From Candidatus Binatia bacterium (GTDB lineage Bacteria > Desulfobacterota > Binatia > UBA12015), in the NCBI GenBank assembly GCA_029243485.1, contig JAQWRY010000072.1:1-64000 (forward strand): a DNA stretch of 64,000 nucleotides. Direction: 5' to 3'. Both the position numbers and the translations under genes were made by a program. The notes beneath the pieces were generated by a model. It was given only the letters and a program-made list of their open reading frames with translations. It was not told the DNA's origin and ran no database searches. Numbering within the stretch: the stretch's first letter is position 1; every line of letters begins with the position of its first letter. This document shows positions 1-64,000 of this stretch, piece after piece.

Positions 1-381
1 GTCGGTGGGGACGCCGCGCTGCACGCTGTGTCGCATCGCGCCGTAGAATTCGGCGTGATCCGCCACGACGAGAAAGTCCAGCGGGGTGCCGATCTGGACG
101 CGGGCGCGATTCCCGGGGTGAATGACCGGAGCGCCCTTTGCGTACATGTACGCCGTGGTGGGATCGGCGGACTTGTTCTGATTCAGGAATGCATCGAACG
201 AGTTGCTGGTATGGAGGTGGGTGTCTCCCCAAAGCAGTTGGTCGGGAGCAGCCAGCGCGGGGGAGGCCAGCATGGCGGCGGCCGCCGCCAGGACCAAGCA
301 GAATCGCCCGGTCGTGCGGGCCGGTCGTCCTCTCCGCGCGGTGGCCGGGGCGTCGAGTCGTCCAAGGGCTTCAGAGGTCAC
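1..381 (-). CDS. DUF3604 family exported protein, N-terminal part (cut by window edge)
   Basis: Read on the minus strand from GTG at 381 the frame is open to base 1. It gives a basic stretch, a hydrophobic run and an Ala-x-Ala cleavage site, followed by LLWGDTHLHTSNSFDAF and a later VVADHAEFYGA. The WGDTHLHT and ADHAE blocks are hallmarks of the DUF3604 family, whose PHP-like motifs suggest metal-dependent hydrolysis, although no reaction is established. The product is probably secreted to the periplasm. The start is uncertain: GTG 381 leaves only 23 bp to the divergent gene at 405, and an ATG at 275 lies inside the hydrophobic run, so a start between them is possible. The C-terminal bulk lies outside the window. 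Confidence 0.8.
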   Translation of the reverse strand, partial: MTSEALGRLDAPATARRGRPARTTGRFCLVLAAAAAMLASPALAAPDQLLWGDTHLHTSNSFDAFLNQNKSADPTTAYMYAKGAPVIHPGNRARVQIGTPLDFLVVADHAEFYGAMRHSVQRGVPTD

Positions 382-404
382 GCCTGGCGTATATAAGGGA
401 TGGC

Positions 405-1778
405 GTGAGTAAGAAAACGCGTCTGCCGGTCGTGCTGCAGCGCCGGCACTCGGACGAGTTCGAGCCGGCGCCGTACACCTCCCGGGATCGCGAGGGCCTG
501 TCCCGGGTCCTCGGGCGGGGACCGCGCGACGCGCAGCGACTCGGGCTCTCGCTCGGCTCGTACTGGGCTGGTCGACGCGGAACCGCCGCGGGGCTGAGAG
601 CGATCGATGCCGGCTTCGATGAGAAATTCTTCGTCGTTCCCGAGGCTGCCGCGCTCGAACTCGAAGCGGCGAAGGAGACGTTCGACGGCGACGAGGTCGT
701 GATCGACGTCCAGACCCACTTCATCGCCGACCGGCCGGAGACCCGAGCCACGGCGGGGCACATCCATCAGATGTACACGGACCTCGCGCCGCGCTGGTGG
801 AAGCACCTCGGGGATGCGCGCCAGTACGACTTCGCCGAGTACCTCCGGTGCGTCTTCCTCGAGAGCGAGACCGCGGCGGCAATCCTGACGTCGGGGCCGG
901 GGACCGGGCCGGAGCGAATGCTCTTCAACGAAGAGATGGCGAGCACGCGAGAGCTGCTCGACGATCTCGCAGGCGAGGGTCGGCTCCTCAATCACTCGAT
1001 CATCCACGCCAATCACCAAAGCGAGATCGAGGCGATGGAGGACGAACTCGAGCGTCACCGCCCGGTGGGCTGGAAGTGCTACACGATCGGCTCGCGGAGC
1101 GACGAGGTGCGCGGCTGGTGGCTCGACGACGAGCGAACCGGGGTGCCGTTCGTGGAGAAGGCAGTGGAGCTCGGCGTGCCGCTCATCTGCGCCCACAAGG
1201 GCATCAGTGCGCTCGTCGATAACGGCTCGCCCCGCGATGTCGGCCCGATCGCGAAAGCGTTTCCCCACGTCGACTTTCTGATCTATCACTCCGGCTGGGA
1301 AATCCCGACGAGCGACGCGGCGGAAGAGGGGCCCTACACCGACGGGACGGCGGACCGGGGTGTGAACCGGCTTCTCCACACGCTGCGAACGTCGGGTGTC
1401 GGCGCCGGGAAGAACGTCTACGCCGAGCTCGGGTCGACGTGGTTCGGACTGATCCGGCGCCCCGACGAGGCGGCGCACGTCTTGGGCAAGCTTCTGCTCG
1501 AAGTCGGCGAGGACAACGTTCTTTGGGGCACCGACTCGATCTGGTACGGACCGAGCCAAGTGGCGATCGATGCGTTCCGAGCGTTTCAGATTCCGGTTTC
1601 CTACCAACAGGAGTTCGGCTACCCAGAGCTGACCGCGGAGCGGAAGGCGAAGATCTTCGGCGTGAATGCAGCGCGCGTCTACGGGATCGATCTCGAGCGA
1701 GCCCGCCGCCGCGCCGCGTCCGACGATCTGGCCTGGGTCAAACAGGCCCTGAAGGAGCGTGGCGTCTCAGATGAGTGA
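405..1778 (+). CDS. Amidohydrolase-2 family metal-dependent hydrolase/decarboxylase
   Basis: The protein is about 457 aa and reads as a TIM-barrel amidohydrolase of the PF04909 type, a family of decarboxylases and hydrolases that use a metal bound by His and Asp. Visible blocks are VIDVQTHF (about residues 99-106, the first metal motif with Gln in place of the usual Asp), ICAHKG and YHSGWE (central His residues) and WGTDSIWYG near the C-terminus (the metal/acid Asp). I chose GTG 405 because AAGGGA lies just upstream; the frame is open further upstream but overlaps the divergent DUF3604 gene with implausible protein. The gene overlaps the next start by 8 bp, so the three genes 405-3824 look translationally coupled. 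The roughly 90-residue extension before the first motif is longer than in many relatives. Substrate unknown. Confidence 0.85.
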   Translation: MSKKTRLPVVLQRRHSDEFEPAPYTSRDREGLSRVLGRGPRDAQRLGLSLGSYWAGRRGTAAGLRAIDAGFDEKFFVVPEAAALELEAAKETFDGDEVVIDVQTHFIADRPETRATAGHIHQMYTDLAPRWWKHLGDARQYDFAEYLRCVFLESETAAAILTSGPGTGPERMLFNEEMASTRELLDDLAGEGRLLNHSIIHANHQSEIEAMEDELERHRPVGWKCYTIGSRSDEVRGWWLDDERTGVPFVEKAVELGVPLICAHKGISALVDNGSPRDVGPIAKAFPHVDFLIYHSGWEIPTSDAAEEGPYTDGTADRGVNRLLHTLRTSGVGAGKNVYAELGSTWFGLIRRPDEAAHVLGKLLLEVGEDNVLWGTDSIWYGPSQVAIDAFRAFQIPVSYQQEFGYPELTAERKAKIFGVNAARVYGIDLERARRRAASDDLAWVKQALKERGVSDE

Positions 1779-2898
1779 GAAAAATTTCCCCGGGAAGTCC
1801 GTCGGCGAGCCCGACCGACACCGCGCCTCTCTCGAAGGCTGGATGCAGCGCAACAAGCCCGACGTCACCGATCTCCGTATCCCCGAGATGGAGATGCCGG
1901 CGTCGACCGGGTTCTCGAACGAGACCGTCGTCTTTGAGGCGACCTGGAAAGAAGGCGGCGCAGCCGTCTCGCAGCGCTTCGTCGCACGGATCGAACAAGC
2001 AGACGGTGGGCTCTTTCCCGATCAGACGGCCGAGTGCGGAACCTCCGTGGACGTGCAGCAGCGGATCATGAAAGCCGTCGCCGCCTGCGACGTCGTTCCG
2101 GTCCCAAACGTCATCGCCTACGACGGCGACCCGGCAGTTCTGGGTCGGCCTTTCTTCGTGATGGACTTCATCGAGGGGGAGATCCCGGGCGACATCCCCG
2201 CCTACACCGAGTCGGGCTTTCTCGTCGACGAGGCTACACCCGCGCAGCGCGAGCAGCTGGTGTGGGACGGCGTGGAGACGTTGTTGGCGCTCCAGAAGAT
2301 GGACTGGCGTGAAGCGGGTCTGGACTGGCTGGACACCTCCGGCACCGGCGCCCCGACTCTCGCGTCCCAACTCGGCATCTACCAATCGTACGTCGAGCGG
2401 GAGCTCGCGGGGCGAGAGCACCGGGTTCTCCGAGCCTGTCTCGAGTGGCTCGAGAGCAACGCGCCGTCGCTCGATTCGGTTCCCGTAGGCGTGAGTTGGG
2501 GAGATTCCCGCCTCGCGAACATGATCTGGCGCGATTATCGCTGCGTTGCCGTGCTCGATTGGGAGGCCGTTTCGCTCCTCCCGGCGGAGGCGGACCTGGG
2601 TTGGTGGGTGATGTTCGACCGCATGGCGTTCGACGACAAGGGGATCGCCAGACTGGAGGGCTATCCCGCGCGTGAGGCCATGCACGCCCACTGGGAGAAG
2701 GCGACGGGCCGTGCAGTCGTCGGCGGGATTGATTACTGGGAGATCTTCGGCGCGATGCGTTTCGACGCCATCATGATTCGTCTCGGAGACCGCTTGGTCG
2801 ACCGGGGCTATGTCCCGAAGGAAGCCAACATGGCCATCGAGAGCGGAACGACGGCTGCGCTGGAGCGGCTTCTCGAGCGGCAAGGAGTTTCGTTTTGA
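1771..2898 (+). CDS. Phosphotransferase (APH) family protein, FadE-associated type
   Basis: This is a 375-aa kinase-fold protein. The C-terminal catalytic pair is visible as WGDSRLANMIW (about 243-253, the catalytic loop, with Trp in place of the usual His before GD) and VLDWEAVSL (about 260-268, the metal-binding Asp). This APH-like family is widespread next to acyl-CoA dehydrogenases and CoA ligases, where it is thought to phosphorylate small hydroxylated metabolites; it is not implied to give antibiotic resistance. I chose ATG 1771, which overlaps the stop of the amidohydrolase; GTG 1759 is an alternative. The downstream alpha/beta hydrolase starts inside its stop codon, indicating coupled translation of three genes. 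Confidence 0.85.
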   Translation: MSEKNFPGKSVGEPDRHRASLEGWMQRNKPDVTDLRIPEMEMPASTGFSNETVVFEATWKEGGAAVSQRFVARIEQADGGLFPDQTAECGTSVDVQQRIMKAVAACDVVPVPNVIAYDGDPAVLGRPFFVMDFIEGEIPGDIPAYTESGFLVDEATPAQREQLVWDGVETLLALQKMDWREAGLDWLDTSGTGAPTLASQLGIYQSYVERELAGREHRVLRACLEWLESNAPSLDSVPVGVSWGDSRLANMIWRDYRCVAVLDWEAVSLLPAEADLGWWVMFDRMAFDDKGIARLEGYPAREAMHAHWEKATGRAVVGGIDYWEIFGAMRFDAIMIRLGDRLVDRGYVPKEANMAIESGTTAALERLLERQGVSF

Positions 2899-3824
2899 CG
2901 CAATCCGTTCTTCATTCGGTGGTAGAGGGCGACATTCCGCCCGGCGGCGAGGTTTTCACCCTGCGCGCGCCCGGTGGCGTCGACATTCGCGTCGCGCGGT
3001 GGACGGCTCCGGAGAATCGCGCGTCGTGCGGCACCGTACTGCTCTTTCACGGCTATACCGAGTTCATCGAAAAGTACTACGAGGTCATCGGCATCCTGCG
3101 AGCGCGCGGCTATTCGGTCGTCACCTTCGACTGGCGCGGCCAAGGACTGTCGACCCGCCTCCTCTCGAATCGTTGCAAGGGCCACGTCGAGGACTACGCC
3201 GACTTCCTCTCCGACGCGCTCCTCGTTCACCAGCAGTGCGTCGTGGATCTGCCGCGCCCACACGTGCTTCTCGCCCACTCCATGGGCGGCCATCTAGCCC
3301 TACGATTCCTGCAGGACTATCCGGGCCGGTTCGACAAGGCGGTGCTGTCGGCACCGATGATGGGATGGGATCAATTCCCTCTCGGCGTGGCGCGCGCCAT
3401 CGCTGCGACGAACGTCGCTCTCGGGATGGGTACGTCGTATACCTGGGTGCGCGGCGATCCCGATCCGAACAATCAGGTCAACGACATCACGAGCGACCAG
3501 GCGCGTTTCAAACGCGGGATGGCGTTTTGGGACAAGGTGCCGGACCTGAAGCTGGGCGGGCCGACCTGGCGCTGGCTTCAGCAGGCGACGTCGAGCATCG
3601 CTCGCATTCTCGATCGCGACCGCTTGATCCGCGTGAAGACGCCGGTGCTCGTCGCGAGCGCCGGGCGCGACAAGATCATCTCGTCGGACCGGCACCTGAA
3701 TCTGCCGTTTCTCAATACGACGTTTACGGTGATGCCGATTGCGAAGGCGATGCACGAGATCCTGCAGGAAACGGACGAGATCCAGGCCCAGTTTTGGAAA
3801 GGCTTCGATCAGTTCGTGGCCTGA
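2895..3824 (+). CDS. Alpha/beta hydrolase (monoacylglycerol lipase/lysophospholipase-like)
   Basis: This 309-aa serine hydrolase has the family order oxyanion block LLFHGYTEFIEKY (about 50-62), the nucleophile elbow AHSMGGH (about 125-131), an Asp in SAGRDKIIS (about 254-262) and His in AKAMHEIL (near 286). The arrangement matches PldB/monoglyceride-lipase-type esterases, which cleave carboxylic esters of lipids. No signal peptide is visible, so a cytoplasmic location is likely. Translation starts at TTG 2895, overlapping the stop of the upstream APH-like gene, so the protein is probably made in proportion to it. The next gene is convergent. Confidence 0.88.
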   Translation: MTQSVLHSVVEGDIPPGGEVFTLRAPGGVDIRVARWTAPENRASCGTVLLFHGYTEFIEKYYEVIGILRARGYSVVTFDWRGQGLSTRLLSNRCKGHVEDYADFLSDALLVHQQCVVDLPRPHVLLAHSMGGHLALRFLQDYPGRFDKAVLSAPMMGWDQFPLGVARAIAATNVALGMGTSYTWVRGDPDPNNQVNDITSDQARFKRGMAFWDKVPDLKLGGPTWRWLQQATSSIARILDRDRLIRVKTPVLVASAGRDKIISSDRHLNLPFLNTTFTVMPIAKAMHEILQETDEIQAQFWKGFDQFVA

Positions 3825-3851
3825 CCCTCCGCGGCCGCAATCGGGATTCGA

Positions 3852-5150
3852 TCAAGAGAAGAGCGTCGCGCGACGGAGTTCGTCTCTGAACTCCGGGTGC
3901 GCGATCGAGGTCAGTGCGTCCGCTCGTTCCTGCACTGTTCGACCGAAGAGCTCGGCCGCGCCGAACTCGGTGATGATCGCGTCGACCTGATGGCGGGGGG
4001 TGGTCACGAGCATCTCGGTACCGAGGGCGGCATCGATCCGGGAGATCCGCTTGCCGTCGCGCACCGAGCTCGACGGCAGACACACGAGGGATCGGTTTTG
4101 TAGGGACTGGCCGGTTCCCTCGACGAAGTCTTCATGGCCGCCGATGCCCGAAAACTGCCCGCCGGCCAGAGTGTCCGCGGCGACCTGACCTGCGAGATCG
4201 ACTGCGAGTGCGCCGTTGATCGAGATCATCTTCCGGTTGCGCCCGATCAGCCCGGGATCGTTCACGCGTTCGACCGGCAGGAAGCGAACGTCTTCGTTTC
4301 CGTCGAGCCAGTCGTAGAGCTCTCGGGTTCCGGCGGCGAAGGTGCACACCGACACCCCGTCGTAGAGGCCCTTCTGGTTCGTGACCTTGCCCGCGCGGTG
4401 GAGCTTCATCAGTCCGCTCGTGAACATCTCGGAGTGGATGCCGTAGTCGCCGCCGTTGCCGTCCGCGAGACGCCCGACCACGAGGCTCGGAACGCCGCCG
4501 ATTCCGGTCTGTAGCGTGCACCCATCGGAGACGAAGCGCGCCACGTGCTTTGCGATTGCTGCGTCGACTTCGGTTGGCGCCGGATCCTGTAGAGTGAACG
4601 GCTCGCTTTCGCTTTCGATGAGGATGTCGACGTCTTCCATGCGAAGGCAGTGAGGCGAGTCGGGTTCGATGCCGACCGTTCGCGGGAACCGGGGACTCGC
4701 CTCGACGATGAGCAGCCGATCCGGGTCTCGACCGCACCGTTCGAGCTCGGTGACCGTGGCTCCCGCGTGGAGGGAAAGGCTGAGGCGGCCCTTCTCGTCG
4801 GGCCTCGAGGCGGCCGTCGCCATCACGCGCGGATGAAGCCGCTCGAGGATCACGCCGAAGCGTCGAAAGTCTCCTGGGACGAACTGCACGTCGTGTCCCG
4901 CGCCCCGCAGGAATCTCTCGGCCGGGCCGTAGAAGCCCGTGAGGAGACGCACGCCGGGGCGCATGAAAAGCTCGAATAAGTCGGTGAGCAGTGCGGTCGA
5001 TACCGTGAGGTCCTCGAACCGGTCTTCGGCTCCGAGCGCCTTCAGGAAGTCCGATGGCTGCCCCGGTCCGAGGGGAACCGCGAGGGTATCCTTGGCTCGA
5101 ACCAGACCGGCTGCTTCTTGTGCGCTTACGAAGCGGGGGGAGTCGCCCAT
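3852..5150 (-). CDS. Acetyl-CoA hydrolase/transferase family (class I CoA transferase)
   Basis: The 432-aa product has the fold of 4-hydroxybutyrate/acetate CoA transferases. TGIGGVPSLV (the glycine-rich CoA loop) and YGIHSEMFTSG (the catalytic Glu that forms the glutamyl-CoA intermediate) are both present, as is the C-terminal ISRIDAALG region. It probably moves CoA between acyl-CoA and a free acid in the cytoplasm; the acids cannot be told from sequence. It is divergent from cysH at 5250 with about 100 bp between, and convergent with the alpha/beta hydrolase operon. Length matches the family. Confidence 0.87.
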   Translation of the reverse strand: MGDSPRFVSAQEAAGLVRAKDTLAVPLGPGQPSDFLKALGAEDRFEDLTVSTALLTDLFELFMRPGVRLLTGFYGPAERFLRGAGHDVQFVPGDFRRFGVILERLHPRVMATAASRPDEKGRLSLSLHAGATVTELERCGRDPDRLLIVEASPRFPRTVGIEPDSPHCLRMEDVDILIESESEPFTLQDPAPTEVDAAIAKHVARFVSDGCTLQTGIGGVPSLVVGRLADGNGGDYGIHSEMFTSGLMKLHRAGKVTNQKGLYDGVSVCTFAAGTRELYDWLDGNEDVRFLPVERVNDPGLIGRNRKMISINGALAVDLAGQVAADTLAGGQFSGIGGHEDFVEGTGQSLQNRSLVCLPSSSVRDGKRISRIDAALGTEMLVTTPRHQVDAIITEFGAAELFGRTVQERADALTSIAHPEFRDELRRATLFS

Positions 5151-5249
5151 GCGGAATGGATACCGGGTTTCCTACCGCAATCAATCGGGGAGCCCTCGCG
5201 GTCCCGCGCCGCCTTGCGTTGGCGCGTCCGGGGGCGGAGAACCGCAGAG

Positions 5250-5978
5250 ATGAGCGATTCGCCGGAAGCCTCCGAGACGTCCACCGCTCCCGCTCTTTCG
5301 CTCCCCTCGAAAGAGCTGGATGCGATGTCGGCGGAAGATGTTCTTTCCTGGGCCGCGCAGGAGTTCGGGGAGCAGTTGTGCGTTACGTGCTCCTGGCAGA
5401 AGCAGTCGTCCGTGCTGATTCACATGCTCTCGGAATTGGGGCTCGAGCCCGCGGTCGTCGAGCTCGATACACATCTGTTCTTTCGTGAGAGTTACGACAC
5501 GCGCGACCGCTTGGTCGAGAGGTACGGGCTGACGCTCACGGGACCGCAGATCCCATCGATCGCCGAGCAACACAAAGCGGAAGGTCCGAATCTCTGGGAA
5601 ACGGATCCCGATCGGTGCTGTCACATTCGCAAGGTCGAGCCGCTCATCGAAGCTCTGCACCCGTTCGGCGCCTGGGTGTCGGGGATCCGGCGCGATCAGT
5701 CTCCGAGCCGCGCGACGATCGGCAAGACCCAGTGGTCGGAGCGCTACGGCGTTTGGAAGCTGCACCCTCTGGCCGACTGGGATGAGAAGCGTGTTTGGAC
5801 GTACATCACGGCGAATCAGATCCCGTACAATCCCTTGCACGACGTGGGCTACCGCTCCATCGGTTGTATCCCCTGCACGCGACCCATCCGGACAAACGAG
5901 GAAGAGCGCGCGGGGCGGTGGGCCGGTTCGGACAAGCTCGAGTGCGGTCTGCACCTCGAGACGATCGACAAGGAGTAG
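5250..5978 (+). CDS. cysH: Assimilatory adenylyl-sulfate (APS) reductase
   Basis: The enzyme reduces activated sulfate to sulfite for cysteine synthesis. The 242-aa protein has the PAPS/APS reductase fold with VTCSWQKQSSVL near the N-terminus, and the iron-sulfur cysteines RCCHIRK (about 122-128) and IGCIPCTRP (about 203-211), plus the C-terminal redox Cys in ECGLH (ECGIH in most relatives). The CC...CxxC set marks the 4Fe-4S, APS-preferring type found in many bacteria. I chose ATG 5250; the frame is open 132 bp upstream, but that part carries no family sequence and would enter the divergent promoter region. No cysD/N or sulfite reductase gene is adjacent. Confidence 0.93.
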   Translation: MSDSPEASETSTAPALSLPSKELDAMSAEDVLSWAAQEFGEQLCVTCSWQKQSSVLIHMLSELGLEPAVVELDTHLFFRESYDTRDRLVERYGLTLTGPQIPSIAEQHKAEGPNLWETDPDRCCHIRKVEPLIEALHPFGAWVSGIRRDQSPSRATIGKTQWSERYGVWKLHPLADWDEKRVWTYITANQIPYNPLHDVGYRSIGCIPCTRPIRTNEEERAGRWAGSDKLECGLHLETIDKE

Positions 5979-5988
5979 CTCGCAAGCG

Positions 5989-8340
5989 TTAGCGCGCGCG
6001 CCGCTTTTTGGCCTTCTTGGGGGTCGACCGCTCGATCCACGAGGTCGCCTCGGCCAGGTCGGCGAGCCATGGGGCAGACGTGGAGTCCGATGGTGCGCGC
6101 CAATCCCCGCGCGGCGAGAGGGAGCCGCCCGATCCGACCTTCGGTCCGTTCGGCGAAGCCGAACGCTTGAACTGGCTGGTGCGGAAGAAGCGATCGAGGA
6201 ACGATCTCTGCCACGAGAGAATCTCCTCCATGGGATACTTGCCGTCGGCCGCTGAGACCGGCGTGTCGCTCGACCACGCGTGGGCGAAGAGCAACGCGAC
6301 CTTGGACGGCGCGTAGCCGCGTCGGCTCATGTAGTAGAGGTCGAAGTCGTGCAGTTCGTACGGGCCGATGGTCTTCTCCGTACTCTGGATCTCCCCGTCG
6401 GTCGCATGGGCGGGGATGAGCTCGGGACTGATCTCGGTTGCGAGAATGCGCCCCAGAACTGCGGCGCCGGCCTTCCCAGTCTCGGGTAGATCGGCGACCC
6501 ACTCGATGAGGTAGTGGATGAGCGTCTTGGGGACCGAGACGTTCACGTTGTAGTGAGACATCTGATCGCCGACGCCGTAGGTGCACCAGCCTAGAGCGAG
6601 CTCGCTCAGGTCTCCGGTGCCGACGACCAGGGCGCCGTGGTGATTGGCCAGCCGAAAGAGGTGGCTCGTTCGTTCGCCCGCTTGCACGTTCTCGTACGTG
6701 ATGTCGTAGCGTTCCTTGCCCAGAGCGTGCGGGTGCCCGATGTCGCTCAGCATCTGTTCGCTCGACGGTCGGATGTCGATTTCGCTTGCGGTCACGCCGA
6801 ACGCCTTCATCAGGTCGTGAGCGTTGCTCCGCGTTTCCTTCGATGTTGCGAATCCGGGCATCGTGTAGGCGAGCACGTTCGTTCGGGGGAGTTCGAGATG
6901 GTCCATCGCGCGGGCGGAGACGAGCAGTGCCTGCGTCGAGTCGAGGCCCCCGGAGATGCCGATGACCAGCTTGGTGATCCCGGTCGCACGTAGCCTCTTC
7001 ACGAGGCTCGTTACCTGGATGTTGTACGCCTCGTAGCAGCGCTCGGCTCGCCGCATGGGGTCGCTGGGGACGAAGGGGAGACGTTCGAACGTCCGTCGTA
7101 GGTGCGTGGCTTCGGTCGGCGGCGTGAAGCGGAAGGGGATGGTTCTCATCGTGTGCGCACGGTGATCGGCGGCGCAGTCGGCGAAGCTCGTCATGCGAGC
7201 ACGCTCCTGGACGAGGCGGTCGAGGTCGATGTCGGCGAACACGAGTTGCGCTTCGTCGACGAATCGCTCGGATTCGACCAGGCGTTCTCCATCCTCGTAG
7301 GCGAGGGCGTGTCCGTCCCATGCGAGGTCGGTCGTCGACTCGCCGGTGCCGGCGGCGGCGTAGAGATAGGCGGAGAGTGTCTTGGCGGATTGCCCGGCGG
7401 CGAGTTGTTGGCGGTAGCTGGACTTTCCGATTGTCACGTTGGAGGCAGAGAGGTTCGTGAGCACCGTCGCACCGTGGAACGCGGCATATGTCGACGGTGG
7501 AATTGCGACCCACACGTCCTCGCAGATCTCCGCGTGCACGGCGAAGTCGGGCTGACGTTCGTCGCGGAAGATGAGATCGCTACCGAACGGTACGTACTGT
7601 TGACCGAGGCACGGGACGGTCGTCGCGAGAGCGTCGCGGCCGCTGGTGAACTGACGTTTCTCATAGAACTCGCGGTAGTTCGGCACGTAGGTTTTCGGAG
7701 TGATGCCGAGGATCCGGCCGCCCGTTGCGAACACGGCGCAATTGTACAGGCGGCCCTGGAACCGGAGTGGGGCGCCGACGATCGCAAGCGCGGTGTTCTC
7801 TTCGGTTGCCGCGACGACTTCGGCGAGGCCTTCGAGGACGGCGCGCAGAAGAGCATCTTGCTGATGCAGGTCGTCGAGCGAGTAGCCCGACAGTGCGAGT
7901 TCGGGGAAGAGGACTAGTGCGGCGCCTTCGCGGACGGCGGCGCGATACGTGGCTGCAATCTCAGCCGCGTTCGCGGCCGGGTCCGCGAGGTGCACCCGCG
8001 GGACGCTAATCGCGGCCCGGACGAATCCGTGTGCGTACAGGTCGAAGAAAGACCGCTCGGCGTTGCTCTTCGGCCGAACGTCCAGCTGTTGATTCCAGTC
8101 GTGCCCGAGTTCGTCGAGCCGATCCGGGATCAGGTGGTTCCAGCGTTCCCGGCCGCGCCGCTCGACCCGAACGAGGCCGGCTTCGACGAGAGTCGCGAGG
8201 TGCTTCATGACGCCGTATCGCGTGATCTCGGAGCCGTCGGCGAGCTCGCCGGTTGTGCGGGGGCCGCTCCGTAGGGCCTCGAGGATGCCCCGTCGGTGGG
8301 GGTCGGCGAGAGCGCGCCAGAGCCGGTCGGAGGTCTTCAT
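5989..8340 (-). CDS. nadE: ArsR-type HTH domain fused to glutamine-dependent NAD+ synthetase
   Basis: The 783-aa open frame joins two proteins. Residues 1 to about 90 are an ArsR-family winged helix ([39 protein letters not shown]). From about residue 97 the sequence is a complete NadE: nitrilase domain with catalytic Glu (FPELALSG), Lys (TPKTYVPN) and Cys (AEICEDVW), then the synthetase P-loop GISGGLDST and [12 protein letters not shown]. NadE makes NAD+ from deamido-NAD+ with glutamine. Ordinary NadE begins at the FFDLYAHGF segment; no ATG, GTG or TTG lies near it here (only a CTG), so translation through the HTH seems needed. A lysine/arginine-rich low-complexity tail follows the catalytic part. 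An inverted repeat covers the ATG. A DNA-binding NAD+ synthetase is unusual; a recent joining deletion is an alternative. Confidence 0.85.
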
Positions 8341-8365
8341 GTGACCATAGAGTCACATATGTAAC
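8339..8365. promoter_or_regulatory. Palindromic operator over the nadE-fusion start codon
   Basis: ATGTGAC (8339-8345) and GTCACAT (8352-8358) are perfect inverted 7-mers separated by 6 nt. A further half-site ATGTAAC (8359-8365) forms a second near-palindrome GTCACATATGTAAC with the right arm. The left arm includes two bases of the start codon at 8340. ArsR-family repressors bind dyads of this size near their own promoters, so autorepression by the HTH domain of the fusion is the natural reading; this is inference. Confidence 0.6.
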
Positions 8366-8403
8366 GCTGCGTCGAGTCGACGTGCCGGGGCGCGGTCCGT
8401 CGG

Positions 8404-8865
8404 CGTAGTTCGCCGCGAACTCTTCGGGATGGGGGGGGATGAGCAGAGGATTGGCCGCGCCTCGCTCGATCACCACGAACCCATCGGACCGCGACAGGTA
8501 CATCTCGAAAGAGGTGCTTGGCGTGCGGAGCCGGCCGAAGCCTCCTCAGAGACCGCCCGCACCGACGCGTATGCCCCAGCCGTGCTCACTTCGGAACTCT
8601 TTTCCGGTGAGGGCTCGGGCGCCGGTGATCTCGCTTGCGGGAACGGTTTTCTCCCTCCCGGGAAAGCAAATGCGGAGGCTCGTCGGCTCGACGTTGAAAG
8701 ACGTCGGGCGCCAGTAGCGCCAGATGGCCCCGTAGAGGATCGCGATCATCACCCCGGTTGGCGCAAGGCCAGTGCCGCCCCGTCGGGGGCCGCTACGCCG
8801 AGTCCGACGAAGAGCACCGGCAGCGCGAGGACGGCAATCGTAAGCCACCGAAGAAGCGGTGACAT
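8404..8865 (-). pseudogene. Broken small membrane-anchored PH-like domain protein
   Basis: From ATG 8865 the minus strand encodes a membrane helix (LLRWLTIAVLALPVLFVGLG) and then loses frame near 8755. The following frame gives VMIAILYGAIWRYWRPTSF, VPASEITGARALTGKEF and GWGIRVGAGGL. It is then stopped by TGA at 8546-8548 and continues in the same frame as GGFGRLRTP, EMYLSRSDGFVVIE and NPLLI. Together these make one bacterial PH-domain-like protein, with one frameshift (a missing base would restore LALAPTGVM) and one nonsense codon where Trp is expected. It lies 23 bp downstream of the carotenoid oxygenase on the same strand and was probably co-transcribed. Sequencing error is possible, but two independent lesions favour a pseudogene. 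Confidence 0.7.
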
Positions 8866-8888
8866 CGGCGCGATGGGGAAGCTTCGGC

Positions 8889-10325
8889 TCACGCCTCCGG
8901 TGCAAAGTTCCCGTGGAAGCCGAGCGACACCCGCTCCTCGAGCCACAGCCGCGCGAGAGGCTTCGCGTCGATTGCGCGCGCGTCGAGGATATCCACGGCC
9001 GTACGATCGTCGGGTGCGTCGTAGACGAGGTTCAATACGAACCCATCGTCCTCCGCCGCGTCTGCGTGACGCGGAACAAAGACCGGCTCGCCGACCCACT
9101 GACCGGGGACGGTCTCGCGGTGCACCGATGTACCGTCCACGCGGTCGTACTTCGTGATGCGCCGGAAGAATCCGTTCGCGCCGTCAATGGGCTCGGCGGT
9201 CGAGGCGTAGCCGAAACGGTTCTCGCGCCCGACCAGCCGGTCATCCAATCGCGGAAACTCGGCTGCCATGTCCGAGAGCTTCGTCTCCTTGCACGTACCC
9301 GCCTCGAGATCGAACTCGTACAGGTAGGGCTTCGACGTGAGGCCGCTCGATATTTCGCCCGCGCGGATCGTCCCGATGTCGTCGAGCAGCCCCTGCGGGT
9401 CTTCGTACTTGCAGGCGTCCATCACGATCCGGCCGTCCTTCTCGTAGGCGTTGCTGGGGTGGAACATGTAGCCGATCGACGGTGCATCGAACCACTTCGT
9501 CTCGCTTCCGGGCTCGCGGCGGCGGATGCCAAACTTCATGTTGAGGTCGTCCCGTGCGGTCACGGACTGTCCGAACCCCCGGCCGGCAAGCATCGCTTCG
9601 AGATCGAAGTACACACTGCCGAGTGGGAAGATAACGTAGTTCTCGGTGATGGCGAAGTCGTGCATCATCGAGGGCCACGGGGCGTCGATGGCCTCCGCGA
9701 GGGAGACCGATCCGTCGGGCTCGACGACGTAGAGCTGCACGTACGGTTCGATGGGCTGGTAGCCGTGGATCAACATCTGTCCCGTCCGGCCATCGATCTT
9801 GGGATGGGCGGTGGTCGACATCCCGATGGCCTTGCCGTCGTAGTCCCACGTCCCGATGGACCCGAGCGTCTTGCGGTCGAGCTCGAACGGCATCGCGTTC
9901 TCGACCAGAGCGAACAGACGGCCGGCGTGCGCGACGATGTTGGTGTTCGGCTGCACTCCGGGGGGTGGCTCGCTGAGCAGCTCGTCGGCCGGAAGGTTGA
10001 GGCCTCCGAGGCAGAAGGTTCCTTCCTTCTTTTCGCGCAGGAAGCTCTCGGTGCGTGCGAAGCGGCTGAGGTGGTGGGCGGTGCCATTCTCGAAGCGAAG
10101 CGCGTGGATCAACGCGTCTCCATCGAACAGGTGCAGCGCGGCTGCGCCGGCGGACGGCAGGATATTCTGACAAGGTCCGTTGCGATAAAGGGTGCCCGAC
10201 AAGTCGCGCGGGATCTCTCCCTCGACGTGTCCGATGGCGTAGTCGGCTTCGACGGCATGGGGCCGAAGTACACTCGCCAGCATTTCCTCGGGGCTCTTCG
10301 TCATCGCGACCGCTTGCGTCGTCAT
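8889..10325 (-). CDS. Carotenoid oxygenase family (carotenoid/stilbene cleavage dioxygenase)
   Basis: The 478-aa protein has the seven-bladed propeller iron enzyme pattern: GTLYRNGPCQ at the first blade and the four iron-binding His in TAHPKID, SMMHDFAIT, YMFHPSNAY and LGFHGNFAP near the end. Such enzymes use O2 to cleave conjugated double bases in carotenoids, apocarotenoids or stilbenes. No signal peptide is visible. I chose ATG 10325, which overlaps the TGA of the upstream TetR gene (ATGA); the frame stays open through the regulator but that part is a shadow. Coupling to TetR implies substrate-responsive control of cleavage. A second, diverged family member lies at 20438-21775. Confidence 0.9.
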   Translation of the reverse strand: MTTQAVAMTKSPEEMLASVLRPHAVEADYAIGHVEGEIPRDLSGTLYRNGPCQNILPSAGAAALHLFDGDALIHALRFENGTAHHLSRFARTESFLREKKEGTFCLGGLNLPADELLSEPPPGVQPNTNIVAHAGRLFALVENAMPFELDRKTLGSIGTWDYDGKAIGMSTTAHPKIDGRTGQMLIHGYQPIEPYVQLYVVEPDGSVSLAEAIDAPWPSMMHDFAITENYVIFPLGSVYFDLEAMLAGRGFGQSVTARDDLNMKFGIRRREPGSETKWFDAPSIGYMFHPSNAYEKDGRIVMDACKYEDPQGLLDDIGTIRAGEISSGLTSKPYLYEFDLEAGTCKETKLSDMAAEFPRLDDRLVGRENRFGYASTAEPIDGANGFFRRITKYDRVDGTSVHRETVPGQWVGEPVFVPRHADAAEDDGFVLNLVYDAPDDRTAVDILDARAIDAKPLARLWLEERVSLGFHGNFAPEA

Positions 10326-10915
10326 CGTGCATCTCCTCGGAGCTCGCGCTCCAGAAAGGCTTCGATCAGTTGCTCGAGATCGCAGCCTAGAACCAACTTT
10401 CCTGCGAGGTGAAGCGCCACCAATCCGTGGACGCCGGACCAATAGAGGTGGGCGAGAACATCGGGCGTGCCGCCAAGACTGCCGCTCTCGACGGCGGCGG
10501 CGACGGTGTCGCGCATGACGAACCAGGCGTGGGCCTCCTCGAGGCTCGGCGACGTGGCGGCCCCGGGTGGGTCGAGCTCGAACATGATCCGGTACGCGTG
10601 CGGTTCTTCGAGCGCGAACCCGACGTAACCGCGACAGAGCGCGTGTAGCTGCTCGAGATCGCCGTTGGCTTTCGCAGCGGCGGTCTCGAGGGCCGCTGCG
10701 AAGCGCTGGAAGCCGGCGCGGCGCACCGCTTCGAAGATCTCGTCTTTGTTCTGGAAGTACCGGTACGGGGTCATGGGGCTGCAGCCGAGTTCGGCTGCGA
10801 GGGCGCGCATGGTGACGCCCTCGTACCCCTTCTTGGCGAAGAGGCGGGTCGCGACGTCGCAGAGGGAGTCGCGAAACTGCTCGACTTCGACCTGGGATAG
10901 GGCGCTGCGCGGCAC
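10322..10915 (-). CDS. TetR/AcrR family transcriptional regulator
   Basis: This 197-aa protein has an N-terminal TetR helix-turn-helix (ATRLFAKKGYEGVTMRAL followed by ELGCSPMTPYRYFQNKDEI, about residues 22-60). Its C-terminal helical ligand domain ends near the family's usual length. It starts with GTG 10915 and its stop overlaps the start of the carotenoid oxygenase, so regulator and enzyme are one transcription unit. A strong TetR-type palindrome sits about 17 bp upstream (10928-10948), between putative -35 and -10 boxes, and could also control the divergent LLM gene at 11046. A hydrophobic apocarotenoid-like inducer is plausible but unproven. Confidence 0.92.
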   Translation of the reverse strand: MPRSALSQVEVEQFRDSLCDVATRLFAKKGYEGVTMRALAAELGCSPMTPYRYFQNKDEIFEAVRRAGFQRFAAALETAAAKANGDLEQLHALCRGYVGFALEEPHAYRIMFELDPPGAATSPSLEEAHAWFVMRDTVAAAVESGSLGGTPDVLAHLYWSGVHGLVALHLAGKLVLGCDLEQLIEAFLERELRGDAR

Positions 10916-10922
10916 GGGGGCA

Positions 10923-10951
10923 AACGTACAATGTAAAATTTACAGTGTCAA
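10923..10951 (-). promoter_or_regulatory. TetR-type operator inside a sigma70-like promoter
   Basis: TGTAAA-A-TTTACA (10932-10944) is a perfect dyad extended by ACA/TGT (10928-10930 and 10946-10948) with one mismatched pair between. On the minus strand TTGACA (10951-10946) is separated by 17 nt from TACGTT (10928-10923), so a repressor bound here would block the promoter. The expected transcript start is close to the GTG at 10915, suggesting little or no leader; no Shine-Dalgarno sequence is seen. Confidence 0.7.
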
Positions 10952-11045
10952 CTCTTTTGGAAGGGCTTTGCGGGGCGGGCCGCGATCCTTATCGTCCGTC
11001 AAGAAATCGGTCGGAATTCCCCCCATTCTTCGAGGAGCAGGAATC

Positions 11046-12125
11046 ATGGAAATCGGCGTACTCGGCATCTTCCAGAACTATCGCGACGAGCAGGATGACG
11101 GCTCGGTCATGCAGGGCGAGATGAAGGTGGCGATGCTCGGCGAAGAGCTCGGCTTCGACAGCTACTGGGCTACGGAGCATCACTTCTTCGGCTACTCGAT
11201 GTGTCCCGACAACATTCAGTGGCTCACGGGCGTCGCGGGAAAGACCAGTCGAATCAAGCTCGGCACCGGCGCCGTGATCATGCCGTGGAACGACCCGTAC
11301 CGCGTCGCCTCCAAGATGGCGCTGCTCGATCAGCAGTCGGGCGGTCGCGCGCTGCTCGGGTTTGGGCGGGGCCTGTCGCGCAAAGAGTACGGTGCCTTCG
11401 ACATCCCGATGGACGAGGCCCGTCCCCGGTTCGACGAGGGCACGGAGCTGGTGGTGAGGGCGCTCGATACCGGCTTCTTCGAGGCGGATACCGAGCACTT
11501 CAAACAGCCGCGCTGTGAGCTGCGGCCGCGCGCGACCGGCAGCTTCAACGACCGGGTCTTCTCGATCGGCGTGTCTCCGGACTCCGCGGTCCAGGCGGCC
11601 GTTCTCGGCGCGCGTCTCATGGTTCTCGCGCAGCAGCCGTGGGAGATCTTCCGCGACACCGCGCTGATTCCCTACCAGAACAAGTGGCGCGAGGTGCGAG
11701 ACTCCGAGCCGCCACCGCCGGTTTGCGGGCAGCTCGTCTACTGTGACTCTGACGCCAAGAAGGCCGAGGAGCTCGGGCAGACGTACATCAAGAACTACTT
11801 CTCTACAGTCGTCGAGCACTACGAGATCGGCGGCAGTCACTTCGGCAAGGGCTACGAGTTCTACGCATCCGCGGCCGAAATGATCTCGGCGATCGGCCTC
11901 GACGAGATGGCGAACATGTACGCCGGTGTGAACTCCTGGGGCACGCCCGAGCAGCTCCTGGAGAAGATCGCGCAACAGCGCAGCATTCTCGACTGTGACA
12001 TCGACGTCCTGGCGATCACGAAGTACGGCGGCATGACGGACGCCGAGGCGGAGTCCTCCATGCGTTTGTTCGCCAGCGAGGTGATGCCGAAGGTTCGGGC
12101 GACCGCGACGGGCCAGGCGGCCTGA
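11046..12125 (+). CDS. LLM class (luciferase-like) flavin-dependent oxidoreductase
   Basis: The 359-aa protein is a TIM-barrel flavin monooxygenase of the bacterial luciferase group, using FMNH2 or F420H2 with a hydrophobic substrate. Typical segments are GFDSYWATEHHF (about 38-49, the EHH active-site stretch), IKLGTGAVIMPWNDP and GFGRGLSRKEY, with a C-terminal SMRLFASEVMPKV. I chose ATG 11046, preceded by GAGGAGCAGGA; the open frame extends upstream through the divergent promoter but without family sequence. It is divergent from the TetR/carotenoid oxygenase unit and shares its operator region, so joint regulation is likely. Substrate unknown. Confidence 0.9.
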   Translation: MEIGVLGIFQNYRDEQDDGSVMQGEMKVAMLGEELGFDSYWATEHHFFGYSMCPDNIQWLTGVAGKTSRIKLGTGAVIMPWNDPYRVASKMALLDQQSGGRALLGFGRGLSRKEYGAFDIPMDEARPRFDEGTELVVRALDTGFFEADTEHFKQPRCELRPRATGSFNDRVFSIGVSPDSAVQAAVLGARLMVLAQQPWEIFRDTALIPYQNKWREVRDSEPPPPVCGQLVYCDSDAKKAEELGQTYIKNYFSTVVEHYEIGGSHFGKGYEFYASAAEMISAIGLDEMANMYAGVNSWGTPEQLLEKIAQQRSILDCDIDVLAITKYGGMTDAEAESSMRLFASEVMPKVRATATGQAA

Positions 12126-12169
12126 GGATCCCGGCCCCGCTTGATCGCGAGAGGGGCTGAGGTGTTACG

Positions 12170-12244
12170 GTGAACGTTGACCTCGACGTCCACCGTGTGC
12201 ACGCGCCGGAGACGGTCCGCGGTCTGAGCGGGAGAATCACATGA
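12170..12244 (+). other. Possible 24-codon upstream ORF coupled to the dehydrogenase remnant
   Basis: GTG 12170 opens a 24-codon frame ending in TGA at 12242-12244 that overlaps the ATG at 12241 in the ATGA arrangement. The peptide (VNVDLDVHRVHAPETV...) matches nothing I recognise. It could be a translated leader or the tail of an older gene. There is no direct evidence of expression. Confidence 0.2.
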
Positions 12245-12603
12245 AAGCGGCGGTGTATTACGACAACGGTGGCCCCGAGGTCTTCAAATACGAGGACGTG
12301 CCCGATCCCGAGTGCCCACCTGGCTGGGTTGTCATCAATGTGAAGGCGGTCAGCCTCGAAGGGGGCGACCTCATCAATCGTTGGGGGGCACCGCCGCCTC
12401 ATGCGCCGTACGTTGTCGGCTATCAGGCGGCGGGCGTGATCTGCGAAGTCGGCGAGGGTGTAACCGATCTCCGGGTCGGTCAGCGGGGCACGGCGATCTT
12501 TCCGAATGGTTCGCACGCGGAGAAGCGAGCGGTTCTGGCGGCCGCCGCGCACGCCTACGTCGAGAGTCGGCAGTCGTTTGGCCGCGTCGTGATGATCCCG
12601 TAG
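12241..12603 (+). pseudogene. Internally deleted zinc-type alcohol dehydrogenase/quinone oxidoreductase
   Basis: The 120-aa frame begins like a medium-chain dehydrogenase (MKAAVYYDNGGPEVFKYEDV, then VKAVSLEGGDLINRWG, YVVGYQAAGVICEVGEGV, RVGQRGTA) and ends with the family's usual C-terminus (HAYVESRQSFGRVVMIP). The whole nucleotide-binding core of roughly 200 residues is missing between about residues 95 and 103. The deletion preserves the frame, so a short protein may still be made, but it cannot be a functional dehydrogenase. Its TAG stop shares a base with the GTG of the following SDR, suggesting the remnant may now serve mainly as a translated leader for that gene. Confidence 0.75.
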
Positions 12604-13400
12604 TGGGGAGCCTGACGGGACGAGTCGCGCTCGTCACCGGGGCGAGTCGGGGCATCGGTGTCGGGATTGCGCGGCGGTTGTCGGGCGCGGGTGCCGCGGT
12701 CGCCGTGACCGCGCGGAGTCTCGAACCGCACCCGAAGCTGCCGGGCACGCTTCGCGAGACGCTGAATCTACTGGCCGGACCGGCCCCCTCTGTGGCCATC
12801 TCTGCCGACCTCTCCGACGTATCGGATCGCGCTCGCGTCATCGCGGAGGTCGAAGAGAAGCTCGGCCCGATCGACATTCTCGTGAACAATGCGGCGCGGG
12901 CATTCTACGAGCCGGCACATACGATCTCCGACAAGAGGATGCGGCTCGGGATGGAGTTGAACCTCCTCGCCCCGCTCGATCTGATCCAACGCGTGGTCCC
13001 GGGAATGCGGGCGCGCGGAGCCGGCTGGATCGTGAATCTCTCGTCCGCCACGACGGTCGCGCCTTCGGGTCCGCCGTGGAACGAGTTTACGAAGACGAGC
13101 GGCACGTACGCCGCAGCAAAGGCCGCGTTGGAGCGCCTGACCGTCGGTCTCGCGGCCGAACTCCACGGCGACGGTATCGCGGTAAACACGCTCGCTCCCG
13201 TGGCCGCGGTATACACCGCCGCCGCCGCCCAGATGGGGAAGATGCCCGATGATCCCTCGATGATCGAACCGCTCGAAGTGATGGCGGAGGCGGCACTCGC
13301 ACTCTGCGCATGTGATCCCGCGGTGTTGACCGGACGGGTGACCTACAGTGGCCCGCTCTTGAAGGAACTCGGCATCGAGCCTCGTCCGCTCGACGGCTGA
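12603..13400 (+). CDS. Short-chain dehydrogenase/reductase (SDR)
   Basis: This 265-aa classical SDR has the NAD(P) motif TGASRGIG (about 14-21), the NNAARAF stretch (about 96), the catalytic Ser in VNLSSATT, and YAAAKAALE as the YxxxK pair. It reduces or oxidises a keto/hydroxy group on an unknown, perhaps CoA-bound, substrate in the cytoplasm. GTG 12603 overlaps the stop of the truncated dehydrogenase; the frame is open upstream but only as a shadow. A sulfotransferase-like gene follows after 7 bp, so they are probably one transcript. Confidence 0.88.
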   Translation: MGSLTGRVALVTGASRGIGVGIARRLSGAGAAVAVTARSLEPHPKLPGTLRETLNLLAGPAPSVAISADLSDVSDRARVIAEVEEKLGPIDILVNNAARAFYEPAHTISDKRMRLGMELNLLAPLDLIQRVVPGMRARGAGWIVNLSSATTVAPSGPPWNEFTKTSGTYAAAKAALERLTVGLAAELHGDGIAVNTLAPVAAVYTAAAAQMGKMPDDPSMIEPLEVMAEAALALCACDPAVLTGRVTYSGPLLKELGIEPRPLDG

Positions 13401-13407
13401 CCCCGGC

Positions 13408-14553
13408 ATGTACTTCAGCGTGAAGAACTATCTCGGCGTCGTTCGCCGCGCGCTGCGGGAGGACCGCAGTGGTGCTCGGGGTCGCACCGTGGCGATCCTG
13501 CTCATCGCGGCACCACTGCTCGCGTGCTTCGACGCGATCTGCATGGCACTCGATCACGTTCTGTTCCCCGGATTTCGTTCGCTTCGGGTCACGGCGCCCG
13601 TGTTCGTTCTCGGCAACGCGCGCAGCGGGACGACCCAGCTCCATCGACTCCTCGCCGCCGACCAGGCGCACTTCTTCTACTTCCGAACGTGGGAGATCCT
13701 CTGTCCAGCGATCACACAGAAGAAGCTCGTCCACTTGATCGGACGGCTCGATGCTCAGTGGAATGGCGGTCGACTCGCGCAACGATTCGGCGCCCGGGAG
13801 GACGAGACGCTCGCGAAGGCGCGGCGCATGCATGATTGGCGGCTCTCCGGCCCCGAAGAAGACGGCTTCCTCGAGCTGCACACGTTCGATTCCGGGACGT
13901 TGACCGTTCTCTTCCCGTACGTGCGAGAACTCGGCCGACTGGGGAACCTGGATGCGGCCCCTGCGGCGCAGCAACGTCGACGCCTGCGGTTCTACGAGGG
14001 GTGCGTGAAGCGGCAGTTATATGTGCACGGCGGGCGGCCCGCAGATCTCACTCTCCTCAGCAAGAATCCGGGTTTCGTACTCCGCATGCGGAGCCTGCTC
14101 GAGCGCTTCCCGGATGCACGCTTCGTCTGCCCTGTGCGGAACCCGGGGGAGACGATCGCGAGTCTGATCAACATGCTCCGCAAAGGCTGGCTGGCGATGG
14201 GCTGCGATCGGACAGACGTCGACGAAGGCACGGACTGGGTCCGCGAGGTGCAGTTGGAGGGCTATCGGTACGCGTTCGAAGTCCTGGATACGCTTCCAAA
14301 GGAACGGTTCGCGGTCGTGACGTTCGAGGAACTGACCGAGCGCCCGCTCGACACGGTTGCCTCGATCTACCGTCGCTTCGGGATGGAGATCGCCGCCGAG
14401 TACCGAGCGTTCCTCCTTCGAGAGCAGGAGTCGTCGCGCACCTACGAGAGCCAGCACCGATACGACCCGGGTGAACTCGGGCCCTCCGCGGAGGAACTGA
14501 AGCGTCGGCTCGGACCGCTCTATGAGCGCTTCGGTTGGCCGCCCCCGTTTTGA
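13408..14553 (+). CDS. Sulfotransferase family protein with N-terminal membrane segment
   Basis: The 381-aa protein contains the 5'-phosphosulfate loop LGNARSGTTQLHRLL (about 68-82) of PAPS-dependent sulfotransferases and a later FVCPVRNPGETIASL block, the 3'-phosphate-binding RxPxxxxxS region. A hydrophobic helix at about residues 28-46 suggests anchoring to the inner membrane. The family transfers sulfate from PAPS to hydroxyl groups on lipids or small molecules. Its end overlaps the start region of the sulfatase-like gene, giving a sulfation/desulfation-type pairing, but see that gene's active site before reading this literally. Confidence 0.85.
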   Translation: MYFSVKNYLGVVRRALREDRSGARGRTVAILLIAAPLLACFDAICMALDHVLFPGFRSLRVTAPVFVLGNARSGTTQLHRLLAADQAHFFYFRTWEILCPAITQKKLVHLIGRLDAQWNGGRLAQRFGAREDETLAKARRMHDWRLSGPEEDGFLELHTFDSGTLTVLFPYVRELGRLGNLDAAPAAQQRRRLRFYEGCVKRQLYVHGGRPADLTLLSKNPGFVLRMRSLLERFPDARFVCPVRNPGETIASLINMLRKGWLAMGCDRTDVDEGTDWVREVQLEGYRYAFEVLDTLPKERFAVVTFEELTERPLDTVASIYRRFGMEIAAEYRAFLLREQESSRTYESQHRYDPGELGPSAEELKRRLGPLYERFGWPPPF

Positions 14554-14585
14554 CCTGCCTTCGGGCCGCGGTTAGCCTGCGCGAG

Positions 14586-16016
14586 GTGAGTTCCCGATTA
14601 TTGCGTGCTCCGGGCGCCCGAATCGCCCTCGCGGTCGTCGCCCTAGGCTTCACTCTGGTGTCCGGGCCTGCTGCCGCTGAGACGAAGCCGACCCTTCCGC
14701 TGCAGGGGAAAGACGGAGCGCGGCCCAACGTGCTCCTGCTCACCGTCGACACCCTTCGAATGGATCACCTCGGCGCGTACGGCTATCGGCTTCCGACGTC
14801 GCCGGCGATCGATCAGCTCGCCGGCGAGGGCGTGCTGTTCACCGACGCGATCACTCCGGTGCCCATGACGGCCCCCGCGCTCGCATCGCTCCTGACGGGC
14901 CATCACGTCCAGCACCATCACGTCACGCAGAACACTGGGACGTTCCCCAAAGGGCTGTCCTCACTGGCAGAGGCGTTCGCGGAAGCTGGTTACGATACGG
15001 CCGGGTTCTACGGCAACGAAGCGGTCGAGGAATTCGGCCGTGGTTTCGACGTCTGGGAGGAATTCCCGCGTCGCGTCGTGCCCGGCGGACTCGAGATGGC
15101 CGACGATCTCGGGGTGAATCTCGGTCTGGCGTGGTTGAAGCAGGCCAAGGCGCCTTGGTTCCTGTGGCTGCACTTCATTGATCCGCACGGCCCGTACGAC
15201 TCGTCGCCTGCGCGACTGAGCAAGGCCTTCGAGTATCCGGACGATCCGGCGCTCGACAAGGAACTCGAGACCAGCGAGCAGAACTGGGTGTTCGGCGCGG
15301 TCCCGAAGTATCAGGGCCTCCCGAACATGAAGCGCGCCGGTGACTACGTTCGTCGCTACGATGGCGAGATTCTCGGCACGGACCTGCAGATCGGGCGGCT
15401 GCGCTCCTGGCTCGAGGAGGACGGGAAGCTCGACGACACCTTGATCGTCTTCACCGCCGACCACGGGGAGAGCCTCGTCGAAGACGACTATTACTTTCAG
15501 CACGGCAAGATGCTGAACGAGAGCTCGGTTCGGGTTCCGCTGGTTCTGCGACATCGCTCGCTTCCGGCCGGCTCGAAGGTCGATGCACCCGTTTCGCTCA
15601 TCGATCTTTATCCGACGCTCGCGAGCCTGGTCGGACTTACTCCGCCGAAGAGTATTCCGGGCGTGGACGTCTCGGCTTCGATTTTCGGCGCGCCGGCCGA
15701 AGAGCGCCTGCGGATCATGTATACCGTCACGCCGGATCTTCGTGTGAGCGTGATGCGCGGTCCGTGGCGCATGATGGGCCGGCCTCCCAAGAAAAACGGT
15801 GGCGTCCAGATCGATGAATTCCCGTTCGTCGCTCTCTACGACGTCACGACGTACCCCGAGCAGCGGGTCGCGGCGCCGGCGAAATCCGAGACGGTGAAGG
15901 AGCTGAAGAAGGAACTCGTCGACGCGTCGAAGCGTGTCCGCTCGTTCCGCCCGCCGCCCGTCGATCTCTCGAAGAAGCAGGAAGATCGCCTGCGCGCGCT
16001 CGGCTACATCGACTGA
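14586..16016 (+). CDS. Exported sulfatase-like alkaline-phosphatase superfamily hydrolase without FGly cysteine
   Basis: The roughly 476-aa protein has a signal peptide (RIALAVVALGFTLVSGPAAAE) and the sulfatase fold: LLLTVDTLRMDHLGAYGY (metal Asp residues), LASLLTGHH, WLHFIDPHGPY and FTADHGESL. At the position of the Cys/Ser that becomes formylglycine it reads VPMTAPALASLLTG, so C-x-P-S-R is absent and Thr lies where the nucleophile would be. Thr-nucleophile members are usually phosphodiesterases or phosphotransferases, so true sulfatase activity is doubtful. I favour GTG 14586, just before the signal peptide; a TTG at 14535 in the same frame is an alternative. A methyltransferase gene follows closely. 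Confidence 0.82.
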   Translation: MSSRLLRAPGARIALAVVALGFTLVSGPAAAETKPTLPLQGKDGARPNVLLLTVDTLRMDHLGAYGYRLPTSPAIDQLAGEGVLFTDAITPVPMTAPALASLLTGHHVQHHHVTQNTGTFPKGLSSLAEAFAEAGYDTAGFYGNEAVEEFGRGFDVWEEFPRRVVPGGLEMADDLGVNLGLAWLKQAKAPWFLWLHFIDPHGPYDSSPARLSKAFEYPDDPALDKELETSEQNWVFGAVPKYQGLPNMKRAGDYVRRYDGEILGTDLQIGRLRSWLEEDGKLDDTLIVFTADHGESLVEDDYYFQHGKMLNESSVRVPLVLRHRSLPAGSKVDAPVSLIDLYPTLASLVGLTPPKSIPGVDVSASIFGAPAEERLRIMYTVTPDLRVSVMRGPWRMMGRPPKKNGGVQIDEFPFVALYDVTTYPEQRVAAPAKSETVKELKKELVDASKRVRSFRPPPVDLSKKQEDRLRALGYID

Positions 16017-16031
16017 GGAAGGGGGAAGGAC

Positions 16032-16820
16032 GTGACCGCGACGTGGGATCCCGCGCAGTACAAGCAGTACGGAGGTCTACGTCTTCGCCCGGCGCTGGAG
16101 CTTCTCGAGCGGGTTACGGTCGACGACCCACGGCGCGTTTACGATCTGGGGTGTGGCGTCGGGGAGATCGCCCGCATCATGGCCGAGCGTTGGCCGGAAG
16201 CGGACGTTGTGGGGTCCGACAGTTCCGGGGCGATGCTGGAGAGAGCCCGCGCGGCCGGTCCGACCCGCGTTGCATGGGAAGTGCAGGACGCGAGCACGTG
16301 GGAGCCGGCCGAGCCGGCGGACGTGGTCTTCTCGAACGCGATGCTGCACTGGATCGAGGGGCACGACAGGGTCTTCCCTCGACTTGCGCACTTCCTGCGC
16401 CCGGGCGGTGTACTGGCAGTGCAGATGCCGCTCAGTTGGTCGCAGCCGTCGCATCGGCTCATGCGCGAGACGCTCGCGACCGGGAACTCGGGCCAAGGTT
16501 ACGGTGCCGACGAGTTGCGCGCGAGGATGGGTCGTCGCTGGGTCGAAGACGCCGACTTCTACTACGATCACCTTCGTCCGCACTGCGGCGAAGTCGACAT
16601 CTGGGAGACGCGTTACGTGCAGATCCTCGAAGGCGAGGACCCGGTTCTCGAGTGGGTCAAGGGAAGTGGCCTGCGCCCGGTTCTCGATGCGCTTGAAGGG
16701 GTCGAGCGGGAGGGATTCCTCTCGGAGTACGCGTCCCGACTGCGCGAGGCGTATCCCCGGAGGTCGCGGGGCGAGACGCTCTTCCCGTTCGCCCGGCTGT
16801 TCATCGTCGCGAGGCGCTAG
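16032..16820 (+). CDS. tam: Trans-aconitate 2-methyltransferase-like SAM methyltransferase
   Basis: The 262-aa class I methyltransferase begins TATWDPAQYKQYGGLRLRP, a signature start of the Tam family. The SAM-binding YDLGCGVGEIARIM (about 37-50), acidic VVGSDSSGAML, and FSNAMLHWI follow. Tam esterifies trans-aconitate and related acids, protecting the citric acid cycle from this inhibitor. It starts at GTG 16032 behind a strong GGGGGAAGGA. It is co-oriented with the preceding genes and separated by only 15 bp, but its role is probably independent housekeeping. Confidence 0.88.
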   Translation: MTATWDPAQYKQYGGLRLRPALELLERVTVDDPRRVYDLGCGVGEIARIMAERWPEADVVGSDSSGAMLERARAAGPTRVAWEVQDASTWEPAEPADVVFSNAMLHWIEGHDRVFPRLAHFLRPGGVLAVQMPLSWSQPSHRLMRETLATGNSGQGYGADELRARMGRRWVEDADFYYDHLRPHCGEVDIWETRYVQILEGEDPVLEWVKGSGLRPVLDALEGVEREGFLSEYASRLREAYPRRSRGETLFPFARLFIVARR

Positions 16821-16832
16821 CGCGAGACGCGT

Positions 16833-17939
16833 TCAACGCAGGTCGGCGAGCGGGAGAAGCGACATCTTGGGGACGGGATGGTCATTCGCTTCGAGCCAAC
16901 GAAGGGTCCAAATCCCCTCCGCGTGACCGCACGGATCGAGCCAGTTCGCATCCTCGAGATGTGGATCCTCGGGGCAGACGACGACGCGGAGCGAGCCGTC
17001 GGCACGGTATCGGGCGCGCTTCTTGTTCGTGTGAACCGCGTAGTACCGGTAGTCGAATGACTCTCCCCAGAAGTTCGAGAGCACGAAGCCCCAGTAGCGG
17101 CACTCGGGCGGAGCCACGTCGACGACGACGGCGTGCCCGTCGCGGAGGCGCCACCAGCAACTCAGGTAGCGCATGTCGGCGATGCCGAGTGTCTCCGACG
17201 AGACGACGGGGGAGCTCTCGTAGACCTCGCCGTCGAGTGCGCGGAACCGGCGGGCGTACTCGAAGAAGGCGCGGTTAGTGCCGCGGACGTATCGCGTGAC
17301 CCGCCGGAGCGCGGACGCGACGAATTCCGGGTCGAGCGGCGGTGGCGGGTCGTCGGTGATGCGCTCGATCGATAAGTCCGCGGGCCGTTCGCTTCGCTTG
17401 TCCCAGAAGGTCTGTCGCACCATCACCGTGGTCGCGTCGGACGCGCTCTCGATCCAGTTCCCGGTCGTCTTCTGCGCACTGAGCGTGACTTCGAATCGAC
17501 CGTCTTTTCCGATTTCCAGATCGTCGACGTTCACGTAGGCGACCGTTCGCCGGCCTTCCTGGCGGCCGAGGGACCCACCGTAGATCGCGATCGTCATGTA
17601 GTGCGCATCGCCCCGCGTGCCGCGGATCCGGTACTGGTGGTCGCCGCTCACGTAGGCGTTCGTGTGGATGTTGTCCGGATTGTCCCAGCCGCTCTTGAGC
17701 GTCTCGTGAAGGCTTTCGAAGAAGACAGGTCTTCGCGCGTCACCGCCCTCCATGATTTGCTCGAGAGCGCCGCGCAGAATGCGGGTCAGGTAGCGATGGC
17801 CCTCACTGACGTCGAGCGGCGTGTCGGGTCCGCCGGATTCCTTGAGTTCATCCGTGAGTTTCTCGATCTCCCGGCAGAACTCCTGCCACGCGCGGCCGGA
17901 GGCGAGTGCCGTGAGCGGGCTGTCTTTGCGTGAGGGCAT
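16833..17939 (-). CDS. DUF1214 domain protein
   Basis: The 368-aa protein ends with the DUF1214 segment (CWWRLRDGHAVVVDVAP, NFWGESFDYRYYAVHTNKK, EGIWTLRWLEAN). The family often occurs next to DUF1254 or in lipid and steroid degradation regions, and no reaction is established. No signal peptide is visible. I chose ATG 17939, which gives the expected N-terminus; the open frame upstream enters the CoA transferase gene. It is 11 bp downstream of the CoA transferase stop on the same strand, so the two are likely co-transcribed. Confidence 0.85.
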   Translation of the reverse strand: MPSRKDSPLTALASGRAWQEFCREIEKLTDELKESGGPDTPLDVSEGHRYLTRILRGALEQIMEGGDARRPVFFESLHETLKSGWDNPDNIHTNAYVSGDHQYRIRGTRGDAHYMTIAIYGGSLGRQEGRRTVAYVNVDDLEIGKDGRFEVTLSAQKTTGNWIESASDATTVMVRQTFWDKRSERPADLSIERITDDPPPPLDPEFVASALRRVTRYVRGTNRAFFEYARRFRALDGEVYESSPVVSSETLGIADMRYLSCWWRLRDGHAVVVDVAPPECRYWGFVLSNFWGESFDYRYYAVHTNKKRARYRADGSLRVVVCPEDPHLEDANWLDPCGHAEGIWTLRWLEANDHPVPKMSLLPLADLR

Positions 17940-17950
17940 GGGCTCGAGTC

Positions 17951-20311
17951 TTAGCGCCAGGCGGGTCGGTCGCCGATGATCTTTCGTTCGGCGAGATCGG
18001 CCAGCCGCTCGTCGGTGACGCCGAGCGTGCCGCCGAGGACTTCCTGGTTGTGTTGGCCCATCGTCGGTGGCGGGGAGCGGTGCCACTTGGGCCCGAGCGT
18101 GGAGAACCCCATCGGAAGCGTCGGGTACCGCCTCGTACCGACGACCTCATGCTCGAGTTCCTGGAAGAACTGCCGGTGTTCCAGCTGGGGATTTGGCATC
18201 ACGGTGTGTGCGTTGTTGAGAGGTTCCGCCGGTACGCCCGCCGCGAGGAGCTTCGAACTGATCTCGCCGCAGGGCATTTCGGCGAACACCTTCCGAAGCT
18301 CTTCGTCGATTCGGTCGTGCGCGGCTCGCCTACCGGCGGCGGTCCGAAGATCGTCGGCTTCCGTCCACGACGGGTTCTCGAGGACCTGGCACAGAGCCTT
18401 CCACTGCTCATCGTCGACGACCGCGAGTGCCAGATGTTTCTCGTCTCCGCAGAGATACACCCCCTGGGGAGCGGCGTACGGACCGCGGTTGCCCGTTCGT
18501 TCGAGAAGGACGCCGTAGGCGGAGTGCTCGATGAGTTGTTCCGCAGCGAGGTTCAGGCCGGGCTCGACGAGAGGCACTTCGACGAGGTCGCCGAGGCCGG
18601 TCTCACGTCGGCGTTCGAGAGCCAGATTGATTGCAAAGAACGCGTGCAGCGCGCCGATGGGGTCGCAGACGTTCACGATCATCGGCAGGTTTTCGTATCC
18701 GGAGAGCCACGCGAGGCCGCAGGCTTGCTCGACGTTCATCGCGAAGCCGACCCGATCGAGCCAGGGACCGTCGAGGCCCCAACTCGGCATCCGTACGACG
18801 ATCAGCTTGGGGTTGCGCTTTCGCAGGTCGTCGGGATCGAGACCGAGGTTCGAGAGAACCCGAACGGAAAAGTTCTCGACGAGGATATCGGTGTCGTCGA
18901 TCAGCTGCAGGAATAGTTCGCGCCCTTCGTCGGAGTCGAGGTTTAGCGTTATATCGCGCTTGTTCGCATTGGCGCCGTGGAAGATCGAGCTGGTCTCCCA
19001 GAAGCGCTGCCCTTTGATCGCGTTCACGAAGCGCATGCCGTCGGGCCGTTGGGTCGATTCGATTTTGAGGACGTCGGCGCCGATCATCGCGAGGTGCCCG
19101 GTCAGAAACGGCCCGGCCCAGAAGGCCGTGAGGTCGAGGACACGTAGTCCGGCCAAGGGTAAAGAGTCCCCCGTGTCGGTTGTGGGCGTGGCCGACGTCG
19201 CGGCGCCGAGACCGTCGGTGTGCTCCCCCAGGCGCGGCGCGGGTGCGGGTTCCGGCCGGGGCACGCTGCCCAGCCGGTAGGGCACGCGGGGCTGAAGGAA
19301 CCCGCCCGGGTGCGTCTGGAATACGCCGCGCTCGGCGAAGTGATCGAGATTGGGCAGCGTCTCTCCGTTGCCGATCGGCGCGACCGGGATGCGTAACGCG
19401 GAGGCGAGTTCGATGATCTCGTCGACCGTGTGCTCGCGCGTCCAGCTGTGGATCACGTTCTGGATGAACGGGAGCTCTTTCATCCGGTTGTCGGTGTGGT
19501 GGTACTTCGTCTCGTCGGCGAGTTCCGGACGTTCGACCATCGCGCAGAAGTCTTGCCATTGTTGCGCGGTGACGGTCGCGAAGCCGACCCAGCCATCCTT
19601 CGCCGGTTCGACCGATGGCGTGTCGATGAATTGGTCGAGCGGCTTGCCGGTGAATTGGCCGTTCAAGTCGTGGTACTGCGTGCCGCACTGGAGCAGCGCC
19701 TCGAACATCGAGACGTCGACGTGCTGGCCCCGGCCGGTGTTGCGCGTGGACAGCCACGCGACGAGTGCGCCGAAGCTCGCGTAGGTTCCGGCGACCCACT
19801 CGCCGATCCGACCCGCCGCTCCGACGGGTCCGCGTTCGGGAAGCCCGCGCCGCGCGGTCATGCCCACGGCGGCTTGCAGCGTCCACTCCGTTGCTGGGCG
19901 CTCGGCCCATGGGCCTTCGAGTCCCCACGGCGAGATCGAGACGAGCGAGAGTCGCGGTTGCGCTCGGGAGAACGAATCGAAGTCGAGCCCACGCCGCGCG
20001 AGTCCCCCGGCGCCGAAGCTTTCGATCACGAGGTCCGCGTTCGACGCGAGTTCGAGAAGGCGTGCGCGGTCGCCCGCTCGTTCGAGGTCGAGAACGACCG
20101 ACTGCTTCCCGGAGTTGAGGAACTGGAAGAGCGCGCCGTCCTCGTCCTCCGGGATCTCGGCGCCCGACGCGCTCCACCGTCGCATCGGGTCCCCGGCGGG
20201 CGATTCGACCTTCAAGACCGAGGCTCCGGCGTCGCGAAACAGCTTGGAGCAGTAAGGCCCCGCGATCTCCGTCGAGAGATCGAGAACACGAAGGCCGGAA
20301 AGTGGGGGCAT
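17951..20311 (-). CDS. Double-length family III CoA transferase (CaiB/BaiF), two fused copies
   Basis: The 786-aa protein contains two complete family III CoA-transferase units. The first opens with LSGLRVLDLSTEIAGPYCSK and the second, near residue 390, with LAGLRVLDLTAFWAGPF; each is followed by a VLKVES/VLKIES block. The enzymes swap CoA between carboxylic acids through an Asp. The first half keeps GQHVDVSMFEA, which carries the Asp; the corresponding stretch in the second reads GDLVEVPLVEP, with Glu. Tandem fusions of this sort are known and probably form an intramolecular version of the usual interlocked dimer. The substrate is unknown. It is divergent from the second carotenoid oxygenase. 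Confidence 0.9.
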   Translation of the reverse strand: MPPLSGLRVLDLSTEIAGPYCSKLFRDAGASVLKVESPAGDPMRRWSASGAEIPEDEDGALFQFLNSGKQSVVLDLERAGDRARLLELASNADLVIESFGAGGLARRGLDFDSFSRAQPRLSLVSISPWGLEGPWAERPATEWTLQAAVGMTARRGLPERGPVGAAGRIGEWVAGTYASFGALVAWLSTRNTGRGQHVDVSMFEALLQCGTQYHDLNGQFTGKPLDQFIDTPSVEPAKDGWVGFATVTAQQWQDFCAMVERPELADETKYHHTDNRMKELPFIQNVIHSWTREHTVDEIIELASALRIPVAPIGNGETLPNLDHFAERGVFQTHPGGFLQPRVPYRLGSVPRPEPAPAPRLGEHTDGLGAATSATPTTDTGDSLPLAGLRVLDLTAFWAGPFLTGHLAMIGADVLKIESTQRPDGMRFVNAIKGQRFWETSSIFHGANANKRDITLNLDSDEGRELFLQLIDDTDILVENFSVRVLSNLGLDPDDLRKRNPKLIVVRMPSWGLDGPWLDRVGFAMNVEQACGLAWLSGYENLPMIVNVCDPIGALHAFFAINLALERRRETGLGDLVEVPLVEPGLNLAAEQLIEHSAYGVLLERTGNRGPYAAPQGVYLCGDEKHLALAVVDDEQWKALCQVLENPSWTEADDLRTAAGRRAAHDRIDEELRKVFAEMPCGEISSKLLAAGVPAEPLNNAHTVMPNPQLEHRQFFQELEHEVVGTRRYPTLPMGFSTLGPKWHRSPPPTMGQHNQEVLGGTLGVTDERLADLAERKIIGDRPAWR

Positions 20312-20379
20312 CGCGAGGGAGCCTAGCGCGGGGCCCCTGGGGCCGCCAAGAAACTGGGCTTGAGCGGGCCGGAGAATCA

Positions 20380-20401
20380 GCGTAGTGATGACTCACTACG
20401 C
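20380..20401. promoter_or_regulatory. 9-bp inverted repeat upstream of carotenoid oxygenase
   Basis: GCGTAGTGA (20380-20388) and TCACTACGC (20393-20401) are perfect inverted arms with a 4-nt spacer, 37 bp before the ATG at 20438 and in the divergent space with the CoA transferase. Its form suits a repressor operator; a hairpin in the mRNA leader is the alternative. Confidence 0.5.
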
Positions 20402-20437
20402 CTCGGGCATCGACTCGGGGGAAAGGGACCAACGCAC

Positions 20438-21775
20438 ATGACCGTCGAGCGGCAGACCGAAGAGCTTCCCTGGCACCTCAAAGGAAACTGGGCCCCGGTT
20501 CAGGACGAATTGAACGTCGACGACCTCAAGGTCGAGGGCGAGATTCCGAAGGAACTCGACGGGATCTACCTGCGCAACGGCATGAACCCCCGTTCCGGTT
20601 TCTCGGAGCACTGGTTCTTCGGCAACGGCATGGTGCACGGCGTCGAGTTGAAGAACGGTCGTGCGTCGTACCGCAACAAGTTCGTTCGCACCCCGTACTA
20701 CGAGAACGACATGGGCATGATGGACGCGCTGATGTCGCCGCAGGCCTCTCCGGCAAACACGCACGTCGTACCGCACGCCGGTCGAATCCTCTGCGTGGAA
20801 GAGGCGCACGTGCCCTGGGAGATCGATCGCGACCTGAACACGGTTGGTGTTCAGGATTGGGACGGCCGGCTCACGACGCCGTTCACCGCGCATCCGCGGG
20901 TCTGTCCCGAGACCGGTGAGCTTCTCTCGTTCGGCTACTCGATGATGCAAGACCCGTACGTTCACTACTATCGCATCGACGCCAAGGGAGAGCTCGTGCA
21001 GAACGAGCCGATCGAGATCCCGCGGCCGGTGATGATGCACGATTGGAACGTCACGCGGAACCACGTGATCTTCATGGACATGCCGCTCGTGTTCTCGCTG
21101 GAAGGTCCGAATCCGGGCTTCGCGTGGCGACCCGAGCACGGTTCTCGCCTCGGGGTGATGCCGCGCAACGGCACGAACGCCGATGTGAAGTGGTACGACA
21201 TGAATCCCTGCTACGTCTTCCATCCCGTGAATGCGCACGAGGAAGGCGATCGGATCATCCTGCACGTCTGTCGCCAGCCGCACGCGATGAAGGGTGGGAT
21301 GAACGACATTGGAGACGGCGAAGACGATGCTGGCCGCCTGTGGCGCTGGACGATCGACACCAAGACCGGGTCCGTCAAAGAAGAGCAGCTCGACGATGCG
21401 GCCGGTGATTTCCCGCGTATCGACGATCGGCGAGTCGGCCTGAAGGCGAAGTACGGCTACATCATGGGCCTGGATTCGGACAAGCCGACTCTGACCTTCG
21501 ATCGGCGCCTGTTCAAGTATGACCTCGAGTCGGGCCGGCGCGAGACGCACGATCTCGGTAAGGGCTGGTTCGGTGGGGAGCCCTGTTTTGCGCCGCGCGC
21601 CGCCGATTCGGCGGAAGATGACGGCTGGGTGGTCTCAATCGTCTACGATTCGGACGAGAACGAGTCGCATCTCGTGATCGTGAACGCGCAGGACTTCGAG
21701 GCGGCACCGGTGGCGCGGGTTCGGTTGCCCCGCCGGGTGCCGTTCGGCGCACATGGCAACTGGCTTCCTGCCTAA
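20438..21775 (+). CDS. Carotenoid oxygenase family protein (second copy)
   Basis: The 445-aa protein has the family start (ELDGIYLRNGMNPRSG, WFFGNGMVHGV) and four iron-binding His in PFTAHPRVC, PVMMHDWNV, YVFHPVNAH and PFGAHGNWL. It should be an Fe(II)-dependent O2 enzyme that cleaves a conjugated double bond. Sequence outside the motifs differs clearly from the copy at 8889-10325, so these are old paralogues and not a recent duplication. ATG 20438 is chosen because family sequence begins soon after it. A perfect inverted repeat lies upstream. A beta-lactamase-fold lipoprotein follows after about 43 bp. Confidence 0.9.
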   Translation: MTVERQTEELPWHLKGNWAPVQDELNVDDLKVEGEIPKELDGIYLRNGMNPRSGFSEHWFFGNGMVHGVELKNGRASYRNKFVRTPYYENDMGMMDALMSPQASPANTHVVPHAGRILCVEEAHVPWEIDRDLNTVGVQDWDGRLTTPFTAHPRVCPETGELLSFGYSMMQDPYVHYYRIDAKGELVQNEPIEIPRPVMMHDWNVTRNHVIFMDMPLVFSLEGPNPGFAWRPEHGSRLGVMPRNGTNADVKWYDMNPCYVFHPVNAHEEGDRIILHVCRQPHAMKGGMNDIGDGEDDAGRLWRWTIDTKTGSVKEEQLDDAAGDFPRIDDRRVGLKAKYGYIMGLDSDKPTLTFDRRLFKYDLESGRRETHDLGKGWFGGEPCFAPRAADSAEDDGWVVSIVYDSDENESHLVIVNAQDFEAAPVARVRLPRRVPFGAHGNWLPA

Positions 21776-21818
21776 TTCTGGCAGTAGCCCACTTCAATCC
21801 GAGGGGTTAGGGGAAGGG

Positions 21819-23033
21819 ATGCGGTCCTATCTCCTGCCCCTCGTTCTTTTGGTGCCCTTCTTTGTCGTCGGCTGCGGTGGTTCCTCGACGACCGACAGTT
21901 CGCAGGGTGCGCCCGCCGCCGAGTCCGTGGATCCTGAAGCGGGGCCCTGGGAATTGGTGCCGGAGGACCGCGTCGCCGAAGAGTGCGGCCTCGACCCAGC
22001 GCTGCTGCGTGAGGCAGACCAGGCGATCGACCGGCCGTGGGCGATCATTCGCTACGGGAAGCTCTGCCACGAGTACTACCCGAGTGGAGCCGACGAAGTG
22101 ACCGAGGTGTACTCCGCGACCAAGACGCTCAGCGCGGTGGTCACTGGGATCGCGGTGTACGAGACGCGGGACCTCACCCGAACCGGACGCAAGACGGGGC
22201 CGTTGTCGGACACGGACCGAGTCGACCACTGGCTCGACGACTTCACGTTCAACCCCGATGCGCAGGTTGCGCACGTGCTCTCGATGGTGGCGCACAACGA
22301 CGACCTTGGTCTCGACCAGAAGACGTTCGCGTACGATGCGGACGGAACGGTTCAGATCAACCGGCTGAGCGACGTGATCAACACCGCGATCGACCAGGAT
22401 CCCGGCCGGTTCGGCGCCGACCTGGACGCGTTCACGCAGCGCTACCTCTACGAGCCGGTCGGCATGACAGGCTCCACGTGGACCGGCGGCGGCCCGGACA
22501 AGATCTTCGCCTTCACCTGGGAGACCACCACACGCGATATGGCGCGTCTCGGATTGTTGATGCTCAACGGCGGCGAGTGGAACGGCAACCGCGTTCTCTC
22601 CGAGGACTGGATCTACAAAATGACGCATCCGTCGTTTGAGGATGCGGCGACGACGTACGGCTACCTCACATGGGTCAGTACCCGCCTGCAGAATCCGTTC
22701 TTCGGGGACTGCGCTCCCGCTTCGATCTGGCCCGAGAATCCCCACGGCCTGTCGGACGCGCCGGATTGCGGCTACGGGGCCGAGGCTTCGTGTACGCAGG
22801 AGAACGATGTTGGCGTCTGGAGCGCACTGGGCCTCTTCGGGCAGATCATCACCGGCCATCCCGGCCTCGACATGGTGATTGTCGCAAAGGACATCGGTGA
22901 TGCGGTTTCGGCCCGTGGCGCCTGGGCGTTCGCACGACCTGCGTTGGTTGCCGAAGATCCGCGTTTCGCGGGGGACGAGGCGGCCTTCTGCCAGGCGTAT
23001 CGTTCGAGCGGCTACGCACCGGACCTGCGATGA
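21819..23033 (+). CDS. Beta-lactamase-fold serine hydrolase, lipoprotein
   Basis: The roughly 404-aa product begins with a lipoprotein signal (LLPLVLLVPFFVVGCGG, lipobox VVGC) and should be lipidated and envelope-located. The class C beta-lactamase/esterase fold is indicated by the SxxK nucleophile in YSATKTL and by YEPVGMTGSTWTGG and TTTRDMARLGLLMLN in the core. Such proteins are usually esterases, transesterases or peptidases and not resistance enzymes. ATG 21819 follows GGGGAAGGG. The stop overlaps the ATG of the LLM gene (ATGA), linking the two. Confidence 0.87.
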   Translation: MRSYLLPLVLLVPFFVVGCGGSSTTDSSQGAPAAESVDPEAGPWELVPEDRVAEECGLDPALLREADQAIDRPWAIIRYGKLCHEYYPSGADEVTEVYSATKTLSAVVTGIAVYETRDLTRTGRKTGPLSDTDRVDHWLDDFTFNPDAQVAHVLSMVAHNDDLGLDQKTFAYDADGTVQINRLSDVINTAIDQDPGRFGADLDAFTQRYLYEPVGMTGSTWTGGGPDKIFAFTWETTTRDMARLGLLMLNGGEWNGNRVLSEDWIYKMTHPSFEDAATTYGYLTWVSTRLQNPFFGDCAPASIWPENPHGLSDAPDCGYGAEASCTQENDVGVWSALGLFGQIITGHPGLDMVIVAKDIGDAVSARGAWAFARPALVAEDPRFAGDEAAFCQAYRSSGYAPDLR

Positions 23034-24091
23034 AACTCGGAGTCTGCGTGGCGTCGCACATCGGCGACGTGGACTACGTCTGTCGCGCCGAGGCGCTCGG
23101 CTACACGCACGCCTGGCTCGCAGACAGCCAGATGATCTGGTCGGACTGCTACGCGACGCTGGCCCTCGCGGCCGATCGTACGAGTCGCATCTACATCGGC
23201 ACCGGTGTCGCGGTCTCCGGAACGCGGCCCGCACCCGTGACGGCGGCGAGCATCGCGACCATCAATGCGATCGCGCCCGGCCGTACGTTTCTCGGCGTCG
23301 GGACCGGCAACACCGCGATGCGCATCATGGGAAAGAAGCCGCATCGGATCGCGGAATTCGATCGCTATCTGACGACGCTGCGCGCGCTCTTGCAGGGCGA
23401 CGAGACGATGCACGAAGGCAAGCCGATCCGCCACGTGATGCCCGACCATGGTTTCGTGAACGTGAAGGACCCGATTCCGCTGTACGTTTCGGGCTTCGGT
23501 CCGCGGTCGCTCGGTCTCGCTGGAAAGCACGGGGATGGCGCGGTCATGGGGATGCCGCCGAGCCCCGAGGTCCTGCAGATCATGCTCGATCTCATCCGCG
23601 CGGGGGCCAAGGGCGCGGGTCGGACTCTCGACCGCGCGTCCTACCCGACGACGGCGCTTACGACGATTAGCGTGCTCGACCCCGGCGAAAGGACAGACTC
23701 GGATCGCGTTCGCGCCGAGTGCGGAGCCTTCGCCATGGCGACGGTTCACTACATGTACGATCAGTGGCGCCAGTTCGGGAACCCGCCGCCGGAGGTCGTA
23801 CGACCGATCTGGGACGAGTACTGCGCGATGCTGGCGGACGTTCCGGACGATCGTCTCCACCAGAGAATCCACGCCGGCCACAATTGCTGGGTGCTGCCCG
23901 AGGAAGAGCGCTTCGTGTCTCGAGAGCTGATCGAATCGACCTGTTTGGTCGGCACGGCGGGTGAACTGGCGCAGCGACTGAAGGCGCTCGAGGAGGCGGG
24001 GTTGGACCAGTTGATGCTTCTCCCGGCATGGGAGCCGCGCTACGATGTTTTGGAACGAGTCGGCCGCGACCTGTTGCCGCTCCTGTCTTAG
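23030..24091 (+). CDS. LLM class flavin-dependent oxidoreductase, Mer/F420-type
   Basis: The 353-aa TIM-barrel protein resembles the methylenetetrahydromethanopterin-reductase-like subgroup: MKLGVCVASHIGDVDYV, GTGVAVSGTRPAPVTAAS, FLGVGTGNTAMRIMGKKP and YVSGFGPRSLGLAGKHGDG. This subgroup often uses F420 where the organism makes it; FMN is equally possible, since no F420 biosynthesis gene is in the window. Translation is coupled to the upstream lipoprotein gene, and the amidohydrolase starts 10 bp after its stop, so a multi-gene transcript from 20438 or 21819 to 25298 is likely. Confidence 0.88.
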   Translation: MKLGVCVASHIGDVDYVCRAEALGYTHAWLADSQMIWSDCYATLALAADRTSRIYIGTGVAVSGTRPAPVTAASIATINAIAPGRTFLGVGTGNTAMRIMGKKPHRIAEFDRYLTTLRALLQGDETMHEGKPIRHVMPDHGFVNVKDPIPLYVSGFGPRSLGLAGKHGDGAVMGMPPSPEVLQIMLDLIRAGAKGAGRTLDRASYPTTALTTISVLDPGERTDSDRVRAECGAFAMATVHYMYDQWRQFGNPPPEVVRPIWDEYCAMLADVPDDRLHQRIHAGHNCWVLPEEERFVSRELIESTCLVGTAGELAQRLKALEEAGLDQLMLLPAWEPRYDVLERVGRDLLPLLS

Positions 24092-24101
24092 GGGACCCCC
24101 G

Positions 24102-25298
24102 ATGAACGAAGCCGCGGAACTCACTCCGTACACCGGCGATGCCTTCATCCACGATGCGGATGCGCACATCATCGAAGAGCCGGACTGGATGGTCGCCCAC
24201 GCCGATCCTGGTGTCCGAGAGAAGCTGAAGCCCGTCTTCGTTGCATCGGTGAAACCCGGCGAGGAGAGCATGGTCGACGTTTGGCGTCGGCGTCACGCCG
24301 AACCCGCGCGGCGCTCGAAGGCGGAGGCCGAGATCATGTTGACCAAGAACTGGTCGGCGCTCGGAAGCTTCATCGCACAAGACCGTCCTCGGGCGCTGGA
24401 CCTCCTCGGCTTTCGAAGCCAACTCGTCTTCAACACGTTCACGAACGACTATCTCTACGCCGCCGAGCACAAGGACGATCTCGAGTTCGCCTACGGCCTC
24501 GCTCGCGCGCACAACCGCGCCATGGTCGAGTTCTGCTCGGTGGACCCCCGGTTGCTTGCGACGGCCTACGTTCCGCTCGCGGACTTCGAGCAGTCCCGCA
24601 TCATCGCGCAAGAGTCGATCCGGATGGGGGCAAAGGCTCTGCTCGTCGCGTCGGGTTGTCCGAAGGGCCACTCGCCGAGTCACACCGGGCTGTTCCCGGT
24701 CTGGGCAATGGCGCAGGAAGCGGGCCTCCCCGTCGTGTTCCACGTCGGCGGGGGTGGCAAGCTTCTCGATCCCGCCTACTTCGAGAACGGATTGCCGCCG
24801 GTGCCGGACTTCCACGGGGGCGCGGAGAACTTTCGCTCTGTCGATTATATGGCGATTCCCTATCCGCCGATGCAGACGCTCGCGACGATGATCTTCGATC
24901 GGGTCTTCGATCACTTCCCGCGGCTCAAGGTGGGCGTGATCGAGCAGGGCGCCGTGTGGGTCCCGGGCTGGATGCGGTCCATGGACACGTCATTCAACGC
25001 GTTTCGCAGGAACGAGGAGCGTCTGCAGAAGCTCGAGCTCCTTCCGAGTGAGTACGTCCGCCGCCAAATCCGAGTGACACCGTATCCCGCCGAGCCGGTC
25101 GGCTGGATCATCGAACAGGCGGGGGAAGAGGTTTGCCTCTTCTCCTCCGACTGGCCGCACGTTGAGGGCGGGCGGAACCCGATTCGGCGCTTCGAATCCT
25201 CGCTCGAAGGGATCTCGGCACGCGCTCGGGCCAGTTTCTATAAGGACAATTTCATCGACCTGATGGGGCAGGGCCTCGCGGGCGTGCCCGCACCTTAG
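24102..25298 (+). CDS. Amidohydrolase-2 family metal-dependent hydrolase/decarboxylase
   Basis: This 398-aa TIM-barrel protein has the DADAHIIE N-terminal metal motif (about 18-25), a central VFHVGGGGK His, VGVIEQGAVWVPGW and the C-terminal metal Asp in FSSDWPHVEGG. In this family (amidohydrolase 2, with amino-carboxymuconate-semialdehyde and gamma-resorcylate decarboxylases) decarboxylation of aromatic or ring-cleavage acids is common; the substrate is unknown. ATG 24102 lies after GGGGAcc. It is only distantly related to the amidohydrolase at 405-1778, and context with an LLM protein suggests an oxidative degradation step. Confidence 0.87.
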   Translation: MNEAAELTPYTGDAFIHDADAHIIEEPDWMVAHADPGVREKLKPVFVASVKPGEESMVDVWRRRHAEPARRSKAEAEIMLTKNWSALGSFIAQDRPRALDLLGFRSQLVFNTFTNDYLYAAEHKDDLEFAYGLARAHNRAMVEFCSVDPRLLATAYVPLADFEQSRIIAQESIRMGAKALLVASGCPKGHSPSHTGLFPVWAMAQEAGLPVVFHVGGGGKLLDPAYFENGLPPVPDFHGGAENFRSVDYMAIPYPPMQTLATMIFDRVFDHFPRLKVGVIEQGAVWVPGWMRSMDTSFNAFRRNEERLQKLELLPSEYVRRQIRVTPYPAEPVGWIIEQAGEEVCLFSSDWPHVEGGRNPIRRFESSLEGISARARASFYKDNFIDLMGQGLAGVPAP

Positions 25299-25399
25299 CT
25301 CCGGCGATCACTCGTTCGGCGAACTCCCTTGCCGCTGTGGGGGACTTGGGCTTAGTGCTGGCACTCCCCGATTCCGGGGTCGAGCCGGGAGGTTGGCAC

Positions 25400-26857
25400 A
25401 TGCAGCAGCTCAGTGGGATGGACGCCTCGTTTCTCTACTTCGAAACGGGGAACTCGCCGACGCACATCGGTTCCTTCGGGATCTACGATCAATCCAGTGC
25501 ACCCGGCGGTCGAGTCACCTTCAAGGGGATTCTCGCTAACGTCGAGAGACGGCTGCATCTCGCGCGCTGTTTTCGTCAGAAGGTTGTGCGCGTCCCGATG
25601 GATCTCGACCATCCGTACTGGATCGAGGATCCAGAATTCGATCTCGAGTTCCACGTTCGCCACATCGCGCTGCCGCAGCCGGGGGATTGGCGACAGCTGT
25701 GCATTCAGGTGGCGCGGATTCACGCCCGCCCGCTCGATCTCTCGAAACCGCTTTGGGAGATGTACGTCATCGGAGGACTCGAGAACGTCGAGGGAGCCCC
25801 TCCGGGAAGCTTCGCGGTTCTGACCAAGATCCACCACGCGGCGATCGATGGGGTCTCGGGTGCGGAACTCGCCGCGGCGGTGCACGACCTCGAGATCGAC
25901 GGGACGCCGCCTCCGCCAAAGAAGAAGTGGGAGCCCGAGACCGATCCGAGCACGTTGGATCTCGCGTCGAGTTACGCGGGGAGTCTCCTGCGTGACCCGT
26001 TTCGGTTCGCGCGCACCGTGCGCAACGTGGCTCCCGGCCTGACACGGATGCTCCGAGGGAATCCCGAGGTCGAAGTCGAGAACTCGGGGCCTGTGCCTCG
26101 TACCCGCTTCAACGGGGTCGTGTCGCCGCATCGCTCCATTGAAGCGAGGGTCTTCGCGCTGGATGACATTCGCCTCATCAGGAAGCTTGTCGCCGGTGCG
26201 ACGGTGAACGACGTCGTGCTGGCCGTCTGTAGCGGAGCTCTGCGGCGGTATCTCAAGGCGCACGGCGAGCTGCCGGAGGACACCCTGGTCGCGATGGCGC
26301 CTATCTCGGTGCGGCCCGCTGATCAGCAGGGGGCCGCCGGCAACCAGATCTCGATGATGTCGGTCACGCTGTTTTCCGACGAGGCGGATCCGGTGAAGCG
26401 GCTGCAGAAGGTTCACGAGGGTACACAACAATCCAAGGCAACGGCCGCGGCAGTGGGTGCCAGGACGATGACCGACGTCACCCAGTTCATGCCGGGTGCG
26501 CTCGCCGGTCTGGCCGCGCGGCTCTACACTCGCATGGGCCTTGCGAACAACATCACGCCGTTCCTAAATACCGTGATCACGAACGTCCCGGGTCCGCAGA
26601 TTCCGCTGTACTTCACCGGCGCGCGTCTGGTCGCTCTGCACGGCATGGGGCCGGTCATGGACGGGATGGGGCTCATTCATCCTGTGTTCAGCTGTTCCGG
26701 GAAGATCAGCATCGGCGTTACGGCCTGTCGCCAGATGATGCCGGACCCGGGCTTCTATGCGGAGTGCCTCCAGGTGTCGTTCGATCAGCTGCTCGGCGCC
26801 GTGGGTGTCGCACCGCGGGCGAGTTCGGTCCATTCGACCGCGGCGAGCTCGGGCTGA
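25400..26857 (+). CDS. Wax ester synthase/diacylglycerol acyltransferase (WS/DGAT)
   Basis: The 485-aa protein has the catalytic HHxxxDG motif (HHAAIDG, about 146-152) and family blocks MQQLSGMDASFLYFE at the start, PLWEMYVIGGL, and NVPGPQIPLYFTGARL near the C-terminus. It esterifies fatty acyl-CoA with fatty alcohol or diacylglycerol to make storage lipids on the cytoplasmic face of the membrane. Start ATG 25400 gives the conserved N-terminus; a longer open frame upstream has no family sequence. Presence of this gene points to neutral-lipid storage, common in actinobacteria and several environmental proteobacterial lineages. Confidence 0.93.
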   Translation: MQQLSGMDASFLYFETGNSPTHIGSFGIYDQSSAPGGRVTFKGILANVERRLHLARCFRQKVVRVPMDLDHPYWIEDPEFDLEFHVRHIALPQPGDWRQLCIQVARIHARPLDLSKPLWEMYVIGGLENVEGAPPGSFAVLTKIHHAAIDGVSGAELAAAVHDLEIDGTPPPPKKKWEPETDPSTLDLASSYAGSLLRDPFRFARTVRNVAPGLTRMLRGNPEVEVENSGPVPRTRFNGVVSPHRSIEARVFALDDIRLIRKLVAGATVNDVVLAVCSGALRRYLKAHGELPEDTLVAMAPISVRPADQQGAAGNQISMMSVTLFSDEADPVKRLQKVHEGTQQSKATAAAVGARTMTDVTQFMPGALAGLAARLYTRMGLANNITPFLNTVITNVPGPQIPLYFTGARLVALHGMGPVMDGMGLIHPVFSCSGKISIGVTACRQMMPDPGFYAECLQVSFDQLLGAVGVAPRASSVHSTAASSG

Positions 26858-26888
26858 GAAAACCGGATCCATCCCCTATGCTTGTGGG

Positions 26889-27638
26889 ATGAAGCGCTTC
26901 GAGAACAAGGTCGTCCTGATCACGGGCGCCGCTTCCGGCATCGGTCGAGCGGCGGCGGAACGAGTTGCGAGCGAAGGGGGACGGGTCTTCTGCGTCGACG
27001 TAAACGCCGATCCCCTGGCGGGGGTCGTTGCTCGGGTCGGCGAACTCGGTGGGGAAGGGGCGGCTCACGGGTGCGACGTCAGCCAGGCCGAAGCCTGTCG
27101 TGCGACGGTCGCGGCCTGCGTGGAGCGCTTCGGTCGCCTCGATGCCCTGGTGAACATGGCCGGGATCATCCGGATGGGTCACACCGAGAGCTTCTCGATC
27201 GAAACCTGGCAGCAGGTGCTGAACATCAACCTGTCCGGCACATTCTACATGTGCCAGGCGGCGATTCCCCATCTTCTCGAAGTGAAGGGGAACATCGTGA
27301 ATGCCGCGTCGTCGATCTGTTTTCGCGCGACACCCTATGCGGCGGCGTACGCGGCCTCGAAGGGTGGGATCCTCACGATGAGTCGGATGTTGGCCGTCGA
27401 GTTCGGGAAGCAGGGGCTTCGCGTGAATTCGGTGGCGCCTGGGCAGATCGACACACCGATGGCGGCCCCTCCCGGATTTCCCGAGGACGCCGACTTCAAG
27501 ATCATCCAACGCAGCATGGCGCTCACCGGGGGCGAAGCGCCGAGCGTGGTTGCCGCGGCGATCGCCTATCTGGCTTCCGAAGATGCGCACCACGTGAACG
27601 GCGAGCACATCCTCGTGGATGGCGCGACGTGCGCGTGA
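26889..27638 (+). CDS. SDR family NAD(P)-dependent oxidoreductase
   Basis: This 249-aa classical SDR carries TGAASGIG (about 12-19), VNMAGIIRMG (NNAG replaced by NMAG), NAASSICFR (catalytic Ser) and YAASKGG (YxxxK). The C-terminus GEHILVDGATCA is typical. It is FabG-like in length and probably cytoplasmic. It lies 31 bp after the WS/DGAT stop and may share its transcript, so a role in fatty or hydroxyacyl metabolism is plausible. It is convergent with the PNPOx-like gene. Confidence 0.9.
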   Translation: MKRFENKVVLITGAASGIGRAAAERVASEGGRVFCVDVNADPLAGVVARVGELGGEGAAHGCDVSQAEACRATVAACVERFGRLDALVNMAGIIRMGHTESFSIETWQQVLNINLSGTFYMCQAAIPHLLEVKGNIVNAASSICFRATPYAAAYAASKGGILTMSRMLAVEFGKQGLRVNSVAPGQIDTPMAAPPGFPEDADFKIIQRSMALTGGEAPSVVAAAIAYLASEDAHHVNGEHILVDGATCA

Positions 27639-27639
27639 C

Positions 27640-28074
27640 TCAGAGGTTGTTGTAGTCGACGCTCCACCACCGCTTCGGCGTGAGCGCCACGAGAATCGTG
27701 TCGGCGACGCTTTCGTCAGGGTGGGTCATCTGGAGATAGCCCAGGCCGATCTCGTCGCCGAGGTAGCGGATCGCCATCTCCTTCACGTGCCGCTCGTAGT
27801 CGATCGGCTCGATGGAGACCGGTCCTTCGACGCTCACGTAGGAATACGGCGGGGCTTCGGTCTGAACGCAGAAGCTGATGCGCGAAGCCTTCGCGACCAG
27901 CTTCGCCTTGCGGGATTCGCGGCCGCTCGCGAAGCGCAGCACGCCGCCGGGCTCGTACTGATACCAGACCGGGACGCTGCACGGTCCGCGGCCGGCTTCT
28001 TCCACGCTCACGATCCCGATGCGGGTTGCGGCAAGGAAGGTCTCTCGTTGTTCCTTTGACATGGCCAGCGACAT
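27640..28074 (-). CDS. Pyridoxamine 5'-phosphate oxidase-fold flavoprotein
   Basis: The 144-aa product is a split-barrel protein (RIGIVSVEEAGRGPCSVPVWY, GGVLRFASGRESRKAKL, YSYVSVEGPVSIE) of the PNPOx/F420-dependent reductase group. Members bind FMN or F420 and reduce small molecules, or act as heme-linked proteins. ATG 28074 was chosen; the minus-strand frame stays open 636 bp further but only as a shadow of the divergent gene. It is convergent with the SDR (1-bp gap) and divergent from the hypothetical gene at 28167. Confidence 0.85.
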   Translation of the reverse strand: MSLAMSKEQRETFLAATRIGIVSVEEAGRGPCSVPVWYQYEPGGVLRFASGRESRKAKLVAKASRISFCVQTEAPPYSYVSVEGPVSIEPIDYERHVKEMAIRYLGDEIGLGYLQMTHPDESVADTILVALTPKRWWSVDYNNL

Positions 28075-28166
28075 GGTCTGGTTCCCCTTCTGTCGCCTCG
28101 TTAACAGACTTCCTGGGCGGGGCACTAGAGCGCGGGGCGCCATTGTGCTCCAACCTCGGGGAACCC

Positions 28167-28625
28167 ATGAGTGAGACGAGAGACAAGTCGGATCGAGCGG
28201 AGGCGGTCGAGGTGCGCGGTTCGCACGATCGGACGAGTGCGCTCGGCGCGGCGGTCGACGTCGGCGTGCGGGCACGTAGTGGCGAGTCTCCACCGCTCGC
28301 CTTGGGGCGAACGGATTTGATCGCCCTCGAGCTTCAGTCGCTCGACGAGTCGATCCGAGAGTTGCGTGACTGCATGGGGCGCTTCGGAGAGGTGACGACG
28401 ACACGCACCGGCTTCGGTGGTCGCGTGGAGTTGGCGTTGAAGGGAATCGTCCGGAAGCTAGTGCAGCGACACCTGGACCAAGAGAAGGAAGTTCACGTCG
28501 CCTTGCAGCGTGTGCTCGAACGGCTCTCGGCCTTACGGACGGCGGAGCATGCTTTGCTCGATGAAAACGCGACGGTTCTCGTGGACGACGCGCTTCGTCG
28601 CGACCGGCGAGCGAAGGAAGGCTGA
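28167..28625 (+). CDS. Helical protein resembling a glycosyltransferase C-terminal tail
   Basis: The 152-aa protein has a disordered N-terminal half and a helical C-terminal half. The helical part (FGGRVELALKGIVRKLV, QRHLDQEKEVHVALQRVL, ERLSAL) has the pattern of basic helix, then coiled coil, seen at the C-terminus of many polysaccharide-cluster glycosyltransferases and methyltransferases, including the one at 29719 in this window. No signal peptide or membrane segment is seen. It precedes a glycosyltransferase by 18 bp, so it is probably a free-standing assembly or membrane-interaction subunit; that role is inference. Confidence 0.65.
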   Translation: MSETRDKSDRAEAVEVRGSHDRTSALGAAVDVGVRARSGESPPLALGRTDLIALELQSLDESIRELRDCMGRFGEVTTTRTGFGGRVELALKGIVRKLVQRHLDQEKEVHVALQRVLERLSALRTAEHALLDENATVLVDDALRRDRRAKEG

Positions 28626-28643
28626 CGCGCGGCCGCCGCTCCG

Positions 28644-29717
28644 ATGCAGATTCACCAGCTCCTAGCGAGCCTCGAGTATGGCGACGCGGTGGCGAATCAG
28701 GCAATCGCAATCCAGCGACACCTGCGCGCCCAGGGCCACGAGTCCGATCTCTTCGCGCCCTCGAGGCATCCTCTCGCCACCGAGCCGACGCGCCCGCTTG
28801 AGGAGATGCCGACGTCGCCGGACGCGGTCACGCTGTATCATCACGCGTTCTGGTCGGAAGAGATCCACGAGCGCCTCGGGACCCTCCCGGGGCGACTCGC
28901 GATGATTTATCACAACATCACGCCGGAACATTACTTCGCACCCTACAGTGCGGACCTGCGGTGGTCGGCGGCGCGCGCGCGCGCGGCGCTCGACCCGTTG
29001 CGGTCGCTCGTTGACATTCCGCTCACCGTTTCGGAGTTCAATCGAGCCGAGCTCTCGGCCGCGGGGTACGCCGACGTCGGCCTCTTGCCGCTTCCGATGG
29101 ACGTGGGGCTGTTCTCCGACACCGCGCCCGACCCTGCCGTCGTCGAGCGCTACTCCGATGGCTGGACGAACTTCTTGTTCGTGGGGCGTCTGGCCCCGAA
29201 CAAGAGGCAGGAAGACGTGATTCGCGTCTTCGCTTGGTACCACCGCTACGTCGACCGGGCGTCGCGGCTCCTGCTCGTCGGCGCCGCGCCGGAGATCGAC
29301 GCGTATCGGGAGGATCTCGTCCGGGTGGCGGATTCGCTCGGAGTCGCCGACTTCGTGGTGTTCGCGGGGAAGGTGTCTTTTCCCGAACTCGTCGCCTACT
29401 ACCGAGTCGCGGACCTGTTCCTCTGCATGAGCGAGCACGAGGGATTCTGCGCGCCACTCGTCGAGGCGATTTTTCACGATCTTCTGGTCGTGGCTCGCGC
29501 GGAGGGCGCGATTCCCGAAACGCTCGGGGATGCGGGGATTCTCGTGCACGGGCGGAACGTTCCGCGGATCGCCGAGACGATTGGGCTCGTGCTTTCGGAT
29601 GCAGAGCTTCGTCGGGATGTGGTCGAACGGCAGCGGCAGCGGCTCGAGGTCTACACGCCGCAGCGGTTTGGGGCGGCGCTCGATGCGTTCGTCCGTCGGG
29701 TGGACGGTTCGACTTAG
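28644..29717 (+). CDS. Family 4 glycosyltransferase
   Basis: The 357-aa GT-B enzyme starts MQIHQLLASLEYGDAVANQ, the usual N-terminal acceptor domain opening, and has the donor-domain blocks LFVGRLAPNKRQEDVI (about 178-193) and SEHEGFCAPLVEAIF (the E-x7-E nucleotide-sugar motif, about 264). It transfers a sugar from a nucleotide donor to a surface polysaccharide or similar acceptor, in the cytoplasm. Its stop is one base from the end of the convergent glycosyltransferase gene, so readthrough from each side is likely unless handled by another mechanism. Confidence 0.9.
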   Translation: MQIHQLLASLEYGDAVANQAIAIQRHLRAQGHESDLFAPSRHPLATEPTRPLEEMPTSPDAVTLYHHAFWSEEIHERLGTLPGRLAMIYHNITPEHYFAPYSADLRWSAARARAALDPLRSLVDIPLTVSEFNRAELSAAGYADVGLLPLPMDVGLFSDTAPDPAVVERYSDGWTNFLFVGRLAPNKRQEDVIRVFAWYHRYVDRASRLLLVGAAPEIDAYREDLVRVADSLGVADFVVFAGKVSFPELVAYYRVADLFLCMSEHEGFCAPLVEAIFHDLLVVARAEGAIPETLGDAGILVHGRNVPRIAETIGLVLSDAELRRDVVERQRQRLEVYTPQRFGAALDAFVRRVDGST

Positions 29718-29718
29718 G

Positions 29719-31281
29719 TCAGCGCTTCTTCGGCGTGTCGGAGCCGATTTTTTTGAGCTCTTCCGACAGGGCGTCGACGCGGTCGCTCATCGTCCGGAGT
29801 TGGCCCTCGAGATCGTTGTGCGAGATCTCGATCGTTCGAACCAGTCCGTCCTGCAGGCGGAGGATCCCCTTCTTGAGGCGCCCCATGAATCCGCCGAGGG
29901 CTTCGCGGTGGGATCCGAACTCCATGGCGAGGGCGCGGCCCCGGAGGTCGCCACGCTCGGCGCTGCTGAGCAGGGCGTGGTACGCTGCGAGGTCGTAGCG
30001 GGTGACGAAGTGGGGATTCGTGTCGCGGGACAGGTCGACCGACGCACCGAGCTCAGGCGCGGGAAGGGCGAGGGCGCGGTCCAGCGCAGAGCGCACTTCG
30101 CCCGGGCAGGCATCGTCGTCGGCGGATGGCTCGTGCGCAGCAGCGGGTGACGCGGACAGCTCGATTCCTTCGTTCTGGAGACCGGTGTGCAGCTGTTTCT
30201 TGATGATGCCATTCGAGAAACGGGGAAGAATCGAGCGCTTCTGCCAGTCGACGACGGCACACCGCGCGGCCGGGTCGAGCGCGGCGAGGATCCGGCGCGC
30301 GATGGCAACGGGGTCGAGCTCGTCGACGGCCAACGGATGCGTGTCGAGCAGTTCTGCGACCGCACCGCACTTGTAGCCGACGACCGGAAGGTGACGGGTC
30401 ATGGCCTCGAGGATCGGTAGTCCGAATCCCTCGTGCTCCGAGAGCCCGACGAAGACGTCGGCATCACGGTACGCGCGGTCGAGCTCTTCGTGGCTCACCT
30501 CTCCGGGGAGGTCGACGGTGACGCCGAGGCGCTGGCCGAGTGCACGGACTTCCGACACGTACCGACGCATGTCGTGATCCGGACGTCCGGGGAGTACGAC
30601 GCGGACCTCACGGCCGCTCATCTCCGCGACCTCGCGCGCCGCGGCGATGAGGTGAAAGTGTCCCTTGTGGGGGACGACGCGGCCGACGAACAGGAGGCGT
30701 ATCGGTTCGCTGGCGGACGCCCGAGCTTTTCCGTTGGCCGGCTCGGTTGTCTCGTCCGGCTCGCTCGGCGCGGGCGATTCGAGATACGCGGAGGCGGGAT
30801 AGACGACGTCGACGCGGTCTTCGGTGATGCCGAGTACGCCGAGCTGACGGCGGGAGAACTCGGAGTTCGTCCACACGCGCGCGTTCGGGAGCGCGTCGGC
30901 CACGCGGAGCAGCTCGAGGAAGCCTCGAACGGTCTTGTACGCAGGCGCCGGGGAGTAGCTCGCGAAGAACCAGGGCGGGGTGTTGTTGTGCCAACGCAGG
31001 ACGACGGGCGCTCTGGCGTCGAGGAGCAACTCATCACCTTCCTGCCAGCCGTCGACCCAGTGGTAGATGACCGGCCCGGGGGCGCGGCGCAGCGCCTCCG
31101 CGAGTTCTCCTACCGGGCGAGCATTGATGCCGGGGTAGTTCCTGGCATCGACGCGCTCCGCAAAGACCTGGACCGGGAGTCCCCAGCTTTGGAAGAGCCG
31201 GTACTGGAATGCGGTATCGAACGCGATCGAATCCGCGCGGAGATACATCCCTTGGACGAGTAGGTAGACCGGAGCCGTCAT
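29719..31281 (-). CDS. Family 4 glycosyltransferase with C-terminal coiled-coil extension
   Basis: The 520-aa protein has a GT-B body (YHWVDGWQEGDEL, WTNSEFSRRQL, LLFVGRVVPHKGHFH, SEHEGFGLPILEA) to about residue 370. A disordered linker follows, and then a helical tail (FMGRLKKGILRLQDGLV, LEGQLRTMSDRVDALSEELKK). The extension is longer than the usual 350-400 aa of the family and probably positions the enzyme in a complex or on the membrane. ATG 31281 gives the natural N-terminus; the frame is open upstream only as shadow. It is divergent from the half-GT gene at 31396. Confidence 0.9.
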   Translation of the reverse strand: MTAPVYLLVQGMYLRADSIAFDTAFQYRLFQSWGLPVQVFAERVDARNYPGINARPVGELAEALRRAPGPVIYHWVDGWQEGDELLLDARAPVVLRWHNNTPPWFFASYSPAPAYKTVRGFLELLRVADALPNARVWTNSEFSRRQLGVLGITEDRVDVVYPASAYLESPAPSEPDETTEPANGKARASASEPIRLLFVGRVVPHKGHFHLIAAAREVAEMSGREVRVVLPGRPDHDMRRYVSEVRALGQRLGVTVDLPGEVSHEELDRAYRDADVFVGLSEHEGFGLPILEAMTRHLPVVGYKCGAVAELLDTHPLAVDELDPVAIARRILAALDPAARCAVVDWQKRSILPRFSNGIIKKQLHTGLQNEGIELSASPAAAHEPSADDDACPGEVRSALDRALALPAPELGASVDLSRDTNPHFVTRYDLAAYHALLSSAERGDLRGRALAMEFGSHREALGGFMGRLKKGILRLQDGLVRTIEISHNDLEGQLRTMSDRVDALSEELKKIGSDTPKKR

Positions 31282-31395
31282 CGTTCCTGTAACGAGATAG
31301 CAATTGAAGGCCGCGGGACGAACCCGCGCGTTCGGTTGACTCCCAGCCCGTGCTGAGGGACGGTCGCGGACGCAGCGCCGTGCGCCGAATCTCTC

Positions 31396-32016
31396 ATGAA
31401 AATCGCTCTTGTCGCGCCCAGTGATCACTCGTGCGGGGGGGTCGCCGAACAGCTTGCGTCCCGCGCTTCGGTCGATGTTCTGACCACCTGCCGGCGGGAC
31501 GACGGTTCCCTGCGAGACTTCTTTTCGCCGGGTCGAGAGCAGGTGGAATCCTTCTGCCGGCACCGGTTTCGGTCGGACTACGCGACGGTGCCCGCGCTTG
31601 CGGGTCGGCTCGCGGCCGTCGTGTTCGAAGGGGAAGCGGAGCCGGCGCTCGAAGCGCGGTGGATGCAGGAGCGCGGACCCTATTCCTCGGCTCTCCTCGA
31701 CCATCTCGCCGCCGAGGCGACCGGCTACGACGTGTTCGTCTTCTTCGGACTCGAAACCGCGACGACCGCTTTCGGGCTCGCGTGTGTCGGCGCGCCGTCG
31801 GTCGTGGTGCCGCAGTTGCGGGACTTGGAGATCTTGCAGTCGAGGCTTCTGCGGGCCGCGATCTCCGGTGCGGCGGGGTTCGTATTCGGCTCGGAAGAAG
31901 AGAGTCGTGCGGTGCGGCAGCACTGTGGAGCGGACATCCCGCACGCGACCGGTGAGGAACTCTCCGGAGCTTCGCTCCTCGAGGTGATTGAGCGGGTGAC
32001 GGGGGTGACGTCATGA
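31396..32016 (+). CDS. Single-domain GT-B-like protein of unknown function
   Basis: This 206-aa protein begins MKIALVAPSDHSCGGVAEQL, as glycosyltransferases do, and contains alternating beta/alpha blocks (YDVFVFFGLETATTAFGL, APSVVVPQLRD, AGFVFGSEEESRAV). The sequence ends where the second Rossmann domain of a GT-B enzyme would begin. No nucleotide-sugar motif is present, so catalysis alone is unlikely. It overlaps the start of the broken MFS gene by 4 bp. It could be a truncated glycosyltransferase or a partner protein; sequence alone cannot decide. Confidence 0.6.
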   Translation: MKIALVAPSDHSCGGVAEQLASRASVDVLTTCRRDDGSLRDFFSPGREQVESFCRHRFRSDYATVPALAGRLAAVVFEGEAEPALEARWMQERGPYSSALLDHLAAEATGYDVFVFFGLETATTAFGLACVGAPSVVVPQLRDLEILQSRLLRAAISGAAGFVFGSEEESRAVRQHCGADIPHATGEELSGASLLEVIERVTGVTS

Positions 32017-33070
32017 CGGGCGAGGAGGCCGGCTCGGAATCGTATTCGGAAGAGTCCCGCAATCCGTTTCAATTAGGGCGTTTCGTTCAGTGGTGGCTAG
32101 CGTCTCTCGTCGCGGCGACCGGGATCGGTATTCAGGCCGTCACCGTACCACTCTTCATTCGCGATCGCGTCGAGGCGGATAACGGGCTCTTGCGATCGCG
32201 GCGGCCCTGATCGTGCAGAGCCTGCCGGGGGCCTTCCTGACTTTGTTTGGTGGCGCCTTCGCGGATCGCGTCGAGCGGCGCCGGGTTCTCGTGCGGACGT
32301 AAAGCGTCGTGGCGGTGGTCTCGACCGTCTACGTATTCCTCGCCGGCTTCGACGCGCGCGATCTGGCCCGTGTTCCCGCTGGGGGCGATGGTGGGCGCTG
32401 CGGGTGCCTTCACGAATCCGGCTCGACAGAGCATGCTTCCGCAGTTCGTGTCGCCGTCTCAGCTTCAGAACGGCGTGATCTTCGGAACGATGGGGTGCGC
32501 TACATCCGGGAGCGTCCGGCCCTTCTCGCCCTAATCCTCCTCGCGACGCTGCCCGGCGTCTTCTTCATCGGGCTGTTCTCCGTGACCGTACCGATCGTGG
32601 TTCCGGACATTGTGCAGGCGGGGGACAAGTGGGTGGGCATCCTGCGGGGATGCTTCGGCGTCTAGGTGTTCCTGTGCCCGTTGGCGCTCACCGTATGGCC
32701 GATTCCACGGTGCGGGTTGGCGATCTGCCTCTCGATGGTGTCGGGCGGAGCGGGCCTGACGTTCTACGGTCTGAGCGAGACGCTCTACATCTCGGCTCTC
32801 GTTCTGGTTTGGTGGGGCACCGGCGCGGCCGTCTTCATCAACTATGTGATTGCGCTTCTCCAGGAGAACACCGAGTCGCGGATGATGGGCTGGCTCATAA
32901 CCATGTATTCACTAGCTTTCTTTGCCTCGTCGCCGATCGGCTACCTGCAGGCCGGCCCGGTCACGAGTGCGTTCGGGACGCAGGTGACCCTCCTGTCGAG
33001 TGGCCTGGTTTCGATGGTGCTGAGTGGCGCCTACGTGGTGCTCTTGAAGCCGGTGCGGGATCTACAGTAG
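32013..33070 (+). pseudogene. Broken MFS transporter
   Basis: Consecutive frames give one major facilitator: RFVQWWLASLVAATGIGIQA (first helix), then after a shift near 32195 VQSLPGAFLTLFGGAFADRV with a TAA near 32300. Further on come a frame change near 32370 to FPLGAMVGAAGAFTNPARQS and another near 32500 with sequence missing, to LLALILLATLPGVFFIGLF. A TAG lies near 32664, and the final part is VLVWWGTGAAVFINYV. At least three frameshifts, two in-frame stops and a probable internal deletion exclude function. The intact relative is of the EmrB/macrolide-efflux group (DHA3-like). It may once have exported a product of the neighbouring glycosyltransferase genes. Confidence 0.85.
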
Positions 33071-33079
33071 CGGGAGGGG

Positions 33080-34132
33080 ATGACTTCCTTGTCTTGTGGA
33101 GGCCGGGTGGCCCCGATGCTCGCGATCGTGTTCTCGTCTGCTCTCGTAGCGGGCTCTTCTTTGGCCGCCGGATTCGAGCCGGCGAAGCGGACGCACGCGC
33201 CGGAGTTGAAGCCTCCGAATCATCAGGCGGGCTCCGGAATCGAAGGGTGGGTCACGGCCTGCGTCACGGTGAAGGAGGATGGAACGGTGGGAGACGTTCG
33301 GGTCATCGACCTCAGCCCGAACGAGGAGTTCGCCGAGGCGGGGAAGAGCGCGGCCGAGGGTTGGAAGTTCAAGCCGGCGCAGTTCGACGGCAAGCCGACG
33401 GAGGAGGCGGACGTCTGTGACATCCAGCTCTTCACGGTCGGATCTCCCTTCGCCGCCAAGACCACTGCAACGTTGGAGGGCGCTGCGGCGTTCCTCGACG
33501 AAGAGGAGTTCGACAACGCGAAGCGTGCGTTGAAAGATCTCGCGGAAGACGGCCCGCTCACGCTGACGCAGGCGGCGCGGCTGCAGTTGTTGGAGTCTCG
33601 GATAGCCGCGAACGATAAGGACGAAGCGCGCGCGGTCGAAGCTCTCGAGCGCGCGACGATCAGTGGAGGACGCTTCTTGAAAGAGGACGCACGCCTCGCT
33701 GGTCTCGGCGCACGCTTCCAGGGCCTCGTGAATGCGCGTCGCTATCGCGACGCGCTCGATCTCTTCGCCACGTTCGAATCACTCGACGGCGGTGCTCAGC
33801 CCATGGTGATATTCGGCCCGACGGCCGCCGAGATTCGCGATCTCGAGAAGAGCGGCAAGTCCTTCGCGGTCCCTGGCAAGCTAGAGCCGGCCCTGGCCGC
33901 AGACGGCGGCGTCTGGCGTCACCGCCCTCTGCGCCGCGAGGTCGGCGTCCAGGACGTCGAGGGCAAGATCACCGCCCTCAGCATCGAATGCGACCGTCGC
34001 AAAATGCGCCTCGACTACCAAGAAGACATCTCCCTCACGATCCCGGAAAGCTGGGGCTCCTGCTCCATCTACGTAGAAGGCACCCCAGACACGACCCTCC
34101 GCCTGGTCGAGTACGGAGGGGACGTTGGTTAG
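33080..34132 (+). CDS. Exported TonB-C-like domain protein
   Basis: The 350-aa protein has a signal peptide (MLAIVFSSALVAGSSLAA), followed by a TonB C-terminal-like domain at about residues 40-115 (GIEGWVTACVTVKEDGTVG, FAEAGKSAAEGWKFKPAQFDG). A helical, TPR-like region to about 230 and a further domain come after. It lacks the N-terminal membrane anchor and Pro-rich linker of true TonB, so it is more likely a periplasmic TonB-box-type adaptor. Its last four residues (GDVG) and TAG stop lie inside the left arm of the 43-bp inverted repeat at 34115, so the C-terminus has been set by that insertion. Confidence 0.75.
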   Translation: MTSLSCGGRVAPMLAIVFSSALVAGSSLAAGFEPAKRTHAPELKPPNHQAGSGIEGWVTACVTVKEDGTVGDVRVIDLSPNEEFAEAGKSAAEGWKFKPAQFDGKPTEEADVCDIQLFTVGSPFAAKTTATLEGAAAFLDEEEFDNAKRALKDLAEDGPLTLTQAARLQLLESRIAANDKDEARAVEALERATISGGRFLKEDARLAGLGARFQGLVNARRYRDALDLFATFESLDGGAQPMVIFGPTAAEIRDLEKSGKSFAVPGKLEPALAADGGVWRHRPLRREVGVQDVEGKITALSIECDRRKMRLDYQEDISLTIPESWGSCSIYVEGTPDTTLRLVEYGGDVG

Positions 34133-34233
34133 TCGCGCGAATTTTGTTTAGTCGCGGACGCCAAACATCCCGGCCCGAGCTGATCTTCCACCGCGACTAA
34201 ACAAAATTCGCGCGACTAACCAACGTCCCCTCC
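34115..34233. repeat. Perfect 43-bp inverted repeat (REP/MITE-like element)
   Basis: Arms 34115-34157 and 34191-34233 are perfect reverse complements with a 33-nt loop. The arm contains TTAGTCGCG twice (TTAGTCGCGCGAATTTTGTTTAGTCGCG in outline). The element exactly fills the space between the convergent TonB-like gene (stop at 34132, inside the left arm) and the P450 gene (stop at 34234, one base outside the right arm). No flanking direct repeat is seen. It can form a very strong hairpin in either transcript and probably acts as a bidirectional terminator. A degenerate relative of one arm lies at 53703-53738. Confidence 0.85.
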
Positions 34234-35550
34234 TCACGCCGCTGAGGCGCGTAGGCGGGGGCGGCGGCGGACGCGAAGGGGGAGGGCCTTTGGGCCGCGG
34301 AGGATCGTGTTATCGCCCCAGGTGATTTGGTCGGTTGCGAGGTCGATCTCGGAGAAGGTGTCGAGGAGAGCTCGGAAGGCGAGCTCGCCCTCGAGGCGCG
34401 CAAGTTGGGCGCCGAGGCAATAGTGCACGCCGTGGCTGAAGCTGAGGGCTCGTTTTTCGTCGCGGGCGACGTCGAGGATCTCGGGGTTGGTGAAGACCTC
34501 GGGATCGCGGTTCGCTGCACCCAGGAGCAGCACGAGCTGATCGCCCTTCTGGACCCGGTGCCCCTTGAAATCGAGATCCCCGGGGGCCATGCGAGACGTG
34601 AGTTGTACGGGGCTATCGTAGCGCAAGAACTCGTTGACGGCGCTGGGGATGAGCTCCGGTTCCGCCCGAAGCCGTTCCATCTGCTCGGGGTTTCGGAGCA
34701 AGGCAACCATGCCGGTGCCGATGAGGTTCGTCGTCGTTTCGTTCCCGGCTACGAGAATCAGCATCGTCTGGGCGAAGAGCTCGCCCGCCGAGAGTCGGTC
34801 GCCGTCTTCCTCGGCGGCGACGAGGCCTGAGAGCAGGTCGTCGCGTGGATCACGCCGGCGCTGTTCGACGATCTCTTCGAGGTAGGAACGAAGCTCGGCT
34901 TGTGCGAGAAGGCTGCGCCGGATGTCGTCGCCGCTCCCGAAGCCGAGGACCCGCACGCCCTCATCGGACCAGTGGCGGAAACGCTCGTGATCTTCGGCCG
35001 GAACGCCGAGCATCTCGGCGATTACGGTAACCGGCAACGGCGCTGCGAAATCCGCGATGAGTTCGATCTCGTCTCCGTCCGCCGCGCGCTCGAGCCACTG
35101 GTGCGCGAGTTCTTCGACGCGGGTCCGCATGCGCTCGATGGCCCGCGGCGTGAACGCCTTGCTCACGAGACTCCGCAGGCGGGTGTGGTCCGGTGCATCG
35201 ATCCGCAGCATGCCGGTGCCGCCGTCGGTGTACGGCTCGGGTAGGCCCATGTTGCGGCGTCGCGCGGCGATCATCGGATAGCGCTTCCAGTTCCGCTCGT
35301 CGGAAGAGAGTCGCGTGTCGGCAAGCGCGTCGACGACATCCTGGTACCGAGTGAGAACGTACCCCGGCACCAGCGGGCTGCGATGGAACGGGTCGATCTC
35401 GCGCAGGCGTCGGTACTGCGGGTAGGGATCCTCCTGGTTGGCGCTGCCTCGGGGGTCGAACGCCACTCCGTAGCGGAGCCGTTCGTAGCCCATCGCCACT
35501 GCGGCGCCGGCGAGGATCCCTGCATGGGTCACGCGTTCGCGAAGGTTCAT
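34234..35550 (-). CDS. Cytochrome P450
   Basis: The roughly 438-aa enzyme has the oxygen-binding I-helix AGNETTTNLIGTG, the ExxR-containing VNEFLRYDSPVQL, and the heme Cys loop FSHGVHYCLGAQLARLE. Length and layout match soluble bacterial CYPs (CYP107/CYP125-like range). It needs ferredoxin and reductase partners, none of which is adjacent. ATG 35550 gives the expected N-terminus; a longer frame reaches 35613. Its stop is one base beyond the 43-bp repeat. Substrate is unknown; steroid or terpenoid hydroxylation would fit the surroundings. Confidence 0.93.
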   Translation of the reverse strand: MNLRERVTHAGILAGAAVAMGYERLRYGVAFDPRGSANQEDPYPQYRRLREIDPFHRSPLVPGYVLTRYQDVVDALADTRLSSDERNWKRYPMIAARRRNMGLPEPYTDGGTGMLRIDAPDHTRLRSLVSKAFTPRAIERMRTRVEELAHQWLERAADGDEIELIADFAAPLPVTVIAEMLGVPAEDHERFRHWSDEGVRVLGFGSGDDIRRSLLAQAELRSYLEEIVEQRRRDPRDDLLSGLVAAEEDGDRLSAGELFAQTMLILVAGNETTTNLIGTGMVALLRNPEQMERLRAEPELIPSAVNEFLRYDSPVQLTSRMAPGDLDFKGHRVQKGDQLVLLLGAANRDPEVFTNPEILDVARDEKRALSFSHGVHYCLGAQLARLEGELAFRALLDTFSEIDLATDQITWGDNTILRGPKALPLRVRRRPRLRASAA

Positions 35551-35715
35551 CTTGTCTCCCGTCCGTTCGGCACTGCCCAAGTCAGTCGGGCGGCCGTAAC
35601 GCAGGATACGCAAGCCCCGTGCCTACAGCGGGCGCCGCAGACACGAGCACTTTGGTCGCAGGTGCAATCTTCGGACGGCACCCGCTGCCATCCGAATTCT
35701 GCGCCGGAGAGAGCC

Positions 35716-35744
35716 GGAGGGCGCGCGGTGTTCGCGCCCCCTCC
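35716..35744. terminator. Hairpin downstream of the SDR gene
   Basis: GGAGGGCGCG (35716-35725) pairs with CGCGCCCCCTCC (35733-35744) across a 7-nt loop, with a 2-nt bulge. It lies 8 bp past the stop of the minus-strand SDR gene. There is no U-run, so it is a transcript-end stabiliser or partial terminator more than a canonical intrinsic terminator. Confidence 0.45.
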
Positions 35745-35751
35745 GTGGATC

Positions 35752-36645
35752 TCAGCTCAGCATTCCGAAAATCTTCATCGTGACGTCGCCGCCGGCGTTG
35801 TAGGGCTTCGCGTCGCTCATGTCGGAAATCTTCGACCAGTTGGCTGCAACGTCGTCGACGCTGACATCCTTGCCGAGGTGCACGCCCTGTCCCTCGACGA
35901 TGTGCACCTTGCTGTAGTACCCGGCGCCCGCCTCGATGATCGTGCCGTCGGGCGCGTCCTCACTGCAGAGGAACAGGACCGCCGGGGTCACGAGCTCGGG
36001 CTTCAGGGCCTCGAGCGCCTCCTTCGGCATGATGTCCTCTGTCATTCGGGTCGCTGCGACGGGGGCAACCGTGTTGACCTTAACGTTGTACTTCGCGCCC
36101 TCGATCTTCAGGGTGTTCATGAAACCGACCAGGCCGAGCTTCGCGGCGCCGTAGTTCGACTGCCCGAAGTTGCCGTAGAGGCCCGATGATGACGTCGTCA
36201 TGACGATGCGGCCGAACTTCTGGTTGACCATGTGCTCCCACGCGGCGCGGGTGCAGTTCACGCTGCCCATGAGGTGCACGTCGACGACGAGCTGGAAGTC
36301 GTCGAGCGTCATCTTCTTGAACGTGCGATCGCGCAGGATGCCCGCGTTGTTGATCAGAATGTCGATGCGTCCGTAGGCATCGAGCGTGTCCTGGATGATC
36401 TTCTCGGCACCGGCGCGGTCGCTGACCGAGCTGCCATTGGCGATGGCTTCGCCACCCGCGCTCTTGATCTCGTCGACGACGGCGAGGGCTGCCTCGCTGT
36501 TGCCGCCGGTGCCATCGACGGACGCGCCGAGATCGTTCACGACGACCTTCGCGCCACGTCGCGCGAGTTCGAGAGCATGCTGCCTTCCGAGACCGCCACC
36601 CGCTCCGGTGACGACCGCTACTTTTTCATCGAAGCGAACTGCCAT
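35752..36645 (-). CDS. SDR, peroxisomal-multifunctional-enzyme type (hydroxyacyl-CoA dehydrogenase-like)
   Basis: The 297-aa SDR has TGAGGGLGRQHAL (about 14-26), VVNDLGASVDGTGGNSEAA (an insertion typical of the (3R)-hydroxyacyl-CoA dehydrogenase domain of multifunctional enzyme type 2), INNAGILRDRTF, SSSGLYGN and YGAAKLGL (YxxxK). The conserved C-terminal extension beyond the SDR core is present. It likely oxidises (3R)-hydroxyacyl-CoA esters, including steroid or branched-chain ones, in beta-oxidation. It has its own hairpin downstream and is separated by 200 bp from the P450. Confidence 0.9.
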   Translation of the reverse strand: MAVRFDEKVAVVTGAGGGLGRQHALELARRGAKVVVNDLGASVDGTGGNSEAALAVVDEIKSAGGEAIANGSSVSDRAGAEKIIQDTLDAYGRIDILINNAGILRDRTFKKMTLDDFQLVVDVHLMGSVNCTRAAWEHMVNQKFGRIVMTTSSSGLYGNFGQSNYGAAKLGLVGFMNTLKIEGAKYNVKVNTVAPVAATRMTEDIMPKEALEALKPELVTPAVLFLCSEDAPDGTIIEAGAGYYSKVHIVEGQGVHLGKDVSVDDVAANWSKISDMSDAKPYNAGGDVTMKIFGMLS

Positions 36646-36753
36646 TTGAATCTCCTGTGGTTGAAGGGGCGATCACCGTGAAACGGTGCTCGAGGCGAAC
36701 CCTGACCCGGTACTATGTGCATCAGGGGCGGGCAATGGAGCGCTCTATGCTCT

Positions 36754-37420
36754 CTAGATCGTGCTCGCGAACCCGAACGGTGGTTGCTGGATCCAGTCGA
36801 GCTCGGCTTCGCCTCGGCCAAGGGCGGCGGCGGTGAGATCCGCGACGCTGAACTGCGAGCCCGCGAGGTATCCGCTCGGTTGAATCTCGCACTCGATCCG
36901 ATCGAGGCAGAAACGGATCTTCTCGCGCGCCCCGACGACGCCGTCCTCGGTGATCTTGTGCCGCCACATTTAGAACCGCCGGAAGACCGGCAGCATCGTC
37001 TGGATGAGGTTTCGTGCCGGGTTGCCCATCCGCATGGAGCGCGCGCACGGCCCTTGCGGGTTCCGCGTACAATGCCCCGCCGATGAGGTCGGCCCGGACC
37101 GGCGAACCGAGTTTTTCGTCGAAGAAATCTTCGAGCTCGAGAGCGCGGCGACAGTCCGTCCGATCTTGCGGGTACAGGTTAAGCGCGGGCTGGGCGCCTT
37201 CCAGCGCCTCGATGATCGCTGTGGAATCGGAGATCGCTCTGCCGTTCAAGAACAGGATCGGAAGCGTGGGCTTACCCGTCGCGAGGAGGGCGCGTGGAAG
37301 AGTAGTCGGCCGCGAGCACCTTGCGCTCCTACGGAATGCCCTTCCAACCGAGGCTATGCCCGACGGAGGCCCGGTCGCAAGCTCGTAGAAAGGCGACGGC
37401 TGGTCGTCGGCACCCGAGTG
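36754..37420 (-). pseudogene. Decayed glutathione S-transferase
   Basis: Pieces in different minus-strand frames make one GST. LGWKGIP is followed by TAG at 37329-37331 (where Tyr is expected) and ERKVLAADYSSTR. After a frame change near 37285 comes ALLATGKPTLPILFLNGRAISDSTAIIEAL, then DFFDEKLGSPVRADL. A frame change near 37030 leads to RMGNPARNLIQTMLPVF and a TAA, and the last part is ITEDGVVGAREKIRFCLD to the stop at 36754. At least two stops and two frameshifts are present. The N-terminal thioredoxin-like domain is recognisable but the start is gone. Confidence 0.75.
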
Positions 37421-37437
37421 GCATACCTCGACGCATT

Positions 37438-38814
37438 ATGCCGATCGAGTCCTCACCGTTCCGAGGTATCCCCTCACTACTTCACGACGTCGCGGATCGC
37501 GCGGCGCGCTACATTAAAGACCTAGATGCACGGGCTCCCTTTCCGGGGCTGCCGGCACTCGAGAAGATGGCCGCCCTCGACCGAGGCCTTCCCGAGGCTC
37601 CGTGTGCGCCCGCAGACACGATCGCCCTCCTCGACGAAGCATCGAGAGCGACGGTCGGATCGACCGGCGGACGTTACTTCGGCTTCGTGACCGGTGGCGT
37701 GCTTCCCGCCGCGTTGGGGGCGAGTTGGCTCACCACGGCGTGGGACCAGAACGCGTTCAATACGCTCTCTTCACCGGCTGCAGCACGCATCGAAGCGATC
37801 GCGTTACGTTGGACGCTCGACGTACTGGGACTTCCTTCCGATACGGCGGCCGCGTTCGTCACGGGTACGACGATGGGGCACGTCACGGCGCTCGCAGCGG
37901 CCCGGCATGCCCTCTTGGCGCGCAAGGGTTGGGATGTGGAAGCAGACGGGCTCGCCGGTTCCCCACCGCTGTTGGTCGTCGTGAGTGAGGAAGCCCACTC
38001 AACTTTGGGCAAGGCCCTGGCCGTGCTGGGGCTCGGCAAGAACCGCGTGCGAGCCGTCCCGACAGACGCACAGGGGCGCATGCGCCCCGAGGCGCTCGGC
38101 GATCTCGACGATGCGACGATCGTCTGTGCACAGGCAGGGAACGTGAACACCGGTGCGTTCGATCCGCTGATGGAGATCTGTGCGCACGCGCATGCGGCTG
38201 GCGCCTGGGTACACGTCGATGGTGCTTTCGGATTGTGGGCCGCGGCCGCGCCCTCGACGCGCGCTCATACCGTGGGCCTCGAGCAGGCGGATTCCTGGGC
38301 GACGGACTTCCACAAGTGGCTGAACGTAACCTACGACAGCGGCCTCGCCGGCGTACGGGACGGAGAGGCTCTGCGCAGCGCGTTCGCGATGCGCGCTCCC
38401 TACCTCTTGATGGGGGAGTCGCGCGAGCCCATGGACTACACGGCTGAATCGTCGCGTCGGGCCCGCGGCACGGAGGTCTGGGCGGCGCTACATTCTTTGG
38501 GACGGCAGGGTGTCGCCGACCAGGTCGAGCGTTGCTGCGCACACGCCAGGCGCTTCGGCGTGGCTCTCTCGGACGCGGGTTGTGACGTGCGCAACGACGT
38601 TGTTCTGAATCAGGTTTTGGTTTCCTTTGGTGACGATGCTCGGACGCGCCGCGTGATCGACGCGGTCCAACGCGACGGCACGTGCTGGTGTGGCGAGGGC
38701 GTTTGGCGGGATCGCGTGTCCATGCGGATCAGCGTGTCGTCTTGGGCGACCACGGAGGAGGACGTAGGGCGGAGCCTGGAAGCGATTCTGCGGTGTAACG
38801 CGGCCACCGATTGA
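37438..38814 (+). CDS. PLP-dependent decarboxylase/aminotransferase-fold protein (group II)
   Basis: The roughly 458-aa protein is a fold-type I PLP enzyme of the aromatic-L-amino-acid/glutamate decarboxylase group. Visible are FVTGTTMGHVTALAAARHAL (phosphate loop), HVDGAFGLWAAAA (Asp that holds the pyridine ring) and SWATDFHKWLNVTYDSG (Lys that binds PLP). The protein ends near the usual 450-480 residues. ATG 37438 is used; upstream in-frame sequence covers the broken GST. No neighbour indicates the amino acid substrate. Confidence 0.88.
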   Translation: MPIESSPFRGIPSLLHDVADRAARYIKDLDARAPFPGLPALEKMAALDRGLPEAPCAPADTIALLDEASRATVGSTGGRYFGFVTGGVLPAALGASWLTTAWDQNAFNTLSSPAAARIEAIALRWTLDVLGLPSDTAAAFVTGTTMGHVTALAAARHALLARKGWDVEADGLAGSPPLLVVVSEEAHSTLGKALAVLGLGKNRVRAVPTDAQGRMRPEALGDLDDATIVCAQAGNVNTGAFDPLMEICAHAHAAGAWVHVDGAFGLWAAAAPSTRAHTVGLEQADSWATDFHKWLNVTYDSGLAGVRDGEALRSAFAMRAPYLLMGESREPMDYTAESSRRARGTEVWAALHSLGRQGVADQVERCCAHARRFGVALSDAGCDVRNDVVLNQVLVSFGDDARTRRVIDAVQRDGTCWCGEGVWRDRVSMRISVSSWATTEEDVGRSLEAILRCNAATD

Positions 38815-38837
38815 ATCGGTTCCCGGGCGGGTAGGTC

Positions 38838-38930
38838 GTGTTGGAACCAGACCCCCAGACGGGGAAGCGCGACCGACTGCGCGGGACCACGCGCCTGCGC
38901 GGCAAAGACGTGACGCGCGAGGATTTCTAG
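38838..38930 (+). other. Short unidentified ORF between genes
   Basis: A 30-codon frame from GTG 38838 ends at TAG 38928-38930 and is rich in charged residues (DPQTGKRDRLRGTTRLRGK). It sits 24 bp after the decarboxylase and 8 bp before the convergent NTF2-like gene. I cannot assign it to a family; it could be the tail of a lost gene or chance. Confidence 0.2.
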
Positions 38931-38937
38931 TCGCCGA

Positions 38938-39468
38938 TCATTCGGCCGGCGGCGGCTCTTGGTCGACGAGGATGTCGCGCAGAGAGAACTTCCACCCGGC
39001 CTTGGTCTTCACGAAGTGGTCGCGGTAGATGCCGGTGTTGCTGAACCGGGGGGCGGGCTCGCCCTTGAACTGGAACGTCACGGCGAACATCGTGTCCGAA
39101 TGCACGGTGCCGTCGTCCTGGGCGGTGAACATCGTGTTCGTCTGAAAGTGACGGGACTGGAGCATCCCGATCTTCACGGAGTTGTCGTAGAAGCCCTTGA
39201 TGAAGTTGGCGCGTTCTTTGTTCGACCCGTACTTCCACGCGAGTTGGCCGCGGAACGAGGCCTGGATGACGGCGTCGTCCTGGAACAGATCGACCCAGCC
39301 CTTCTGATCGCCCCCGTCCCACTCGTGGCTGTACGCGGAGATGAGGTTGAGGAGCGCCACGCGGTCCTCGGGTGCGAGATCGGCGGCGTCCACTCTGGAC
39401 GCGGGCAGCACAGCGAACCCGGCCGCGAGTACGAGGGCCAGTAAACAGCGCGAGACGAACGTGTGCAT
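38938..39468 (-). CDS. Exported NTF2-like (SnoaL-type) domain protein
   Basis: The 176-aa protein starts with a signal peptide (CLLALVLAAGFAVLPASRVDA) and continues with the cone-shaped NTF2-like fold (ALLNLISAYSHEWDGGDQKGW, FQDDAVIQASFRGQ, RHFQTNTMFTAQDDGTV, GWKFSLRDILVD). Such domains bind hydrophobic small molecules or act as ketosteroid-isomerase-like enzymes. It follows the E2 subunit gene (17 bp away) on the same strand and may be the last gene of that operon. ATG 39468 is chosen because the signal peptide starts there. Confidence 0.82.
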   Translation of the reverse strand: MHTFVSRCLLALVLAAGFAVLPASRVDAADLAPEDRVALLNLISAYSHEWDGGDQKGWVDLFQDDAVIQASFRGQLAWKYGSNKERANFIKGFYDNSVKIGMLQSRHFQTNTMFTAQDDGTVHSDTMFAVTFQFKGEPAPRFSNTGIYRDHFVKTKAGWKFSLRDILVDQEPPPAE

Positions 39469-39484
39469 GGACAACTCCTTCGGT

Positions 39485-40783
39485 TCAACTCGCGGCACGG
39501 ACGTGGGCGAGAAGGGCCTCGTTGACGGCCTCGGGTGCTTCGATGGTGACGGCATGTCCGGCATTCGGGACGACGACGAGCGTTGCGCCCGGGATCGGCG
39601 CGGCGATCGCCTCCGCATTCGGAGTGAGGAGGTCGCCCCCCGCTGCGATCACCAACGTCGGAACGGCGAGCTTCGCGAGGTCGTCGCTCCGGGTACCGGA
39701 CCAGTCGCGAAGGCCGGCGACGGCTCGGTGGAGCGTCGCGGCAGGAACGCGGGACACCGTGGTGCCGAGTCCGCGAACGATTCGTTCGCGCCGGCCGTCA
39801 TCGGCGAGGAACTCCGCCGAGAAGAACCAGGGCAGAAGCGAGCGCGCGAGAACGTCGGGCGCGACGTCGCCGGCGAGCCGGGACCAGCTGTCGGAGACCG
39901 CATCGAGGCGCGCGTCGCTCACGACGAAGGGCGTGATCAGGGTAAGGGAACGGACTCGCTTCGGCTGCGTCAGGGCGAACTCGAGCGCCACCGCGGCGCC
40001 GAGGCTCGCTCCGATTACGTGGACGGAGCCTTCGCAGACAGCGGCCGCATCGCTGGCCGCCTGCGCGACGGAGTAGCTGTCTTGCTCCGGCGCATCGGAG
40101 CCGGCGACCCCGCGTGGGTTCACGCCGTAAACGCGATGGTCCGCGGCGAGAGTGGGGATCTGTTGGGCAAAGGCCGAGACGTCGGTGCCGAGGCCCGGAA
40201 GCAGAAGGACGGCCGTGCCGTCGCCGTGTTGGGGAACGTCCAGCGAGACGTCGTCCGCGACGGCGATGAGCCGCTTCCGGCGCTCGGCCCACTCCCCCAC
40301 GTCCTCGCGTAGAATGCGTCCGCCCGGACCGGTGCCGGTGACGCGGGAAATGTCGACCTCCAGGGCACGCGCGAGAACGCGGGCCGCGGGTGTGGCCGGT
40401 GCGGTGCCGGGCCGGCGGCTCGGTGCCGGTGTGGCGGCTCGGACGGCCGGCCGGGTCGGCTTGCGCGCGGGAGCGGCCCCCGCGTTCGCCGCGGTCTCTT
40501 CGGCGTGCGCGCTCTCGAACGCGGCGACGTCGAAGGAATCGTCGTCGCCTTCCGTGACCGCAGCAAGCAGCGTCCCACACGGGACGGTGTCGCCGCTCTC
40601 GACGTAGTAGTGGCGAATCACGCCGGCCTCGGCCGCCTCGATCTCGATCTCGGCTTTCTCCGATTCGATGATCAGGACGACCTTGCCCTTCTCGACACGG
40701 TCCCCGACGGCGTACGGCCATTCTACGACCGTACCTTCCTCCATCGTGATGCCCAGCTTGGGCATGGCGATCGGAGTCGGCAT
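39485..40783 (-). CDS. acoC: Acetoin-dehydrogenase-type E2: lipoyl, E3-binding and alpha/beta hydrolase domains
   Basis: The 432-aa protein has a lipoyl domain with Lys43 in IESEKAEIEIEA, a flexible Ala/Pro linker, an E3-binding domain (RVLARALEVDISRVTGTGP, about 135-165), and then an alpha/beta hydrolase domain. The hydrolase has a GASLGA nucleophile elbow, a catalytic Asp in AAGGDLL and a His in PNAGHAVTIE. This architecture, with hydrolase in place of the CAT acyltransferase domain, is that of AcoC of acetoin cleavage systems. Its ATG overlaps the stop of the E1 beta gene, so the three genes 42775 to 39485 form one operon. No E3 gene is nearby, so a shared dihydrolipoamide dehydrogenase must serve. 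Confidence 0.88.
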   Translation of the reverse strand: MPTPIAMPKLGITMEEGTVVEWPYAVGDRVEKGKVVLIIESEKAEIEIEAAEAGVIRHYYVESGDTVPCGTLLAAVTEGDDDSFDVAAFESAHAEETAANAGAAPARKPTRPAVRAATPAPSRRPGTAPATPAARVLARALEVDISRVTGTGPGGRILREDVGEWAERRKRLIAVADDVSLDVPQHGDGTAVLLLPGLGTDVSAFAQQIPTLAADHRVYGVNPRGVAGSDAPEQDSYSVAQAASDAAAVCEGSVHVIGASLGAAVALEFALTQPKRVRSLTLITPFVVSDARLDAVSDSWSRLAGDVAPDVLARSLLPWFFSAEFLADDGRRERIVRGLGTTVSRVPAATLHRAVAGLRDWSGTRSDDLAKLAVPTLVIAAGGDLLTPNAEAIAAPIPGATLVVVPNAGHAVTIEAPEAVNEALLAHVRAAS

Positions 40784-41805
40784 CAGGTGTTCCAGCCGAG
40801 CTGTTCGTGCACGGCAGCGATGATCTTCTCTTGCGACGGCATGTAGGCGTCCTCGAGAACCGGGCTGAACGGAACCGGTGTGTGCGGTGCGGTGACCTTC
40901 TTCACGGGCGCGTTCAAGAAGTCGAACCCCTTGTCGATGCAAAGGGAGCCGATCTCGCTGGCTACGCCGCAGTGCGGTGTCGCTTCGTCCACGATCACCA
41001 GGCGACCGGTCTTCTCGAGACTCGCGAGTACCGTGGTTTCGTCGAGCGGGTACAGAGAGCGGAGGTCGACGACGTCCGCTTGCAGGCCGTCTTCGGCGAG
41101 CGACTCCGCCGCTTCGAGAGCGGTGTGAACGGTTCGGCCCATCCCGACCAGCGTGACGTCACCGCCTTCGCGGACGACGGTCGCGGAACCCAGAGGGATC
41201 TCGTAGTCGCCCTCGGGGACTTCCCCTTCGCTGTTCATGAGTGACTTCGTCTCGCAGAAGATGACCGGGCTGTCGTCGCGGATCGACGCGAGCAGGAGGC
41301 CCTTGGCATCGGCTGGGGTCGAGGGGATGACCGTCTTCAAACCGGGGATCCCGACGGTCATGCCGTAGAGGGCCTGCGAGTGTTGGCTCGCGGCCCGGTT
41401 GCCGGCGCCGACGTTCGTGCGCAGCGTGAGGGGCACCCGAGCCTTGCCGCCGAACATGTAGCGCATCTTCGATGCCTGGTTCAGCAGCGGGTCCAGCGCG
41501 ACGCCGAGGAAGTCGATGAACATCATCTCGGCGACAGGACGTAGGCCGGTGGCTGCGGCGCCGACGGCCATGCCGATAAAGCCCATCTCGCTGATCGGCG
41601 TGTCGCGGACACGTTCGGCACCGAATTTTCCGATGAGGCCGCGGGTCGCGCCGAAGGGGCCGCCCCAGGCGTCCTCGATGCCTTGATCTTTGCGGCCGCC
41701 GCCACCGGCGACGTCTTCGCCGAGAACGATTACGTCGTCATCGGCCGCCATCGCGATGTGCAGGGCCTCGTTGATTGCGTCGGTGAAGGAGAGAGTGCGC
41801 GCCAT
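40783..41805 (-). CDS. acoB: Thiamin-dependent dehydrogenase E1 component, beta subunit
   Basis: The 340-aa protein matches E1 beta subunits of the acetoin/branched-chain/pyruvate dehydrogenases: INEALHIAMAADDDVIVLGEDV, RVRDTPISEMGFIGMAVGAA, FGGKARVPLTLRT, and a C-terminal DVVDLRSLYPLDE. With the alpha subunit it decarboxylates an oxo acid or cleaves acetoin and passes the acyl group to the lipoyl domain of the E2 gene downstream. Its stop overlaps the E2 start, and the E1 alpha stop is 4 bp upstream of its start. Acetoin is favoured because of the E2 architecture, but other 2-oxo acids are possible. Confidence 0.9.
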   Translation of the reverse strand: MARTLSFTDAINEALHIAMAADDDVIVLGEDVAGGGGRKDQGIEDAWGGPFGATRGLIGKFGAERVRDTPISEMGFIGMAVGAAATGLRPVAEMMFIDFLGVALDPLLNQASKMRYMFGGKARVPLTLRTNVGAGNRAASQHSQALYGMTVGIPGLKTVIPSTPADAKGLLLASIRDDSPVIFCETKSLMNSEGEVPEGDYEIPLGSATVVREGGDVTLVGMGRTVHTALEAAESLAEDGLQADVVDLRSLYPLDETTVLASLEKTGRLVIVDEATPHCGVASEIGSLCIDKGFDFLNAPVKKVTAPHTPVPFSPVLEDAYMPSQEKIIAAVHEQLGWNT

Positions 41806-41809
41806 GGAT

Positions 41810-42775
41810 CTACTCCGTCACGTAGACGTCGGTGAGGACGTCTTCGGGGGAAGGGAAGGGGGCCGCCTCGGCGGCTTCGACGGCGGCGTCGATCTCTGCG
41901 GTGACTTCCGCGTCGATACGACGGAGCGCCTCTTCGCTCACGAGGCCCATCTCGATGGCCTTCTCTTCAAAGGTCGGAAGGGGGTCGCGGTTCTCTTTCC
42001 AGTCGTTCAGCTCTTCGTCGCTGCGGTAGCCAATCGGGTCGCCGACGAAGTGGCCGAGGAAGCGATAGGTTTTGCACTCGACCAGCGTGGGGCCTTCGCC
42101 GTTACGTGCGCGTTCGATAGCTTCGCCTGCTTTCTCGAACACGTCGAAGAAGTCCATGCCGTCGGCGACCAGGCTGTGCATCGCGTAGGATTTGGCGCGG
42201 ACGGCGAGATCCGTCATGGGCGCGGCAAACTCAAGCGGGGTGGCTTCGCCGTAGCCGTTGTTCTCGAGGATGAAGACGGCGGGCAGCTTCCACGTCGCGG
42301 CGAGGTTCAGAGCCTCGTGGAACTGCCCCTGATTCGTTGCGCCGTCACCGAAGAACGCGATGGCGACGCCACCGGTCTTCTTGATCGACGCGGTGAGCGC
42401 CGCGCCGACGGTCAGCGGGATTCCCGCGCCGACGATCCCGTTTGCCCCGATCATCCCGAGGTCGATGTCGGCGATGTGCATGGAGCCGCCCTTGCCCTTG
42501 CAGATGCCCGTCTGGCGACCGAAGAGTTCGGCCATCATCCCCCGGAGGTCGACCCCCTTGGCGATGCAGTGGCCGTGGCCCCGGTGGTTGGAGCTCACGT
42601 AGTCGCGCTCGTTGAGGTGGGAGCAGACGCCGACCGCGACGGCCTCCTGGCCGACGTAGAGATGGAGGAACCCGGCGAGCTTGCCGGCCTTCATCATGGT
42701 GTCGAGCCGTTCCTCGAACGATCGAATCGTTCGGAGCTGCTGGTAGACGTCGAGAGCTTCTTCGCGGGAGATCAA
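41810..42775 (-). CDS. acoA: Thiamin-dependent dehydrogenase E1 component, alpha subunit
   Basis: The 321-aa protein has the alpha subunit blocks YVSSNHRGHGHCIAKGVDL, GKGGSMHIADID, the TPP/Mg motif FGDGATNQGQFHEALNLAA, and ENNGYGEATPLE. It is close to the family's 320-330 residues with no signal peptide. It heads the operon acoA-acoB-acoC on the minus strand. The C-terminal part has a run of Ala/Glu that extends beyond the core. The 215 bp upstream towards the LLM gene at 42991 should hold divergent promoters, but I see no clear operator there. Confidence 0.9.
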   Translation of the reverse strand: MISREEALDVYQQLRTIRSFEERLDTMMKAGKLAGFLHLYVGQEAVAVGVCSHLNERDYVSSNHRGHGHCIAKGVDLRGMMAELFGRQTGICKGKGGSMHIADIDLGMIGANGIVGAGIPLTVGAALTASIKKTGGVAIAFFGDGATNQGQFHEALNLAATWKLPAVFILENNGYGEATPLEFAAPMTDLAVRAKSYAMHSLVADGMDFFDVFEKAGEAIERARNGEGPTLVECKTYRFLGHFVGDPIGYRSDEELNDWKENRDPLPTFEEKAIEMGLVSEEALRRIDAEVTAEIDAAVEAAEAAPFPSPEDVLTDVYVTE

Positions 42776-42990
42776 ATCTGGGCCTCCTGGGGCTTCAGAG
42801 CCGACACCTGTACTTCACAGCCGACTCAGGGAGAACTGGAAGCAACTCAGGGGCCCGCCCAAACGGGCTTCAGACGGCCCGGAAGTCGTCAAATCGATGC
42901 ATTTCGACATTCCGTGATGCAGCGATGCATGGGGCGCGGAATGCACGCGGAGCGTTGTGGGGTCCGGGTAACGGCGATAGGACGGAGCCC

Positions 42991-44004
42991 GTGGCACGAC
43001 AAGTGAACTTTGGCCTTTGGTACGACTTCCGGAACCCTGAGCCGTGGCGGGTGCCGTTCGAGCGCTTCTACGAGCAGACCCTGGAGCAGATCACCTGGGC
43101 GGAGGAGATCGGTTTCGACTCCGTCTGGCTGACGGAACACCACTTCTGCGAGGACGGCTACACGCCGTCGCCGCTGGTCCTGGCGGGAGCGATCGGGAGC
43201 CGGACCAAGCGGATGCGGATCGGCACGAACCTGATGCTGATCACGATCCACAACCCGATTCGGCTCGCTGAAGACGCGGCCACGGTCTCATTGTTGACCG
43301 GTGGGCGCTTCGATCTCGGTGTGGCGATCGGCTACCGGGAGCTCGAGTTCGACGCCTTCGGGCGGAAGCTCATCAATCGCCCGAGTCTGATCGAGGAGGG
43401 GGTCGAGATCGTTCGTCGAGCGTGGCGCGGTGATCCGATCGACTTCCAGGGAAAGCGCTACTCCTTCGGCGATATCCGCGTCACGCCGACTCCGGAGCAC
43501 GCGCCCCGCCTTCTCCTCGGCGGCATGGCGGACGCGCCGATCGAGCGCGCGGCCCGGATCGGCGACGGTTTTCTGTCCACCGGGGGCATCGGGCACGATG
43601 TCTATCTCGAAGGCCTCTCGAAGGCCGGAAAATCACCTACAGACGGCGCGATCTTCGCGGGCAACTGGGCGATCGTCGCGGCGGACCCGGAGCGCGAGGC
43701 CGCGAACGTCGGGGATCACGTGCTCTACCAGATCAACGAGTACGTGAAGTGGGGAGCCTTCGGACCTCCCGGCGAGGTTCCGCAGTTCCCCGATGCCCCC
43801 ACCGCCATCGAGAACGGCCTGTACGAACTCTGGACCGCCGACCAGGCGGTCGAAAACCTCACCGCGATGCTCCGCCAGTACCCGCAGGTGAAAGACGTCC
43901 ACTTCTGGGCCCAATTCCCAGGCGAATCCATCGAATCGGGCTCGGCCCGCATGGAGTACCTGGCCCGGGAAGTGTTGCCGCGAGTCCGGAGGGACGTGCT
44001 CTAA
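42991..44004 (+). CDS. LLM class flavin-dependent oxidoreductase
   Basis: The 337-aa luciferase-like protein has WLTEHHFCEDGYTPSP (EHH), MRIGTNLMLITIHNPIRLAED, GRFDLGVAIGYRELEFDAFG and the common ERAARIGDGF block. GTG 42991 is chosen because GGAG lies just upstream; GTG 43003 is an alternative. Sequence before it reads as intergenic. It is divergent from the aco operon. A broken relative of the same family lies just downstream on the opposite strand at 44027, suggesting an older tandem or reshuffled arrangement. Confidence 0.88.
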   Translation: MARQVNFGLWYDFRNPEPWRVPFERFYEQTLEQITWAEEIGFDSVWLTEHHFCEDGYTPSPLVLAGAIGSRTKRMRIGTNLMLITIHNPIRLAEDAATVSLLTGGRFDLGVAIGYRELEFDAFGRKLINRPSLIEEGVEIVRRAWRGDPIDFQGKRYSFGDIRVTPTPEHAPRLLLGGMADAPIERAARIGDGFLSTGGIGHDVYLEGLSKAGKSPTDGAIFAGNWAIVAADPEREAANVGDHVLYQINEYVKWGAFGPPGEVPQFPDAPTAIENGLYELWTADQAVENLTAMLRQYPQVKDVHFWAQFPGESIESGSARMEYLAREVLPRVRRDVL

Positions 44005-44026
44005 GGCACGACGTCCCCCATAAGTC

Positions 44027-44190
44027 CTACCGGTCGCGAACCGGCGGGATGACTTCTTTGGTGAAGCGCTTCATGGAACTCTTCACCTTTTCGTTTGCGA
44101 GGCGCCTCCCGCAGGAGATCTGCTTTTTGGCCGACATCGCGTTTGAGGGCGGTGATCTTGTCGATCGCGGTTGTCGGGTCGTCTAGGAGG
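44027..44190 (-). pseudogene. C-terminal remnant of an LLM flavoprotein
   Basis: On the minus strand DDPTTAIDKITALKRDVGQ is followed, after a frame change near 44130, by NEKVKSSMKRFTKEVIPPVR and TAG at 44027-44029. This is the usual C-terminus of LLM oxidoreductases (the SMELFAKEVMP-like ending). Nothing resembling the rest of the gene is seen upstream. It fills part of the 322 bp between the genes at 44004 and 44327, where I see no other feature. Confidence 0.6.
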
Positions 44191-44326
44191 ATGATGCTCC
44201 CCGCGGGGGGGGATGTCCCGTGCCAACGCCGCGCCCGGCGCTGCCCCGGGGCACGGGGCTTGCACGTTGGAGGTGCATCGACAACCTTGAGGCCCGCCAT
44301 TCAGCCGACCCACCGAGGGACCAGAC

Positions 44327-44749
44327 ATGAGTGCACTCTCCATCGAAGACAAGCAGACGATCCAGGAGCTTCTCGCACGCTCCGCATGGGCCTACGACGA
44401 GAAGCGTCTCGACGTGATGGAGGCCTGCTTCACGGAAGCGGCTCAGATGCGTCTGCGGATCGCGGGGGGTGATGTCGTGGGGCCTTACGACGGGCGCGTC
44501 GCGGTGCTCGACCTCATTCGCGGGTCGATCGAATCGCAGACCGACCAGCGGCGGCACGTGATTTCGAACGTCTTCTTCGAATCGGAAGAGGGCGACACGG
44601 CGGTGGTCTTGTCGAATCTGACCCTGCTCGCGACCGCGGGCGGAGAGATCTCGGTTCTGTCCGCCGGTCTTTATCGTGACACGGTGGTGCGCGACGGGAA
44701 CGGCTGGAGCTTCCGCGAGCGCTTTCTCTCTCTCGATCGCCCGTACTGA
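44327..44749 (+). CDS. NTF2-like (SnoaL/SCP-type) small protein
   Basis: The 140-aa protein has the NTF2-like helix-sheet pattern: IQELLARSAWAYDEKRLDVM, FTEAAQMRLRIAGGD, RRHVISNVFFESEEGDTAVV, NGWSFRERFLSLDRPY. The family includes ketosteroid-isomerase-like and dioxygenase-beta-like proteins as well as binding proteins, and catalytic residues cannot be assigned. It heads the co-oriented cluster up to 48772 and is 15 bp from the CoA synthetase, so a role with the same substrate is likely. Confidence 0.82.
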   Translation: MSALSIEDKQTIQELLARSAWAYDEKRLDVMEACFTEAAQMRLRIAGGDVVGPYDGRVAVLDLIRGSIESQTDQRRHVISNVFFESEEGDTAVVLSNLTLLATAGGEISVLSAGLYRDTVVRDGNGWSFRERFLSLDRPY

Positions 44750-44764
44750 CGAAGGCGTCGCAAG

Positions 44765-46312
44765 GTGAACGTCGGAACCATCCCCGCGAAGCACGCACGC
44801 CTCCATCCCAACCGCGAGGCCGTGATCGATGCGACGACCGGACGCCGAGTCACGTTCGGTGAGTTGGAGAATCGCGTACGCCGCCTCGGAAACGGGCTGC
44901 GCGGTGCGCTCGGGCTCGCGCCGGGCGATCGCATCGCGATCCTTTCGAAGAACAGCGTCGAGTTCCTCGAGGTGTATTTTGCGGCCGGCCGGCGTGGTCT
45001 GATCTCACAGCCGCTCAACTGGCGACTCGGTGTCGCCGAGATGGCCCGCATCCTCGAAAACGGGGCCCCGCGCGCGATCGTTTTCTCGAGTGAGTTCGAA
45101 GCCGAGGCGACCGAGCTCCGTGCGCTGGTGGCGGTGGAGCACTGGCTCGAGTACGGCGGCGGCGAGAAGAGCTACGAGAGCCTCCTCGATCGCTCGGACG
45201 ACACGGACGAATCGATCGAGGCGGTCGACGCCGATCCGTTCTTCATCCTCTACACCGGGGGGACGACCGGGGAGTCCAAGGGCGCCCTGCACACGCACGG
45301 TAGTGCCACCATGGGCATGCTGAACCAGACCGTCGCGGAGCGTATCGTGCCGCACGACGTCTACATGCTCACCGGGCAGATGTTCCACATCCCGATGGTG
45401 CTCGCGATGAACTATCTCGCGCACGGGTGTCCCCTGGTCCTCATGAACTTCGACGCGCGCCTGGCGCTCGAACTGATCCAGCGAGAGCGGGTGTCGGCCT
45501 TCCTCGGCATCACGACGATGTTGAACTGGATGATGGCCGAGTCGGGATTTTCGGGCTTCGACTTGTCGAGCCTCCGCAACATTCAGTACGGCGGCGGCCC
45601 TATGCCGCCCAATGTCGTTCAGGCGGTACTCGAGTCGTTCCCGTGCGAGGTGATCCAGGGGTACGGGCAGACGGAGGGGGCGACGATGACCTTCCTGTCT
45701 CAAGAAGATCATCGCGATGCTCTCCAAGGCGTGCACGCCGAACGGCTTCACTCCTGCGGTCGCGAGGGCTTCGTGACCGAGATACGGGTCGCGGATTCCG
45801 ACGGCCACACGACTCCGCGCGACGGTACGACGACCGGTGAGATCCTGGTGCGTTCGCCCGCGAACATGCGCGAGTACTGGCAGAAGCCGGAGCTCACCGC
45901 GGAGACGCTTCGCGACGGTTGGATGTGGACCGGTGACATCGCCACCTGGGACGCCGAGAGCTACGTCTACATCGTCGACCGAGCGAAGGACATGATCATC
46001 ACCGGCGGAGAGAACGTCTACTCGGTTCAGGTCGAGGCTGCGATTCACAAGCATCCCGCTGTCCTGGAAGCCGCGGTGATCGGTGTACCCGACGACGAAT
46101 GGGGCGAGTCGGTGAAGGCGGTGGTCGTTCTGAAGCCGGGCCAGGAGGCCTCCGCGAAGGAGATCATCGACACCGCGCGAACCCACTTGGCCTCGTATCA
46201 AAAGCCGCGCTCGGTCGATTTCGTCGAGGCACTCCCGAAGGCTCCCACCGGAAAGATCTTGAAGCGGCAGCTGCGGGAACCGTACTGGAAGAATCGGGAA
46301 CGAAGCGTATGA
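44765..46312 (+). CDS. AMP-dependent acyl-CoA synthetase (class I adenylate-forming)
   Basis: The 515-aa enzyme activates a carboxylic acid to its CoA thioester with ATP. Visible motifs are FFILYTGGTTGESKGALHTH (AMP/P-loop, about 159-178), QGYGQTEGATMT, GWMWTGDIATWD, IVDRAKDMIITGGENVYS and the C-terminal catalytic Lys in PTGKILKRQLR. It starts at GTG 44765. Its stop overlaps the ATG of the first hot-dog gene (ATGA), so it is translationally coupled with the hydratase module. It should supply the CoA substrate for genes 46309-48772. Confidence 0.93.
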   Translation: MNVGTIPAKHARLHPNREAVIDATTGRRVTFGELENRVRRLGNGLRGALGLAPGDRIAILSKNSVEFLEVYFAAGRRGLISQPLNWRLGVAEMARILENGAPRAIVFSSEFEAEATELRALVAVEHWLEYGGGEKSYESLLDRSDDTDESIEAVDADPFFILYTGGTTGESKGALHTHGSATMGMLNQTVAERIVPHDVYMLTGQMFHIPMVLAMNYLAHGCPLVLMNFDARLALELIQRERVSAFLGITTMLNWMMAESGFSGFDLSSLRNIQYGGGPMPPNVVQAVLESFPCEVIQGYGQTEGATMTFLSQEDHRDALQGVHAERLHSCGREGFVTEIRVADSDGHTTPRDGTTTGEILVRSPANMREYWQKPELTAETLRDGWMWTGDIATWDAESYVYIVDRAKDMIITGGENVYSVQVEAAIHKHPAVLEAAVIGVPDDEWGESVKAVVVLKPGQEASAKEIIDTARTHLASYQKPRSVDFVEALPKAPTGKILKRQLREPYWKNRERSV

Positions 46313-46761
46313 GTCGCCTCACATCGGAAATGCTGTCGCACGTCGGTCGCTCGCGCGTGCCGGTGATGGAGCTCGCGACGCGCCGGGAGATCCGCAAGTA
46401 CTCGATCGCCACTCGCCAGAAGCTGCCGAAGTATCTCGAAGGTGTCGAGGCGCCACCCCTCTTCTACGTGGCGCTGTTCTGGGACGTGGTGTCGCTCGAT
46501 CGGATGACCCCGGACGGCATCACCGTCGATCCGCTCCTGCCCGAGCTACCCTTCCCGCGCGTGATGGCCGGTGGGATCAAGACGCAGTACTCCCAGCCGA
46601 TTCGTTGCGGCGACTATCTCGTTGCGAAGCGCACCCTCACCGATCTCTACGAGAAGGAAGGGAAGTCCGGTCCCCTCTGCTTCTACGAGGTCACCCTCGA
46701 CGTGAAGACCGACACCGGCGCGCCGGTCCTGGTGGAGAAGACGACGCGCATTCTGCGCTGA
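46309..46761 (+). CDS. FAS1-like/MaoC N-terminal hot-dog subunit
   Basis: The 150-aa protein has the N-terminal MaoC-like dehydratase signature (REIRKYSIATRQKLPKYL, APPLFYVALFWDV) and hot-dog beta strands (GIKTQYSQPIRCGDYLVAK). This half usually lacks the catalytic Asp/His pair and forms a heterodimer with a catalytic MaoC half, as in ChsH1/ChsH2-type enoyl-CoA hydratases. ATG 46309 overlaps the synthetase stop; a longer frame upstream is shadow. The catalytic partner is probably the product of 46772. Confidence 0.85.
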   Translation: MSRLTSEMLSHVGRSRVPVMELATRREIRKYSIATRQKLPKYLEGVEAPPLFYVALFWDVVSLDRMTPDGITVDPLLPELPFPRVMAGGIKTQYSQPIRCGDYLVAKRTLTDLYEKEGKSGPLCFYEVTLDVKTDTGAPVLVEKTTRILR

Positions 46762-46771
46762 GCGGCGAATC

Positions 46772-47182
46772 ATGGCGAGAATCGAAACCATCCGCGTCGG
46801 CGACGCGCTTCCCGAGACGAGTCACTCCCCGACCATCGTCGATCTCTTTTTCTACAATGCCGCGATCTGGAACGGTCACCGAATTCACTTCGACGAAAAA
46901 TACGCGACCGAGGAAGAGAACTACGAAGGCCTCGTCATTCAGGGGCCCCTTCAGGGCGACTGGATGAGCCAGTGCTTGATGGAGTGGCTGGGCGAAGACG
47001 GCGCGCTCGTGGAGTTCGAGTATAGCAACCGTCAGGCGGCGTACCTTGGTGAGACGTTGCAGGTCGGCGGGAAGGTGACCTCCGTGGACGGGGCGTCGGG
47101 CGAAGTCGCCTTAGAGCTGCACGTGCGAAACGAGGCCGGTGACGTGATTGCACCGGGCGCCGCCCGCGTCCGGATCGGCTGA
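46772..47182 (+). CDS. MaoC-family acyl-CoA hydratase subunit
   Basis: The 136-aa hot-dog protein carries the R-hydratase-type core YNAAIWNGHRIHFDEKYA (with N-x-H and D near the active site) and VIQGPLQGDWM, as expected of MaoC dehydratases acting on enoyl-CoA esters. It follows the non-catalytic hot-dog gene by 10 bp and precedes the thiolase by 4 bp. Together with 46309 it should hydrate a trans-enoyl-CoA before retro-aldol cleavage. Confidence 0.88.
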   Translation: MARIETIRVGDALPETSHSPTIVDLFFYNAAIWNGHRIHFDEKYATEEENYEGLVIQGPLQGDWMSQCLMEWLGEDGALVEFEYSNRQAAYLGETLQVGGKVTSVDGASGEVALELHVRNEAGDVIAPGAARVRIG

Positions 47183-47186
47183 GCGG

Positions 47187-48365
47187 ATGAGTCGCTCAGG
47201 GAGCCTCCGCGGTGCCGTCGCGATCGTCGGCATCGGCGACACGGAACTCGGCAAGCTCCCCGGACGCGGGGCGACGGACCTCACTATCGATGCGGCCGCA
47301 CGCGCTCTGCGCGACGCGGGCATCGACAAGGCCCAGGTCGACGGCCTCATTACGTCGAACTCGATGGTCGAGCCGCACATGTACCACGCGGAAATGGTCG
47401 CGCAGACGATGCAGATCTTCCCGCGCTACTGCATGACGCTCGCCGCCGGTGGTGCGACGAGCTTCGCGGCGATTCATCACGCCGCCTCCGCAATCGCGAC
47501 GGGGATTTGCGAGACGGTCCTGATCAGTTCCGCCGACAACCTGCGCACCGGCCTCACCCGCGAGCAGGCGATGGCGCAGCAGTCCTCGACTGGCCATCCG
47601 CAGTTCGAGGCGCCTTACGGTGCGCCGGTTCCGGCGTCCTACGCGTTCCTCGCGCACGCGCACATGCATGAGTTCGGAACGACGCCGGAGCAACTCGCCG
47701 CCGTCGCGGTGACGACGCGGCATCACGCCTCGCTCAACCCGACGGCGGAGAAACGCGACCGGATCGAGATCCGCGATGTCCTCGAATCACGAATGATCGC
47801 CGACCCCCTGCACTTGCTCGACTGTTCGCTCGTTTCGGACGGCGGCTCCGCGGTCATCGTCACGAGCGCAGCGCGCGCGCGTGACTACCCCCACGCTCCG
47901 GTCTACTTGCTGGGTGCGGGGGAGGGGCATTCGCACGAACACGTCTCGGCCGCGCACAGCCTGGTGACGTCGGCTGCTCGGGAATCCGGCGAGCGCGCCT
48001 ACACGATGGCAGGCCTCACCCCGAAGGACGTGGACTTCGCGCAGCTGTACGATTGCTTCACTCCGGTCGTCTTGATCGAGCTCGAAGACCTGGGCTTCTG
48101 CGCCAAGGGGGACGGGGGTCCTTTCGTCGAGGCGGGGCACACCGCGCTCGGCGGACGTCTTCCGACGAATACGCATGGGGGGCTCCTCTCGCACAGCCAC
48201 CCCGGAAACCCGGGCTCCATGTTTGCGCTCACCGAAGCCGTGACGCAGCTCCGCGGTGCCGCGGGTGAACGACAGGTGGAGAACGCGGAGATCGGTTTGG
48301 TGCACGCGCAGGGCGGGATCCTCTCCAGCCACTGCACTCTCCTTCTCGGAAAGGACCCATCGTGA
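47187..48365 (+). CDS. Thiolase-superfamily lipid-transfer-type protein, probably aldolase (Ltp2-like)
   Basis: The 392-aa protein is of the thiolase-like lipid-transfer group: GAVAIVGIGDTELGKLPGRG at the start, LAAGGATSFAAIHHAASAI in the centre, DCFTPVVLIELEDLGF and NTHGGLLSHSHPGNPG near the end. Where condensing thiolases have the nucleophilic Cys in a C-x-S-G motif, this reads GGATS, so it cannot form a standard acyl-enzyme. Such proteins pair with DUF35 partners as retro-aldolases in steroid side-chain degradation (Ltp2 with ChsH2-DUF35). The DUF35 gene indeed overlaps its stop by 4 bp. ATG 47187 is chosen over an in-frame upstream start inside the MaoC gene. Confidence 0.88.
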   Translation: MSRSGSLRGAVAIVGIGDTELGKLPGRGATDLTIDAAARALRDAGIDKAQVDGLITSNSMVEPHMYHAEMVAQTMQIFPRYCMTLAAGGATSFAAIHHAASAIATGICETVLISSADNLRTGLTREQAMAQQSSTGHPQFEAPYGAPVPASYAFLAHAHMHEFGTTPEQLAAVAVTTRHHASLNPTAEKRDRIEIRDVLESRMIADPLHLLDCSLVSDGGSAVIVTSAARARDYPHAPVYLLGAGEGHSHEHVSAAHSLVTSAARESGERAYTMAGLTPKDVDFAQLYDCFTPVVLIELEDLGFCAKGDGGPFVEAGHTALGGRLPTNTHGGLLSHSHPGNPGSMFALTEAVTQLRGAAGERQVENAEIGLVHAQGGILSSHCTLLLGKDPS

Positions 48366-48772
48366 GCGCGGACGCCCCCAAGCCGGCGCCGCGACCGACT
48401 CCGGAGACGGAGGCCTATTGGGAGGGATGTCGCGCGGGCGAGATTCGCCTACAGCGCTGCGGGGAGTGTGCCCAGGTGCAGTTTCCGCCGCGTCGGTTCT
48501 GCTCGGGTTGTCTCGGGGTCTCCCTCACGTGGGAGCCGGCGTCGGGTCGCGGAAAAGTTCGTAGCTACAGCGTGGTCCGCCATCCGATCTCGCCGGCGTT
48601 CGCGAGCGACGTACCGTACGTGGTCGCGCTGATCGAGTTGGACGAAGGTCCGACGATGATGGCGGGTGTGAGGGGTTGTGCGATCGACGACGTGTCGATC
48701 GGGTTGCCTGTTGCGGTCGAATTCGAAGAACGTAGTGAGGCGATTCACCTTCCGTACTTCCATCCGCGTTGA
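48362..48772 (+). CDS. DUF35 OB-fold, zinc-ribbon protein (partner of thiolase-like aldolase)
   Basis: The 136-aa protein has a rubredoxin-like zinc ribbon (CGECAQVQF and FCSGCLG, two CxxC pairs, about 33-51) and a C-terminal OB-fold (GRGKVRSYSVVRHPIS, VALIELDEGPTMMAGV). DUF35 proteins bind CoA esters and activate non-condensing thiolase-like aldolases. GTG 48362 overlaps the thiolase stop, implying stoichiometric synthesis with it. It is the last gene of the cluster that begins at 44327. Confidence 0.9.
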   Translation: MSADAPKPAPRPTPETEAYWEGCRAGEIRLQRCGECAQVQFPPRRFCSGCLGVSLTWEPASGRGKVRSYSVVRHPISPAFASDVPYVVALIELDEGPTMMAGVRGCAIDDVSIGLPVAVEFEERSEAIHLPYFHPR

Positions 48773-48781
48773 GCGGCGGCT

Positions 48782-48930
48782 TCACGTCTCGAGCAAGAAG
48801 CGACCGCTCACGATCGCGCCTCCGGCGCCGAGGAACGCACCCTCGACCACGTTCCACTCGCCGACGATCAGACGCTGCACCCTTACGAGATCATCTCTGT
48901 CCTGAATCGAACCGCTCCGTGAATGCTCGA
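48782..48930 (-). pseudogene. Possible C-terminal gene remnant
   Basis: A minus-strand frame of under 50 codons ending at TGA 48782-48784 encodes a compact protein-like stretch (DLVRVQRLIVGEWNVVEG, FLGAGGAIVSGRFLLET), which does not look random. It is preceded by an in-frame TAG. I cannot name its family. It could be the end of a deleted gene. The remaining bases up to 49034 hold nothing I recognise. Confidence 0.3.
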
Positions 48931-49034
48931 GTACCGGCTCCTACAGGAGCGTCGTGTTCTCGTCTCGATCGGTCTCGTGGCCTCGGAGTGCCTTTCGTAG
49001 TAGGGCGTGCCTCGCCCGGAGCTCAGAGCGAGAA

Positions 49035-50504
49035 TCAGCTACATTCGAGGTCGAGCTGGTTCCCGTTGTGGTCGGACGGCCAGCACATCGCGAGGGGCAG
49101 CGGGCCGCACGCTTCGAACGGATTGGCCTGATCGGCCCACATGGTGGTGGCGACGCCGTCCCCATCGGAGTCGGTCGGCGAATCGACGGAACAGGTGGCG
49201 GATTGGGGTGGAATGCGGAAGATGAAGTCGATCCGCTCGTCGCTCGTCACGGCGGGCGATTCCAGATCGACCAGCGAGCTGTTTCGATTGGATCCGCAGC
49301 CGATTCCGGTGACGAGATCGCAGGTCGCTCCGGCTTCGACCCAAGTGTCGATCCAGCCGCGATCGGTCATCTGGAGGTACTCGAACTCGCCGGGCTCGGC
49401 GTTGAAGTCTCCGGTGATGAGCGCCGACGTCGGGACGTCGTGCCGGGCCTCGACGAACGCGGCGAGTTGCACCGACTGGCATTCCCGGACGGTCGCCGCG
49501 CCGGCGTTCACGCATTCGGTCGGGCAGGTGCCTCCGCAGGGGCCGGTGGCGTCGTCCGCGCTCGATGCGAGGTGGGTCGTGAAGACGTCGATCGGTCCGG
49601 TCGTATGGTCGATGCGGGTATAAAGGACGTTCCGGAAGCCGGGGAACAAGCCGATCACTTCGGAGATTCCGATGGGGTAGCGGCTGAGAGTGATGGCATC
49701 ATCCACGTTGTTGAACGTGCCCACGGCCATTTCGTAGGTGAACGGGCACGCTGTCCCGAGCTGCGCCTGGATCAGCGGAACCATCGGCGTCCAGATCTCC
49801 TGCAGAGTCACGACGTCGGGGCATCCGGTCCCGGAGATCCAGTCGTACAGCAGGTCGACCCGGTCGGATTGTCGGCAGTTGAGCGGTGTGCAGAAGAGGC
49901 CGTGGAGGAGATTCAAGTTGACGACGGTGATGTCGTTCTTCTCGGCACACCCGGCGGGCGCCGGTGCGGCCTTTGCGAGGACGCGGCCGGACTCGTTTCG
50001 CTTCACGGTGCCGCCGAAGCTCGCGCAGTACCGCACGCCGTCGATCTCGAGGCGTACGGACACCGGAAGGCGCTGCGCGTTCGCGGCGAGATCGCACGGC
50101 CAACTCTCTCCCTTCGCCGAGATCGTAATGCGTCCGTCCCGAATCAGGACTTTGCGCACGCCGCCGGGCTGGGCCGCGACCGGGCGATACTTCCAACCGG
50201 TGACGGGACCGCTGCCCCCGAGCGGCTGCCATCCCGCGGGGTCGAGTTCGATTTCCGCGTAACAGTGCCCGGTCTCGGCGCCGCCGGATACGACGATTCG
50301 TGAGCCCAGTGAGGGGTCGGCGAACGGAGCGCTGATCGCATCGTCCTTGAGGACGACGCTAAGCTTCCGCGCCTTGGCGTTCGTCGCCGACGCCTTCAAC
50401 CTAAGCTTCTGGCCGGCGACGGGGACGTCGACGGCGGTTGCCTGAGGCGGCAGAGCGAGCAGGATTCCGAGTGCCAGCGCGGGGGGCCCCATCCAGGATG
50501 TCAT
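49035..50504 (-). CDS. Exported endonuclease/exonuclease/phosphatase-family protein
   Basis: The 489-aa protein has a signal peptide (LALGILLALPPQATA), an N-terminal beta-rich domain of about 170 residues and a DNase-I-like domain. The latter shows NLNLLHG (first metal Asn), VVTLQEIW (Glu), VFTTHLASSA, ITGDFNAEPG (Asp/Asn) and WPSDHNG (the C-terminal Asp-His). It may cleave nucleic acids, phosphoinositides or sphingomyelin outside the cell; several Cys pairs in the catalytic domain fit periplasmic or secreted folding. It is not linked to a neighbouring operon. Confidence 0.85.
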   Translation of the reverse strand: MTSWMGPPALALGILLALPPQATAVDVPVAGQKLRLKASATNAKARKLSVVLKDDAISAPFADPSLGSRIVVSGGAETGHCYAEIELDPAGWQPLGGSGPVTGWKYRPVAAQPGGVRKVLIRDGRITISAKGESWPCDLAANAQRLPVSVRLEIDGVRYCASFGGTVKRNESGRVLAKAAPAPAGCAEKNDITVVNLNLLHGLFCTPLNCRQSDRVDLLYDWISGTGCPDVVTLQEIWTPMVPLIQAQLGTACPFTYEMAVGTFNNVDDAITLSRYPIGISEVIGLFPGFRNVLYTRIDHTTGPIDVFTTHLASSADDATGPCGGTCPTECVNAGAATVRECQSVQLAAFVEARHDVPTSALITGDFNAEPGEFEYLQMTDRGWIDTWVEAGATCDLVTGIGCGSNRNSSLVDLESPAVTSDERIDFIFRIPPQSATCSVDSPTDSDGDGVATTMWADQANPFEACGPLPLAMCWPSDHNGNQLDLECS

Positions 50505-50600
50505 GGCGGCATTCTCTCACTCCCCGGGCTCGGTTTGTCAACGTCAAACGGCCGACCTCGCGCGGCTTGTAATTCGGTGTCGCATCGGGGAAGGACCCCC

Positions 50601-50908
50601 ATGCGCGCAGCCGAGATCAACGAGTACGGTGAGCCGGATGTCTGCCGCCTTACAACCGAGCGGCCTGACCCGCGACATCGCGGGCGAGGTCGTCGCGTTG
50701 GGCGAGAGCCGCTCGGCCCTCGGGAGCTACGCGTGGCCGGTCGCGCAGCCGACTGGTGAAGGCATGGCGGAGATTGCGCAATTGGCGGCGGCTGGGAAGA
50801 TCCGACCGCAGGTCACCGATACGTATCCCCTGGGTCGGGTCGCCGAGGCGCATGCACGTCTCGAGGCCGGGCACATCCCCGGGGAAGATCGTTTTGACGC
50901 TCGACTAG
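50601..50908 (+). pseudogene. Quinone oxidoreductase (medium-chain dehydrogenase) remnant
   Basis: The N-terminus MRAAEINEYGEPDVCRL from ATG 50601 is that of a quinone oxidoreductase. The frame is lost near 50645, where a neighbouring frame gives GLTRDIAGEVVALGE. The C-terminal segment (EIAQLAAAGKIRPQVTD, PLGRVAEAHARLEAGHIPG) then follows with the cofactor-binding centre missing. A last frameshift near 50880 is needed to reach the family ending GKIVLTLD and TAG (50906-50908). It thus combines a central deletion of about 150-200 codons with two frameshifts. It lies directly upstream of an SDR gene, as does the remnant at 12241. Confidence 0.7.
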
Positions 50909-50929
50909 GGCGACGAGGAGAGGGTTTCA

Positions 50930-51694
50930 GTGGGTAGACTCGACGGAAAGATCGCGTTGATTACGGGGGCGGGTCGGGGCGTGGGCTACGGCATCGCGAT
51001 GGCGATGGCGAAGGAGGGAGCCGACATTGCGATCGTCGAGATCGACTCTGAGACCGCGGGGAAGACCAAGAGCGAAGTCGAGCGGCTCGGCCGCCGGAGT
51101 CACGCCGTCGTGGCCGACATCGCGACGCGGGAGGCGTGTGAGACCTCGGTCGCGGCGTGCGTGGAAGCGCTCGGCGGACTCGACGTCTTGGTGAACAACG
51201 CGGCCGTCGCTCCGCAGATCGCTCCGATCGTCGAGATGCAGGATGAGCCGTTCCGGCGAACGGTGGACGTCTGCATGATGGCGACGTTCTGGTGCATGCA
51301 GGCGGCCCATCCTCATCTTCTGGCGCGCGGTGGCGGTTCAATCATCAACTTCGGTTCCGGGGCGGCCACGAGCGGCATGGTCAACCAGATCGCGTACGCG
51401 GCGGCGAAAGAGGGCATTCGTGGGATGACCCGCGTCGCGGCGAATGAGTGGGGGCCGCAGGGGATCCGGGTGAACACAATCTGCCCGCTCGCGACGTCGG
51501 AGGCCATGGTCGGGTGGGCCAAGGATCAGCCCGGTCTCCTCGCGCGATATGAAGCGAAGATTCCCCTGCAGCGGATCGGCGATTGTGAAGACGATATCGG
51601 CCGCGCCGTGGTCTTCCTGGCCAGCGAGGACGCGCATTACGTCACGGGGAACACGATGTTCCTCGATGGGGGCTACGGCAGCACGAGAGCCTAG
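50930..51694 (+). CDS. SDR family oxidoreductase
   Basis: The 254-aa FabG-like SDR has TGAGRGVGYGIA (about 12-23), VNNAAVAPQ, NFGSGAATSG (catalytic Ser) and YAAAKEGIRG (YxxxK), ending with GNTMFLDGGYG. It starts with GTG 50930 behind GAGGAGAGGG, 22 bp after the decayed dehydrogenase. Cofactor preference cannot be read with certainty; Glu at the end of the second strand (IVEIDS) favours NAD. Substrate unknown. Confidence 0.9.
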   Translation: MGRLDGKIALITGAGRGVGYGIAMAMAKEGADIAIVEIDSETAGKTKSEVERLGRRSHAVVADIATREACETSVAACVEALGGLDVLVNNAAVAPQIAPIVEMQDEPFRRTVDVCMMATFWCMQAAHPHLLARGGGSIINFGSGAATSGMVNQIAYAAAKEGIRGMTRVAANEWGPQGIRVNTICPLATSEAMVGWAKDQPGLLARYEAKIPLQRIGDCEDDIGRAVVFLASEDAHYVTGNTMFLDGGYGSTRA

Positions 51695-51847
51695 TGCTCC
51701 GCCGTCGAGGGGGGCGAGGCATGACCCCTATGCCGCCGGCGCTGCACCAGTCCCGCGGTGCGACGCGCATGCGGTGTCCGATCGGGCCTGTTGGAGCATG
51801 CTCGTGTTGCCTCACCTTGTAGCCGGTCGCAGTCTGCTCGAAGAGAG

Positions 51848-52216
51848 ATGCGCGCCAACTTCCTTCGGATCGCGGCTCTGGTGCTCGCTCTTTTCCCGAT
51901 CGCGCTTCTCCGCGGAGCGTCGGCGCAGGCCGTGGTCACGCCGGGCTTTCCGAACGTTCTTCAGACGCCGGGCGAACCGCTGAGTGGGCTCATGGCGCCC
52001 GAACAAGGGCGCACGGCGATCATCGCCTACCGCAATGTGATCCTCTTCGCGGTTCCGGAGATGCCGGCGCGCCAACCCGGCGCGGACTTCCTGGCCCGGA
52101 CGTGGGATCTCGCCGATCCGGGACGAGTACGCGTTCATCGGCGACCACAAAGTGGACATGCGCACCTTTCATTCACTAGATCCTGCGGCGGGCCCGTGGC
52201 ATCCCTCGCGGAGTCG
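51848..52216 (+). pseudogene. Truncated exported protein, frameshifted
   Basis: ATG 51848 opens a signal peptide (RIAALVLALFPIALLRGASA) followed by IIAYRNVILFAVPEMPARQPG and FLARTWDLADP. The frame changes near 52118, and the next frame continues with DEYAFIGDHKVDMRTFHSLD and then runs into the 3' end of the convergent gene. It looks like the first third of a secreted beta-propeller-like protein cut off at its 3' side. The family assignment is tentative. Confidence 0.55.
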
Positions 52217-52222
52217 CGCCGA

Positions 52223-53614
52223 TTATTCGTCAGGAACGTCCTGGTGTGAATCGAGCATCTTGACCATCAGACCCTCGACGAAGTCGAGGGCGGCAGTGTC
52301 ACCCTTGGGCAGTCCGCCGTAGACCGCTCCGGTCACCGGCTTGTCTTGCTTCGGGTTCTTGGCGTAGGCGACGGCCTCCGCGAGGTCGGTCTTGAGCCGG
52401 TCGACCACCCCGTCCTGGGTCTGCGGTCGCGTCACGCACATGTGCAGTGCGTTCGGATGCTGCTGGCCGTTGAAACGCCAGCCGCGCTCCCGCATCGCGT
52501 CGTTCAGGTGGTAGATGTCGAACTCGTCCGAGCGGAAGGAGAAGCAGAAGCTCGGCTTCCCCATGAGCTTGAGTTCGGGATGGCTCGTGACGACATCCTG
52601 CATCGCGTACGAGGTCTCGAAGATCTTCTTCGCGTAATCCAGGTAGCCCTCGCGCCCCTGGCTCACGAGGGACGCCCAGGTCGCGGCGATGATGCCGCCG
52701 GAGCGACTGCCGGCGATTCCGGGTGAGAGGTATTTTCCGCCGGACCACTCCTGTTGCACGAAGTAGAGCCCCTGACGGAGCTTTTTGTCGCGGAAGCACA
52801 AGACCGAGCTTCCCTTCGGGCCGTAGCCGTACTTGTGCGTATCGGCAGAGATCGAGGTGACGCCCGGCAGGCGAAAATCGAACACGGGAATGTCGAACCC
52901 GAGTTCCTGTCCCCAGGGAAGAATCCAACCACCAAGACAACCGTCCACGTGAAGGCCGATGTCGTGCTCGACGGCCAAGGCGGAGAGCTCGTCGATCGCG
53001 TCGATCGTGCCGTAGCCGTAGTTGCAGGCGGAACCGACCAGGAGCGCCGTGCGGTCGGTGATGTGACTCTTCACGAAGTCGATGTCGACGAGGGTCGTTT
53101 CCGGGTCAACTGGTGCGGGGATGACTTCGAGCCCGAAGAGATGGCCGCCCTTCTGGAACGCTACGTGGGCGGTCTCCGGGAGGATCATTTGGGGCTGCGT
53201 GATGCCGCGATGGTCGCGGGCGAACTCGCGGTAGGCGAGCACGGCGGAGAGAATGCTCTCGGTGCCTCCGGATGTCACGCTTCCGCACGGCGAGGATCCC
53301 TCGGGCGCCTCGTGGCCGTGCAGCATGTCCAGCGTCATGGCGATGATCTCGCCTTCGAAGCGGGTCGCGCTCGGGCACATGTCGCGCTGAAGGACGTTCA
53401 CGTGCGAGTACATGCTGAAGGCTTCGCTCATGAACCCGTAGTGCTCCATGTCGCCGCAGTACATCGTTCCGGAGCATTGGCCGGTTTGCCAGAAGCCGTC
53501 TTCCTGCGTGGCCATCTCGCGCAACTCGGCGAGGATCTCTTCGCGGGGTCGACCCTTGTCGGGCATGGCCCGGTTCACAGGGTAGCGCTTTGCGTACGGA
53601 TAGTAGTCGGCCAT
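52223..53614 (-). CDS. PLP-dependent decarboxylase/lyase, sphingosine-1-phosphate-lyase-like
   Basis: The 463-aa fold-type I PLP enzyme shows PCGSVTSGGTESILSAVLAY (phosphate-binding loop, about 110-129), HVDGCLGGWILPWG (Asp that binds the pyridine nitrogen) and SISADTHKYGYGPKGSSV (PLP Lys). The order and the GGTES motif resemble the S1P-lyase/glutamate decarboxylase clade. It may cleave a long-chain phospho-amino-alcohol or decarboxylate an amino acid. It lies 198 bp from the FGGY kinase on the same strand; a kinase next to an S1P-lyase-like enzyme fits phosphorylated-substrate cleavage, but this is speculative. Confidence 0.88.
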   Translation of the reverse strand: MADYYPYAKRYPVNRAMPDKGRPREEILAELREMATQEDGFWQTGQCSGTMYCGDMEHYGFMSEAFSMYSHVNVLQRDMCPSATRFEGEIIAMTLDMLHGHEAPEGSSPCGSVTSGGTESILSAVLAYREFARDHRGITQPQMILPETAHVAFQKGGHLFGLEVIPAPVDPETTLVDIDFVKSHITDRTALLVGSACNYGYGTIDAIDELSALAVEHDIGLHVDGCLGGWILPWGQELGFDIPVFDFRLPGVTSISADTHKYGYGPKGSSVLCFRDKKLRQGLYFVQQEWSGGKYLSPGIAGSRSGGIIAATWASLVSQGREGYLDYAKKIFETSYAMQDVVTSHPELKLMGKPSFCFSFRSDEFDIYHLNDAMRERGWRFNGQQHPNALHMCVTRPQTQDGVVDRLKTDLAEAVAYAKNPKQDKPVTGAVYGGLPKGDTAALDFVEGLMVKMLDSHQDVPDE

Positions 53615-53702
53615 GAGACAGCTCCTCGTTGGGCGGGCGGACCGCCCGCTGCAGACACGGGTACACGAAGGACCGGCCTCGCCGCTAGAGCGCCCCGAAG
53701 TA

Positions 53703-53738
53703 GGGACGTTCGTTAGTCTTGGCGGTTTGTTTAATCGA
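53703..53738. repeat. Degenerate relative of the 43-bp repeat arm
   Basis: GGGACGTT..GTTAGTC..........TTTGTTTA.TCG here matches the order and spacing of the left arm at 34119-34155, with a one-base length difference and several substitutions. There is no matching inverted partner. It lies between two minus-strand genes and supports a dispersed repeat family in this genome. Confidence 0.45.
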
Positions 53739-53812
53739 ACGCTCCCGTGCCCCGATCGTGCGCATCCGCTTGCGTCTCGGCAGAGGGCCGGCCGAGCTGC
53801 GGGTGGGCCGCT

Positions 53813-55360
53813 CTAGGAGCGGTTCAGGGCGTCGTAGATCGGTTCGGTTTGTTCGTAGGCCAGGATGAACTGCTCGAACAGATGATCGTAAATTTTCTGC
53901 GCGTCCGGTCGCGGCGCGTACCGCTTGCGGATGGGGCAGAATGCGTCGATGTCGTCGTCCGTCGCTAGGCCGAGGCGGGAGAATACGAGAAAGGCAGCGC
54001 CGCGGGTGTTCGCTTGGCGGGCGTCGGCGAGCTGTAGGATCGGGCGGCCCGTCACGTCCGCCATGATCTGCGCCCACTCGTCGGAAACGGCGCCGCCGCC
54101 GGAGTAGTACAGCGTATCGAACGTCTGTTTAGAGAACGCCTCGACGCCGGGGAGCATCCAGCGGAGGTGATACGAAACTCCTTCGAGAACGGCGCGGAGC
54201 ATCGCGGCCCTGGTCGTTTCGAGCGAGATGTTCAGGAAACCGCCGCGCATGGTATCGCTCTGTTTGGGAGCCTGGGCGCCTTCGAGCCAGGGGAGGAACA
54301 GCAGCCCCCCGCTTCCCGGTGCCACGTTCCGCACTGTTGCGTCGATCCATGCCCACGGGTCTTCGACCGTGTGTTCTCCAAGCGCGTCGGTCGCGTACAC
54401 CACGTTCAACAAGAAGTGCTCGACGAGCCGGCCGCCCAGCCCGACTTCGACCATCGACATGTAGTCGCCCGGGATCGGGCTCGGCATGCTGACGATCTGG
54501 TACTCGCCGTCGGTGTTCTTCTCCTCGGCGCGCGCGAGGACCTGGATGGTCGTGCCGACGTTCAAGCCGCCTCGTCCGCGGAGATAGGTGCCCGTGCCGA
54601 TCGTGACGGCCTGGGTATCGTTGATGCCAGAGAAGACCGGGGTGTCCGGCGAGAGGCCGAGCTCTCCCGCGATGGCGGGGAGCACCGTTCCGATGACCGA
54701 GTCGACGGGGATCAGCTTTGGTAGCTTTGCGGGGTCGATGCCGGAGAGAGCGACGAGGTCCGGGTCGTACTCGAGACTCGAGAGATCACGGTTGTCGGTG
54801 AGCATGAGGGCGAACGCGGTGCAGCAGTTGGCCGTGAACTTCCCGGTGAGGCGGGCATTCACGAAGTCCATGGGTTCGACGAAGCAGTGCGTGCGCTCAT
54901 AGGCTTCGGGAAGATCGTTCTTCACGTACAGCATGTGCGAGAGCGATTCCGTTCCGAAGGGCAGCGCACCGTGGATCTCGATCCACTTCATCAGCGCGTT
55001 CATGTCGTCCTTCACCAGGCGGGTGCCGTAGGCGGCGCCCCGCCGATCGTTCCAGACGAGCAGACTCGTCGTCGCGTTGCCGTTCGCGTCGACCGGTACG
55101 AGCGAGAAGTAGTGGCTCGAGCACAGAACGCCGACGATCTCCTCGGGCGACTTACCTGCGTCTCCAAGGACCTGCTGCACCGCCTCGACGATCGCCTGCC
55201 AGATCTCCTTGGGGTCCTGTTCGGCGCCGTCTGGTGGAAGGCGCCTCGTCCGGACGGTTCGGTTCGTGTGCGCGGCGACGTGGCCGTCTGCACCGACCAG
55301 AGCGACTTTCGGGCCGCTCGTTCCGAGGTCGATTGCGAGGGCGTACCGAGAATCAGCCAT
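53813..55360 (-). CDS. FGGY-family carbohydrate kinase (xylulokinase-like)
   Basis: The 515-aa kinase begins with the phosphate-1 motif ALAIDLGTSGPKVALVG. It has LLVWNDRRGA, the catalytic Asp segment FSGINDTQAVTIGTGTY, and the C-terminal FGGY-like YYSGGGAVSDEWAQIMADV (adenosine loop). It should phosphorylate a sugar or sugar alcohol at a terminal hydroxyl with ATP. No transporter or isomerase is adjacent, so the sugar is unassigned. A strong inverted repeat sits 32-71 bp upstream. Confidence 0.9.
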   Translation of the reverse strand: MADSRYALAIDLGTSGPKVALVGADGHVAAHTNRTVRTRRLPPDGAEQDPKEIWQAIVEAVQQVLGDAGKSPEEIVGVLCSSHYFSLVPVDANGNATTSLLVWNDRRGAAYGTRLVKDDMNALMKWIEIHGALPFGTESLSHMLYVKNDLPEAYERTHCFVEPMDFVNARLTGKFTANCCTAFALMLTDNRDLSSLEYDPDLVALSGIDPAKLPKLIPVDSVIGTVLPAIAGELGLSPDTPVFSGINDTQAVTIGTGTYLRGRGGLNVGTTIQVLARAEEKNTDGEYQIVSMPSPIPGDYMSMVEVGLGGRLVEHFLLNVVYATDALGEHTVEDPWAWIDATVRNVAPGSGGLLFLPWLEGAQAPKQSDTMRGGFLNISLETTRAAMLRAVLEGVSYHLRWMLPGVEAFSKQTFDTLYYSGGGAVSDEWAQIMADVTGRPILQLADARQANTRGAAFLVFSRLGLATDDDIDAFCPIRKRYAPRPDAQKIYDHLFEQFILAYEQTEPIYDALNRS

Positions 55361-55391
55361 GAGGATTCCTAGTGTATCGTAAACGAGGTGA

Positions 55392-55431
55392 CATCAGTGG
55401 ATTGCCGTTGATCGGCGGCAATCCATTGATG
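55392..55431. promoter_or_regulatory. Long inverted repeat between sulfatase and FGGY kinase genes
   Basis: CATCA-G-TGGATTGCCG (55392-55407) faces CGGCAATCCA-T-TGATG (55416-55431) across an 8-nt loop; 15 of 16 pairs match. It lies 20 bp after the sulfatase stop and 32 bp before the kinase start on the minus strand. Without a U-run it could be a repressor operator for the kinase or a hairpin ending the sulfatase mRNA. Confidence 0.55.
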
Positions 55432-55450
55432 CCATGATGCTTGCGGTGCA

Positions 55451-57157
55451 CTAAATCGTCGGGACGTTGATGACGGGGCTCTCGGCCCAGCCGTAGCGCA
55501 CGGCCTTCGACTCGATGGTGGTCCCGACCGGTACCGAGAACGGGCCGGCGTAGATCTGCCAGGTTCCGCCGTTTCCGGTTCCGTCGATGAGTCGGTAGCC
55601 GATCGAAGCGCTCTGGGTTGGTGAAGAGATCGTCACGAGCATGTAGTCTCCTGCGGGTTCGAGGCGGACGTCGGGGCGAACCGTGTCCGGTTGCTCGCCC
55701 CCCGGCCAGTACGTCTCGATCATTTCCTCTTCGGGCATGTCGCTCAGGTCGGGGCGTTCGGCGATCCAGGAATCGAGGGCGCTCTGCAGGCGCACCAGGG
55801 TTTCCCGGTGCGCGGGGTCCTCGGCGAGGTTCACTACCTCGTGCGGATCTTTCTGGAGGTCGTAGAGCTGATCGGCCGGCCGGGGTTGGAACCAGAGGCT
55901 CTGTGCGGGATTCAGTTCGCCCGCTTCGAACTTGGCGCGGAGCTCGCGCATCATGTCCAGGTTGTTGCGAAAGGCGAGATTCAGCGCGGCGGGTGTGCCG
56001 GGGGTGTACGTGCGGATGTACTTGTAGCGGTCGTCGCGCACGGCACGTTCCCGGTCGGGCCATTTGTCGATGCGGTCTCGTGAGGCGAAGACGTACTTGC
56101 GGGGTGCCGTCGCGCGCGGGCCCGCGAAGACGCGGCCGTCCATCCAATCCGGCGTCGGGACTCCGGCAAGATCTAGAATCGTCGCGGACAGATCGACGAA
56201 GCTCACTAGGCGCTCATCGATCGAGCCCGGCTCCACGCCGGGAGGACGGAACTTCTCCGGCCACCGGATGATCATCGGAACCTTGATCCCGGAGTCGAAC
56301 AGGGACCGCTTCCCGCGCGGGAGGCCGTCGCCGTGATCGGTGGTCCAGATGACGATGGTCGAGTCGGCGAGGCCGTCGCGTTCGAGAGAATCGAGGGTCG
56401 CGCCGACGCCTTCATCCATGATGTGGACGTTCTCGTAGTGTCGCGCGAGATCCGCCCGGACAGTCGGAGTGTCGGGGTAGTAGGGCGGGAGCTCGATGTC
56501 CGCTGGGTCCATCACCTGCGCGCGGCCCATCAGGGCGATCCAGCGTGGGAGGATCATGATTGCGTGGGTGATACTGCGCGGCCAGCCGATCGGAAACACG
56601 CCGCTCTCGTGCGTGACGTTGTAGTTGATTTGCCCGTAGAATGGCTTCTCGGCCGGGGAGCCCGACCAATCCGCCTCGGAGAAGGTCTCTTGATCCCAGA
56701 TCGTGAAGGGCCCTGTGCCGACAAGGGTGTGACTGAACTGGTAGTCGAGCTTTGCTGTCGTGAAGGTGAAGTAGCCGGCTTTGCGCAGAAGCTCGGGGAA
56801 CGCCTTCACTTCCGGCGGCGGCACGGCGCGGAACGACTTCAGGCCGTAGGCACGCATGTGCTGGCCGCCGATCGCCGTCTGGCGGACGCCCGTGATGAGC
56901 CCCGCGCGACTGGGTGCACAGACGCCCGCGGTCGTGAAGGTGTTCGGGTATCGGACGCCCTGCGTCGAGAGCCGGTCGAGGTTGGGCGTGACGGCGACGC
57001 CGTCGCCGAAGGCACCGATGCGGGCGCTCAGGTCCTCGGCGGTGAGCAGGAGGATGTTGGGCCGTTCCTGCTGGCGAGTGGTCCTGCCGCCGTCCTGCGT
57101 TTGGCAGGCCGAGAGCAGCAGCGTGGCGTAGAGCAGGAAGGAAACGAGGACGCGCAT
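55451..57157 (-). CDS. Sulfatase (FGly type), lipoprotein
   Basis: The 568-aa protein has a lipoprotein signal (VSFLLYATLLLSACQ, lipobox LSAC) and a full sulfatase core: NILLLTAEDLSARIG (metal Asp/Glu region), GVCAPSRAGLITG (C-x-P-S-R, the formylglycine Cys) and WTTDHGDGLPRGKRS. A C-terminal beta-rich domain follows. It should hydrolyse sulfate esters at the cell envelope. ATG 57157 begins the signal peptide; the frame is open through the P450 gene upstream only as shadow. The P450 stop is 8 bp before it, so these two genes form an operon. No FGly-generating or anaerobic maturase gene is visible in the window. Confidence 0.92.
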   Translation of the reverse strand: MRVLVSFLLYATLLLSACQTQDGGRTTRQQERPNILLLTAEDLSARIGAFGDGVAVTPNLDRLSTQGVRYPNTFTTAGVCAPSRAGLITGVRQTAIGGQHMRAYGLKSFRAVPPPEVKAFPELLRKAGYFTFTTAKLDYQFSHTLVGTGPFTIWDQETFSEADWSGSPAEKPFYGQINYNVTHESGVFPIGWPRSITHAIMILPRWIALMGRAQVMDPADIELPPYYPDTPTVRADLARHYENVHIMDEGVGATLDSLERDGLADSTIVIWTTDHGDGLPRGKRSLFDSGIKVPMIIRWPEKFRPPGVEPGSIDERLVSFVDLSATILDLAGVPTPDWMDGRVFAGPRATAPRKYVFASRDRIDKWPDRERAVRDDRYKYIRTYTPGTPAALNLAFRNNLDMMRELRAKFEAGELNPAQSLWFQPRPADQLYDLQKDPHEVVNLAEDPAHRETLVRLQSALDSWIAERPDLSDMPEEEMIETYWPGGEQPDTVRPDVRLEPAGDYMLVTISSPTQSASIGYRLIDGTGNGGTWQIYAGPFSVPVGTTIESKAVRYGWAESPVINVPTI

Positions 57158-57165
57158 GGCGGGCT

Positions 57166-58341
57166 CTATACCACCCTTTCGAATTCGATGGGCAGGCTCT
57201 CCAGCCCGCGGACGAAGGCGTTCTTCACCATCGGCGGCGCTTCGGTGGTCGCGCGCCGTAGCTTGGAGAGCCGACCGAGCATCTCTTCGAACGTGATCCG
57301 GAGTTCGAGCCGCGCGAGAGACGCGCCGAGGCAGAAGTGCGTGCCCAGACCAAAGGCGAGGTGGGGGTTCGGGTCCCGAGTGACGTCGAACCGTTCGGGA
57401 TGATCGAACTTGGTCTCGTCGCGGTTCGCAGAAGAAAACATCAGCAGAAGCTGATCGCCCTTGGCGATCGGGACGCCGGCGATCTCCGTATCCTGGGTCG
57501 CGGTACGACGCATGTTGAGAATCGGTGTCACCCAGCGGATGAACTCTTCCACGGCGACTGGAAGCCTCTCGGGCTCGTCGCGCAGCAGCTCGAGCTGTTC
57601 GGGGTGATCCAGGAGCGCGAGGGTGGCACCGCCGATGACGTGCCGCGTGGTGTCGCTTCCGCCGTTCAAGAGGAGGAGGGCCTCCAGGATCATCTCGTCG
57701 TCCGAACGTTCGAGGAGCCCTTCGACGTGGGCCGAGAGCATCAGGGACATCGCGTCCCCGGCCGGAGTGCCCCGACGCGTTTCGAGGAGGTCGCGCGCGC
57801 GGTCGAACCAGTCCGTAACGCACGCCATGACGTCGTCGTTCATGTATTTCGGGCCGCCGCCCGCCGCGTTGGTCGTCTCCGAGATTCGGGCGAAGATCGG
57901 CCATTCGCCCGGGTCGAAGCCGATCAGTTCGATCACCGTCCGAACGGGCAGGGGGACCGCGATGTCGCGGATGACATCCGCCCGCCCCGTCCCCGCGATC
58001 GCGTCGATCAGCCCGACGACCGTCTGCCGGATTCGCGGCTCGAGGTCGACGACACGGCGAGGTGTGAGCCTGGAGTTGAACACGCGACGCTGCAGCAGGT
58101 GGCGCGGATCGTCCTGGCCGATCATCGAGGGGTCCGTGGGGATGTTCGGGCGATATCCCTCCGACGAGCAGAAGAGCTCGGGGTGGCGCTCGATGTGGAC
58201 GACGTCGTCGTAGCGCGAAATTCCCCAGAGACCATTGGCCTCGTCGCGGTAGACGGGGGCGTCCCGGCGCAGGTGGCGGTAAACGGGCTCGGGGTCGCCC
58301 CCGTAGAGTTCGCCGTCGAGTAGGTCGATGGCCTCGAACAT
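57166..58341 (-). CDS. Cytochrome P450
   Basis: The 391-aa soluble P450 has LLNGGSDTTRHVIGG (I-helix, oxygen-binding Thr), VEEFIRWVTPI (ExxR helix), and LAFGLGTHFCLGASLARLE (heme Cys). It starts at ATG 58341; an in-frame start at 58377 would add 12 residues without family sequence. It is divergent from the efflux operon by 90 bp and precedes the sulfatase by 8 bp. It differs from the P450 at 34234 and so is a separate subfamily. No ferredoxin is adjacent. Confidence 0.92.
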   Translation of the reverse strand: MFEAIDLLDGELYGGDPEPVYRHLRRDAPVYRDEANGLWGISRYDDVVHIERHPELFCSSEGYRPNIPTDPSMIGQDDPRHLLQRRVFNSRLTPRRVVDLEPRIRQTVVGLIDAIAGTGRADVIRDIAVPLPVRTVIELIGFDPGEWPIFARISETTNAAGGGPKYMNDDVMACVTDWFDRARDLLETRRGTPAGDAMSLMLSAHVEGLLERSDDEMILEALLLLNGGSDTTRHVIGGATLALLDHPEQLELLRDEPERLPVAVEEFIRWVTPILNMRRTATQDTEIAGVPIAKGDQLLLMFSSANRDETKFDHPERFDVTRDPNPHLAFGLGTHFCLGASLARLELRITFEEMLGRLSKLRRATTEAPPMVKNAFVRGLESLPIEFERVV

Positions 58342-58387
58342 GCAGACTCCATATCCGCTGGCCGCCGGGCGGGGCAATCGAAGCCGG

Positions 58388-58416
58388 TTGGCTCACCTCG
58401 CGGGTGGGTATATACT
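58388..58416 (+). promoter_or_regulatory. Sigma70-like promoter of the metal efflux operon
   Basis: TTGGCT (58388-58393), a 17-nt spacer and TATACT (58411-58416) form a good promoter. Transcription would start near 58423, only a few bases before the ATG at 58431, so the first gene would have almost no leader. I see no CueR/CusR-type dyad in the spacer with confidence. Confidence 0.6.
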
Positions 58417-58430
58417 TTGGCGATCCCGTG

Positions 58431-58829
58431 ATGCTTCGCCGCCTTCTCAGCGCCGTTCTTCTGTTGCTCCTGTGCTTGCCCGCCACGTCGTTGGCGGTGC
58501 TCTACACGTGCACGATGGACGGTCTCACGCGCATGTCGGACTGCGAAGAGCACGCGGAGCTGATGCGGTCGCATGAAGCGGGGCAAGGAGAGCGGCACGG
58601 TTGTGAGCAAGCCGCGCGGATTCCCGAGCGCTGCTGCGACGTACGGGTCGTCACGGCCTCCCTCGAGATGGCGCCGGGGAGCGAGGTGCCGTCGCCGGTC
58701 GGACCGGTGGTCTACCTCGCGCGTGCCAACGACGTCGCCCGTGCGCCGGTCGGCTTCTCCGGAAGTGTCGACGCGCCCCCGTGGCGCGGTCCACCACTCT
58801 ACACTCGCTTTGCGTCCTACCTGATCTGA
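58431..58829 (+). CDS. Small exported Cys-containing protein heading the efflux operon
   Basis: The 132-aa product has a signal peptide (LLSAVLLLLLCLPATSLA), a short region with spaced Cys (YTCTMDGLTRMSDCEEH, then GCEQAARIPERCCDV), and a weakly ordered C-terminus. Such Cys/Met-containing periplasmic proteins are found beside copper/silver RND systems, and metal binding or delivery is plausible; I know no established function. ATG 58431 follows the promoter directly. A hairpin overlaps its stop codon, and the outer-membrane factor starts about 120 bp later. Confidence 0.65.
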   Translation: MLRRLLSAVLLLLLCLPATSLAVLYTCTMDGLTRMSDCEEHAELMRSHEAGQGERHGCEQAARIPERCCDVRVVTASLEMAPGSEVPSPVGPVVYLARANDVARAPVGFSGSVDAPPWRGPPLYTRFASYLI

Positions 58830-58848
58830 GCCACCCCGTCGGTGGCTC
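58828..58848 (+). terminator. 8-bp stem hairpin between the small protein and cusC-like gene
   Basis: GAGCCACC (58828-58835), loop CCGTC, GGTGGCTC (58841-58848) form a perfect stem overlapping the stop codon of the small protein. There is no U-run after it, so it may reduce or time expression of the downstream efflux genes and not stop it fully. Confidence 0.5.
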
Positions 58849-58948
58849 GGCCCGATGCTTCGGCACGGTCGAGTCGTCACGCGGCCGTGCGTGAGCTTTC
58901 GTCTTCGCGCGGCCCTCACGCGGTCGAACCGCGTCCAGGGGTTGGTGT

Positions 58949-60328
58949 ATGATCAGATTCAGAACGAAAGTGGGTTTAGTGCTCGTGGTGTCGACGACGC
59001 TCGGGTGCAGCGCGTCCGCGGACCGATACGCTTCCGTGCGAACGGAGGCCTTCGCGGGATTCGAAGAGTCGACCGGGGACGGCGATCGACGGGCGGTCTC
59101 ACCGCGGGGGCGCGCCGTCTTCGGCGAGGCGACCGAGCTTTCGCTCGAAGCGGTCTTGCGGCTTGCCGAGGTGCGAAACCCGACGTTGGCGGCAGCGCGT
59201 GCGTCGTGGCAGGCCGCCGTCGAACGGTATCCACAGGTGACCGCGTTCGCCGATCCGACATTCGGGTATGCGTTCGCGCCAGGTTCGATCGACTCCGACG
59301 AGAGCATCTACGGTCAGAAGATCGAGGTGGCCCAGCGCTTCCCGTGGCCGGGCAAGCTCGGCTTGCGCGGTGACTCTGTTCTCGGCGACGCGGACGCGGC
59401 CGGCGAGGGCTTCGAGGACGCTCGCCAGCATCTGCGGCATGCGACCACCGAGGCGTTTTACGCCTACTGGCTCACGCACCGGGCGATCGAGATCAATCGC
59501 ACTAATCAGGGCCTCCTAGCCGAGTTCCAGCGGATCGCCGAAAGGCGCTACGGCGCGGGCCTGGCGTCCAAGAGCGACGCATTGCAGGCCGAGGTCGAGC
59601 ACCAGCACCTCGTCCATCGGGGAATCGCGCTCGAGCGCGATCGGAAGGTCGCGCAAGCGCGCCTGAACACGCTCCTGAACCTCCCGCCGAAGTACGCCCT
59701 GCCGTCTCCCCCGGTTCGTGTCGCACGACCGAAGGCCGTTGCCCCGCCCAGGGAACTGGAGGTCGCCGCCCTGGAGAGTCGGCCGGAGCTTCAGTCCCTC
59801 GAACACACGGTGACGGCGCGCGCGGCCGACGTGGAGTTCGCTCATCGGGAGTACTTCCCCGATTTCGCGGTCCACGCCGGTTACAACAGCCTCTGGGAAG
59901 TCGTCGACAAGCGCACGATTGTCGGGATCGCGATCGACGTGCCGCTTCAGTTGGGACGCCGCGAGGCCGCGGTCAACGAAGCCGAGGCCATTCGGCGGAG
60001 AGCGCAGGCAAAGCTCGATGAAGCTCGCGCCGACACACTCCTCGAGGTGAGTGAGGCGTATGATCAACTCGTCGAGACCGAACACGTTGTGCATCTCTAC
60101 TCGTCGTCGATTCTGCCAGTCGCGCGCGAGAGCCTGGACACGGCGCGCGTCGGGTACGAGGCGGGATCGAACGACTTCCTCACGCTCGTTCAGAGCGAGA
60201 AGTCGCTCTATCTGGCGGAGCTGACCTATCAAGAGGCACTCGCCGCGTATCACCAGGGGAGGGCGCGGTTGGAGTTCGCGATCGGGAGGCCTCTTGTCTC
60301 TCTTGATGCCGTGGGGGTGCAGCCGTGA
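58949..60328 (+). CDS. cusC: Outer-membrane efflux protein (TolC/CusC-type), lipoprotein
   Basis: The 459-aa protein has a lipoprotein signal (VGLVLVVSTTLGCSA), and the internal repeat typical of TolC-type factors: LSLEAVLRLAEVRNPTLAAA and, in the second half, long amphipathic helices (EAIRRRAQAKLDEARADTLL). It forms the outer-membrane channel of the tripartite pump. Its stop overlaps the GTG of the adaptor gene, and the adaptor overlaps the pump gene, so three genes are coupled. Confidence 0.9.
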   Translation: MIRFRTKVGLVLVVSTTLGCSASADRYASVRTEAFAGFEESTGDGDRRAVSPRGRAVFGEATELSLEAVLRLAEVRNPTLAAARASWQAAVERYPQVTAFADPTFGYAFAPGSIDSDESIYGQKIEVAQRFPWPGKLGLRGDSVLGDADAAGEGFEDARQHLRHATTEAFYAYWLTHRAIEINRTNQGLLAEFQRIAERRYGAGLASKSDALQAEVEHQHLVHRGIALERDRKVAQARLNTLLNLPPKYALPSPPVRVARPKAVAPPRELEVAALESRPELQSLEHTVTARAADVEFAHREYFPDFAVHAGYNSLWEVVDKRTIVGIAIDVPLQLGRREAAVNEAEAIRRRAQAKLDEARADTLLEVSEAYDQLVETEHVVHLYSSSILPVARESLDTARVGYEAGSNDFLTLVQSEKSLYLAELTYQEALAAYHQGRARLEFAIGRPLVSLDAVGVQP

Positions 60329-61749
60329 AGAAGCTCGACGCATTTGGCTTTGTGCTCGCTCTCGTGTCGTCATTCGCGACGCTCTCCTGCTCCGGTCCCG
60401 ACCGGGACGATGGTGCTGGGCTCGTCGCCAGGGCCGGACCATACCGGGTCGAAGCCCAGTTCGATCCGAATCCGCCGCAGAAGGGATCCAACGTCGTGCA
60501 GCTTCGCGTGACGGATGCGGGGGGCTCCCCGATGCCGGACGTGTCTGTGCGGGGCTTGGCGGTGATGCCCGCGATGGGCGCGATGCCGCAGATGCGAGCC
60601 GGGGGAGACGCCCGTCCGCTCGGCGAGGGACGCTTCCAACTCGACGTGGATCTCTCGATGAGCGGATCCTGGCCTCTCACCGTGTCGGTCTCCGACGCTG
60701 CGGGTGAGGGCGGCAAGGCCAGCTTCAACTACAAGACGGGCGTGCCGGTGCGGGTGGCGGGTGCCAGTCGAGCCATGGCGTCTTCTGAAGACGCCGGCGT
60801 GATCGAGATCAGTGCGCGCCAGCGTCAGCTCATCGGGGTGAAAACGGCCGTCGTTGAGCAGGGGCCCGCGGAGCTGTCGATTCGTGCCCTCGGTCGCGTC
60901 GCGTTCGACGAGACTGGTCTGACCGACGTCACACTCAAGTTCCAAGGTTGGATCGGCAAGGCGCTCGTGAACACGACCGGGGCACCGGTTTCGAAGGACG
61001 AGGAGCTCTTCACGGTGTACGCGCCCGAGCTGTTGTCCGCGCAGGAGGAGTTCCTCGAGAGCGCGCGTCGCGGGTCGGCTCTCCTGGCGAGCGCGCGTCG
61101 TCGGCTGCTCCTGTGGAACCTCTCGGCCAAACAGATCGATGCTCTCGCGGAGCGCGGCAAGCCGCTCGTCTACGTGCCGATCCACTCGCCGGCGGGCGGC
61201 GTGGTCATCGAGAAGAACGTCGTCGACGGGAGCGCGGTGGCGCCGGGGCAGCTGCTCTACCGTATCGCGGACCTGTCGAAGGTATGGATCGAGGCGGACG
61301 TCTACGAGTCGGACCTTCCCCTCGTGAAGGTCGGTGCGCCGGCGAAGATCACGCTTTCGTACTTGCCCGGCGAGACGTTCGAAGGCGTCGTCGACTACGT
61401 TTACCCGTATCTCGATTCTCCGACGCGGACCGGGCGGGTCCGGGTGGTCGTTCCGAACGACGACGGGGAGTTCAAGCCGGACATGTACGCGGATGTCGGG
61501 CTCTCGGTGTCGCTCGGCGACCGGCTCGTCGTCCCCGAAGGAGCGGTGTTGCGCTCGGGCAAGAAGGATCTCGTATTTGTCGATCTCGGCGATGGCAGGC
61601 TCGGGCCGCGGCGTGTGAAGCTCGGCCGCCACACGACGGAAGGCTACGTCGTCCTGGAAGGCCTCGTGGCCGGCGAGACGGTCGTCACGTCGGGCAACTT
61701 CCTGATCGCGGCGGAGAGCAAGCTCAAGGCGGGTCTCGACCAATGGTAG
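60325..61749 (+). CDS. cusB: RND periplasmic adaptor (CusB-type) with N-terminal YtkA/FixH-like domain
   Basis: The 474-aa lipoprotein (SSFATLSCSG) has an N-terminal beta-sandwich (YRVEAQFDPNPPQKGSNV, MPQMRAGGDARPLGEGRF) of the FixH/YtkA type, then the adaptor proper: RQRQLIGVKTAVVEQG, VYAPELLSAQEEFLES (alpha-hairpin), VVIEKNVVDGSAVAPGQLLY (lipoyl-like) and LSVSLGDRLVVPEGAVL. The N-terminal Met-rich loop (AVMPAMGAMPQM) could bind Cu(I)/Ag(I). GTG 60325 overlaps the cusC-like stop. It links pump and channel across the periplasm. Confidence 0.9.
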   Translation: MKKLDAFGFVLALVSSFATLSCSGPDRDDGAGLVARAGPYRVEAQFDPNPPQKGSNVVQLRVTDAGGSPMPDVSVRGLAVMPAMGAMPQMRAGGDARPLGEGRFQLDVDLSMSGSWPLTVSVSDAAGEGGKASFNYKTGVPVRVAGASRAMASSEDAGVIEISARQRQLIGVKTAVVEQGPAELSIRALGRVAFDETGLTDVTLKFQGWIGKALVNTTGAPVSKDEELFTVYAPELLSAQEEFLESARRGSALLASARRRLLLWNLSAKQIDALAERGKPLVYVPIHSPAGGVVIEKNVVDGSAVAPGQLLYRIADLSKVWIEADVYESDLPLVKVGAPAKITLSYLPGETFEGVVDYVYPYLDSPTRTGRVRVVVPNDDGEFKPDMYADVGLSVSLGDRLVVPEGAVLRSGKKDLVFVDLGDGRLGPRRVKLGRHTTEGYVVLEGLVAGETVVTSGNFLIAAESKLKAGLDQW

Positions 61750-64000
61750 AGCCCACACAAGAGAAGCCGGGCCTCGTCGCGCGGCTCATCGCGACCTGCG
61801 CGGGGAATCCCCTGGTGACTCTTGCCGCCGTCGCGGTATTCGCCGTGTGGGGGTTCGTCTCCCTCCGGGGCATACCGCTGGATGCGATTCCGGATCTTTC
61901 GGACACGCAGGTCATCGTCTTCACCGAGTGGCCCGGCCAGAGTCCGGATCTCGTCGAAGACCAGGTGACGTATCCAATCTCGACGACGTTGCTCTCGGCG
62001 CCGCAGGTGAAGTTCGTACGCGGTCAGTCGTTCCTCGGGCTCTCTTTCGTCTACGTGATCTTCGAGGACGGGACCGACATGTACTGGGCGCGGTCCCGCG
62101 TCCTCGAGTACCTGAACACGGCGCAGGCGAAGCTCCCCGAGGGGATCACGCCGACGCTGGGACCCGATGCGACCGGTGTGGGTTGGGTCCTGGAGTACGC
62201 GCTCGTCGATCGAAGCGGGCAGCAGAGTCTCGCCGATCTGCGCTCCTTCCAGGATTGGTATCTGCGGTACTGGCTCGAGGGAGTGAAGGGGGTCGCGGAG
62301 GTAGCGTCGGTCGGCGGCTTCGTGAAGCAGTACCAGGTGAACGTCGATCCCAACCGACTGCGTGCGTACGACATCCCGCTCTCCGACGTGATCCGGACGA
62401 TCCGGCGCTCGAACGACGACGTTGGCGGGCGCGTACTCGAGGTTGCCGGGCATGAGCACTTCATCCGCGGTCGCGGCTACATCAAGTCGATCGAGGACCT
62501 GAAGACGATCCCGCTTCGGGTCGCCGAGGGCGGGACGCCGGTTCTTCTCCGGGACGTCGCGACCATCGAGATCGGCCCCGACCAACGACGCGGACTCGCG
62601 GAGCTGAATGGCGAGGGAGAGGTCGTCGGTGGGATTGTCGTCATGCGGTACGGCGAGAATGCGCTCCGCGTGATCGAGGACGTAAAGCAGCGGCTCACCG
62701 ACGTGGAGGGTTCGCTGCCCGACGGCGTCGAAGTCCAGATCACGTACGACCGGTCGGACCTCATCCTGCGCGCCGTGGACACGCTCCGCAGCACGCTCAC
62801 TGAAGAGATGATCGTCGTCAGTATCGTGATCGCGCTCTTCTTGATGCACATGCGATCGGCGGTGGTGGCGATCGTCACACTGCCCTTGGCCGTCTTGCTG
62901 TCCTTCATTCCGATGGCGGCGCAGGGGCTCACCGCGAACATCATGTCGCTCGCCGGGATTGCCGTCGCGATCGGAGCGATGGTGGATGCGGCCATCATCA
63001 TCATCGAGAACGTGCACAAGAAGTTGCAGGTCTGGGAGGAGGAGGGCCGTCCCGGCGATCGTCAGGCGGTTCTCATCCACGCGATGCAGGAAGTCGGACC
63101 GAGCATCTTCTTCTCGTTGCTCGTGATCACGGTTTCCTTCCTTCCGGTGTTCACTCTGCAGGCAACCGAGGGCCGGCTGTTTCGTCCGCTGGCGTTCACG
63201 AAGACCTATTCGATGGGCTTCGGCGCGCTCCTGGCCGTCACGTTACTGCCGGCGCTGGTCGTCCTTCTAATTCGCGGCCGCGTGCGGCGTGAGGACGCGA
63301 ACCCCCTCAACCGCTGGCTCGTTGCGGCGTACACGCCGGTCGTTCGCTGGATCGTGCGCCGGCCGTGGGTGAGCGTGAGCGCGGCCGTTCTCGTGATGGG
63401 GGCGACGGTCCCCGCGTTCCTGGCGCTCGGGACTGAGTTCATGCCGCCGCTGAACGAGGGCTCGATCCTGTACATGCCGACCGCGCCGCCCGGAATGTCG
63501 ATCACCGATGCGAGTTCCACGCTGCGCTCCATGGGGCGGGAGTTGAAGAAGTTCCCGGAAGTCGAAACGGTCTTCGGCAAGATCGGGCGCGCGCGGTCCG
63601 CGACCGACCCGGCACCCCTGTCGATGGTCGAGACCGTGATCACGCTCAAGCCCGAATCGGAATGGCGGCCGGGGGTCGATTGGGACGATCTGATCGCGGA
63701 GATGGACGAAGCGCTGCACTACCCGGGCATGCCGAACATCTGGTGGATGCCCGTCCAGACCCGAACCGAGATGATGGCAACGGGGATTCGCAGTGCTCTC
63801 GGGGTGAAGGTGTTCGGGCCCGATCTCGCAGAGATCGAGAACGTCGCCGTGCAGATCGAGAAGGCTCTCCTTGACGATGCGCGCACGCAGCCGCACACGC
63901 GCAGCGCGTTCGCCGAGCGGATCACGGGGGGCTACTTCATCGACTTCGAGGTGAACCGCGTCGAGGCGGCGCGGCATGGCCTCACGGTGGCCGACGTGGA
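61743..64000 (+). CDS. cusA: Heavy-metal RND efflux pump, CusA-type (partial, continues past window)
   Basis: From ATG 61743, overlapping the adaptor stop, about 752 codons are present of the family's roughly 1030. It shows the first helix region, GIPLDAIPDLSDTQVIV, DATGVGWVLEYALV, the proton-relay helix IAVAIGAMVDAAIIIIENV (Asp, Glu) and ATEGRLFRPLAFTKT. The segment TEMMATGIRSALGVKVFG has the Met pair at the CusA metal-binding site, favouring Cu(I)/Ag(I) over CzcA-type divalent metals. It sits in the inner membrane and drives export with protons. The end lies outside the window, so the C-terminal helices are unseen. Confidence 0.92.
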   Translation, partial: MVEPTQEKPGLVARLIATCAGNPLVTLAAVAVFAVWGFVSLRGIPLDAIPDLSDTQVIVFTEWPGQSPDLVEDQVTYPISTTLLSAPQVKFVRGQSFLGLSFVYVIFEDGTDMYWARSRVLEYLNTAQAKLPEGITPTLGPDATGVGWVLEYALVDRSGQQSLADLRSFQDWYLRYWLEGVKGVAEVASVGGFVKQYQVNVDPNRLRAYDIPLSDVIRTIRRSNDDVGGRVLEVAGHEHFIRGRGYIKSIEDLKTIPLRVAEGGTPVLLRDVATIEIGPDQRRGLAELNGEGEVVGGIVVMRYGENALRVIEDVKQRLTDVEGSLPDGVEVQITYDRSDLILRAVDTLRSTLTEEMIVVSIVIALFLMHMRSAVVAIVTLPLAVLLSFIPMAAQGLTANIMSLAGIAVAIGAMVDAAIIIIENVHKKLQVWEEEGRPGDRQAVLIHAMQEVGPSIFFSLLVITVSFLPVFTLQATEGRLFRPLAFTKTYSMGFGALLAVTLLPALVVLLIRGRVRREDANPLNRWLVAAYTPVVRWIVRRPWVSVSAAVLVMGATVPAFLALGTEFMPPLNEGSILYMPTAPPGMSITDASSTLRSMGRELKKFPEVETVFGKIGRARSATDPAPLSMVETVITLKPESEWRPGVDWDDLIAEMDEALHYPGMPNIWWMPVQTRTEMMATGIRSALGVKVFGPDLAEIENVAVQIEKALLDDARTQPHTRSAFAERITGGYFIDFEVNRVEAARHGLTVADV

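Follow-up and report, generated by a model that had tools for sequence, protein, structure and literature searches.

An in-frame fusion of an ArsR-type winged helix to glutamine-dependent NAD+ synthetase, with a predicted operator over its own start codon

Among the repressors of NAD genes, NadR has NMN adenylyltransferase (and kinase) domains, NrtR joins a Nudix domain to the NrtR winged helix, and the 3H domain is that of NiaR. A 2025 paper counts four such repressor types, NadR, NiaR, NrtR and NadQ, and presents NadR of Salmonella and E. coli as a protein of NAD metabolism that also represses NAD genes (PMC12421817). NadR is listed again among the trigger enzymes of E. coli, together with BirA, PepA, PutA and PyrH, in an account that describes PutA and other trigger enzymes as an enzyme and a DNA-binding domain in one chain, with repression of a single target that includes their own gene (PMC8249747). 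In the ArsR family, Rv2034 is reported to repress itself by way of a 20-bp palindrome, located by footprinting near its coding sequence, in which N4 separates two 8-bp repeats (PMC3338718).

Within the window, which is the whole analysed stretch of 64,000 nucleotides, a single open reading frame on the reverse strand (5989–8340; ATG at 8340–8338) encodes 783 amino acids with zero internal stops. An ArsR-type winged helix-turn-helix (HTH; residues 1–78, 8107–8340) is followed by a linker of about 20 amino acids (residues 75–95, 8056–8118) and by a glutamine-dependent NAD+ synthetase, NadE (residues 96–765, 6046–8055). As judged by its sequence, the product would be a trigger enzyme, with an intact enzyme and a DNA-binding domain in one chain. 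It would share with NadR a role in NAD metabolism combined with repression, but both the enzyme and the DNA-binding domain differ: Pfam and NCBIfam gave no match in the fusion protein to NMN adenylyltransferase or kinase domains, nor to a Nudix domain with an NrtR winged helix. Furthermore, NadR represses other NAD genes (nadB, nadA), whereas the one perfect site of the fusion lies on its own gene. PutA has a different enzyme and a different HTH class, and for the fusion a ligand switch is only possible. Rv2034 is likewise of ArsR type with a 20-bp palindrome near its own coding sequence, but has no enzyme attached. The fusion is a candidate repressor as NrtR, NiaR and NadQ are repressors, and we know of none of these three fused to NadE. 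An earlier note on this DNA, made from the sequence alone, knew of no described ArsR-NadE protein; none is among the literature matches listed.

The N-terminal domain belongs to the ArsR/SmtB family by both fold and family profile. Pfam HTH_20 matches residues 11–60 (2e-13), HTH_5 matches residues 13–58 (35.1 bits against a cut-off of 22) and NCBIfam NF033788 (ArsR/SmtB) matches residues 6–78 (59 bits against a cut-off of 55). An AlphaFold2 model of residues 1–95 (mean pLDDT 82.6) shows helices and wing in the order typical of ArsR proteins, and its best PDB match is the ArsR-family chain 3f6v (E 4.6e-6), followed by SrnR 7p6f and 3f6o. Metal sensors of the ArsR/SmtB family have metal-binding cysteines, for example in the ELCVC motif; residues 1–78 hold no cysteine, and the domain is therefore not a classical metal sensor. 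In a model of all 783 residues the HTH reached only a modest pLDDT (43–74 per block) because just three alignment rows cover it, while linker residues 79–93 fell below 50. The last HTH helix, which is not conserved in sequence, spans residues 72–78 in one model and 72–86 in the other, so that any mode of HTH dimerisation is hypothetical and the dimerisation helix may or may not have been lost.

The enzyme part has the glutaminase and synthetase domains, the E-K-C triad and the SGGxDS loop of a glutamine-dependent NAD+ synthetase of the PRK02628 type. NCBIfam NF002730, NAD(+) synthase, covers residues 97–765 (3.4e-297; 987 bits against a cut-off of 473), and E147, K216, C273, S463, G464, G465, D467 and S468 are invariant in a 22-sequence alignment; we take E147-K216-C273 to be the catalytic triad and the SGGLDS P-loop to be the ATP loop, both of which are intact. 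Over its whole length (residues 97–762) the NadE part aligns with the glutamine-dependent NAD+ synthetase 3dla (E 1.5e-214), which, like 3syt, we take to be NadE of Mycobacterium tuberculosis. The whole enzyme is shared with that protein, but the aligned mycobacterial chain starts where NadE starts and has no N-terminal HTH. Between residues 91 and 770 the 783-residue model averages a pLDDT of at least 85 in 42 of 68 ten-residue blocks, with low-confidence stretches at 584–591 and 723–753.

Orthologous fusions are present in two congeners of the window genome (G000), namely G001 (85% identical) and G002 (80%). The in-frame fusion proposed in the earlier note is therefore borne out by one 783-residue frame and its two orthologues: at the junction, which the note had suggested inspecting in related genomes, the fusion recurs in three distinct assemblies, and the separate genes or frameshift that it had named as a refutation are absent from both orthologous genes. 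The note had also observed that the normal NadE start offers no usable initiation codon. In the window fusion there is no in-frame ATG, GTG or TTG between codon 45 and codon 116, so that none lies near the usual NadE start at about residue 95; CTG occurs at codons 70, 86 and 101, of which 86 and 101 are the sole rare-start candidates near that start. Apart from the fusion, no NadE turned up in G000, G001 or G002 (completeness 98, 92 and 87%, respectively).

The distribution of the fusion is narrow. Full-length fusions were detected in 3 of the 58 genomes searched as relatives (window genome included), all in one genus, where three of the four species examined carry it. The exception, the congener G003, has a short NAD synthase and an adjacent, separate glutaminase-like amidase gene (L128:5488–7430; gene kinds assigned from sequence and from the positions of homology matches). 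Matches in two different frames in several further genomes of the class suggest that this split form of NadE, read in sequence in G003, may be common there. A class-level search again returned the fusion in three genomes out of 148 (E ≤ 1e-11). Matches in G024 and G085 extend past the HTH but contain stops, in open frames no longer than 135 and 119 amino acids, and are therefore stand-alone ArsR genes. In a draw of 395 genomes from the phylum (E ≤ 1e-12; for each genome in the listed rows, no more than 10 candidates were scored) the only match was in the window's own genome; G001 and G002, absent from these matches, were taken as not drawn because both match far better than the limit in the class search. 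More diverged fusions could fall below the E limits of both searches.

The nearest unfused nadE genes, in G006 (68%) and G010 (66%), each begin at an ATG of their own, 14 codons upstream of the NadE core. No HTH-like N-terminal extension was found in the best 80 of at least 590 relatives in the genome collection or in 27 further unfused relatives. This survey comprised 111 rows, four of them fusion rows. Of the 107 other NadE loci, one (L039) is truncated by the end of its contig; 37 are preceded by 40 or more open codons, and none of these 37 extensions matches the HTH better than E 2. Searches of plasmids and viral contigs also gave no ArsR-NadE fusion.

Pairwise dN/dS among the three fusions (Nei-Gojobori) was 0.08, 0.15 and 0.17 for HTH residues 1–74, 0.07–0.12 for NadE residues 96–765 and about 0.5–1 for the linker, all approximate ratios since dS is high (0.7–1.8). 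Only 5 of the 20–21 linker residues are identical per pair, and the linker of G002 has a 4-residue insertion. The HTH and NadE are both under strong purifying selection, and the linker is near neutral. Two conserved domains and a free linker, held in the same frame in three species, rule out an indel, a pseudogene or decay. ArsR-NadE is a real, conserved and narrow new architecture. At the HTH-NadE junction of G002 there is an in-frame ATG after GGAGG (L125:8911–8922), from which free NadE may also be translated in that species.

A 20-bp operator-like dyad, ATGTGAC-N6-GTCACAT, lies at 8339–8358 and overlaps the start codon. In the window it reads ATGTGAC-TCTATG-GTCACAT, its right arm holding the A and T of the ATG, and it overlaps the ATG in all three fusion species. 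When these are anchored at the ATG, 14 of 14 arm positions are invariant, compared with 1 of 6 in the spacer and 9 of 62 upstream. The perfect dyad over the ATG reported in the earlier note is thus confirmed, with arms invariant in three species. Its third half-site, GTTACAT (8359–8365), did not hold up as a functional part: it is found only in the window species, is missing from both orthologues, and is probably not a conserved part of the site. The dyad also differs in spacing from a CRP-type site, since eight bases (N8) separate TGTGA from TCACA here, against TGTGA-N6-TCACA in the E. coli CRP consensus.

The perfect dyad occurs once each in G000, G001 and G002, always at the fusion gene. 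At the base composition of the window, 0.007 perfect copies would be expected in the 6.55 Mb of G000, and one was found; chance is ruled out by one perfect copy per fusion genome in the same place. In G003, G006 and G010, which lack the fusion, the perfect dyad is absent and only 2-mismatch sites occur. Sites with up to two mismatches, counted per strand against a backward-read control, numbered 2 versus 0 in G000, 4 versus 0 in G001, 2 versus 0 in G002, 1 versus 0 in G003, 1 versus 3 in G006 and 1 versus 2 in G010. A scan of the window alone at up to three mismatches (1 found, 1.38 expected) is uninformative on the perfect match. A wider regulon was rejected on the perfect sites, of which the fusion genomes have no second, and on those 2-mismatch sites that were inspected (see below). 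The prediction that the dyad is an operator is strongly supported.

Palindromes were also sought beside stand-alone relatives of the HTH, in a sample of 12 matches at 11 loci, none dropped, which was compared with shuffles. Near the aligned start, a perfect 7-6-7 palindrome occurs in 4 of the 12 (shuffle frequency ≤ 0.013). Counting those with 6 or more of 7 pairs brings the number to 7, but the three that stop at 6 reach shuffle frequencies of only 0.07–0.09. The remaining 5, including the window genome's own paralogue (L002), have no palindrome of the dyad's geometry that beats the shuffles. Some of these ArsR relatives carry ATGTAAC-N6-GTTACAT, of the same 20-bp geometry, beside their own starts; closest to the dyad are ATGTAACCTATTGGTTACAT (L137) and ATGTAACCTTAAGGTTACAT (L142), which end 4–5 bases before the aligned start. 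At both loci, by eye, TTGACA and TTACAT boxes 17 bases apart flank the left arm, TTACAT lying within the right arm. In a second group of stand-alone ArsR relatives, ATGCAA-type palindromes of the same 20-bp geometry stand about 2–20 bases before the HTH start, at L133, L136, L139 and L140 (at L139 by eye; the best-scoring palindrome of that locus is not of the family type), and could represent an operator code of this ArsR branch.

The best reading of these data, to which we assign a probability of about 0.8, is that the NadE fusion represses a single target, its own gene, through the predicted operator. According to this model, nadE was joined in frame downstream of the domain of an ArsR-type autorepressor and retained the operator of that repressor. 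The fusion protein would make NAD+, and the NadE oligomer would pair the HTH domains and so supply the dimer for the dyad; mycobacterial NadE is an octamer. The paired HTHs would bind the 20-bp dyad over the promoter and start codon, and the bound fusion would block RNA polymerase at the start, repressing its own gene only. DNA binding, repression and dimerisation through NadE are all inferred. In G006 and G010 a TAAGAT/TAACAT box stands 6 bases before the ATG, and these -10-like boxes hint at leaderless messages in this family; the place of the box lies under the dyad in the fusion species. The self-repression suggested by the earlier note is in this form supported by a real fusion and by an operator-like dyad that overlaps the start codon of the fusion gene. 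Counting against it are the five stand-alone matches with no palindrome better than shuffles, the weak shuffle frequencies of three others, the palindrome of another type that scores best at L139, the non-conserved last helix of the HTH, the congener that lacks the fusion and the possible free NadE of G002. If autorepression is correct, this would be a natural case in which an essential enzyme captured an autorepressor together with its operator. Gene control would then sit within the enzyme that completes NAD+ synthesis, and would do so in a lineage that has NrtR as well.

Autorepression may further be gated by ligand, such that the state of the NadE active site (e.g. loaded with NaAD/ATP or bound to NAD+) shifts the spacing of HTH pairs on the oligomer and nadE expression tracks the supply of NAD+. 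Such gating would be autorepression in a stronger form, not its opposite, and we hold it only tentatively; the sensing or reporting of NAD+ metabolism that the earlier note proposed belongs with it. A DNA affinity that changes with substrate, product or glutamine would make the fusion a trigger enzyme in the strict sense. Because the fusion partner is the enzyme that ends the pathway, the sensor would reside in the enzyme itself, PutA and other trigger enzymes are described as acting in this way (PMC8249747), and four other repressor types are counted for NAD genes (PMC12421817). However, the near-neutral linker and its insertion in G002 argue against a rigid allosteric relay, and simple autorepression set by the level of the product, with the protein perhaps gauging just its own amount, fits the data equally well. 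In the full version of ligand gating, which we likewise consider possible without favouring it, a NadE oligomer with several ArsR-type HTHs would read its own substrate or product state and set transcription of its own gene independently of NrtR. If true, ArsR-NadE would stand beside NadR, NiaR, NrtR and NadQ as a fifth type of repressor and would be a trigger enzyme of a new kind. Control of transcription by an enzyme's own turnover state is open to direct testing here, with a single protein and a single 20-bp site.

In the window genome an nrtR-type gene immediately follows a gene that we take from its sequence to be nadA (L148:6103–7823, G000:C7); the two would share 4 bases at the nadA stop and the GTG start of the nrtR-type gene. 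The fusion is thus not the only candidate NAD regulator of this genome, and is predicted to work beside a standard NAD repressor. This is the genome's single NrtR_WHD match and lies outside the fusion protein; a search of the genome for the 3H domain found none, and three cytidylyltransferase-like genes are present.

Two further readings keep the dyad as a control element and take it away from the fused HTH. Another, stand-alone regulator might bind it, the HTH being a passenger or an aid to oligomerisation. ArsR paralogues are indeed present in these genomes, but we regard this as unlikely: the restriction of the perfect dyad to the fusion gene, its absence from the three genomes without the fusion, the strong purifying selection on the HTH and the likeness between the dyad and sites next to some of the HTH's own relatives all speak against it. 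Very unlikely, in our estimate, is an RNA hairpin that hides the start codon for translational control. The sequence would suit one, as perfect 7-bp arms enclose a 6-base loop and the repeat ends in the ATG, yet the arms are invariant with zero compensatory changes across three species, some stand-alone ArsR relatives have the same geometry upstream of the start, and in a leaderless message, at which the -10-like boxes of the unfused G006 and G010 genes hint, the left arm would be untranscribed. That two genes were merely joined by an indel in annotation or assembly has a probability of practically nil, for although the assemblies are all drafts, one frame is common to three distinct species whose fusion genes are 77–80% identical in DNA, two of the three lack ATG, GTG or TTG at the NadE position, and the orthologues already refute it.

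Some smaller features of the locus and its relatives were recorded. The C-terminal tail (residues 766–783, 5992–6045, reverse strand) is basic in all three fusions, with a charge of +5 in the window, and its sequence is not conserved. As a fusion-linked feature it is weak, because 7 of the 107 non-fused NadE loci also have a net charge of at least +2 in this region and three, including the nearest unfused relatives L006 and L007, are cut there by a contig end. A 2-mismatch site that is itself a 7-6-7 palindrome, the 20-mer ATGAGACGCCGTAGTCTCAT, is identical in G001 and G002 (L121:688–707, L122:1501–1520). It lies within coding sequence, where a frame that is presumably response-regulator-like overlaps the start of one that is presumably sensor-kinase-like, and its recurrence probably reflects coding conservation, not a second operator. 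The other 2-mismatch site of G000 (L119) has no clear gene start. Finally, in the interval 5118–5989 of the window there is a forward-strand gene that we take from its sequence to be cysH-like; its end, at 5978, is 10 bases away from that of the fusion gene, with which it forms a tightly convergent pair.
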